Positions 1 through 32,184 of a stretch of 32,184 bases of DNA are shown here, in pieces. Numbering within the stretch: position 1 is the first letter of the stretch; each line of letters starts with the position of its first letter. Origin of the DNA: a virus; IMG/VR virus record IMGVR_UViG_3300010211_000004, positions 1 through 32,184 of that record, one strand, 5' to 3'. The notes under the pieces are model-generated. The model worked only from the letters and a program-made list of their open reading frames with translations. It was not told where the DNA came from and searched no databases. Position numbers and translations under genes: made by a program.

Positions 1-565
1 CCAGGCGCTCGAAATCGCCTTGTTCATCTGTGAACGTTTCCGTCGCGCTGGAGACCTCCGTCACGCGCACGTATTGATTGAACTCGCTGGGCGTTCCCTC
101 AGCCTGCGCTAGATACAGCGTCTTGCCGATCGGAGGGATGGACGACCCGATTCGCTGGACCAGGCGCAACACTTTCGACCCCTTGACCGCCGAGTTCTCC
201 AGCAGGTCGCCGCGCCACCGTGGCCCCTTGTAGAGATATGCAGCAACCCGATCGGCCGCATCTGTCCGCGTTCCGAACTGATCTTCGATCGTGAATAGCG
301 TGTAGCTGAGCGCAGGATCATGTGGGAGCGACGTGATCGCGAGCTTGGCGCCGCTATAGCGCGACGTGTCCAAGGACCGTACGGCTTGTCCAAGCCCTCG
401 AAGGTTTAGCCGACCGAGAGTGCGGTCGAGATCAGAGACATCCGGGAAGACGTTATTCAGCACTCCGTCAGCAACGACGACGCCAGTTAGCGCTCCACCG
501 CCCTCCGGCACGTCGTCCATGACCTGCGACTCGACGAATACGATGTTCTCTGCTTGGATGGGCAT
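1..565 (-). CDS. Phage tail protein downstream of tape measure (3' end outside window)
   Basis: The reading frame opens with an ATG at 565 and stays open for 188 codons to the window edge, so the C-terminus is missing. It starts three bases after the tape measure stop codon, which implies translational coupling. The protein begins MPIQAENIVFVESQ and continues with mixed beta-rich sequence without transmembrane segments. By position, directly downstream of the tape measure gene in a siphovirus-like tail operon, it should be a distal tail or baseplate-type component. I do not recognise a specific family from the visible part. The reading as a tail structural protein is inferred from gene order only. 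Confidence 0.75.
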   Translation of the reverse strand, partial: MPIQAENIVFVESQVMDDVPEGGGALTGVVVADGVLNNVFPDVSDLDRTLGRLNLRGLGQAVRSLDTSRYSGAKLAITSLPHDPALSYTLFTIEDQFGTRTDAADRVAAYLYKGPRWRGDLLENSAVKGSKVLRLVQRIGSSIPPIGKTLYLAQAEGTPSEFNQYVRVTEVSSATETFTDEQGDFERL

Positions 566-568
566 GGC

Positions 569-3500
569 TCAGGCCACCAACTTGGATTTTTCGAGGGATT
601 TCAGCAGCGCTTCCAGGGTCGACTCCGACCCTTCGACGACCTGGACCGTGCCACTATCGCCGGACGGCATAGAGACACGCACCTCGACGACGCGCACTGG
701 CAGCACTGCGGCAGATGCGGCTCGCGCGGATTGCGTGGCGCTGCTCGATTCGGTCGATCCGGAATCGTTGGCCGCGCTTTGCTTGGCCTTGGTCTCTTTT
801 TCGAGGTCCGCCAGCACCTGCTGATGTCGCGCCTTCTCGGCTTCGATCTGAGCGAGAATGGACGCCTGCAGCACCGCATCCTGATCGAGAATGGCTTGGG
901 CCAGCCGCGCCTTGAGTCGCGCGAGAGTCTCTTCATATTTGCGCTCCTCATCGCTCAAACCCGCAAAGCGCGCGGCCTCGGCGGCCGCTTCGTCGGCGGC
1001 AGCAATGGCGTCTGCGGCTTCTTGCTCGGCGGCGACCTTGAGCTGGTACTGGTAATACTCGTCGATCAGCCGAAGCTGCTCCTGCAGCGCTGCGATCTCC
1101 GCGGCGTTGCCGTTGCGCCGTGCTTCCTGCAGCGCGAGTTCGGCTTCAAGCCGATCCTGCTGCCAGTTGAGCTGCTGGATCTGGATCTCTTGGTCATAGA
1201 TGCCGGCGAGCTTGACGCGCCAGGAGTTGAGACCGTCGACGGCGGTATCGGCCTGGTCTTTCAACGCGTCCTTGACATCGCGGATCTTGTCTTCGAGCGC
1301 ATCGAGATCGTCGTCCGAGAGGCGGGAATACTGCCGGCGCAGTTGCTCCAGCGTTGCGAGGTAATCAGTGAGACCGACATCGCCGGCATCGAATGCGTCG
1401 GCGAGATCGGAGAGTTTGCCGTCCAATTCTGCGGCGGCGATTTCGAGGCGCTTGGCGGCTGCTTCAGCGCGCAGAAGACCGGCTTCCAGCTCTTTGATTG
1501 CTGAAAGGCCATCATAGAAAGGCCCCCACCAGTCGAACGCCTTCGTCATCGATTTCCGCATGGCGTCGGCGCTGGCTTGAGCGGCGTCGGCGGCAGCGGT
1601 CAGATCGGCCAGTTCCTGCTTGGCAGCGTCGAGGCCATCGGTCGAAATGAAGTCGGACGGCTCTAGCTGGCGGATCTGACCGACTTTGTTAATCCAGTTA
1701 TCGGCCGAGTGGACAATCTCGTCGACAGCCGCTGCTGCGCCTTTGGAATACTGGGCAAGTGAGGCAAGGGCATCGTCGACCATCTTGCGCATGACGTCCG
1801 CAGCGTCGCCGACGGACTCCATGGAGTCGGCGAGTTTCTCGTTCGAGTCGGCGCCTGCATCGGCAGAGTCAGAGACACGCTGATTGACATCGACAATTTG
1901 TTCTTGATGCTGAACGACCTGAGCGCTCAGGCTGAGCTCTTTCTGCTTTTCCGCGATCGCCTCGCGGATCTTAATGATCTCCTGCTCCTTCTTGGCGACC
2001 GCTTCGCTAGTAGCATCGATTCCAGACAGCTCGGCGGCGGTGCGGATGGCATCGGCATCGGCCTCGTCGAGTTTGGCCTGAGCAGTTTGGCGCAGGGCGG
2101 CCAGCTCGGCTTCCTTGACGCCGAGGAGGCGTTCCAGGCCGGCGATCGACTCGTCGTTGATCTGCGCAGCAATCCGCGCGGCAGTCGCGGTATCCCCGCG
2201 AGCTTCGGCTTCGAGCTGGAGTAGGCGCAGATGAGTGACCCGGCGATCGGTCTCCTTTTCGATCTGGTCGGCAGACTGTTCGACCGCTTTAGTCTGATCT
2301 CCGATTTTCCCGGTCGTAGAGTCATAGACCAAGCCGAGCGCGGCGAACTGCTCGCGCAAGGCTTCGGCAATCGCCAGTTGCTGGTCGCTGGCCTCGATCA
2401 TGTCGCGGTTGGCGGCCGAGAAGTCTTTGATCTTCTCTTTGGCTGTGGTCCAGGTCTGCGCGGTCTCGTCCCAGACGATCTTTCCGTCCTTGACTGCCTG
2501 GTCCAGCTCCTTCATCGAAGTCACGACGATGCCGGTCTCGTCGCTGATCCTCTTGAGGATCTCGGCAGTGCGTTCTTGAGTCGACTGCAGGTTCTTCTCG
2601 GCCTCGAGCTGTACGCGATACGACTCGGAGAGCTGGGAGAAGACCCAGTCGACGCCCTCGAGCGCCTCTTTGATGAGATACAGCGGATGCGTGAAGTCCT
2701 CGGCCGCCTGAGATGCTTCGCGCAACCAGGTCCCGAGCTTCTCGAAAATCACGAAGGTCCCGATCGCCAGGACCGACTTGAGCGCGACAGTCAACCCTGT
2801 CAGCCGACCGACGACGGTCAGAACTGTCGGGCCGAGGGCGCGCAGCGCCGTGGTCAAGCTGGCGAACATGGGGCCGAGCGGCACCCCGGCGGACTGCAGC
2901 AGCCGTAGCGCGGTGACCGCCAGGGTGATCTTGAAGGTGAACTCGGCAATGGTGCCAATGGCATCGAAAACGGTCGAGCCAACGTTGGCGATGATTGGAA
3001 TCAGGGTATTGGCGCTGAGCGCCAGACCTTGAACCTGCCCGACCAACCGCGAGATTTCAGGCAGCCCCTGTGAGACAACACCGAACAACGCGTTGAGCGC
3101 CCCCATCAGCGGCCCTAGCCCATCGATCACGCCGCCGATCCACTCGGATAGCTTGCCGAGGATAACGACGACGCCATCAAGTACCGTACGCAGACCTTCG
3201 ACCGTGGTCAGGTCGACGCCCTCGGTGAGCTGGGAGAATGCCTCCCCGAACTCGGTCGACACGGACCGAAGTCCGTTGACGAGCGGCGTCCAATCGACAC
3301 CGGCCAGTGCCTCCTCAAGGTTTCCAGCCATCGCGCGAACGAGCGTCTCGACCGCCGTAATCTGCGGGCGAAGAGCCGAGATCAGCGGCTCGAGCCCACC
3401 GCCTTGAGTGGCACTATCGAAAGCGGCGGCCAATTCACCGGTGGCCGAGATGAGCCCGGTGATCTCGTTGCGAAACTGGTTGCCGAGAGTGACGGATAGC

Positions 3501-4603
3501 TGCCTGAAGGATTCCTCGGCCCGCAGCGCCTTGACTTCAGAGGTCTCAAGCCGAACACCGACTTCGCGCATCGCCGACCCCGCCGATCCGGCTGCCGCCT
3601 CGGTGACCGCCAGATACCCGGACAAGTTGCTGAGGACGGTCGACATGCGCCCGGCTTGGTCGATACCGACGAGCTGGGCGGTGAGGTACTGGCGCTGCGA
3701 ATCGTCCAAGGTCTCGAAGGCGCGGGCGACGTCGAGGAAGATGTCTTTGCCGGAGCGCAGTGCCCCGTTGGCGTCACGTTGCGAGACGCCGATCTGAGCG
3801 AGCGCCTCGGTAACGGGCTTGCTGTCGTCGGTCAGCTTCTGCAGGCCGGTCTTGAGGGCGTCTGCGGCCTCGTTGCCGGAACGGAAGACCTCGATCACCG
3901 GTGTCAGCAGCCCGGCGGTCTCGTTGAGGTCGAATCCCATCTGGTTGGCAATGGGCGAGAGCGCGGCCATGCCCTGGGCCAGCTGCTCGACATCGGTCGC
4001 GTAATTGTTGCTGACCTCGTTAAGCAAGTCGACAACGTGCGCAGCCTCGGTCGCCGGGGCCTTGAACCCTTTGAGAATCGAGACCAGCAGCTCGGACGAC
4101 CTGGACGCCTCCATCTGGCCCGAGATGGCCATGTTGATGGCATCCTGGACCAGGGAATAGGCGGCCTGGGCGTCATAGCCGGACTGTTTGAATTCTGCCA
4201 TCGAAGTCAGCAGCTTCTGCCCGTTTTGGCCGTAGGCAATAGCTACCTCGTCGAGCTGACCGGCATAGCCTTCTGCCGCCTCACGCCCGCCATCCATAAC
4301 CTTCGCAAGGTCGGCGATCGCAGCCTCGTTTTCCGTCGATGCTTGCTGGAAGCGCCCCGCCAGAGCCGTGACGATGGCCGTGATCCCACCGGCTAATCCC
4401 AGCGCGGTTTTTGCCGCGTCTGCCATTGGCTGGGTCGACTCATCGACCGCTTGGCCGAAGCGCTCCATGCCGCTTGCAGCGTTGGTGAACTCGCTGGTTG
4501 TGAGCGCTTTTTTGAGGTCCTGAACCTTGCCGTTGACCCCTTCGATGTTTTTGGTCGCGAGGTCGAGCGCTTCGAGAATGATCTGGACTTTAAGCTCGGA
4601 CAT
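569..4603 (-). CDS. Tail tape measure protein (TP901 type)
   Basis: This 1344-residue protein sets tail length and passes through the tail tube during DNA ejection. Residues about 80-340 match the TP901 tape-measure core: alanine-rich helices, the stretch DLNETAGLLTPVIEVFRSGNEAAD, and a repeated pattern of LAQGMAALSPIANQMGF type. Hydrophobic segments around 530-640 resemble the membrane-active stretch of other tape measures. The last 600 residues are long coiled coils rich in A, E, K, D and Q. It starts at ATG 4603, five bases after the previous stop, with a GGGGTAAAG leader, and it is coupled to the next gene at 565. It is by far the longest gene in the window, as expected for a tape measure. 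Confidence 0.95.
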   Translation of the reverse strand: MSELKVQIILEALDLATKNIEGVNGKVQDLKKALTTSEFTNAASGMERFGQAVDESTQPMADAAKTALGLAGGITAIVTALAGRFQQASTENEAAIADLAKVMDGGREAAEGYAGQLDEVAIAYGQNGQKLLTSMAEFKQSGYDAQAAYSLVQDAINMAISGQMEASRSSELLVSILKGFKAPATEAAHVVDLLNEVSNNYATDVEQLAQGMAALSPIANQMGFDLNETAGLLTPVIEVFRSGNEAADALKTGLQKLTDDSKPVTEALAQIGVSQRDANGALRSGKDIFLDVARAFETLDDSQRQYLTAQLVGIDQAGRMSTVLSNLSGYLAVTEAAAGSAGSAMREVGVRLETSEVKALRAEESFRQLSVTLGNQFRNEITGLISATGELAAAFDSATQGGGLEPLISALRPQITAVETLVRAMAGNLEEALAGVDWTPLVNGLRSVSTEFGEAFSQLTEGVDLTTVEGLRTVLDGVVVILGKLSEWIGGVIDGLGPLMGALNALFGVVSQGLPEISRLVGQVQGLALSANTLIPIIANVGSTVFDAIGTIAEFTFKITLAVTALRLLQSAGVPLGPMFASLTTALRALGPTVLTVVGRLTGLTVALKSVLAIGTFVIFEKLGTWLREASQAAEDFTHPLYLIKEALEGVDWVFSQLSESYRVQLEAEKNLQSTQERTAEILKRISDETGIVVTSMKELDQAVKDGKIVWDETAQTWTTAKEKIKDFSAANRDMIEASDQQLAIAEALREQFAALGLVYDSTTGKIGDQTKAVEQSADQIEKETDRRVTHLRLLQLEAEARGDTATAARIAAQINDESIAGLERLLGVKEAELAALRQTAQAKLDEADADAIRTAAELSGIDATSEAVAKKEQEIIKIREAIAEKQKELSLSAQVVQHQEQIVDVNQRVSDSADAGADSNEKLADSMESVGDAADVMRKMVDDALASLAQYSKGAAAAVDEIVHSADNWINKVGQIRQLEPSDFISTDGLDAAKQELADLTAAADAAQASADAMRKSMTKAFDWWGPFYDGLSAIKELEAGLLRAEAAAKRLEIAAAELDGKLSDLADAFDAGDVGLTDYLATLEQLRRQYSRLSDDDLDALEDKIRDVKDALKDQADTAVDGLNSWRVKLAGIYDQEIQIQQLNWQQDRLEAELALQEARRNGNAAEIAALQEQLRLIDEYYQYQLKVAAEQEAADAIAAADEAAAEAARFAGLSDEERKYEETLARLKARLAQAILDQDAVLQASILAQIEAEKARHQQVLADLEKETKAKQSAANDSGSTESSSATQSARAASAAVLPVRVVEVRVSMPSGDSGTVQVVEGSESTLEALLKSLEKSKLVA

Positions 4604-4607
4604 CGCT

Positions 4608-5012
4608 TTACCCCAAAATCCACAGCCGCAGCGTTACCCGATAGGACGGGTCGGCTGCGGAGTCGGCGGTGTCGTTGACGCGAAACTGGACCGGATCGGG
4701 GTCGATGACGTCGGTGTCGTAGCGGAAACGGACGCTGTAGGTCGCGCCCAAACGCGCCAGGGTCAGGACCAGGCCGGGCACGTTGGCCCAGGCGGACAGG
4801 GCGTCGAGGGTAGCGCGCGGGATCCAGCTCGCAGCGGCGGACCAGGCGCGCAGGGTCATCGGGCGGTATTGAAGTGTGCCCTCCTGGATGAGTGCCGCGC
4901 CGGTCAAACCAGGCTCAACGGACTGACGGACCAAGGTCGCGTGCTCGTCCTCCCAATAGAGGTCGTCAGGGAGTTCGAGGGCGGCGGCGGTGTCGATGCG
5001 GGTGAGAATCAT
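4608..5012 (-). CDS. Probable tail protein, unknown family
   Basis: This 134-residue protein is encoded directly upstream of the tape measure gene, which starts five bases after its stop. The sequence is W- and L-rich with no signal peptide or membrane segment. It ends with a beta-strand-like YRVTLRLWILG. I do not recognise the family. In many siphoviruses this slot holds tail assembly chaperones made with a ribosomal frameshift. This protein does not look like one, and there is no second overlapping frame. The ATG at 5012 overlaps the TGA of a seven-codon ORF (MADQAL), which may be only a coupling leader. A tail role is inferred from position. Confidence 0.7.
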   Translation of the reverse strand: MILTRIDTAAALELPDDLYWEDEHATLVRQSVEPGLTGAALIQEGTLQYRPMTLRAWSAAASWIPRATLDALSAWANVPGLVLTLARLGATYSVRFRYDTDVIDPDPVQFRVNDTADSAADPSYRVTLRLWILG

Positions 5013-5076
5013 AAAGCTTGGTCGGCCATGGGGATCTCACCCCGTTGAAATGGGCAGCAGATTGCGAAGCATTTTG

Positions 5077-5412
5077 CTAAATACCTGCAAACATACTGTT
5101 ATAGATTTCGACGACGATCGGCACCAAAATCGCAACGATCACTGCCCACAAAATGCGATTCCGCTCGCTTTGCTCTCGGTTGACGTGCGCGTTCAGATCC
5201 CGCCCGACTGCATCCACGCCGGACTCGATGCGTTGCTGCGTTTCGCGGACGTCACTTAGAGCGTCCTCGAAAATTCTGACTGCCTCACGGGTCACTGCCA
5301 TGTCCTGCGCAATGCGCGCAACATCACGCGCGACTTCGCGGCTTGCGGCTTCCTGCTGCTCGACCAATAGTTCCAGGCGAGCGACGCGATGTGTGATGTT
5401 GTCATCAGTCAT
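5077..5412 (-). CDS. Coiled-coil protein with C-terminal membrane anchor (XhlA-like lysis protein)
   Basis: The 111-residue protein has a soluble, heptad-like region over residues 5-80 (repeated A/V/I and R/E/D spacing). A single hydrophobic segment follows at about 87-104 (ILWAVIVAILVPIVVEIY) with a very short tail. This topology is that of XhlA-type haemolysin or accessory holin proteins, and it sits directly after the endolysin. The ATG at 5412 overlaps the endolysin stop by eight bases, so the two are translated together. I infer that it helps permeabilise or anchor at the inner membrane during lysis. A spanin is an alternative, but there is no lipobox and no embedded second frame that I can see. 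Confidence 0.7.
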   Translation of the reverse strand: MTDDNITHRVARLELLVEQQEAASREVARDVARIAQDMAVTREAVRIFEDALSDVRETQQRIESGVDAVGRDLNAHVNREQSERNRILWAVIVAILVPIVVEIYNSMFAGI

Positions 5413-6013
5413 CGCGCGGATACCCCGCCTCCAAGGACTGTTCAGCTAACCGCGCATAGGCGGCAATCTCGCGGGCGCGATCGAGGCCGTTGACGATGCG
5501 GCGCGCGTGGAAATAGTCTGAGTGGGCGCTGTTGAGGTAGTCGCCGAGCTTGCGGCCGGTGAAGAGCCCGTCGCGCATACCGAAATGCATAATCTGATAG
5601 GCGGTCGCGGGTTCTAGCGCGAGATCTGGTGTCCCGGTCAGATCGATGCCGAGCAGGTCGCTAAAGCGCGCGTAGTTATCGTGCCCGGTGATCTGGACGT
5701 ACCCGCGCCCCCGGTAGAGATAGCCGTCGCCATCGGCCTCCGGGGTGTTCCCCAGACGCGCGGCGAGACGTCCGGTGTCGTACTTGTTGAAGTAGCGCCT
5801 GCCGCCATATTCGGTGATCGGCTGCATAGTTGCCGCCGTCTCATGCCATGCGGTGGCGAGCATGTAGGCAGCATGCGTGAGCGGGAGAGCATCCCCGGCC
5901 ATGCGCGTGATCAGGAACTCGATGCCTTCGACCTGCCCCTGTTGGAGACGCCCGAAGCGAGCGCGCCAGGCGTTGAAGAAGGCGGAGAGGTCGATGGCGA
6001 CGAGCGTCTTCAT
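5405..6013 (-). CDS. GH19-type endolysin
   Basis: This 202-residue peptidoglycan hydrolase belongs to the chitinase/lysozyme glycoside hydrolase 19 superfamily. The family hallmarks are visible. AWHETAATMQPITEYG (residues 55-70) holds the likely catalytic Glu58 and the second acidic residue Glu68. GYLYRGRGYVQITGHDNY (97-114) is the usual substrate-cleft strand. There is no N-terminal signal peptide, so release should depend on the holin gene upstream. The start at 6013 is fixed by a GGAGGTG ribosome site nine bases upstream and by a TGATG overlap with the Tad2-type gene. Length is typical for single-domain phage endolysins. Confidence 0.93.
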   Translation of the reverse strand: MKTLVAIDLSAFFNAWRARFGRLQQGQVEGIEFLITRMAGDALPLTHAAYMLATAWHETAATMQPITEYGGRRYFNKYDTGRLAARLGNTPEADGDGYLYRGRGYVQITGHDNYARFSDLLGIDLTGTPDLALEPATAYQIMHFGMRDGLFTGRKLGDYLNSAHSDYFHARRIVNGLDRAREIAAYARLAEQSLEAGYPRDD

Positions 6014-6276
6014 CAGCGCAGCACCTCCCAGTCATCAGCAAGAATGTCGGTCTGAGACGCCAGCCACGGCACAATCTGGCCGTCAGCAGTGCGCATATCG
6101 ATATGCGCGTGGTAGTTGATCTCCGTTCCTTCTGGGTAGATGCCAAGCAGCGGTGGGCGATTCACATGGAAGGTTGAGCCTGGAACCAAGAACACGAACA
6201 TACCCTTCCCGTTCCATCCCGAACGAGAGACTCGATGCCCCTCTTTCAATGCGGTAAGTGCGTCACTGAAGTTCAT
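6013..6276 (-). CDS. tad2: DUF2829 / Tad2-type anti-Thoeris protein
   Basis: The 87-residue sequence is a full-length match by eye to the DUF2829 family: MNFSDALTALKEG at the start, RSGWNGKGMFVFLVPG (18-33), NRPPLLGIYPEGTE (39-52), TADGQIVPWLASQTD (63-77) and a closing DDWEVL. Members of this family, named Tad2 in Bacillus phages, bind and sequester the cyclic ADP-ribose isomer signal made by Thoeris ThsB TIR proteins. The conserved binding-pocket stretches all appear present. It is translated from an AGAGG site 8 bases before ATG 6276 and overlaps the endolysin start as TGATG. The family assignment is firm. The anti-defence function is transferred from studied members and is untested here. 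Confidence 0.85.
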   Translation of the reverse strand: MNFSDALTALKEGHRVSRSGWNGKGMFVFLVPGSTFHVNRPPLLGIYPEGTEINYHAHIDMRTADGQIVPWLASQTDILADDWEVLR

Positions 6277-6288
6277 ACCGATGCCTCT

Positions 6289-6804
6289 TCATGGTTGTTT
6301 CGCTGATAGCAATTTGTTCTTCTGAGCGGATCCTGCACTCGAACCGAAGAAGTAAGAAACAACGCTCGTGGCCATGCCGCCTAGAGCGCCGAGCAGGATA
6401 TAGAGCGCCTCTTTGGACCCATCCGGGAGCGGGAAGAAGAGCAACGCTGCGAAGGCGACAAAGAAACCGAGAAGAACCAGCGACCCGATGACCGCCGGGA
6501 CGTGATCCCCGGTTTCAATCTCTCGCCGCCGCGCGCTGTCGCGGTCGTCAGCAGCGATGCGTTCCAGATCAACATCAAGCGAGGCGAGCGTCTGCTGAAA
6601 TTGGATCTCAGCCTCTTTGATGCGCGCGAGAACTTCCGGATCGGCTCCAGAAATCACGGTGCCGAGGTCTGCGTCAGTAATGTCCCCTGTGCCGAGGACT
6701 CGTTGCGAGAGAATGCTGATTGCAGTACCCGCCAGCGGGCCTCCAAGTGCGGTGGCGAGCGTCGGTGCAACGGCGGCTACAGTTGCTTTCCAGTCAATGG
6801 CCAT
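6289..6804 (-). CDS. Three-transmembrane holin (GTA_holin_3TM type)
   Basis: This 171-residue protein is recognisable as the holin family first described in gene transfer agents. It opens MAIDWKATVAAVAPTLATALGGPLAG, has a soluble middle with DLERIAADDRDSARRRE (79-95), two hydrophobic segments at about 105-124 and 133-152, and ends YFFGSSAGSAQKNKLL. It should form inner-membrane lesions that release the endolysin encoded two genes downstream. An upstream in-frame ATG at 6954 would add 50 residues of arginine- and proline-rich sequence lying inside the preceding gene. I therefore chose ATG 6804, which matches the family start and overlaps the upstream stop by eleven bases. Confidence 0.9.
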   Translation of the reverse strand: MAIDWKATVAAVAPTLATALGGPLAGTAISILSQRVLGTGDITDADLGTVISGADPEVLARIKEAEIQFQQTLASLDVDLERIAADDRDSARRREIETGDHVPAVIGSLVLLGFFVAFAALLFFPLPDGSKEALYILLGALGGMATSVVSYFFGSSAGSAQKNKLLSAKQP

Positions 6805-7063
6805 GGGCTGACTCCTTGAAATAGCACCGCTCTTCATGCTCGGCCCGCTTGCCGGCATTGAAATTGGCAACCGGCCGGTGATACCCCATGACGCGGGTCC
6901 AAATTTCGCAAGGCGTGCGCTCTTCGTCCGGCGGCACGGGATCGTAGGCGGCACAAGTGCAATCGGCTGGAAAACTCCGACCGATCACGCACTCACCGCC
7001 GAGCTCACGGCCTTCGGTGTCGCGGATGAGCGTGAGTTGTCGACAGGGGAGTTTGGCGCTCAT
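6794..7063 (-). CDS. Small NrdD C-terminus-like protein
   Basis: This 89-residue protein has six cysteines (7, 25, 35, 37, 52, 80). Its C-terminal half, CEIWTRVMGYHRPVANFN then AGKRAEHEERCYF (52-82), resembles the C-terminal zinc and glycyl-radical tail of anaerobic class III ribonucleotide reductase. In NrdD a similar C...RVxGYxRPV...NxGK pattern carries the radical glycine, here matched by Gly60. No catalytic barrel is encoded nearby, so this cannot be a complete reductase. It starts at ATG 7063 with an ATGA overlap to the upstream minor tail gene and overlaps the holin gene by eleven bases. Role unknown. It could be a metal-binding structural or lysis accessory protein. The resemblance is a by-eye judgement. 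Confidence 0.7.
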   Translation of the reverse strand: MSAKLPCRQLTLIRDTEGRELGGECVIGRSFPADCTCAAYDPVPPDEERTPCEIWTRVMGYHRPVANFNAGKRAEHEERCYFKESAHGH

Positions 7064-7611
7064 GCGCGGGCTACCTCCACGGTGAGTGCGTGGTTGAGTT
7101 CTTGGAGCAAGATTCGCTCGAATCTGGCGTCTATCTCTGGCTCAAGCTCCTGAATGCGCCGAAGAATGGCGTCATGGATGGGCACGGTGACGACCTGTAC
7201 AGGCAGCCTTTGATCACCCATACGCTCAACGACCAGACCGGCCATGCGCCGACTGTTCCCCCAAGACCATGCCCCTTCGAACAGCCGCCGCCCGACCCGC
7301 GCGCCCTGCATGCGCCGGCTCCAACGAACGGTGCCCAGGTGGTGCGCCTGGATCTCATTGGTGCCGATCCAAATACGGATGGAGTCCTCGCGCAGAGTCG
7401 TTTGATAGCGCAGCAGCACCTTGAGTACCTTCTGGGACGTTCCCGCCGCCTGAGCAGCCTCGCGCAACACCTCTCGGCGCAGCCAAGGCGCAAACTTGGC
7501 GATCGCCCCTCGACGCGCGCGATCGACAGCCGCCGGCATGGCGGCCGTCTGCCGCTGCAGCCGATCTAAGCTGCCGTCGGCGCCGATGCGGATGTCGAGG
7601 GCAAGGCTCAT
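7060..7611 (-). CDS. Minor tail protein Z-like (tail completion)
   Basis: The 183-residue protein resembles the phage minor tail protein Z family (lambda gpZ is of similar length). It has an N-terminal helical region with repeated A/R (RQTAAMPAAVDRARRGAIAKFAPWLRREV), a central VLLRYQTTLREDSIRIWIGTNE segment, and a basic YxRRMQGARVG stretch. In lambda this protein acts at the head-tail junction end of the tail. It lies directly downstream of the tail tube gene, and its stop overlaps the next start as ATGA. The ribosome site upstream of ATG 7611 is weak. Family assignment is moderate because similarity is recognised only from general pattern and synteny. Confidence 0.7.
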   Translation of the reverse strand: MSLALDIRIGADGSLDRLQRQTAAMPAAVDRARRGAIAKFAPWLRREVLREAAQAAGTSQKVLKVLLRYQTTLREDSIRIWIGTNEIQAHHLGTVRWSRRMQGARVGRRLFEGAWSWGNSRRMAGLVVERMGDQRLPVQVVTVPIHDAILRRIQELEPEIDARFERILLQELNHALTVEVARA

Positions 7612-7625
7612 CCGGTAATCTCGGA

Positions 7626-8345
7626 TCAGCTCGCAGCTGAATGGAGCTTGATCTGATAGGGACCGCTCTTGCCGGTCGGGGTGATCAGCGTCCCCTTGAG
7701 GGTGATCGAGACCGGCTCGTTGCCGATCAGCGACAGCCCGCCGCTCGGCGAGACGTTGGCCTGGAAGATGTCGAACTCGACCTGCTCGCCGTTGAATCGG
7801 TTGACGCCGAACCCATGCATGCTGATCTGCAGCAGAGTGTCGGTGCCGGCGACGATGGTCTTGCCGGCCCGTGCCGACCAGCTGGCGGTCGCGGTTACCT
7901 CTCCGTCGGCGATGGTCAGGGACTTAAACAGCCCTCCGTCCATGCTGACCTCGTAGTCCGTTCCCTCGGTTTTGCCGGTGATGGCGAAGGCGGTCAAGTT
8001 GTTCTTGCCGATCGCCACCCATTTGCCCTGCAGGGCGGCGATGGTGATCGTCTGATCGGCGCCGGCGGCCTGGCTGTAGTCAGCCGGGCGGCCCAGCATG
8101 CCCATGCTGAGGATGTCCGGGTGCATCTCGTCGAGGGTGAACTCGATCTCGACCGGCTTGGGGATCTGGGCCGAATCGAGCGCCTGGCCGTAGGTGCTGG
8201 CCAGATAGCTGGTGCGGGTGACCGTGTCCGGATCCGGCTGGGTCAGGGTCAAGCTCGTCATGTTGGCCGCGTCCAGATAGCCAGTGCCGACGCCCGAGGT
8301 GAAGCGGTCGATGTAGGGGTTGAGTGCCAGGAGCAGTCCGGCCAT
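7626..8345 (-). CDS. Major tail tube protein
   Basis: This 239-residue protein is beta-rich and Gly/Thr/Ser-rich, with repeated short strands such as DYEVSMDGGLFKSLTIADG and VSITLKGTLITPTGKSGPYQ. There are no membrane segments. Length and composition suit a siphovirus tail tube subunit. It sits between the tail-terminator-type gene and the gpZ-like gene, the normal place for the tube protein. A good GAGAGGA site lies eight bases before ATG 8345, as expected for a highly expressed structural protein. I infer that it polymerises around the tape measure protein. Confidence 0.85.
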   Translation of the reverse strand: MAGLLLALNPYIDRFTSGVGTGYLDAANMTSLTLTQPDPDTVTRTSYLASTYGQALDSAQIPKPVEIEFTLDEMHPDILSMGMLGRPADYSQAAGADQTITIAALQGKWVAIGKNNLTAFAITGKTEGTDYEVSMDGGLFKSLTIADGEVTATASWSARAGKTIVAGTDTLLQISMHGFGVNRFNGEQVEFDIFQANVSPSGGLSLIGNEPVSITLKGTLITPTGKSGPYQIKLHSAAS

Positions 8346-8348
8346 GAT

Positions 8349-8816
8349 TCAGTCCTCTCGGTCTACGAAGTCGATGTCGATGGTGACGCTCGGCGTCAGC
8401 CAGTCGCTGGCGCTCGGACGCATGGGGATGGAGCGGGCGCTTTCGCGCAGGGCGACCACACCTGTGGTGGGCGGCCAGTCGGTTGGGCGCCGACGCAAGG
8501 CGCGATGGATGTCGGCCAGCAGTCGGCGGCAGACCTTGCGCCCATCGCCGCCGTCGAAGACGGTCCCCTCTAGGGTGTAGGTCTGGGTCCAGAGGAGCTT
8601 CGAGCTCTCTGGGATCTCGCGCGCGATAGCGTCTTCGTCGAGGATCAGCAGGGCCGGTGGGGGCGGCGGATCCGGCGCTTCGTCCAGCAGGTCGTCATTC
8701 TGCTCGGTGCCGACGTCGAGCCCGGCATCGGTGCGGTAGCCGTTGGCGATCTGGATTCCGGAAAGCCAGGCCACAAGCTGGTCGAGAATGATTTGGGATT
8801 GCGGGGTGTCGGCCAT
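8349..8816 (-). CDS. Tail terminator / minor tail protein (gpU-like position)
   Basis: The 155-residue protein starts MADTPQSQIILDQLVAWLSG. It has a proline run (PDPPPPP) near residue 50 and a C-terminal beta section ending VTIDIDFVDRED. Position between the head-tail joiner and the tube gene suggests a tail terminator or completion protein. Such proteins typically have an N-terminal helix followed by several strands, as predicted here. An upstream in-frame ATG at 8849 lies in the preceding gene. I chose 8816 because it overlaps the upstream TGA as TGATG. Function is by synteny, not by a strong motif. Confidence 0.75.
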   Translation of the reverse strand: MADTPQSQIILDQLVAWLSGIQIANGYRTDAGLDVGTEQNDDLLDEAPDPPPPPALLILDEDAIAREIPESSKLLWTQTYTLEGTVFDGGDGRKVCRRLLADIHRALRRRPTDWPPTTGVVALRESARSIPMRPSASDWLTPSVTIDIDFVDRED

Positions 8817-9133
8817 CAGGCACCCCCTCGCCGCACGACTAGCACCCACCAGGCGTCGAGCGGGCTATGTTTTTGGACGGCCCAAGTGTCGGAGTCGATG
8901 CTGATCGTGTCGCCACGCGCTGGGCTCCCAACCTCAGCGCGGGTGACGTGGATCTCGTGGCGCACCTCGATCAGACCGCCCTGCCCCACGCTCTCAGCCT
9001 CGGGCTCGTCGATGGCCGTCACGGGCACGCCGTCACCCTCGCCGCCGGGGCGGTAGAGGGCGGGAACGCCGAAGGCTTCTTGTTGCGCCTCGGCGAGATC
9101 CACGGCATTGGCGAGACGATTGCTCACGATCAC
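8816..9133 (-). CDS. Head-tail joining protein
   Basis: The 105-residue protein (MIVSNRLANAVDLAEAQQEAFGVPALYRPGG...) has the pattern of small phage head-tail joining proteins of the lambda gpFII type. An N-terminal helix with the FG.PA.YRP stretch is followed by strands ending DTISIDSDTWAVQKHSPLDAWWVLVVRRGG, and the domain closes with a W-rich edge. It overlaps both neighbours by a few bases: the capsid gene stop at 9130 and the next start at 8816. It probably caps the portal complex and accepts the tail. Confidence 0.75.
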   Translation of the reverse strand: MIVSNRLANAVDLAEAQQEAFGVPALYRPGGEGDGVPVTAIDEPEAESVGQGGLIEVRHEIHVTRAEVGSPARGDTISIDSDTWAVQKHSPLDAWWVLVVRRGGA

Positions 9134-10083
9134 ACCAGGGTCGCGAGGGCCGCCTGTTGCCAGTAGCCGTAGCCCACATTGCCGGAGGCATAGAGGCCGT
9201 ACTGGTGCACGCGCTCCTTGAATTCCAGCTCGGAGCCTTCAGCGATAGCAGAGACTTCGACCGGAACTTCCTCTTGCCGAATGAACGGCTTGACGTTGCC
9301 GTCCGTGCGGAAACCCGCAAGTTTTGTCGTCCAGTTCAGGCGCGGGTTGATTTGGATATTGAACTTGAAGCCGTCGGCGGCGGTGATGATGTTGGTTGCG
9401 CCCTGGGCGAGCGTGGGCGAACCGACGGCGGCAATCGCCGATTTCCAGAACGGCGTCGGGACCATGATTAAAAACTCGCGAGCGTTCTCGTTCATCGGCT
9501 CGCCTTGGTCGTCTTTGAAACCGAGAACGGCCTGGGCTAGCTCCAGGATGCAGTGCATCAGTTCTTCGGGCGACGGGGCTGTCGGGCTGCCATGGGCGGT
9601 GGCCGGGACCGGCAGCGCCGAGATGTCGATGCTCAGGTCGTTGCTCTGCACACCGCTGCTGCCCTCGCTGTGATCGGTGTCAAAGTAGCTTTGTCCGTCA
9701 TAGCAGGCGCTGGATTCAGCAGCGATGATGAGCGCAGACAACAGACGCGCCCAGTGAGCGTTGGCGCGGTCAACCTGCTCGGCAATGCGGATGAAAATCT
9801 GCATCGTCTTGTCGCGACGTAAGTCGTCGATCGAAATTTCCAGGGTGGACTCGAACGCCTTGTTTTTGATCGTGTATGCGTTGTCGCGCAACCCCTTTGC
9901 CAGGCGGCCGCCGACCCATTCGCGCATGGCGGGCGACATTCCGAGCCATTTGTACTCTTCGCCTGCCTGGTCGGACTGGAAGTAGTTGCTGAGCAGGATC
10001 GCCCAGCTGGCCGCGCCCTGTTCGAGTAAACGGAAATACTCGCCGATGATCGCGCGCGAGGAGAGAACGGATAGATTGCTCAT
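9130..10083 (-). CDS. Major capsid protein, Mu gpT-like
   Basis: This 317-residue protein matches the Mu-like major head subunit gpT family. It has SSRAIIGEYFRLLEQG near the N-terminus, the family signature WLGMSPAMREWVGGR (46-60), LRRDKTMQIFIRIAEQ and YDGQSYFDTDHSEG. The C-terminal part contains the structural stretches FLIMVPTPFWKSAI and FKFNIQINPRLNW. It forms the icosahedral shell with the decoration protein encoded just upstream. AAGGAG lies eight bases before ATG 10083. The family is normally found in Mu-like phages, yet the portal and terminase here are lambda-type, so the head module is mosaic. Confidence 0.92.
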   Translation of the reverse strand: MSNLSVLSSRAIIGEYFRLLEQGAASWAILLSNYFQSDQAGEEYKWLGMSPAMREWVGGRLAKGLRDNAYTIKNKAFESTLEISIDDLRRDKTMQIFIRIAEQVDRANAHWARLLSALIIAAESSACYDGQSYFDTDHSEGSSGVQSNDLSIDISALPVPATAHGSPTAPSPEELMHCILELAQAVLGFKDDQGEPMNENAREFLIMVPTPFWKSAIAAVGSPTLAQGATNIITAADGFKFNIQINPRLNWTTKLAGFRTDGNVKPFIRQEEVPVEVSAIAEGSELEFKERVHQYGLYASGNVGYGYWQQAALATLV

Positions 10084-10095
10084 TTGAAGGGCTCC

Positions 10096-10539
10096 TTATG
10101 CGTCCGCCTTGAGGGCGACGGCGGCCATGACGCGGCCAATCACGGCGTCAAACTCGACCAGGGCCACGCCGCTGGAAATCCAGCGGGAGACATGGCCGAT
10201 CGGGCTGTTACTGCCGGCGGTCAGGGTGAAGGTGTTGTCGTCGCTGGCGTAGACCGCTGGGCGGTCGTTGGCGGTGATCGCGACACCGGAGATGTCTAGC
10301 ACGATCCGACCGCGCGGCTTGACGCGCACGTTGACGGCGCCGGCACTTCCGGTGCTGTTGTCGGCACGATCTTGCGCGAACCCCTGAAAGGGGTCGCCCG
10401 CTTGAAGTGGGCGGCTGTAACCGGAGGCGTCCTCGCCGACGGCGGCACCCTGGTAGATGATGTCGGAGGCGACGACGGGATATTCTTCCTGTTCGCCGAG
10501 TTGGTAGTCGCGGAGCACGTCCGCCGCAAGCGTAGTCAT
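10096..10539 (-). CDS. Head decoration protein (DUF2190-like)
   Basis: The 147-residue, beta-rich protein lies between the protease/scaffold and capsid genes, the usual place for a capsid-stabilising decoration protein. Its sequence MTTLAADVLRDYQLGEQEEYPVVASDIIYQGAAVG, then GYSRPLQAGDPFQGFAQD and VAITANDRPAVYASDDNTFTL, follows the small beta-tulip pattern of DUF2190-type proteins (a start domain, then IxxSGVAAxDRPAVYAxDDxTF). It has a strong AGGAGA leader nine bases from ATG 10539, as fits a protein needed in hundreds of copies. The function is inferred from family pattern plus position. Confidence 0.82.
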   Translation of the reverse strand: MTTLAADVLRDYQLGEQEEYPVVASDIIYQGAAVGEDASGYSRPLQAGDPFQGFAQDRADNSTGSAGAVNVRVKPRGRIVLDISGVAITANDRPAVYASDDNTFTLTAGSNSPIGHVSRWISSGVALVEFDAVIGRVMAAVALKADA

Positions 10540-10554
10540 AGGAATTGTCTCCTG

Positions 10555-11112
10555 TTAGGCGGACGGCGTTGCTTTGCGCAGCACTTTGACGCGCCCAGAA
10601 GCGGTGGCTTTCTGAAACGCCTGGTAGCGCTCGAAGTTGTTGCCGAACTCGGCCCGCAGACTGGCATTGGCGTCCCAAGCATGACGGGCGGCGGCCTCGG
10701 GATCGGCGCCGTCGTCGGCGGTGGCGTCACCTGTGGCTGTGTCGGCGCTGGCGGCCTGCTGTTGACCCTCGGCCAGGAAATCGGCGCGGAAGTCGTGCGC
10801 CGCCTTGCCGTCGCCCGACACCTCGACCAGCAGCGGAGCGGGGACCGCCTGGATCATGGCCGTCGCCTGCTCCAGGGTCAGCCCTTGGGCAATGGCCGCA
10901 TGCGCGATGCCGTCGGCATGGGGATGATCGGCGAGCGTCGCCAGAATGCCGGAGACGCGGGCGCGTTCGGCCTCGGCGCCGGCTTGCTTGCCGGCGGCGA
11001 AACCTTCGTCAACGCCGTTTTGGGCAATCTGTTCAACCAGGTCCGGATGATGCGCGGCGAGATATTCGCGGGTGATCTCCGGGGCCTGTGCCGTGGTGGC
11101 TTGAGTTGCCAT
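10555..11112 (-). CDS. Internal-start scaffolding protein within the protease gene
   Basis: Met271 of the protease ORF (ATG 11112, MATQATTAQAPEITREYL) is preceded by AGAGGA eight bases upstream, a convincing internal ribosome site. Initiation there would give a free 185-residue scaffold in the same frame, as lambda makes Nu3 from within gene C. The segment has the usual low-complexity Ala/Asp/Glu acidic stretch (AEGQQQAASADTATGDATADDGADPEAAA) and a basic C-terminus for capsid contact. This is inferred from sequence only. Confidence 0.5.
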   Translation of the reverse strand: MATQATTAQAPEITREYLAAHHPDLVEQIAQNGVDEGFAAGKQAGAEAERARVSGILATLADHPHADGIAHAAIAQGLTLEQATAMIQAVPAPLLVEVSGDGKAAHDFRADFLAEGQQQAASADTATGDATADDGADPEAAARHAWDANASLRAEFGNNFERYQAFQKATASGRVKVLRKATPSA

Positions 11113-11922
11113 GCGGAGGGTCCTCTGAGTAGCGCCGGTCGATCCGGCAAAAATGGATTCGTAGGTGCCGATGGCATCCGCCATGCCCGCCGCGACCGCT
11201 GAGGCGCCGACCAGCACGCCGCCCTGGCCGAACTCGGCCATGACGGTTTCTGGATCGGTGCCGCGATAAGTCGCAACGTCGTGGATGAAGACGGCGGCCA
11301 GCTCGTCGACGATGCGTTGGGCTTCCGCCCGACCGGCTTCGGTGTCGGGGGCGGCCTGCTTCAATGGGGATTGGCTGGAGATGACCTTGATCGGACCGTC
11401 CGTCTCGGGTCGGTAACTGGCCACAACGCCGATGGAGCCGACCAGGGCGGTGGACGACAGCACGAGCCGATGCGCGGCGGCGGCGATCCAGTAAGCGGCT
11501 GACGCCGCCATGCCATCGACGTAGGCCGTGACCGGTTTGGGGCTGGACCGAACCATGTCCGCCATCTCGGCGATGCCGGTGGCTTGTCCGCCTGGAGAGT
11601 CGAATTCGAGCACGATCTGGCTGATCGCCGGGTTCTCGACAGCCATCTGTAAATCGGTCGCGAGGACCTCGATGGAGGTAGCCCCGGAGATCTCGGTGAA
11701 GAGATTGGCGCGACGAAAGATCGGCCCAACCACGGGGATATGGGCAACCCCATCGCGCTCCGTTGCGCGGCGGGCATTGTCGAGCGGACGGCCGAGCTTG
11801 GCGGCGACGGCTTCGGGGGTGTCGTTGAGTCGTTGGGCGATGGCGAGGATCTGGGTCAGACCGTCCTGGGTGATAGCCCAAGGCTGCGCCATGATGAGAT
11901 CGAGTGCGCAGACTTTATTCAT
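10555..11922 (-). CDS. S49-family capsid maturation protease with C-terminal scaffold domain
   Basis: The 455-residue protein is lambda gpC/Nu3-like. The N-terminal 260 residues are an SppA-type serine protease: HIPVVGPIFRR (61-71), LEFDSPGG (105-112), the nucleophile Ser141 in DGMAASAAYWIA, and the likely general base Lys188 in SSQSPLKQA. Residues 271-455 are helical and charged and would act as the scaffold. The start is ATG 11922. The longer frame to 12231 runs through the portal gene and is a shadow. It overlaps the portal stop by eight bases. Proteases of this kind cleave scaffold and portal or capsid termini during head assembly. Confidence 0.92.
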   Translation of the reverse strand: MNKVCALDLIMAQPWAITQDGLTQILAIAQRLNDTPEAVAAKLGRPLDNARRATERDGVAHIPVVGPIFRRANLFTEISGATSIEVLATDLQMAVENPAISQIVLEFDSPGGQATGIAEMADMVRSSPKPVTAYVDGMAASAAYWIAAAAHRLVLSSTALVGSIGVVASYRPETDGPIKVISSQSPLKQAAPDTEAGRAEAQRIVDELAAVFIHDVATYRGTDPETVMAEFGQGGVLVGASAVAAGMADAIGTYESIFAGSTGATQRTLRMATQATTAQAPEITREYLAAHHPDLVEQIAQNGVDEGFAAGKQAGAEAERARVSGILATLADHPHADGIAHAAIAQGLTLEQATAMIQAVPAPLLVEVSGDGKAAHDFRADFLAEGQQQAASADTATGDATADDGADPEAAARHAWDANASLRAEFGNNFERYQAFQKATASGRVKVLRKATPSA

Positions 11923-13462
11923 GCAGCCCTTCCTTGTCCGCTTTATCCAGATCTTCGGCCGACGGTTGCTGGTTGCGAGTGATGGCGGCCTCCGGGTCCT
12001 GCCGGCGCTCTTTCTGCCGCTGGCGGACGACGCGGTCGTAGTCCTGCCCGGTGAGGGCGGCGCACTCGCGCTTATGGGTCGAGAGATTGTTGTCGATGCG
12101 CGCGGCCGCAGCGTCAACAGCCTTGTTCTCGTCGATATGTGGCGGGGCATCGCCGATCCACTCAGAGCCGAGCCAGGCTTGGCGAGCGAAGGGGTCGGTG
12201 AAGAATCCTGGAGCACGCAGCCGACCGGCACTGATCGAATCCATCAGAACGGCCTCGTAGACCGGGCGGCACAGTTCGCGGGCGAGCCAGGCGCGGCGGC
12301 CGAGGAAGTATTGCCAGGCGACCAGCAAGGCACCGCGAGCGGCACTGTAGGAGCTGGAGAAGTGCCGCAGCACCAGCTCGTGCGGCAGCTCCAAGGCGGA
12401 GCTGACGAGCCCGGAGAAGGTGCCGAGGAAGGACTCGGCGGCGGCGTTCGGCGCCTTGGGGTCACTGAAGACGATGGAGTCGTTGGGAAAGAGGTCGACG
12501 GTGGTGCTGTGGTCGAGCTCCAGTTTCTTCCGGCGTTTCTCGCTGCGGTAGAACTCGCCGCGCTCCTTGGCCAGCTCGTCTGGCTGCATGCCGGCGAGCC
12601 CTTCGCCATCTTCAGTGGTGATGAAGGCGAGAAACAGGGCGGATTTGACCGCCCGGTCAACTTCGGCGTCGATGTAACGGTCGAGCTGTTTAAGCACGGA
12701 CATGACCGGGGACAGATCGGGCATCCCTCGGGTCTGGCCATCGCGAAGCGTGCGATAGAGGTGCAGGGTCAGACGCCGACCGGTGCGCTGGCCGAAGGCG
12801 GGAAGCGGAGTCCAGATCTGGCGACGGCCGTGGCGATTGATCGCGCCGGGGTGGATGTTGCTGGCGTGGTAGCGCAGTGGCGCGCCGTCGCTATCTTTCT
12901 CGACGCCAGCGATCAAGGTCTCGGTATCGCGCTGGTTGTTGGGATTGCAGACGCGATCCGCCTCGACATGCTGTAGGGCGAAGCTAAAGGGCCAGCCGGG
13001 GCGTGGGCGCTTGAGGGTGACGAAGGGAATGAAGTGGTCGCCGTTCTCGAGCACGGCGCGCCATGCCAGTTCCTGCTGATCGGCGAAGGTCAGGGTTCGG
13101 CGTAGGTCGCAGTTGGGCGACTGGCTGAAGAGCTGGTATTCAGCCTCGGCCTGGGACTCCCAGGCGTCGGCCTCGTCATCGGAGAGATTGAGACGTTCGC
13201 GATCGATCGCGGCGTTGAGCTTGAGCCCAGTGCCGACGACGCTGGTGACCTTGACGCTGAGCGCGGCGCCGGCAAGCGGGTTGTTGCGCTGCAGATCGCG
13301 GGAACGGCGGCGCAGCTCTTGGAGGTCGGTGAGGGTGTCGCCGTCGGCATCGCTGGTGCGGGTGAACCAGTTTTCGCCAGCCCGCTCGCGGCTCGCACTC
13401 TTGTAGGGCTGCTCGCGCGCCTCGAGGTCGATGCCGGGGAAGGCGACCAGGCGGCTAGCCAC
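11915..13462 (-). CDS. Portal protein (lambda family)
   Basis: This 515-residue protein belongs to the lambda-type portal family. The recognisable parts include ELRRRSRDLQRNNPLAGAALSVKVTSVVGTGLKL (48-81), WRAVLENGDHFIPFVTLKRPRPGWPFSFALQHVEADRV, and PDLSPVMSVLKQLDRYIDAEVDRAVKSALFLAFIT in the middle. The C-terminal region has ELPHELVLRHFSSSYSAARGALL. Twelve copies form the DNA entry vertex, to which terminase docks. The start codon is GTG at 13462, overlapping the stop of the gpW-like gene by eight bases, with a GGTGGTGAG leader. Length is in the usual range for the family. Confidence 0.93.
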   Translation of the reverse strand: MASRLVAFPGIDLEAREQPYKSASRERAGENWFTRTSDADGDTLTDLQELRRRSRDLQRNNPLAGAALSVKVTSVVGTGLKLNAAIDRERLNLSDDEADAWESQAEAEYQLFSQSPNCDLRRTLTFADQQELAWRAVLENGDHFIPFVTLKRPRPGWPFSFALQHVEADRVCNPNNQRDTETLIAGVEKDSDGAPLRYHASNIHPGAINRHGRRQIWTPLPAFGQRTGRRLTLHLYRTLRDGQTRGMPDLSPVMSVLKQLDRYIDAEVDRAVKSALFLAFITTEDGEGLAGMQPDELAKERGEFYRSEKRRKKLELDHSTTVDLFPNDSIVFSDPKAPNAAAESFLGTFSGLVSSALELPHELVLRHFSSSYSAARGALLVAWQYFLGRRAWLARELCRPVYEAVLMDSISAGRLRAPGFFTDPFARQAWLGSEWIGDAPPHIDENKAVDAAAARIDNNLSTHKRECAALTGQDYDRVVRQRQKERRQDPEAAITRNQQPSAEDLDKADKEGLHE

Positions 13463-13670
13463 GGCTCACCACCCGGCCGATGCTGGAGCCCGTGGCGCGG
13501 TGGGAGAGGCGTTTGCAGTAGCTGTCCCAATACTCGATCTTGGCTTGGGCGTCGATCCGGGTCAGGGTGTCGCCATTGAGGGTGACGCTTTGCCCCTTGC
13601 CGAGTTTTTCGTCGGCATCGAGCCAGAATTGGAGCTTGGCTTCCGCTGTTTCGAGGGTGATTCCTGCCAT
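13455..13670 (-). CDS. gpW-like head-tail joining protein (DUF6148-type)
   Basis: The 71-residue protein MAGITLETAEAKLQFWLDADEKLGKGQSVTLNGDTLTR... has the two-helix plus beta-hairpin pattern of gpW-like proteins: AExKLQxWLDAxxKL, a G-Q-S-V-x-x-N/D-G turn, then RIDAQAKIEYWDSYCKRLS. It is encoded directly before the portal gene, exactly where lambda gpW lies relative to portal gpB. It probably fills the portal channel end. Its 5' part is overlapped by the 3' end of the HTH-like gene upstream in another frame. Confidence 0.82.
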   Translation of the reverse strand: MAGITLETAEAKLQFWLDADEKLGKGQSVTLNGDTLTRIDAQAKIEYWDSYCKRLSHRATGSSIGRVVSRG

Positions 13671-13939
13671 GCGGAAAGTGTGGCGGAATCAATCGAGTGT
13701 GTACCGGACGATTCTGCCGGTTTTTCGGACGATTCTGCCGGTTTGCGTCCTGAGACAGTTCCGCGGCCAAGCTGATCCATCAGGGACAGCACACGCGTGA
13801 CCCAGCGCGGCACAGACAGATCATGCCCACCCCACTTGCGCGCAGTGTCGTATGCCACGCCGAATTCCTCGGCGAACTCGGCGAGCGAGTAGCCGTGCCG
13901 CTTCACCGCCGCGCGGAACTCATGTTGATTCATGGACAT
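13562..13939 (-). CDS. Small HTH-like protein between terminase and gpW genes
   Basis: The 125-residue ORF starts MSMNQHEFRAAVKRHGYSLAEFAEEFGVAYDTARKWGGHDLSVPRW. This resembles a helix-turn-helix (residues about 18-42, SLAEFAEEFGVAYDTARKW) followed by a helix. TAGGAG lies seven bases before ATG 13939. A seven-codon in-frame tandem duplication (KPAESSE, KPAESSG) sits in the middle. The last 35 residues lie opposite the start of the gpW-like gene in another frame and look like low-information sequence, so the functional protein may be just the N-terminal 60-80 residues. It may bind DNA or terminase. Role unknown. Confidence 0.65.
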   Translation of the reverse strand: MSMNQHEFRAAVKRHGYSLAEFAEEFGVAYDTARKWGGHDLSVPRWVTRVLSLMDQLGRGTVSGRKPAESSEKPAESSGTHSIDSATLSAWQESPSKQRKPSSNSGSMPTKNSARGKASPSMATP

Positions 13940-13950
13940 GATTGGGTCTC

Positions 13951-15933
13951 CTACAAGATGTCGTAGCGGTTGCGAAGGGGGACAGGGACGGGGACGGGGC
14001 TAGTCGCGCGATCAAGGTTAGGAGCTGTTGGTGCGCCCTGCTGCTGACTCTTGAGTTCTGGGGCCGCGAACAGGTCCTGCTGCACCGGGCACAGTTCCTC
14101 TGAGAGCCGCTCCCAGTCGCGAACGCGCATGGCCTGGAGTTTGACGAGCCGCGACCCACCGATCCGTGGAGAGCCGCTCAGGTGTGCCAGCGCCCAGCAG
14201 TAGACGGCGGTGTCGATGGGCTCGTTGCGGGCATTGGGCTTGATCTTCTCCCAACGACCCGTATCGGGGTCGCGCCGCTCACTGGCCATGCCTTCATACC
14301 AACTATTGGGCAAACCGCTGGGCAGATGCCACCAGCGCTCTCGGGCTGACTGGCTGGGGGAAATGGCGAGGCGGTCGAGCAGCACGTCCTTGGCGATGTT
14401 GGTGTTGATCATGTGGTGGTGGCCGCCGTACTTAACCGGCCGTCCACGCCAGTTGACTTCGTGCGACTTTGGGGCGCTGATCAGGGGGACCGAGGAGGTA
14501 CTCGCACCCTTGGTCGGAATCCATCCATGCGTCACGCGCTCGTGGCAGGCGATGTAGACCTCGTTGGCCCAGTTGCCGGAGTCGACGCCATGGAGGCGGA
14601 TCGGCAGTTCTTGGCCGTATGGGTTGTGGATGGGCGTGTCGAGGTAGTCATGCAGGGCGACCCAGGTGTCTGGATCGATCGGGCTACCGACGGTGACGTG
14701 GTAGTCGACAACGTAGAGCTGGGGCGCCTTGGGTGTCGATCCGCGACCGAGACCGAGGATGAGCGTTTCGAGTCTGTCGCCCTGGCAATCGGTCGCGGCC
14801 AGCAGTAGCAAGCACTCTTTGGGCGGCTCGCGCATGGACCAGCCCTCGGCCATGGCGGCCAGATCCCCTTGATCGAGCCCGCCGGGAGGCTCATAAGGGA
14901 TTGCGAGCGAGGTCGAGACGAAGGCTTTGAGCAGGGCTGGGTCGTTCTGGGATTCGGCGTGCTCGCGGTACAGATCGAGCCATGTGCGGCCGAGCCCGAC
15001 CGGGGTGTAGAGGCTCGGTAGGCGGTAGCTGTGATGCCAGGTGCGCTCGGGGTATTTGGCCCGCCAGTCGAGCGCAGCCAGCATGTCGGTCTTGTCGGCG
15101 TGCTGGATGGCGTGGCCGCAGTGCTCACACAGGTACTCGCCGGAGGGAAGGAGCTGCTCGATCACCAAAACCTGCATCTCGTCGCACTTAGGACAGGGCA
15201 GGTAGCATTCGCGCTGATCTCCGGCCAGATATTCGCGCCATATGAGCGAGGCCCCCATGATCTTCTTGGGGCTTGAACAGTGGTAGATCTTGCGCAGCTT
15301 GCCGAAGCTGTCGGCACGTCGGTGCAGGGTCTTGAGCGGATCGCCTTCGGCCCCCTTCAGTTCTTCATAGCTATCGACCTCGTCGGCCAAAACGTAGCGG
15401 GCAGAGTACATGCCGAGCGTGGTCGCTGCGGCCGCGTGGGAGACGATCAGCCAGCCGCCGGGGAATTTGACGCGGCTCATGGTGTTGGAAGATTCGCGGC
15501 GCCGGCTAACGTTGATGCTGGCGGCTAGTTCTGGGGTGGTCTCCACTAGAGGATCGAAGCGGGTCAGTTTCCAGGCGTCGCCGAGTTCCTTGGTGGGCTG
15601 GCAGACGATGACGGTAGCGGGGTCGTGGTCGATGATGTAGCCGAGGAAGTTGTTCATCGACTCGGTCTTGACCGTCTGAGTGCCGGCGACGACGGTCACG
15701 ATCTCGGCGCCGCTGTGCGGGCTGAGGCTTTCCATGATCGCGCGAGCCGGTGGATTGCGGTCGGTGCTCCATCGACCTGGTTCTTTGCTTGTCTCCTGCG
15801 GCAGGATGCGGTGCTGATCCGCCCATTCCCACACTGACAACCGTTCCGGAAGATGCCAACCGCGCGCCCAGCCATTGCAGTACGCAGCCTGGCCGCGTGC
15901 CTCGAGTTGTGCGATCGCGACGGCGCCAAGCAT
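13951..15933 (-). CDS. Terminase large subunit (lambda gpA family)
   Basis: This 660-residue packaging ATPase-nuclease matches the GpA family. Visible elements are LSVWEWADQHRILPQETSKEPGRW (32-55), a Walker A-like VVAGTQTVKTES (81-92), a Walker B YVLADEVDSYEE (180-191), and the zinc-like LPCPKC...YLCEHCGH pair. The C-terminal nuclease part includes TDCQGDRLETLILGLGRG. It should cut concatemeric DNA and pump it into the head through the portal. It starts at 15933, overlapping the terminase small subunit stop as TGATG, so the two subunits are co-translated. Length is normal for the family. Confidence 0.95.
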   Translation of the reverse strand: MLGAVAIAQLEARGQAAYCNGWARGWHLPERLSVWEWADQHRILPQETSKEPGRWSTDRNPPARAIMESLSPHSGAEIVTVVAGTQTVKTESMNNFLGYIIDHDPATVIVCQPTKELGDAWKLTRFDPLVETTPELAASINVSRRRESSNTMSRVKFPGGWLIVSHAAAATTLGMYSARYVLADEVDSYEELKGAEGDPLKTLHRRADSFGKLRKIYHCSSPKKIMGASLIWREYLAGDQRECYLPCPKCDEMQVLVIEQLLPSGEYLCEHCGHAIQHADKTDMLAALDWRAKYPERTWHHSYRLPSLYTPVGLGRTWLDLYREHAESQNDPALLKAFVSTSLAIPYEPPGGLDQGDLAAMAEGWSMREPPKECLLLLAATDCQGDRLETLILGLGRGSTPKAPQLYVVDYHVTVGSPIDPDTWVALHDYLDTPIHNPYGQELPIRLHGVDSGNWANEVYIACHERVTHGWIPTKGASTSSVPLISAPKSHEVNWRGRPVKYGGHHHMINTNIAKDVLLDRLAISPSQSARERWWHLPSGLPNSWYEGMASERRDPDTGRWEKIKPNARNEPIDTAVYCWALAHLSGSPRIGGSRLVKLQAMRVRDWERLSEELCPVQQDLFAAPELKSQQQGAPTAPNLDRATSPVPVPVPLRNRYDIL

Positions 15934-16493
15934 CAGCTGACCACCTCCTGACTGTCAGCGGACTCCAGATCGTCCCCTATCGCCAACCGAGACGAGCGTT
16001 CGATCTCCTGACAGACCGTGCGGATCTCTTCGGCCAGGAGGCGACCGCATTCGATCTCGTCGGACAGCAAGGCCAAGCGTGGCGCTAGGCGGCTGGGGAT
16101 GGCGCGCAGTTGCAGCACGGCGTGCCGAGCGCGGTCTTCGGCAGTGCGGGCGACTTCCGCCAGATCGCCATATTTCTCCTCGAGGACGCCCAGCTCGAGC
16201 AGATCGCGTTTGGCTTTGGTACGGGCCGAGATCGTCCTGGCCTGGTGCCAGTCGGCTGCGTCGATCACGTTCGAGCCATCCGGCTTGGCGTTGATGACGT
16301 TGCGCTCGACCCACTCCCGCGCGGAATCCCAGTTGTAGCGGTTAGCTTGGCCGCTTTTTCCTTTGTAGGCCACCGGCATCGGATCTTCTAGCCGAGTCGT
16401 CCAATACTGCACCGTGCGCGCATCCAAGCGGAGCCCATAATCCGCCTCGATACGCTCCAACAGGTCCGCCGTCTTCAGTTCGTCAGCACTCAT
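15933..16493 (-). CDS. Terminase small subunit (Nu1-like)
   Basis: The 186-residue protein opens with an Nu1-like winged-helix DNA-binding part: ADLLERIEADYGLRLDARTVQYW (9-31), then a wing ending VAYKGKSGQANRYNW. A helical oligomerisation region follows (KAKRDLLELGVLEEKYGDLAEVARTAEDRARHAVLQLRAIPSRLAPRLALLSD), typical of gamma-proteobacterial phage small subunits. It recognises the packaging site and regulates the large subunit. The gene follows a 106-bp gap after SSB. The ATG at 16493 has no clear Shine-Dalgarno (GGTCAATAAGTT precedes it). The nearby pair TTGTGG, 16 bp, ATAAGT is a weak late promoter candidate. Confidence 0.87.
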   Translation of the reverse strand: MSADELKTADLLERIEADYGLRLDARTVQYWTTRLEDPMPVAYKGKSGQANRYNWDSAREWVERNVINAKPDGSNVIDAADWHQARTISARTKAKRDLLELGVLEEKYGDLAEVARTAEDRARHAVLQLRAIPSRLAPRLALLSDEIECGRLLAEEIRTVCQEIERSSRLAIGDDLESADSQEVVS

Positions 16494-16599
16494 AACTTAT
16501 TGACCATTAAACGAAACCACAACGCAGCAACCCGGTACCTAGCCAAAACCCGCGAGCTTCGTGTCCGCATACGGGTAGGCTCCAGAAGGACCCGCGAAC

Positions 16600-17076
16600 T
16601 TAGAACGGAATGTCATCATCGAACGGCAGCGGCTCACCCATCGCCATCTGCCCCTGCTGCGGCTGAGGCTGCGAGCCAGCCGGAGCGCTGCGCTGGCCCT
16701 GTGCGGTGCCGTTGGTCGACCCTGCACCGTCCTGGCGACCACTGAGCATTTGCATGCGTCCATTCATGTCGACCACCACCTCGGTCGTGTAGCGGTCCTG
16801 GCCGTCCTGACCCTGCCACTTGCGGGTCCGCAGCTTGCCCTCGACGTAGACCTTCGCGCCCTTCTTCAGGTACTGCTGGACGATCTCGGCGATCTTTCCG
16901 AAGAAGACGACGCGGTGCCACTCGGTCCGCTCCCGCCGCTCGCCGCTGTTGCGGTCCTTCCAGGTCTCGCTCGTCGCCAGGTTGACGCTTGCCACCGCGT
17001 CCCCGCTCTGCATGTACCGCACATCCGGATCCGCTCCGAGGTTGCCGATCAGGATGACCTTGTTCACGCCTGCCAT
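16600..17076 (-). CDS. ssb: Single-stranded DNA-binding protein
   Basis: The 158-residue protein begins [37 protein letters not shown], the typical OB-fold start. It carries [30 protein letters not shown] (56-85) and ends with the partner-binding acidic tip PFDDDIPF. A Gln/Pro/Gly linker separates the OB fold and the tip. GAGGAG lies before ATG 17076. The upstream 50 codons to 17226 lie in the neighbouring gene and are a shadow. It protects single strands during phage replication, and its genomic place between the candidate origin and the terminase genes fits a replication role. Confidence 0.96.
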
Positions 17077-17086
17077 TGCTTGCTCC

Positions 17087-17374
17087 TCACGCCGCGTCAT
17101 TGACTGGTAATTGAAGGGTCGTTGATTGCTCGCAGGCCGCCCGCGCCTCGGCCGCCGTCTCGAACACGCCCAGCAGCATCGAGCGCCGAATGACCGCCAC
17201 GCCGCGCGGGTAGTGCTCTTGGGCATGGGCCGCGTACCAGTCCCAGTAACTCAGGTCAGGCTCGGCAGGCGCGCCCCAAGCCGAGTACCGCCAGCCATCC
17301 ACGGCCCGAGAAGCGCTCACCGCATACCCCAAATCGGAGCGCTGGAAATAGCTGTTCACCCGCGCCCATTTCAT
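17087..17374 (-). CDS. Small protein of unknown function, upstream of ssb
   Basis: The 95-residue protein [40 protein letters not shown]... is W/Y/A-rich, soluble and without obvious motifs. An upstream GTG at 17413 would add 13 residues, but it lies in the repeat region and has no better leader, so I chose ATG 17374. It ends ten bases before the SSB start, so they are co-translated. Residues 1-50 suggest a small beta-sheet domain, followed by a helix with EARAACEQ. Similar small proteins accompany SSB genes in other phages, but I cannot name the family. Position next to the candidate origin suggests a replication-linked job. Confidence 0.7.
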
Positions 17375-17398
17375 CGCCGCACCCCCGTCGCTCCTGGT

Positions 17399-17690
17399 TT
17401 GGTCCAACCTCACCCCTTAGTCCAACCTCAAAAACAAGGTCGGCCCACCGCAAACCCGCGCCCCGACTGGCTTGGTCCAACCTGTCCTACCTACCCGACG
17501 TATATTGGATACGCATGTGTGCGCGCGCGGGCGCGGGCGTGCGCGTATGTACGCATGTGCGCATGTGCGCGCATACGTGCGCGGAAAAAGGTCGGTCAGG
17601 TCGGGTAGGTTGGACCAAGCCCCGTGGTTACTGGGCTCGTGGTGGACCGACCTCGAAAAGCAGGTTGGACCAAACGCAAGGTCGGACCAA
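17399..17690. repeat. Eight 12-bp iterons, consensus AGGTYGGACCAA
   Basis: Sites read in the plus strand: TTGGTCCAACCT at 17399 and 17472, TTAGTCCAACCT at 17417, AGGTTGGACCAA at 17607 and 17662, AGGTCGGACCAA at 17679, and diverged copies at 17437 (AGGTCGGCCCAC) and 17642 (GTGGACCGACCT). The core TTGGWCCAA is itself palindromic, and the AGG extension gives each site a direction. The three perfect or near-perfect left copies point one way and the three right copies point the other, bracketing the alternating tract. Confidence 0.75.
17511..17584. other. Alternating purine-pyrimidine tract (Z-DNA prone)
   Basis: Apart from short GGG interruptions, the bases run as GT/GC/CA/TA alternations (ACGCATGTGTGCGCGCGC, then CGTGCGCGTATGTACGCATG and onward). 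This composition is typical of sequence that adopts left-handed DNA under negative supercoiling. It is also partly self-complementary, so hairpins are possible. It lies in the middle of the iteron array. Confidence 0.7.
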
Positions 17691-17705
17691 GACTGACAGG
17701 AATAC

Positions 17706-20030
17706 TCAGAATTCTGGGCCATCGCCGCCCCCCATCAACTCCGCGCGGCGAGCCTTCACACGCTCCTCGAACAACTCTAACGCCTTGGCCCCAGGCTGAT
17801 ACCCACGCATGCGCTCACCAGCCCTCCAAGGCCGTGTGCCACGCCACCCGAGCCCCTGCATGATGTACCCGACCCGCGTCTGCTCCGGGCGTCTCATGGC
17901 CCCAGGATCCAGGTCGAGCGCCCCCTTCATAATCTCGGCGCCGGTCAAAAACAAATCCCGCCGCGCACCTGGCGGCGACTCATCTAACCGCTTGTTCAGG
18001 TAGTCCTGAATCAGCGGTTCCCACGCATCGGCATCGACCCGCGCATCCTGCTCCGTCTCGAACACCTCCCGGTCCTCATCCTGCGGCCACCACGGCTCAC
18101 CAGACCGAAACCGCTGGTCGGCCTCCGCCCACAGCTGGTCGCGCACCTCGGCCAGCGCCTCGATATCGATCTCCCCGCACTGCACCGGCCAGTACCGCCG
18201 ATTCCCCGTCTGGTCCTTGAGATAGGCGCTCTGGTTCGTCGTGCCGCACACCACGCACTGACGTGGGTGGCGCTGCGCCCGATGCCCGTACGGCATGCGA
18301 AACCGGTCCGTCGCCGAGCTGAAAAACGCCTTCGCGCGTGTCGCATCCGCCTTGTTGAGCGAATCCAACTCGGCCATCTCGAAGCACCAGAGCCCACGGA
18401 TCGACTCGTACGCATCCTTGCTGCCGATGTCCACCGGGGTATCGCTGAACCACTCCTCGCCGAACAGCACCCTCAACGAGGTCGACTTGCGCCGCCCCTG
18501 CGCCCCCTCCAAGATCAGCACATAGTCGGCCTTGCATCCTGGGGCCCTAACCCGGGCCACCCCCTGAATCAGCGTCAGCGCCGAGACACGGCGGATATAG
18601 CGAAGATCACGCTGTCGCGGCTGGACCGGTCCTTCCTCCTCGCCATAGGCGGTACAGCCCAGGTAGGACTCGAGCCAGAAATCCACCCGCTTCACCCCAT
18701 CCCACTGCAGGCGGCCCAGATACTCCCGCACCGGATGGAAGGGGGAAGCCCGCGCCACCCCCATGATCGGATCCGCCAGATCCTGACCCTTGGGCTCGAT
18801 GCCGTAATGCTCGCCCATCCAAAAGCGCAGCTCGGCATCGTCCGCATCCTCCCACTCCCCGCGCGAAGCGTGCGCGAAGGGGGGAAGTGCCCGCTTCATC
18901 ACCCGCGCCGAAAACTCACACCAACCGATCACACCCTTCCAGGCCGGATCGTTCTCCAAAATCAGCCGCAAGTTGAAGGCCGACGCCTTCAGGTTGCCCT
19001 TATCGTTGCGCTGCAGCCGCGCCTGCCACTCCATACCCGCCGTGCCGATCGACACCACGTTCGAGGCCGGAGGCGGCGCCGGCTTCGACGACTCCCACAG
19101 CGCCGCCAACGCATCCCGCACCCCATCGACCCCGATCGCCTGCTGCAAATCGTTCCAGTCAGTCCCCGGCGCCTCCCCCAGCGGGGGCAGCATCACCAGG
19201 CCACCGACCGCCTTCACCGCCGCCTCGGCCGCTGTGCGGCCAGGATTCCCCGGTCGCCCCCGGTCATCGTCCCCCAGGATCACCAGCACCGCCTGCGGCC
19301 AGCGCGACCGCAGAGCCAGCGCCACCGGCTTCAGATTCCCGCAGTCGAAGGCCGTCGCCACCGGCCAGCGCGGCCGCATCGCCAGATGCACCGTCGCCGC
19401 CGTCGAATAGCCCTCGGCGATACCGACGACCTTGGGAGACTCTCCCGGGTCGCCCAGCATGTGAAAGGCCCCGGCCTTCGCCGTCCCGGTCAGGAATCGC
19501 TTCTGACCCTCCGGGTCGATGAACTGCAGCCCGACCAGCCGGTTATCCGCCGTGCGCATCGGCAGCACGATCGATCCGCGCGAGAACCGCACCCCAAACG
19601 CCCGCACCCCTTTGCGATCCAGATACGGGCTCGACCCCGCATCCGGCAGCTTGGGCCAGATCTCGGCCGCACGACGGGCCGCATCCTCTGCCGCCTCCTG
19701 GCGCAGCTGCTGCGCCTGAGCCGCCGCCGCGGCCGCCTTGCGCTTCACCTCGAGGCGGTCCTGGGCACTCATACCCTTGGACTGGATCCTGAACTTGTGC
19801 GACGTGTCCGGCTCCTTGTACCAACCATAGGCGCCGACCACGATCTGCCGCCCGTCATTGGTCGACACCAGATAGGCGACATACCAGCCCTTCTTGGTCC
19901 CCCGCTTATCGCCCTCGACATGACAGTATTGGCGCTGGCCCGAGGTATCGAGCGCAGACACCTCCATCCCGAAGTCCTGGAGCTGCCGCAGCGCAAAATC
20001 GAACGGGTCCGCGAAATCAGGCATCCCCAT
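17706..20030 (-). CDS. Primase-helicase (Toprim plus VirE/D5-type ATPase)
   Basis: This 774-residue replication protein has an N-terminal region lacking a typical primase zinc motif. A Toprim domain follows with VVGIAEGYSTAATVHLA (201-217, catalytic Glu206) and ILGDDDRGRPG (251-261, Asp triad). After a linker comes a VirE-type P-loop ATPase with LILEGAQGRRKSTSLRVLFG (505-524, Walker A) and GLWCFEMAELDSLNK (546-560, Walker B). Such fusions make primers and unwind phage DNA, and in P4-like systems also bind the origin. The stop is 17706, next to the iteron region. The start is ATG 20030 or 20024, overlapping the upstream gene. It is long for the family but intact. Confidence 0.92.
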   Translation of the reverse strand: MGMPDFADPFDFALRQLQDFGMEVSALDTSGQRQYCHVEGDKRGTKKGWYVAYLVSTNDGRQIVVGAYGWYKEPDTSHKFRIQSKGMSAQDRLEVKRKAAAAAAQAQQLRQEAAEDAARRAAEIWPKLPDAGSSPYLDRKGVRAFGVRFSRGSIVLPMRTADNRLVGLQFIDPEGQKRFLTGTAKAGAFHMLGDPGESPKVVGIAEGYSTAATVHLAMRPRWPVATAFDCGNLKPVALALRSRWPQAVLVILGDDDRGRPGNPGRTAAEAAVKAVGGLVMLPPLGEAPGTDWNDLQQAIGVDGVRDALAALWESSKPAPPPASNVVSIGTAGMEWQARLQRNDKGNLKASAFNLRLILENDPAWKGVIGWCEFSARVMKRALPPFAHASRGEWEDADDAELRFWMGEHYGIEPKGQDLADPIMGVARASPFHPVREYLGRLQWDGVKRVDFWLESYLGCTAYGEEEGPVQPRQRDLRYIRRVSALTLIQGVARVRAPGCKADYVLILEGAQGRRKSTSLRVLFGEEWFSDTPVDIGSKDAYESIRGLWCFEMAELDSLNKADATRAKAFFSSATDRFRMPYGHRAQRHPRQCVVCGTTNQSAYLKDQTGNRRYWPVQCGEIDIEALAEVRDQLWAEADQRFRSGEPWWPQDEDREVFETEQDARVDADAWEPLIQDYLNKRLDESPPGARRDLFLTGAEIMKGALDLDPGAMRRPEQTRVGYIMQGLGWRGTRPWRAGERMRGYQPGAKALELFEERVKARRAELMGGGDGPEF

Positions 20031-20385
20031 CGACCGCCCCCTTGGCCACGCTGCGCGCCGGCAGCGAACGAGCCAATCCTGACGGCGCTGGATCGATCAA
20101 AGACATCAACGCCCGCACGTTCGAGCGCAGCACGGACAGCCCGCCGACGTTCTGGAGACGCAGATCATGGTCCAAGCGGGCGATCCCCATCTCGGTTGTA
20201 TCGCCACCAGACCACGACACCCCAGGGCGCTCGACATGCACGATGAACGCCTTCAGCAAGCGCCGGATCTCGCAGTCTTCATGCTTCTCGTTGCAGGACG
20301 GCAACTCACAGGACAGACAGATGTCGATCTGCGTCCGCGCGATTTGCTCATTCGTCAGAACGGCTGGCATACTTGCTCTCGTCAT
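20017..20385 (-). CDS. Small Cys-rich protein before primase-helicase
   Basis: This 122-residue protein is encoded from ATG 20385, which has a GAGGAG site six bases upstream. An earlier in-frame ATG at 20406 lies before that site and is rejected. The N-terminal part has CLSCELPSCNEKHEDCEIRRLL, a Cys-His arrangement that may bind a metal. It overlaps the primase-helicase start, indicating co-translation. The middle has EMGIARLDHDLRLQ. I do not recognise the family. Its place suggests an accessory role in replication or regulation. Confidence 0.7.
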   Translation of the reverse strand: MTRASMPAVLTNEQIARTQIDICLSCELPSCNEKHEDCEIRRLLKAFIVHVERPGVSWSGGDTTEMGIARLDHDLRLQNVGGLSVLRSNVRALMSLIDPAPSGLARSLPARSVAKGAVDGDA

Positions 20386-20515
20386 CTCGTGCTCCTCTAT
20401 CAGCACAGTTGAAAGTCAGCCCGCCGGGGTGGCTGCCCCGGCAGACTGGCGACCTCGACGCACAGCCCGAGCCGAAACGATCTCGCGCTGTCCATCCTCG
20501 AATATCTCAACGGCC

Positions 20516-20719
20516 TCACCCCCGATCCCGTGTCCGGCCTTCGCACCAATCGCGCACCGTCCACTGGGAGACGCCCAGGGCATACCCGATGATCCGATAG
20601 CTCGTTCCGCGCCCCCGCAGCACCCGCGCGCGCTCGACGACATCCGCCGCGTGCTGCGCCGCCGGGTGATCCGCGCCCAGGCGATGGCCGAATGCCCCGC
20701 GCAGGACGGAGGCGCTCAA
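20516..20719 (-). CDS. Small helix-turn-helix protein
   Basis: The 67-residue protein has the pattern AADVVERARVLRGRGTSYRIIGYALGVSQWTVRDWCEGRTR. Here SYRIIGYALGVSQWTVRDW (42-60) is a helix-turn-helix of homeodomain-like resolvase/transposase type. It begins at ATG 20719 in an ATGA overlap with the upstream gene. It is probably a DNA-binding regulator of the early operon, or a replication accessory. Translation stops at 20516, but another frame stays open to 20416 with protein-like sequence, so the stop may be a recent frameshift. Confidence 0.72.
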   Translation of the reverse strand: MSASVLRGAFGHRLGADHPAAQHAADVVERARVLRGRGTSYRIIGYALGVSQWTVRDWCEGRTRDRG

Positions 20720-20949
20720 TGCTCCCTCCGCCGTGGCACACGCGCCGCGCTGGAGGCCAGTTCGCTCACATCCCGCTCGACCAGTTGCGCCGCGAGCGCA
20801 TCCACCGACAATCCCCGTCTGCCCGCCTCTACCTGCAATCGTTGCAATTCGATCGAATCCAGCTCCGCCGCCATCTCATCCTCAACCTCACAGGCCCCAA
20901 TAGGGCCTCTTGGACTCGCCCGTTTCCCGGGCGACTTGCGATTTTTCAT
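20716..20949 (-). CDS. Small charged protein of unknown function
   Basis: The 77-residue ORF starts MKNRKSPGKRASPRGPIGACEVEDEM and has a helical middle ELDSIELQRLQVEAGRRGLSVDALAAQLVERD that loosely recalls small ribbon-helix-helix or addiction-type regulators. The leader GGAGG lies six bases before ATG 20949, a strong site. The stop overlaps the start of the HTH gene as ATGA, so they form one coupled pair. No function can be named. Confidence 0.68.
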   Translation of the reverse strand: MKNRKSPGKRASPRGPIGACEVEDEMAAELDSIELQRLQVEAGRRGLSVDALAAQLVERDVSELASSAARVPRRREH

Positions 20950-20979
20950 GTATCCCTCCTCGAGAGTGATTCGGAGGGC

Positions 20980-21240
20980 CTAAACGGGACTTCTCATCTC
21001 CCGCCGCGCGGTCAGACTGTCCTCATCCTCAGACAAGGTGTCCTCCACCGTGGCCCCGTATGCCAACCGATCCAGCTGCCGAACGATCATTCGGCGCAAC
21101 ACCACAGCGCGCTTCGTACGCGTCTTGTCCGAGATCGCCTGCACCATCCGCGCGTCCGCTGGACGCAGCCGGACCTTAATCTCGACGACGTGCAAATCCT
21201 CTTCGGGATCTTCAAACGGAAATGGCTCGTAAGCGTTCAT
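20980..21240 (-). CDS. Small ribbon-helix-helix-like protein
   Basis: The 86-residue protein MNAYEPFPFEDPEEDLHVVEIKVRLRPADARMVQAISDKTRTKRAVVLRRMIVRQLDRL... has a beta strand (HVVEIKVRLR) followed by two helices with TKRAVVLRRMIVRQL, the plan of RHH regulators of the Arc/MetJ type. I chose ATG 21240. The frame is open upstream to an ATGA-coupled ATG at 21498, which would give 172 residues, but those extra 86 residues are rich in P, R, H and C and look non-coding. The leader before 21240 is weak, so this start is not certain. Confidence 0.65.
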   Translation of the reverse strand: MNAYEPFPFEDPEEDLHVVEIKVRLRPADARMVQAISDKTRTKRAVVLRRMIVRQLDRLAYGATVEDTLSEDEDSLTARREMRSPV

Positions 21241-21429
21241 GTCGCAATCACCAAGGCAATGCCGCTCACCAAACTGGCGAACGGACGGAATAAAAAGCCC
21301 AGCACCGCAGTGCCGGGGAAGGTCACGTGCCGTCGGAGGAAACAGGGCGCCCGGCGCCCGATGGAAGGGATGCATTCGGGGGATCTCGACCCGCCTTCCT
21401 CTAACCTCCTGAGTCATTGGCACCGGGCG

Positions 21430-21489
21430 AAACTGGGGAGCGCTCCGCAAAACATGAGGAGCGCCGATCAAACACTGAGGAGCAACACG
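21430..21489. repeat. Three imperfect 20-bp tandem units
   Basis: On the plus strand three units of 20 bases each share AAAC followed by TGRGGAGC: AAACTGGGGAGCGCTCCGCA, AAACATGAGGAGCGCCGATC and AAACACTGAGGAGCAACACG. They lie in the short gap between two small minus-strand ORFs. They may be binding sites or a decayed duplication. Confidence 0.55.
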
Positions 21490-21494
21490 CGATG

Positions 21495-21605
21495 TCATGC
21501 GGCCACCCGCGCGATCAGCTCGGAGACCAGCCAGGCCAGAGGAACCCAGGAGAACGTGAGCACCGCGACGACCAGGGCGCCGAGCAGGAAGCACAGATCG
21601 ATCAT
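21495..21605 (-). CDS. Tiny membrane protein (36 aa)
   Basis: The ORF reads MIDLCFLLGALVVAVL then TFSWVPLAWLVSELIARVAA and is nearly all hydrophobic (one or two transmembrane passes). Its ATG at 21605 overlaps the TGA of the upstream membrane ORF as ATGA. Its own TGA overlaps another ATG at 21498. This chain of overlaps argues that it is translated. No family is recognised. Confidence 0.55.
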   Translation of the reverse strand: MIDLCFLLGALVVAVLTFSWVPLAWLVSELIARVAA

Positions 21606-21784
21606 GTCGGACTCCCGAGACCGTCGGCGATCAGCCAGGGAATAAGAATCATCAGCAGCGCGATGAGGAGCGCGCCGACGATCGCCGGAGACGCCAGAAC
21701 AGCGAGCGCGATCGATCCGGCGCGGCGGAAGAAGGGGAGATCTCCCATGCTAGGCTTGCGGTTGCCATACACACATGCGTTCAC
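21602..21784 (-). CDS. Small membrane protein (60 or 48 aa)
   Basis: The C-terminal part AGSIALAVLASPAIVGALL then IALLMILIPWLIADGL forms one or two transmembrane segments. From GTG 21784 the protein is 60 residues, and that GTG has GGAGG about ten bases upstream and overlaps an upstream TGA as GTGA. An internal ATG at 21748 would give 48 residues (MGDLPFFRRAGS...) but has no clear ribosome site. It is coupled to the next tiny gene by ATGA. It is part of the leftward early operon. Confidence 0.55.
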   Translation of the reverse strand: MNACVYGNRKPSMGDLPFFRRAGSIALAVLASPAIVGALLIALLMILIPWLIADGLGSPT

Positions 21785-22188
21785 AACAGGAGACCTCCAT
21801 GACCAAGGACAACGTCGTCAAATTCCCTGTCCCGCTCGCGCCTGCTTTGCTTGGGCTCGAACGCCAGATCCTCGACAAGGCAGCGGGGCGCGACATCGAC
21901 AGAGCTGGACTCAGAGCCATCATCGAGCGCGTCCAGCCCATCTACGAGGCGCTCTCTCAGCCGCTCGACATCACAGTCCCCGACACGCCCGAGGACATCG
22001 CCGCTGCCGAGCGCATCAAGGAACCGCTGCGCCATGCGCTCGTCAAGCGCATGAACGAGGTGATCTGGGCTCAGATCAAGGTCGAGATGGACCGTCTTTA
22101 GGCGCGGAGTCGCGGCAGACGGCTGTACTGGAAGGAATGGCGCAGCCGCCAGGGCGGCGGCAGCGCGAAACAGGGTGCGACGGTTCAT
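21781..22188 (-). CDS. Possible Tat-signal ORF antisense to a plus-strand gene
   Basis: The ORF opens MNRRTLFRAAAALAAAPFLPVQPSAATPR, which looks like a twin-arginine signal sequence, and runs 135 codons. The start at 22188 overlaps the TGA of the upstream tiny ORF as ATGA with GGAGC upstream. Its own stop overlaps GTG 21784 as GTGA. Against it, residues 30-128 lie exactly codon-for-codon opposite the plus-strand gene at 21799-22101, a frame that is often open by chance in GC-rich genes. It is either a real overlapping gene or a short signal-like peptide with a fortuitous extension. Confidence 0.35.
   Translation of the reverse strand: MNRRTLFRAAAALAAAPFLPVQPSAATPRLKTVHLDLDLSPDHLVHALDERMAQRFLDALGSGDVLGRVGDCDVERLRERLVDGLDALDDGSESSSVDVAPRCLVEDLAFEPKQSRRERDREFDDVVLGHGGLLL
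21799..22101 (+). CDS. Small protein, antisense to leftward early operon
   Basis: The 100-residue protein MTKDNVVKFPVPLAPALLGLERQILDKAAGRDIDRAGLRAIIE... is helical and strongly G/C at third positions, as its neighbours are. AGGAGA lies before ATG 21799, and an earlier ATG at 21775 lacks a leader. It has no membrane segment or motif that I recognise beyond the NVVKFP opening seen in many small phage proteins. It is the only plus-strand gene inside the leftward operon. Its message would run against the minus-strand tiny ORFs, so expression could interfere with that operon. Confidence 0.72.
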   Translation: MTKDNVVKFPVPLAPALLGLERQILDKAAGRDIDRAGLRAIIERVQPIYEALSQPLDITVPDTPEDIAAAERIKEPLRHALVKRMNEVIWAQIKVEMDRL

Positions 22189-22283
22189 CGACTGTGCTCC
22201 ACGGGAACGGACACCAAGACGCCGACCCCGAATCCGCCTACGAAGAAGGTGAGGAACAGAAGAACGATGGCGAAGTCGGGCAT
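22185..22283 (-). CDS. Tiny membrane protein (32 aa) after Cro-like gene
   Basis: The ORF MPDFAIVLLFLTFFVGGFG then VGVLVSVPVEHSR has one transmembrane segment. It starts at 22283 as TGATG on the Cro-like stop and ends as ATGA on the next ORF. These overlaps support translation, but no function is known and the evidence is limited to structure and spacing. Confidence 0.5.
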   Translation of the reverse strand: MPDFAIVLLFLTFFVGGFGVGVLVSVPVEHSR

Positions 22284-22507
22284 CAGGCGGCCTCTTCGGT
22301 GGAGTTGGAGGATGAAGCTTCCTCCTGGCTAAAGATCTCGTCCAAAGACACGCCGTAGAAGTCGCGCAGTCGACGAGCCAAAGCCAAGCTCGGCTCTTGC
22401 AGGCATCGCTCAATGCGCGACAGGTTCCCTGGGCTTGTTTCAACAAGCTGAGCCGCCTGCTCAAGAGTCAAGCGACGCGAAGTACGAGCATGTTTCAGGA
22501 TTTTCAT
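22283..22507 (-). CDS. Cro-like XRE regulator, first gene of leftward operon
   Basis: The 74-residue protein MKILKHARTSRRLTLEQAAQLVETSPGNLSRIERCLQEP... has an XRE-type helix-turn-helix at residues 14-36 (TLEQAAQLVETSPGNLSRIE) and then YGVSLDEIF, typical of phage Cro/CI-type proteins. It is transcribed away from the CI-like gene, from a start twelve bases beyond operator O1. It is likely to repress the repressor gene and tune its own operon during lytic growth. The leader GGGGCAAG is poor. Confidence 0.87.
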   Translation of the reverse strand: MKILKHARTSRRLTLEQAAQLVETSPGNLSRIERCLQEPSLALARRLRDFYGVSLDEIFSQEEASSSNSTEEAA

Positions 22508-22517
22508 CTTGCCCCAG

Positions 22518-22546
22518 ATATTGCGTTAAACGCAATTATAGGTCAA
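22518..22546 (-). promoter_or_regulatory. Leftward early promoter PL
   Basis: On the minus strand TTGACC (22546-22541) and CAATAT (22523-22518) are 17 bases apart, and operator O1 lies exactly between them. A second -10-like TATAAT at 22540-22535 overlaps. The promoter would drive the Cro-like gene and the replication operon and would be blocked by repressor bound at O1. Confidence 0.55.
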
Positions 22547-22595
22547 GACGAAATTGCGTTTATTGCCTACCGCGTTGTTTTGCGTAAGGCGCAAA
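22520..22595. promoter_or_regulatory. Operator cluster O1-O3 between Cro-like and CI-like genes
   Basis: O1 at 22520-22536 (ATTGCGTTAAACGCAAT) is a perfect 17-bp palindrome around its central base. O2 at 22553-22569 has a perfect left arm (ATTGCGTT) but a degenerate right arm. O3 at 22579-22595 (TTTGCGTAAGGCGCAAA) has matching arms TTTGCG and CGCAAA. O1 and O2 start 33 bases apart, close to three helical turns. This is the expected layout of a lambdoid switch between two opposing regulators. Confidence 0.85.
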
Positions 22596-22603
22596 CTGTT
22601 GCT

Positions 22604-23023
22604 ATGAATCCAAAACAGGTATTTGGGAGAGGGATCGACATCCTGCGCAGGAAGGCGGACATCTCCCAGGTCGATTTAGCATGCGCGGTCGACATAGACC
22701 CGGGGAGCCTTTCGCGCATTATCAAGGGAGAGCAGTGGCCTCGAGTCGATAAAGTCGAAGCGCTGGCACAGTTCTTTGGAGTCCAGACGTCGGAGATATT
22801 CAGGATCGGCGAAGCTGGGGCACAGGAAGAACCAAAGGAGGACTCTAGACGGGCCGCACTACGACGACTGGCTACGCAGATGGCCGAAGGGCTGCCTGAT
22901 GACCAGCTTGATGCGACCTTCCGATTGCTTGCTGATGTGGCTAAAGAACAGAGGCATTCCGCCGTCCCCCTCGGATCCGCCACCAATGACGAGACAAACA
23001 CAAAAAAGCGGAAGCGAAGCTGA
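22604..23023 (+). CDS. CI-like XRE repressor without peptidase domain
   Basis: The 139-residue protein has an XRE helix-turn-helix at about residues 20-42 (ISQVDLACAVDIDPGSLSRIIKGEQWPR) and a helical C-terminal half, but no LexA-like S24 peptidase domain. Induction by RecA self-cleavage is therefore unlikely, and release of repression must use another route. ATG 22604 has no Shine-Dalgarno in the preceding fifteen bases, so it may be a leaderless message like lambda cI from PRM. It is divergent from the Cro-like gene, with operators O1-O3 between, and is followed by a hairpin terminator. Confidence 0.85.
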   Translation: MNPKQVFGRGIDILRRKADISQVDLACAVDIDPGSLSRIIKGEQWPRVDKVEALAQFFGVQTSEIFRIGEAGAQEEPKEDSRRAALRRLATQMAEGLPDDQLDATFRLLADVAKEQRHSAVPLGSATNDETNTKKRKRS

Positions 23024-23039
23024 CTCGCCGTCCGTCACT

Positions 23040-23061
23040 GCCGCCTTTGCAGGCGGCTTTT
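23040..23061 (+). terminator. Rho-independent terminator after the CI-like gene
   Basis: GCCGCC TTTGCA GGCGGC forms a 6-bp stem with a 6-base loop, followed directly by TTTT. It lies 17 bases after the repressor stop. It also partly overlaps the leader of the next gene. Confidence 0.8.
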
Positions 23062-23066
23062 GCGTA

Positions 23067-23240
23067 ATGGCATTGCGCCACCTTCTGTGTTTCTTCGGAT
23101 ACCACCAATGGCGTTTCGTCAGGATCAGCCTTGAAGGCCACAAGATTTGGGTCTGTCGCCGATGCGGAGAAATGCGCCAAGGCGCGTGGGTGGGCAGACC
23201 ATCCAGTAAGGCGCCAAGGGCCTACCGCCTCCACCTGTAA
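23067..23240 (+). CDS. Small zinc-ribbon prophage protein
   Basis: The 57-residue protein MALRHLLCFFGYHQWRFVRISLEGHKIWVCRRCGEMRQ... resembles the small DUF1660-type prophage proteins. It has an N-terminal Cys/His pair (C8, FGYHQW) and CRRC (30-33), so it can hold a metal. It begins just behind the repressor terminator, and its 3' end overlaps the converging DUF4124 gene by 19 bases. It may be expressed in the lysogen. The ribosome site is weak (AGGCGG, inside the terminator stem). Confidence 0.62.
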   Translation: MALRHLLCFFGYHQWRFVRISLEGHKIWVCRRCGEMRQGAWVGRPSSKAPRAYRLHL

Positions 23241-23671
23241 ATGGATGTGTCCGTAATCTCCCCCTCCTGGGTCGTCACGCTTTTGATCTTGTCGCCGCTC
23301 CGGTACGTCCGCCTTTCATACCCGCCGCTCCGGTAAATCGTGCTCGGGGCGCCGAGATCCTGGATGACCTCCTGGGATTTTTGCCGATAACGGTCTCGCG
23401 CGGCATCAAGCTCCCGTGCACTGATCGCCGCTGCACGGCGCGCTCTCCTCTCATTAACCCACATTGCCCCGTCTTGGACACGCCGCTGGTGCTCGTACAC
23501 TTCTTCGGCGGTCGGCCGGTGAACGTCGACATCAATCGGAGCCGCGTCGAGCGAACATTGCGTCTGCGAGTATGTCACCGCCCCGGTCTCATCCATGCAC
23601 TTGTAAAGCCCGGCCGACTGCGCCCCCACTGTCACCAGCAACCCGATCGCGACCATCGCAATCCGCTTCAT
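23222..23671 (-). CDS. Secreted DUF4124-type protein (likely prophage cargo)
   Basis: The 149-residue protein has a signal peptide, MKRIAMVAIGLLVTVGAQSA with cleavage near residue 20, followed by the DUF4124 pattern LYKCMDETGAVTYSQTQC (residues 22-39). DUF4124 proteins are periplasmic or envelope proteins of proteobacteria. The C-terminal part has repeated R/A/E helices and a beta end. It lies on the minus strand between the repressor and the second operator cluster, away from lytic operons, so it is a good candidate for a lysogenic conversion gene. Its leader is weak. Function unknown. Confidence 0.8.
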   Translation of the reverse strand: MKRIAMVAIGLLVTVGAQSAGLYKCMDETGAVTYSQTQCSLDAAPIDVDVHRPTAEEVYEHQRRVQDGAMWVNERRARRAAAISARELDAARDRYRQKSQEVIQDLGAPSTIYRSGGYERRTYRSGDKIKSVTTQEGEITDTSIYRWRR

Positions 23672-23783
23672 GTCCGCTTGTCCATCTAGCTAATCCTGAC
23701 GCGAATCCTAGCAGTCGGGCGGCCAGGTTGCCCGCCCCTATTTGAGATCGACCCGCCAAGACGGGGATTTTCTCATAGATCAA

Positions 23784-23833
23784 ATTGCGCTTGACGCAAT
23801 TTTTTTTGTGGGCTAAATTGCGTTTAACGCAAC
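23784..23833. promoter_or_regulatory. Operator cluster O4-O5
   Basis: O4 at 23784-23800 (ATTGCGCTTGACGCAAT) and O5 at 23817-23833 (ATTGCGTTTAACGCAAC) have the same arms as O1-O3 and are again 33 bases apart. They overlap the -35 and -10 of the rightward promoter, so binding of the same repressor should shut this operon. Confidence 0.87.
23791..23819 (+). promoter_or_regulatory. Rightward early promoter PR
   Basis: TTGACG (23791-23796), a 17-base spacer and TAAATT (23814-23819) give a good sigma-70 promoter. Predicted initiation near 23826 falls inside O5. It would transcribe the rightward operon from 23854. Confidence 0.75.
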
Positions 23834-23853
23834 CATCTACTAAGCCCAGTACC

Positions 23854-24054
23854 ATGCCGACCACCGCCAAACCCGAAAGCGACTTCAACTATCAACAGTC
23901 CCTCCGGCGATCGGACACCAGGCCATCCCCCTATCGGACTGAACCCAAACTCGAATCGACCGAGTTCTTCGCCGCGATCTTCCTCCGCTCGATCGCCGTT
24001 CTGGGGCTGGTCGGTCTCGGGTTCTGGCTCGGGATGGGATGGGTGCAGGCATGA
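23854..24054 (+). CDS. Small membrane protein, first gene of the rightward operon
   Basis: The 66-residue protein has a charged N-terminal half (PTTAKPESDFNYQQSLRRSDTRPSPYRTE) and one transmembrane segment at about 41-60 (AIFLRSIAVLGLVGLGFWLG). The ATG at 23854 is 20 bases beyond O5 and matches the expected message start. The ORF is open upstream, but that part lies over the promoter. It overlaps the next gene by ATGA. No family is recognised. Confidence 0.7.
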   Translation: MPTTAKPESDFNYQQSLRRSDTRPSPYRTEPKLESTEFFAAIFLRSIAVLGLVGLGFWLGMGWVQA

Positions 24055-24308
24055 ACACGCGCACCTCGCCAACCAAGACTGACTATCGAATCGTGATGAT
24101 TGGCCCTCACGGAGAGCGCGATTACCTGGAGCGATTCGACGGCATCGGCATCCCGATCAACTGCGGGAACAGCGCCGAACACGCTGGAATCTTTTCGGAA
24201 AAATGCGCCGCGCGGGCAAAGCGGAGGCTCGAAATCTATTGGATGGCTGAAGGCGAGTCCGTCGTGATCGAGCCTGTCGGCGGATCGGCCGAGATGGTGC
24301 AGGCATGA
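24051..24308 (+). CDS. Small protein of unknown function
   Basis: The 85-residue protein MNTRTSPTKTDYRIVMIGPHGERDYLERFDGIGIPINCG... starts as ATGA on the preceding stop and ends as ATGA into the next gene. It has the beginning of a beta-alpha fold, a Cys-containing middle (SAEHAGIFSEKCAARAKRRLEIYW) and no membrane segment. I do not recognise it. It belongs to the early rightward operon, where phages commonly keep takeover and anti-defence genes. Confidence 0.68.
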   Translation: MNTRTSPTKTDYRIVMIGPHGERDYLERFDGIGIPINCGNSAEHAGIFSEKCAARAKRRLEIYWMAEGESVVIEPVGGSAEMVQA

Positions 24309-24589
24309 ACCCTCTCGCCGAAGCCGTGCGTGATGCCGCCGAGACCGCAGCGAAAACCTCGGATCCTCGCGCCGCAGCAGGGGCATTCGTCGCGCAATTG
24401 AGCGGATGGATGCGCGGCTGCGTCGTGAGTGACCAGCTGCTCGGCCGAAACACGGCACCCGAATTTATGGCCGCAGCGAACGCCATCCAGGCGCTCTACG
24501 AACGTCGGCTGAACGCACAACCGCCGAGGATCTACCCAGACCCGCTGGACGAAGCATTGAACTCCGGCGACGGAGTCTATCGCCCCTGA
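24305..24589 (+). CDS. Small helical protein of unknown function
   Basis: The 94-residue protein MNPLAEAVRDAAETAAKTSDPRAAAGAFVAQLSGWMRGCVV... is alpha-helical and alanine-rich at the N-terminus and ends with a proline-containing tail (PPRIYPDPLDEALNSGDGVYRP). It is coupled at both ends (ATGA start). The next ORF continues in the same frame after its TGA. No family is recognised, and context suggests an early phage function. Confidence 0.68.
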   Translation: MNPLAEAVRDAAETAAKTSDPRAAAGAFVAQLSGWMRGCVVSDQLLGRNTAPEFMAAANAIQALYERRLNAQPPRIYPDPLDEALNSGDGVYRP

Positions 24590-24613
24590 ACCACAGCCCC
24601 AGGAGGGCCAATC

Positions 24614-24958
24614 ATACCAACACTTCGTTTCGAGGGATCCAGCGACGACACCTTCGGTGAGGTCGCGCATTTCAACCAGGACTACGACAACTGCGCCAGT
24701 GGAGAGCCGATCGAGTTTTTGGTGCATGAGCCAGGCACGCCTGTCGGGGTTGTCGTTACCGGCCAGTACGCCCCTGGCAACAGCGGGGGCTGGATGATCG
24801 GCGTCGCCAACTGGGACCCGGACACAGAGGACCTTCCGTTCCCGGACTGGCCCATGCGCATCGAGCCGCAGGATGGGCGCTTTGCCTACAGCCCGGCGCT
24901 CGTGATCGAAGCCCCGGAAACCGTCCAGATAAGCCACCTTCTGGAAAACGACGACTGA
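24614..24958 (+). CDS. Small phage protein with ATA as apparent start codon
   Basis: The coding frame from 24614 gives 114 residues: (I)PTLRFEGSSDDTFGEVAHFNQDYDNCASGEPIEF... There is no ATG, GTG or TTG before 24719. An excellent AGGAGG lies at 24601-24606, seven bases before ATA 24614. The same leader (CCCCAGGAGGGCC) precedes the next gene, which does have ATG. The part before 24719 is protein-like, so the gene probably begins at ATA or lost its ATG by a point change. A shorter version from TTG 24719 (79 residues) has no ribosome site. Function unknown. Confidence 0.7.
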   Translation: MPTLRFEGSSDDTFGEVAHFNQDYDNCASGEPIEFLVHEPGTPVGVVVTGQYAPGNSGGWMIGVANWDPDTEDLPFPDWPMRIEPQDGRFAYSPALVIEAPETVQISHLLENDD

Positions 24959-24987
24959 TTCACAACCGCCCCAGGAGGGCCCCGCAC

Positions 24988-25332
24988 ATGACCGAAGAAA
25001 CCATCCCTGACTTCTGGCGCACTGTCGCCGAACTGGACGGTGGAACCGTCGCCGCTCAGGCCAGCCGCGCCTTAGTCAACGCCGCCAAGGCTAAGCGCGA
25101 CCTGGACACCAAGACGAAGGCCAAAGTCCGGATCGAGCTGGTCCTCGACGACACCAAAGGCTCTGGTCAGCTGTTAATCGAATCGACCACCGCATACACG
25201 TTCCCAACCGAAACCGGAAAGATTTCCGAGGAGAGCCACGCTTCCACACTCGTCTATGTCCACCGCAACGGACACATGTCCGTCCTCCCCGAAAACCAAC
25301 TGAAATTCGACTTCAACAACGAGAAGGCATAA
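24988..25332 (+). CDS. Phage protein upstream of DUF2303 gene
   Basis: The 114-residue protein MTEETIPDFWRTVAELDGGTVAAQASRALVNAAKAKRDLDTK... is soluble with a C-terminal beta section (VRIELVLDDTKGSGQLLIESTTAYTFPTETG). AGGAGG lies nine bases before ATG 24988, in the leader repeated from the preceding gene. It ends three bases before the DUF2303 ATG, suggesting a joint function with that protein. I cannot name the family. Confidence 0.72.
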   Translation: MTEETIPDFWRTVAELDGGTVAAQASRALVNAAKAKRDLDTKTKAKVRIELVLDDTKGSGQLLIESTTAYTFPTETGKISEESHASTLVYVHRNGHMSVLPENQLKFDFNNEKA

Positions 25333-25334
25333 CC

Positions 25335-26171
25335 ATGGAAGCTGCAGCACTCGAACAGATTATCGCCCTCGCGCTCAAGGGCACCCAGATCGCCGACGCC
25401 GACCATCGCACCATCGTCGTCCCCGCTGGGTACAGCCTCCAGAGCCTGGAGCCCTTCGCCCGCGAGCCGGTTCGCTACCGTGGTACCTACAAAACCACCT
25501 CGATCGCCGACTTCATCGAATACTGCCGCGAGTGGAACAGCGGCTCGACCCGCATCTTCCTCGACCCCGAGGCATTCTTCGCCGTCGCCCGCATGGACCA
25601 CGGCATTCTCGAGGCCCCCGAGTGGGGCGACCATCAGGCCACTCTGCAACTGAAGGCGACCGCACCCTATGCCGCGCTCCAACAGATCCACGAGCGCCAC
25701 TTCGAGCAGGACGCCCTGATCGAATTCATCCTTGACTGGGCCGACGTCCTGTCCTTCTCCAGCTCCGCCGACACCTGGAAGGAGATCGACATCCCCCAAG
25801 CGGTCGCCGCCCTGCGTAAGTTGAAGGTCGAGATCGGCCGCGTCTCCGAGCATGAGGAGACCGATCACGGCCGCCGCCGCTCACTGCTCGAGCAGGCCGT
25901 TGTCACCAGCAAACCGCCGGCCATGATGAAGATGCGCTGCGCCCCCTTCCACGGCCTGCAGGAATGCACCATCGGCGTGCGGCTCGTTTACCTCCCCAAG
26001 GACCCGCCCGTCATCAAACCGCGCATCTTGGCCCAGGAAGAACTCAAGCAGGCGTGGGCGGACGAGTTCAAGGACCTGCTGCTCGGCGCCCATCAGCACC
26101 TGTCCGACGGCATCGCCGCTGGCATCCATATCGGCTCCTGGATCTCTGGCAAAACCACCCAGCCACGCTGA
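25335..26171 (+). CDS. DUF2303 family protein (YfdQ-like)
   Basis: This 278-residue protein has the DUF2303 pattern. It includes HRTIVVPAGYSLQSLEPF near the N-terminus, RYRGTYKTTSIADFIEYC, RIFLDPEAFFAVARMDHG, and a C-terminal part with RLVYLPKDPPVIKPRILAQEELKQAWADEFKDLL. DUF2303 proteins occur in prophages and include E. coli YfdQ, but their biochemical role is not established. It is the longest gene between the rightward promoter and the methyltransferase. It starts right after the preceding stop and is followed by a perfect hairpin at 26180-26204. Confidence 0.88.
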   Translation: MEAAALEQIIALALKGTQIADADHRTIVVPAGYSLQSLEPFAREPVRYRGTYKTTSIADFIEYCREWNSGSTRIFLDPEAFFAVARMDHGILEAPEWGDHQATLQLKATAPYAALQQIHERHFEQDALIEFILDWADVLSFSSSADTWKEIDIPQAVAALRKLKVEIGRVSEHEETDHGRRRSLLEQAVVTSKPPAMMKMRCAPFHGLQECTIGVRLVYLPKDPPVIKPRILAQEELKQAWADEFKDLLLGAHQHLSDGIAAGIHIGSWISGKTTQPR

Positions 26172-26179
26172 ACCGACAG

Positions 26180-26204
26180 CGCGCGGCGCTAGGCACGCCG
26201 CGCG
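26180..26204 (+). repeat. Perfect 9-bp hairpin after DUF2303 gene
   Basis: CGCGCGGCG (26180-26188) and CGCCGCGCG (26196-26204) form a perfect stem around the loop CTAGGCA. No T tract follows, so it is not a standard rho-independent terminator. It may stabilise the upstream message 3' end or attenuate transcription. Confidence 0.7.
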
Positions 26205-26233
26205 TCCACCAACTCACCCGCGAGGCAACCGTC

Positions 26234-26515
26234 ATGCCTGAAACGATCAGCCAATCCGAAGCACTGCGGCACCTCCTCGCCGGCGAGGATCCGCTCGACT
26301 CCGAGGCATGCCTGGACCTGCCCCGTGAAGGCGACGCGTTCGAGCAGATCCGGCACTGCACGCCCATGACTGAACCCGCCCACCTGCGCGCCTGCGCCGA
26401 GCAGCACCTGCAGACGCTCCAGGAGGGCGGGACCATCGTCCCCAACACCGTGTCGATTTTGTGGATGCTCGACCTCATCGGCTACCTCAACCGCCAGGAG
26501 GCCACAGCATCATGA
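26234..26515 (+). CDS. Small protein of unknown function
   Basis: The 93-residue protein MPETISQSEALRHLLAGEDPLDSEACLDLPREGDAFEQ... is acidic and alpha-helical with repeated Cys and no membrane segment. I chose ATG 26234 with GAGGC upstream. The longer frame to 25964 lies in the DUF2303 gene and is a shadow. The stop overlaps the next start by ATGA, so they are translated together. Family unknown. Confidence 0.66.
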   Translation: MPETISQSEALRHLLAGEDPLDSEACLDLPREGDAFEQIRHCTPMTEPAHLRACAEQHLQTLQEGGTIVPNTVSILWMLDLIGYLNRQEATAS

Positions 26516-26835
26516 CCGACAGGCTCGACCCTCCAGAGGCATCCGGCGATTGGCCCGATGCGTTCGAGCGCCGCCCCGTCGTCTCGCTCACCATGACCGG
26601 CTGGAGTGAGATCGGCACCGTCGACGCCTATCCCATCTGCGATCCAGACCTCGGCCTGTGCCTGCACCAGTGGCCCGCCAATTGGCGCCCGGCCGAATGG
26701 TCGCCCTGGGTCGTCTCGGACATCCGCACCGGCCGCCCCGTCGAACTGCACATCGACCCAGGCCGCGCGATTGAGCTGGCCATCAGTCGGCTCGATCTGC
26801 GAGGCGAAGGAGACGCGGCTCATGTCGACGCATGA
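26512..26835 (+). CDS. Small protein of unknown function
   Basis: The 107-residue protein MTDRLDPPEASGDWPDAFERRPVVSLTMTGWSEIGTVDAYPICD... is W/P/D-rich and probably a small beta domain. It starts as ATGA on the previous stop, with AGGAGG fourteen bases upstream. It overlaps the next gene by 14 bases in a different frame. I see no motif that identifies it. Confidence 0.66.
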   Translation: MTDRLDPPEASGDWPDAFERRPVVSLTMTGWSEIGTVDAYPICDPDLGLCLHQWPANWRPAEWSPWVVSDIRTGRPVELHIDPGRAIELAISRLDLRGEGDAAHVDA

Positions 26836-27013
26836 CACCATGGCCTCCCGAGCACGAATTCCCCCAGCCGAAGAACGCGCCGCCATTGCGTGGTGGAACG
26901 GCCTGAGCAAGCAGAGCCGACGGACGATGTTGAGCTCACCGAACGTGAAGGGCGATCCGACGGCCTGTCGGTGCTGGATCGTCTTCGGCTCGACGCAATA
27001 CAAAGAGGTTTGA
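26822..27013 (+). CDS. Small protein of unknown function
   Basis: The 63-residue protein MSTHDTMASRARIPPAEERAAIAWWNGLSKQSRRTMLSSPN... has an internal EERAAIAWWNGLSKQSRR helix and ends with CRCWIVFGSTQYKEV. AAGGAG lies nine bases before ATG 26822. It is a typical small early phage protein, and no family is recognised. The three bases after its stop are followed by the GTG of the next gene. Confidence 0.62.
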   Translation: MSTHDTMASRARIPPAEERAAIAWWNGLSKQSRRTMLSSPNVKGDPTACRCWIVFGSTQYKEV

Positions 27014-27016
27014 TAA

Positions 27017-27511
27017 GTGATTGGCGATAAAGACAGACCGATCTATCAGCGATTTCACCTCGGCCAGAACGTCCAGACGCTCCCGGAATATCCGCATGGC
27101 CTTGAGAGTCATGAGTGCGGAGTGCTATCTGCCTTCCTGGGTGGCCCCTATGAGGAGGAGGTGTACTACCTCGTTCGTGACGGAAACGGAGCCGAGGCGG
27201 AGGTGCCGGAAGAGCATTTGATTCCCTGGGGCTGCACCTCCCAAGCCACCGATGGCGAACTGATGCCCAAGGAGTCTTCGCTGCACAGTCAAGCCCGTGA
27301 ACTGCTCGAACACGCACAGGATTTGCTGGCCGGATTAGACGCAGATCCAGCCGCCACAGCATCAACCGCTCAGAAGAAGGCCGCCTTCGAATGGTTGCGC
27401 TCGATAGCTCTTCAAAATGACGAGAAAAGCGGAACTGCTTTCCATGCCGCTGTGCTGATGTATGAGTTGCACCGGATGGTTCCTGGGCACTATGCGAGCA
27501 AGGACAGCTAA
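27017..27511 (+). CDS. Protein of unknown function upstream of methyltransferase
   Basis: The 164-residue protein starts at GTG 27017, with AGAGGT eight bases upstream, and continues MIGDKDRPIYQRFHLGQNVQTLPEYPHGLESHECGVLSAF... Its N-terminal 65 residues look like a small beta domain. The C-terminal half is helical with EHAQDLLAGLDADPAATAS and a final ALQNDEKSGTAFHAAVLMYELHRMV. Such fused small domains are common in phage early regions. It ends directly before the methyltransferase ATG, so they share expression. No family is recognised. Confidence 0.65.
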   Translation: MIGDKDRPIYQRFHLGQNVQTLPEYPHGLESHECGVLSAFLGGPYEEEVYYLVRDGNGAEAEVPEEHLIPWGCTSQATDGELMPKESSLHSQARELLEHAQDLLAGLDADPAATASTAQKKAAFEWLRSIALQNDEKSGTAFHAAVLMYELHRMVPGHYASKDS

Positions 27512-28999
27512 ATGCAGCGCTGCCTCCAATTCGGTCACGAACTCGTCGTCGACAATTTCGCCGGCGCGGGCGGAGCCAGTTGCGGGATCGAGCAGGCCCT
27601 TGGACGCCCGGTCGATCTGGCCATCAATCACGATGCGCTCGCCATCTCCGTCCACACCGCCAATCACCCCGAAACCGAGCACGCCCTTGCCGACGTCTGG
27701 GACATCGACCCGAGTAGCGCCGTGCGCGGCCAACCCGTTGGCCTCTGCTGGTTCAGCCCAGACTGCCGCCATCACAGCAGGGCCAAGGGCGGGCGCCCCG
27801 TCTCCAAGAGCGTTCGCGGACTCGCTTGGGTCGCCGCCAGATGGGCCGCCACGGTCAAGCCGCGCATCATCGTGCTCGAGAACGTCGAAGAATTCGAGGA
27901 CTGGGGCCCACTGATGAAGGATGGCCTCGGCCGCACTCTGCCCGACCCGGAGCGGAAGGGGCAGACATTCCGCTCATTCGTCCGTGCGCTCACGCGCCAC
28001 GGCTACCGCATCGACTGGCGATCACTGCGCGCCTGTGACTATGGGGCCCCAACCATCCGCCGACGCCTGTTCCTCATCGCGCGGCGTGATGGCCTCCAGA
28101 TCCAATGGCCGAAGCCGACCCATGGCGACCCGGCGGCGCGAGAAGTTCGGCGCGGACGGCTCGCGCCGTGGCGCACGGCCGCGGAATGTATCGACTGGTC
28201 GATCCCCTGTCCTTCGATCTTCGACCGCCCACGCCCGCTGGCCGATGCGACACTGCGCCGCATCGCGCGCGGCGTCGGCCGGTTCGTGCTCGAGGCGACT
28301 GATCCTTTCCTGGTCGAAACACCGAGCGGTCAGATCGCCGCCACCTTGATTCAGGTCGGGTACGGCGAGCGGCCCGGGCAGGCTCCACGCACCCTCGACC
28401 CAAACCGACTACTCGGAACCGTCGTTGCCGGCGGAGTCAAACATGCCCTCGTCGCCGCCTTCCTGAACAAGCACTTCACGGGAGTCATCGGCGCCGACCT
28501 GCGCAATCCGCTGCCGACCGTCACCGCAACAGACCACAACGCCCTGACGGCGGTCACCCTGGTCAACCTCAAGGGCGTCGAGCGCGGCGGGCGAGACCCG
28601 CGAGAACCAATGCCGACCGTCTGTGCCGGCGGTACTCACATTGCCCTCGTCTCTGCATTCCTGGCCAAGTATTACGGCCAGGGAACCGGCCAATCGCTGG
28701 ACGAACCAATCCACACCATCTCGACCCGCGATCGATTTGGCCTCGTGACCGTCCTGATCGACGGCTCGACTTACGCGATCGCCGACATCGGAATGCGGAT
28801 GCTTCAGCCACATGAACTCGCCGCCGCGCAAGGGTTCCCGGATGACTACCAATTCGTCAGCGTCAACGGGCGCCGAATACCCAAGACTCATCAAGTGCGG
28901 CTCATTGGCAATAGCGTGTGCCCACCTCTAGCGAGAGCGATCATTGAAACCAACTTCCGCCATGAGCGCCAATTCATGGAAGCTGGAGAGGCTGCTTGA
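27512..28999 (+). CDS. C5-cytosine DNA methyltransferase (phage type)
   Basis: The 495-residue enzyme should methylate cytosine in DNA using S-adenosylmethionine. Motif I is VDNFAGAGGASCG (13-25). Motif IV is WFSPDCRHHSRAKGG (80-94), with nucleophile Cys85 in PDC rather than the common PCQ. Motif VI is VLENVEEF (121-128). RRRLFLIARR is motif VIII, and IGNSVCPPLARAI near the C-terminus is motif X. The region between VIII and X has two related repeats, AGGVKHALVAAFLNKHF and AGGTHIALVSAFLAKYY, in the expected target-recognition area. No partner restriction enzyme is encoded here, so self-DNA protection is the likely role. Confidence 0.93.
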   Translation: MQRCLQFGHELVVDNFAGAGGASCGIEQALGRPVDLAINHDALAISVHTANHPETEHALADVWDIDPSSAVRGQPVGLCWFSPDCRHHSRAKGGRPVSKSVRGLAWVAARWAATVKPRIIVLENVEEFEDWGPLMKDGLGRTLPDPERKGQTFRSFVRALTRHGYRIDWRSLRACDYGAPTIRRRLFLIARRDGLQIQWPKPTHGDPAAREVRRGRLAPWRTAAECIDWSIPCPSIFDRPRPLADATLRRIARGVGRFVLEATDPFLVETPSGQIAATLIQVGYGERPGQAPRTLDPNRLLGTVVAGGVKHALVAAFLNKHFTGVIGADLRNPLPTVTATDHNALTAVTLVNLKGVERGGRDPREPMPTVCAGGTHIALVSAFLAKYYGQGTGQSLDEPIHTISTRDRFGLVTVLIDGSTYAIADIGMRMLQPHELAAAQGFPDDYQFVSVNGRRIPKTHQVRLIGNSVCPPLARAIIETNFRHERQFMEAGEAA

Positions 29000-29157
29000 T
29001 GAATAACGAAAGCCTGGATAGCACTCGGCTCCCCTATGACCTACAAGCGGCAGATCTAGGTTCCCCATTGCTGGACAACAATCAGTCACTGATGACTGAG
29101 GAGCCCTGTTATGAGAAGCGGCGACATTTTCGCAGGAACAGAACACCAGAAGCCTAA
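28999..29157 (+). CDS. Possible small ORF coupled to methyltransferase
   Basis: The 52-residue ORF MNNESLDSTRLPYDLQAADLGSPLLDNN... starts as ATGA on the methyltransferase stop. It overlaps the next zinc-ribbon gene by 47 bases in another frame, and its last 15 residues (EKRRHFRRNRTPEA) look like a shadow of that gene. It may be a real short protein or a remnant. Confidence 0.4.
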   Translation: MNNESLDSTRLPYDLQAADLGSPLLDNNQSLMTEEPCYEKRRHFRRNRTPEA

Positions 29158-29317
29158 GCGCAAAGCTCCCCGCGTAATGGCACACGTTGCCGACGCAGGG
29201 GCAGAAGCAATCAGATTCGAGTGTGACAGATGCGGATGGGACAGCGACTGGCTGGTTAATAATTTCACGCCGAGCGAGGCTAAGCGCGGGATTCCGTGCG
29301 AGATGTGCAACACATAA
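29111..29317 (+). CDS. Small zinc-ribbon protein
   Basis: The 68-residue protein has FECDRCGWDSDW (36-47) and CEMCNT at the C-terminus, the two Cys pairs of a zinc ribbon. It begins MRSGDIFAGTEHQKPKRKAPRV. GAGGAG lies seven bases before ATG 29111. The AT content of this and the following genes is higher than in the rest of the window. It is probably a small nucleic acid or protein adaptor. Function unknown. Confidence 0.7.
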   Translation: MRSGDIFAGTEHQKPKRKAPRVMAHVADAGAEAIRFECDRCGWDSDWLVNNFTPSEAKRGIPCEMCNT

Positions 29318-29332
29318 CACCGGCGCCTAAAG

Positions 29333-29533
29333 ATGAAACTCTTTTCTTTCGATAGATACCAGAATGGCGTGAAAATGGCTGAAGGGGTTGCCGTCCACGC
29401 TAATAACCTCGTCGACGCGACTTCGAAGGCGAATGAGCTGGCAGCGGAAACATACAGCCATACGTTCACACTGCAGTTTGCTGGCGTTTCGTTCTGCCCG
29501 GAGGCATGTCAGTGTACGAAATGCAGGCAATAA
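29333..29533 (+). CDS. Small protein of unknown function
   Basis: The 66-residue protein MKLFSFDRYQNGVKMAEGVAVHANNLVDATSKANELAAETYS... ends with Cys-rich CPEACQCTKCRQ, which could hold a metal. The leader is weak (CTAAAG). It overlaps the next ORF by about 28 bases. It is part of the AT-richer series downstream of the methyltransferase. No family is recognised. Confidence 0.6.
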   Translation: MKLFSFDRYQNGVKMAEGVAVHANNLVDATSKANELAAETYSHTFTLQFAGVSFCPEACQCTKCRQ

Positions 29534-29742
29534 GAGAGCGGCATGTTAAAGCAACGTCCACCGCAAAGAAGGTGCTGAAGAAGGGCGACCGAATCACGGT
29601 TACGAAATGCCCTGGAACAAAGCGCTGGATCATCTTCGACCACTGGGAAGGAAACGAGATCATTTCTGTCTCCGGTGAAGGAGAGTACGCCGCTACCAGC
29701 ATTTCGCGGCTAAACGGTGAGCCTGTGAATTTCAACGGCTAA
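29506..29742 (+). CDS. Small protein of unknown function
   Basis: The 78-residue protein MSVYEMQAIRERHVKATSTAKKVLKKGDRITVTKCPGTKRWI... looks like a small basic beta domain with the K-x-G-D-R-I-T-V-T turn. GGAGG is one base before ATG 29506, so the functional start may be GTG 29512, seven bases from that site. It overlaps the previous gene. Its stop is followed by the first copy of the repeated leader. Function unknown. Confidence 0.6.
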   Translation: MSVYEMQAIRERHVKATSTAKKVLKKGDRITVTKCPGTKRWIIFDHWEGNEIISVSGEGEYAATSISRLNGEPVNFNG

Positions 29743-29769
29743 ACCGGACGCGCGATCAGAGGTAACGGA

Positions 29770-30003
29770 ATGAGCGACGACAGCGAATCGCGGCTAGGGC
29801 GGACGCTTAGAGTACAAGTTGACGCATCAGGGATCTGTTCAGCAGATGCCATGCGCTTAGTTTTTGACGAACTCCTGCGTGACTTTCCTGATTGGGATGG
29901 GTACATATTTTTTGGAGGAAATAAATTCGCCGGGGTACGAGTGCAGATGCTGACGGACATCGGCACAGGAGAGCTGCGCTGTGAAATTACACCAGATACT
30001 TAG
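29770..30003 (+). CDS. Small protein with cassette-like leader
   Basis: The 77-residue protein MSDDSESRLGRTLRVQVDASGICSADAMRLVFDELLRDFPDW... has an alpha-beta pattern with strands VRVQML and GELRCEIT. Its leader GAGGTAACGGA and first ten codons closely match those of the gene at 30051, but the rest differs. Base composition is AT-richer than the rest of the phage. Function unknown. Confidence 0.62.
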   Translation: MSDDSESRLGRTLRVQVDASGICSADAMRLVFDELLRDFPDWDGYIFFGGNKFAGVRVQMLTDIGTGELRCEITPDT

Positions 30004-30050
30004 ATGCCTAACGCCCAGGCTAAACCGGCCGCGCACACCGAGGTAACAGA

Positions 30051-30305
30051 ATGAGCAACGACGGTGAAACGCGGCTCGGTTTTGAGCCGCTTGTTAGCGA
30101 TTTCACCTTAGATGAAGTGCAGCTCCCCTATGACCAGTGGGATAAGCTGCAGCGCGACAGGCTGCCACTGCTAAGCGACGAGGCACGATTATGGCTAGGC
30201 AGATGGAACGCATGGGATTTTGCTTGCAGCCCGATGGACGACGATAAGCGCAGATTGATCCGGCTTGGGCACTATCTCGGTTGGTACCACTCTTCTGCTC
30301 GCTAA
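30051..30305 (+). CDS. Small protein with cassette-like leader
   Basis: The 84-residue protein MSNDGETRLGFEPLVSDFTLDEVQLPYDQWDKLQRDRLPLL... shares its leader and first ten residues with the preceding gene. VQLPYDQWDKL recalls VRLPYIEWDRL in the next gene. The rest is a small W/D-rich helical domain. It ends LGHYLGWYHSSAR. No family is recognised. Confidence 0.62.
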   Translation: MSNDGETRLGFEPLVSDFTLDEVQLPYDQWDKLQRDRLPLLSDEARLWLGRWNAWDFACSPMDDDKRRLIRLGHYLGWYHSSAR

Positions 30306-30337
30306 CGCCCGGATAACCGGGCCGCACGGAGTAACGT

Positions 30338-30667
30338 ATGAATGAGCTACGACCTTTGAATGCGGCTCCAGTTGAGTCGATTGTTATACCTAGGGTCGGT
30401 GACATCTGGGAGTTACGGCTGCCCGGAAAACGCAAGAAGACGAAAGAGATTGGTCGGATCTACAGGGTATGGATGTCAAGTAAAGATGGTCCAGACGTTC
30501 GTCTTCCATATATCGAATGGGATAGGCTGCCAAAGGGGAGATACACCGGCATAAGAGCGAAATGGCTCCTCAAATATGGGCGACGGTTAAGCACGAAGGC
30601 TCAGAGAGACGCGAAATTTGATGCGCGTTGTCGGGAGATACGAACCGCAAAGGACATGGCGGTATAA
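30338..30667 (+). CDS. Small protein of unknown function
   Basis: The 109-residue protein MNELRPLNAAPVESIVIPRVGDIWELRLPGKRKKTKEIGRIYRVWM... has an SH3-like strand pattern (GDIWELRL, IGRIYRVWM) with a basic C-terminus. VRLPYIEWDRL resembles a segment of the previous protein. It starts at ATG 30338 after the third leader copy and is the last gene before the excisionase-integrase end. Function unknown. Confidence 0.62.
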   Translation: MNELRPLNAAPVESIVIPRVGDIWELRLPGKRKKTKEIGRIYRVWMSSKDGPDVRLPYIEWDRLPKGRYTGIRAKWLLKYGRRLSTKAQRDAKFDARCREIRTAKDMAV

Positions 30668-30759
30668 CAGTGCAATAGGCTGCATTCCGTCATTATTGAA
30701 ATAGGCTGACCGGTCAAAGAGACACACGTGATGACCGCACACATCGAGATCGACGCCTG

Positions 30760-31038
30760 ATGTTCCGCTGGGTACGACTGAAAAAAGCCGCCATCGAAAC
30801 CGGCTACTCGGAAGGTGCAATCCGTGCCAAGATCGCCGATGGCACCTGGCCAGAAGGGGAGGTCTGGACGCGCGCCCCCGATGGTCGCATCTTAATCAGC
30901 GTCGACGGATACAATCTATGGGTAGAAACGGCACGGGGGTCCGCCCCGCCAGCGAGTCCTCGATCGAAATCACCTTCCCCTATCGCGGCGAGCGCTGCCG
31001 CGAACGCATCAAGCTCAAGCCCACCCCCGCTAACCTGA
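30760..31038 (+). CDS. Excisionase-like DNA-binding protein
   Basis: The 92-residue ORF opens FRWVRLKKAAIETGYSEGAIRAKIADGTWPEGEVW (residues 2-36), a winged-helix pattern like small phage excisionases that bend DNA for prophage excision. RILISVDGYNLWVE follows. The last 40 residues overlap the integrase start in another frame and are Ser/Pro/Ala-rich. They may be a dispensable tail, as most excisionases have 60-80 residues. It directly precedes the integrase, as such genes usually do. ATG 30760 lacks a good ribosome site and overlaps the stop of a nine-codon ORF (MTAHIEIDA) as TGATG. Confidence 0.72.
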   Translation: MFRWVRLKKAAIETGYSEGAIRAKIADGTWPEGEVWTRAPDGRILISVDGYNLWVETARGSAPPASPRSKSPSPIAASAAANASSSSPPPLT

Positions 31039-32111
31039 AGCGCGCGGAACGCCACCGCGCAGCCATCCTCTTGGCCATCGAAAATGGCACCTTCGACTAC
31101 GCCGTGACCTTCCCAGACTCTCCGCGAGCCTCGAAATTTTGCGCACCCGATCAGATCATCACCCTCGAACACTATCTTGACCGCTGGCTCGAGCGCGTGA
31201 GACCAGGCCTGAAATCCAGCACTTACGCCACCCATCGCCGGATCGTCAGGCGCATCAACCAGGCCCTTGGCGGCCAACGCCTGTCCGATCTGCGATGGAG
31301 AAACGTACGGGAATGGATCGAGAGCCAGGACGTCGGCCAGAAGACCGCCCGCAACCTGCTGTCCGTGCTGCGTAGCGCCTTGAAGGATGCCGTTGACGAC
31401 GACATCATGGACGCCAACCCACTGGCCGATCGCACGATCCGCCGCACGACGACAACCCCCGCCACGGATGAAATCGATCCCTTCAACGCCGAGGAACGCG
31501 CGGCCATCCTCGCGGCCGCCGACGGCCAGGAGCGCAACTTCATCCAATTCGCCCTCTGGACCGGACTTAGATCGTCCGAGCTATGTGCTCTCGACTGGAG
31601 CGACGTGGATTTGAGGAACGGCGTCGTGCGAGTCACGAAGGCCCTGACGCAGGACGCGAAAGAAGCGGAAATCCCCAAGACAGCGGCCGGGAGACGCGAC
31701 GTCAAGCTCTTGGAGCCAGCCCTAGCAGCCTTGCTGGCCCAGCGGCCACATACAGAACTGTTCGGCGCTGCCGTCTTCCACAACCCACGGACGGACCAGC
31801 GCTGGCCGGGAGACCTGACCTTCCGCCAAGGAGCCTGGAAACGGATTCTGCGCCGCGCCGGCGTGCGCTATCGCTACCCGTACCAGCTTCGGCACACCTA
31901 CGCATCCATGATGCTCATGGCCGGCGAAGCGCCGCAATGGGTCGCGACCCAACTGGGGCACAAGGATTGGGCTTTCACGATGAGGACCTACGCCCGCTGG
32001 ATCGCGAGCGACACCCCGAACGCAGGAGACAAAGCCGTGTACGCTTGGGGAAAGAGAGAGAAAAAGCTGGCAAATACGCTGTCATTACGGACGAAAACAG
32101 ACCACAAATGA
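30918..32111 (+). CDS. int: Tyrosine-type phage integrase (arm-binding DUF3596)
   Basis: This 397-residue recombinase has an N-terminal arm-binding domain of DUF3596 type (ITFPYRGERCRERIKLKPTPANLKRAERHRA, 18-48) and a SAM-like core-binding domain around 80-180. Its catalytic domain has Arg218 (TGLRSSEL), Lys254, Arg325 (PYQLRHTYAS), His348 (LGHKDW) and nucleophile Tyr358 (MRTYARW). The first position of the HxxR box is Tyr322, which is normal for this subgroup. It starts inside the excisionase ORF and ends about 50 bases from a tRNA 3' end, so integration at that tRNA is expected. Confidence 0.95.
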   Translation: MGRNGTGVRPASESSIEITFPYRGERCRERIKLKPTPANLKRAERHRAAILLAIENGTFDYAVTFPDSPRASKFCAPDQIITLEHYLDRWLERVRPGLKSSTYATHRRIVRRINQALGGQRLSDLRWRNVREWIESQDVGQKTARNLLSVLRSALKDAVDDDIMDANPLADRTIRRTTTTPATDEIDPFNAEERAAILAAADGQERNFIQFALWTGLRSSELCALDWSDVDLRNGVVRVTKALTQDAKEAEIPKTAAGRRDVKLLEPALAALLAQRPHTELFGAAVFHNPRTDQRWPGDLTFRQGAWKRILRRAGVRYRYPYQLRHTYASMMLMAGEAPQWVATQLGHKDWAFTMRTYARWIASDTPNAGDKAVYAWGKREKKLANTLSLRTKTDHK

Positions 32112-32132
32112 CAGGGGAAAATGCCAACCACT

Positions 32133-32154
32133 GAAATACAACCGACTGTATTTC
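32133..32154. repeat. Inverted repeat between integrase and tRNA
   Basis: GAAATACA and TGTATTTC form a perfect 8-bp stem around ACCGAC. It lies 22 bases after the integrase stop. It could serve as a terminator for either strand (only a weak U run) or as an integrase arm or core site near the attachment junction. Confidence 0.6.
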
Positions 32155-32164
32155 TTAAGATAAT

Positions 32165-32184
32165 TGGCGGAGAGGGAGGGATTC
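32165..32184 (-). tRNA. 3' end of a tRNA, probably tRNA-Ser (partial), attachment site
   Basis: On the minus strand the last 20 bases read GAATCCCTCCCTCTCCGCCA. This is the end of a T-arm, an acceptor stem CTCTCC, the G discriminator and a coded CCA. The sequence and G73 fit tRNA-Ser. The rest lies outside the window. With the integrase next to it, this marks one prophage attachment site. Confidence 0.72.

Follow-up and report, generated by a model that had tools for sequence, protein, structure and literature searches.

The small-gene stretch and its setting

The window, i.e., the whole stretch of DNA analyzed here, is a viral record of 32,184 bases that is classed with IMG/VR. Its genes include those for tail tape measure, head, portal, terminase and primase proteins and a DNA methyltransferase, followed at the right end by excisionase and phage integrase genes. 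Between the methyltransferase gene (end at 28999) and the excisionase gene (start at 30760) lies a stretch of small open reading frames (ORFs). As the original prediction had noted, this region is AT-richer than the rest: GC content is 0.52-0.56 in the four 500-base intervals from 29001 to 31000 and mostly 0.60-0.68 elsewhere, with comparably low values in a few other intervals (0.538 at 22501, 0.558 at 6001, 0.562 at 27001). The stretch and its right flank contain the following features:

29737-29812, no strand: leader 1 (attC-A), a degraded attC-like copy, 82% identical to leader 2 over 62 nt; nearest scanner site at 29730-29843, score 10.3
29759-29762, plus: Shine-Dalgarno-like GAGG of ORF1, by position
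29770-30003, plus: ORF1, 77 aa, no family; ranked first among the six frames by codon usage, with a small margin (-0.17 vs. -0.24)
30006-30099, minus (canonical top strand): attC-B, candidate site of 94 nt; score 19.3, DNA fold z -3.5/-3.6
30012-30305, plus: predicted cassette 2, 294 bp, attC-B then gene 2; ends GTTAGCG (30093) and CGCTAAC (30300), 7/7 complementary
30040-30043, plus: Shine-Dalgarno-like GAGG within attC-B, by position
30051-30305, plus: ORF2, 84 aa; ATG in the predicted terminal loop of attC-B, stop codon TAA as the final codon of predicted cassette 2
30300-30389, minus (canonical top strand): attC-C, candidate site of 90 nt; score 13.1, 22.0 bits on the minus strand with covariance model R2
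30306-30667, plus: predicted cassette 3, 362 bp, attC-C then gene 3; ends GTTATACC (30383) and GGTATAAC (30661), 8/8 complementary
30328-30331, plus: Shine-Dalgarno-like GGAG within attC-C, by position
30338-30667, plus: ORF3, 109 aa, no family; start within attC-C, stop codon TAA at the predicted cassette end
30661-30668, no strand: last core sequence, GGTATAAC; the best site to its right, 30662-30768, scores 5.3
30760-31038, plus: excisionase (flank; phrog_9668, E 6.4e-23)
30918-32111, plus: phage-type tyrosine integrase carrying an arm-binding domain, distinct from integron integrases (flank; TIGR02249 28.4 bits, cut-off 265)

The excisionase ORF runs ~120 bases into the integrase ORF, which lies in another frame, and a similar overlap is seen at two loci around related integrases (L002, L003). 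Across the 32,184 bases, no integron integrase was detected (TIGR02249, E ≤ 1e-5). In MR13 and H4907, whose integrases are 52.0% and 48.9% identical to that of the window, the methylase gene ends only ~210-250 bases before the integrase; for this reason the small-ORF stretch looks, from the gene maps, like an accessory insertion. In the relatives L155 and L157, its position is occupied by other genes of unassigned function.

Leaders 1 and 2 (29737-29798 and 30018-30079) align without gaps over 62 nt at 82% identity and form a repeat family of two copies only. Three near-copy leaders had been proposed; the third (30306-30340) lies outside the family and is no near copy, matching the others only weakly, through the cores, the Shine-Dalgarno (SD) motif and the ATG, in the common order core-SD-ATG-arm. 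The first ten residues said to be common to two genes are indeed alike, MSDDSESRLG and MSNDGETRLG being identical at 7 of 10 positions.

None of the three ORFs matches a family in Pfam or NCBIfam (E limits 1 and 0.1); in PHROGs and PADLOC, the only matches are weak ones of ORF1 (E 0.13 and 0.04), and the AlphaFold2 model of ORF3 is unusable (pLDDT 46). DNA relatives of the region were found neither in phages nor in plasmids, searches with single leaders returned short chance matches only, and no other phage turned up that shares these leaders. Close relatives of ORF2 and ORF3 were not found in viral_contigs, nor was a relative of ORF3 in plasmids. A scan against Rfam gave nothing relevant, its two matches being far under the gathering scores. 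Each ORF is stop-free and the best of six frames on phage codon usage, and bodies 2 and 3 have at least two stops in every minus frame; the plus-strand ORFs are likely the coding ones.

Candidate attC sites in the leaders

Sites were sought with a custom scanner, which combines the cores R'' (RYYYAAC) and R' (GTTRRRY) with an arm stem. It also returned such sites in four integron-bearing records (Shewanella phage M16-3, Vibrio phage p16, a P1 phage and a plasmid); these records carry no attC annotation, and the sites are scanner picks chosen by the analyst. Within 28901-31000, leaders 2 and 3 give the two highest scanner scores (19.3 and 13.1). The original prediction had seen no attC-like ends, which is contradicted by the attC-type cores and stems at 30006-30099 and 30300-30389. 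Both sites contain AAC and GTT, and on the plus strand one core per site (GTTAGCG in attC-B, CGCTAAC in attC-C) deviates from the consensus at outer positions, as do two sites of L013. In both, the stem also has unpaired spacers and, on one arm, extrahelical bases. The left copy is degraded: in attC-A, the right core is changed to CTTAGAG, the spacer and left core seen in leader 2 are unmatched (sequence compared by eye), and folding is not above that of shuffles. The same holds for the folding of attC-C in isolation.

Lone attC-like sites are common by chance. Scores of at least 13.05 occurred in 49 of 400 shuffles, of at least 19.3 in 2 of 400, and both in 1 of 400; the whole window contains eight sites of at least 13.05 on the plus strand and ten on the minus strand, attC-B and attC-C included. 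A covariance model, R2, was trained on the arms of 29 attC-type sites, none of them in the window and five from the viral loci L026 and L029. Its sole match in the window is 30300-30389 (22.0 bits, minus strand), with an E value of 0.017 over the window and 0.13 over 244,575 bases, and it matches nothing in 80 viral loci (702,482 bases, E ≤ 10). R2 fails to detect the strongly folding attC-B (30006-30099) and, among its own training sites, all five of L016. With filters off, the match to attC-C is lost as well, which was tentatively put down to a hit-length limit.

Orientation of the sites and position of the gene starts

The direction of an attC site is set by unpaired features, and its bottom strand is recombined about a thousandfold better (PMC8946536). 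Orientation in the window was judged against 29 unannotated scanner picks from L009, L010, L011, L013, L014 and L016, with the weaker picks of those arrays excluded. A core position matrix, calculated with the own locus left out, matched the gene direction in 27 of these 29 sites, both errors falling in L016. Read on the gene (plus) strand, the window sites score -21.2 (attC-B) and -17.8 (attC-C) with this matrix. Extrahelical bases lie mainly on the left arm in 22 comparison sites, mainly on the right in three and equally on both in four; in both window sites they lie mainly on the right (attC-B three right and one left, attC-C two right and none left). On the minus strand, the core of attC-C is followed after 8 nt by an extra C and after 6 more by an extra A, the same spacing as in L013:16733-16792. 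Core sequence and extrahelical bases hence both suggest that attC-B and attC-C face opposite to their genes. This is not the arrangement of a usual cassette, in which the gene runs in the direction of the attC top strand and the attC lies 3' of the gene.

If the sites are inverted, cassettes 2 and 3 would therefore each consist of an attC followed by a gene, with SD motif and ATG inside the attC. The minus-strand crossover G|TTRRRY corresponds to TAA|C on the plus strand and is predicted at 30011/30012, 30305/30306 and 30667/30668. The stop codons of ORF2 and ORF3 are the last three bases of the predicted cassettes, and that of ORF1 ends eight bases before the predicted crossover. In the fold of attC-B, the ATG is unpaired with a probability of 0.95 (terminal loop) and the SD motif is partly open (0.50). 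The SD motif of attC-C is paired in the isolated site (0.07 unpaired) and open in a longer stretch (0.72).

Predicted cassette boundaries and the pair test

The cassette boundaries were deduced from the inverted attC orientation. The ends of both complete cassettes are fully complementary (7/7 and 8/8), as reported for the R''/R' cores of 51 of 58 saliva cassettes (PMC4909258). An 8-mer end within 15 nt of the stop, as in cassette 3, arose in 7 of 20000 shuffles, and this 8-mer has a single forward copy in the window. To the right of 30668, the scanner finds no convincing attC that would close the array. The description given beforehand of the interval 29733-30345 is partly confirmed, with the corrections that the feature extends to 30668 and that its first leader is a degraded copy.

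A pair was defined as two sites that score at least 13.05 on the same strand at a distance of 80-1500 bases, with facing cores complementary at 7 of 7 positions; the threshold was set post hoc, just below the weaker window site. The window region passes, compared to none of 3000 dinucleotide shuffles. Among controls totaling 426,272 bases, read on both strands, the only pairs are formed by three consecutive sites in Tetrasphaera phage TJE1, at its left end. These are presumably the three-site cluster of attC sites lacking an integron integrase (CALIN) reported for TJE1 in PMC9892861, whose section 3 gives no coordinates. None of 85 control loci (1,559,434 bases, both strands) passes. Of these, 80 are new, namely those listed among at least 120 stretches matching an SD-ATG scan, and five (L002, L003, L008, L012, L017) were already part of the 426,272-base set; L011 was left out of this null, as it carries a reported CALIN. 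Around the SD-ATG pattern, 13 of the 80 loci reach attC-like scores of 12.2-12.7, 12 of them in near copies of one sequence, and these scores were taken as chance. Lower thresholds admit pairs in the 85 loci: one at 12, 13 (in five loci) at 11, and 376 (in 54 of 85) at 7. At a threshold of 14, the window pair is lost. Regarding sensitivity, the test finds 4, 19, 4 and 4 pairs in four arrays and none in the reported CALIN at L009:14400-17100. Applied to six loci around related integrases (L002, L003, L155-L158), it reveals an array in none.

Similar sites in other viral loci

A scan of viral_contigs for the core-type pattern yielded nine loci; the pattern was read on both strands, and the scan is therefore not biased toward one gene direction. 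The sites of four loci (L026, L029, L031, L033) were examined further; the other five have no pair. In L026 and L029, sites form pairs whose ends are complementary, and at all five sites the attC direction opposes that of the ORFs. L031 and L033 show the usual attC direction, with a doubtful second L031 site scoring -3.0 in the core matrix. Further pattern scans of viral_contigs found no locus, and the sole match of the pattern scan in genome_contigs, L004, was judged by eye to be due to chance.

In the IMG/VR contig L029, three consecutive attC-type sites surround small genes at 13977-14671, adjoining a carbohydrate esterase gene (PF03629). The gene at 14059-14217 has its ATG in the right core (14059) and a GGAG upstream within the site; the other L029 gene and the L026 genes start after the site. 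The IMG/VR contig L026 has two attC-type sites at 4170-4526, and an ORF on the minus strand (4172-4435) reads through the second, which encodes its C-terminus. A DUF1660-like assignment of the L026 gene was discarded, with no match in Pfam. Contig codon usage favors the stated strand for all four small genes tested, two each from L026 and L029, and the stated frame for three; a fifth test was circular, the gene being in the training set.

Single attC-type sites are located directly 3' of genes in the viral contigs L031 (2104-2175) and L033 (245-337). The L031 gene matches DUF2806 and, weakly and under the cut-off, Abi_alpha. L016 (KX853513.1, Virus Rctr41k) encodes, within 4680-9434, an integron integrase above the TIGR02249 cut-off (383 bits), together with five attC-type sites and four complementary cassette pairs, and is apparently an integron in a phage genome; neither “Virus Rctr41k” nor KX853513.1 appears in the main text of PMC9892861.

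Interpretation

We consider it probable, at roughly 0.72, that the repeated leaders are attC sites and that the stretch is a remnant integron cassette cluster (CALIN) with inverted cassettes in a temperate phage. The cores, complementary ends, stems, orientation signals, SD and ATG positions and stop codons can be read directly from the DNA. The cluster would comprise two complete cassettes (30012-30305 and 30306-30667) and a degraded one at the left. With each gene opposite to the usual attC direction, the attC would come to lie 5' of its own gene and supply the SD motif and the start codon; the N-termini would be alike because the alike right attC arms are translated. The cassettes might have been inserted by the integron integrase of a host cell, which would recognize the sites, and might be transcribed by the phage operon running toward xis-int and translated from the attC loop. 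The minimum for a CALIN is two attC sites (PMC9892861), and the window has two close ones, ~200 bp apart, provided that the sites are attCs, with no integron integrase in a record that may be incomplete. A complete integron would have intI and attI adjoining the array; no integron integrase above the cut-off is encoded in the record. The label “cassette-like” of the original prediction is supported, more literally than it was meant, by the resemblance of the leaders to attC sites. Its proposal of homologous recombination that exchanges bodies behind a shared leader finds no support: the predicted crossover (TAA|C) coincides with the left boundary of each leader, and leader and body would therefore move together. 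Alike attC sites within one array are usual in chromosomal integrons (PMC9892861, section 3.1).

An unlikely alternative is that each site is the attC of the upstream cassette in its usual orientation, whose start codon and first 14-15 codons became fused in frame to the next inserted cassette. The right-hand GTT is in frame with the ORF at both sites, and the bodies lack an ATG of their own near the 5' end, both of which speak for such a fusion. However, the core sequence and the extrahelical bases point in the opposite direction, and the covariance model matches attC-C on the minus strand. The leaders could also represent a duplicated hairpin that serves translation and not recombination, with bodies that diverged or were exchanged by homologous recombination. 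Such a hairpin would fit the 82% identity of leaders 1 and 2 with their conserved SD motif and ATG, the strong fold of attC-B and a record that has no integron-type recombinase above the cut-off, but it predicts neither the complementary segment ends (30093/30300 and 30383/30661) nor attC cores and extrahelical bases at attC spacing, and we regard it as quite improbable.

Against chance resemblance combined with one local duplication stand the two consecutive segments with complementary ends, the match of the covariance model (attC-C) and the same geometry in L026 and L029. While the frequency of lone attC-like sites and the post hoc threshold speak for it, we hold this explanation to be very improbable.

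Comparison with known systems

Phage-borne attC clusters have already been published, and the window cluster as such would be a further member. Seventeen phage CALINs were reported, and five of six attC sites tested recombined (Qi et al. 2023, PMC9892861). Like these, the window is phage DNA with a probable cluster of attC sites, no integron integrase and short genes of unassigned function; unlike theirs, its genes would oppose the attC direction and start within the attC. Divergent attC directions are mentioned for one phage in the same source (PMC9892861), whose main text does not contain the phrase “start codon”. The inverted orientation is the unusual part of the window cluster. If this build is real, it shows a route of cassette expression outside the integron and provides a simple rule for spotting such genes in viral contigs. 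Moreover, the N-terminal likeness of adjacent small phage genes may then stem from a recombination site and not from common descent of the proteins.

A tentative and rather doubtful generalization is a class of phage-borne integron cassettes, inverted and very compact, whose attC would combine the roles of recombination site, ribosome-binding site, 5' leader and coding sequence for the N-terminus. If true, a cassette could be translated in any phage operon without integron promoter or attI leader, and phages would draw small proteins from host integrons. Inverted phage cassettes with a gene start within the attC were not found in the literature searched, most subscription papers being outside its scope.

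Single elements of this build have parallels in other systems. A translation start within the attC is shared with the attC-borne short ORFs that aid translation (PMC8876359), but those are separate and act by termination-reinitiation, whereas the attC ORF of the window would be the N-terminus of the gene itself. The reverse integrons of Treponema and others share an unusual direction; there, however, the reversal concerns the integrase gene and not how genes are oriented to their attCs (PMC7691350; PMC6557892; PMC4909258). Genes read against the array are described for the single inverted cassette genes symE and sRNA-Xcc1 of Xanthomonas (PMC12444791), and a promoter read against the array for a toxin-antitoxin cassette (PMC11014356). 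In contrast to these three examples, both complete cassettes of the window are predicted to be inverted, with the start codon within the attC.
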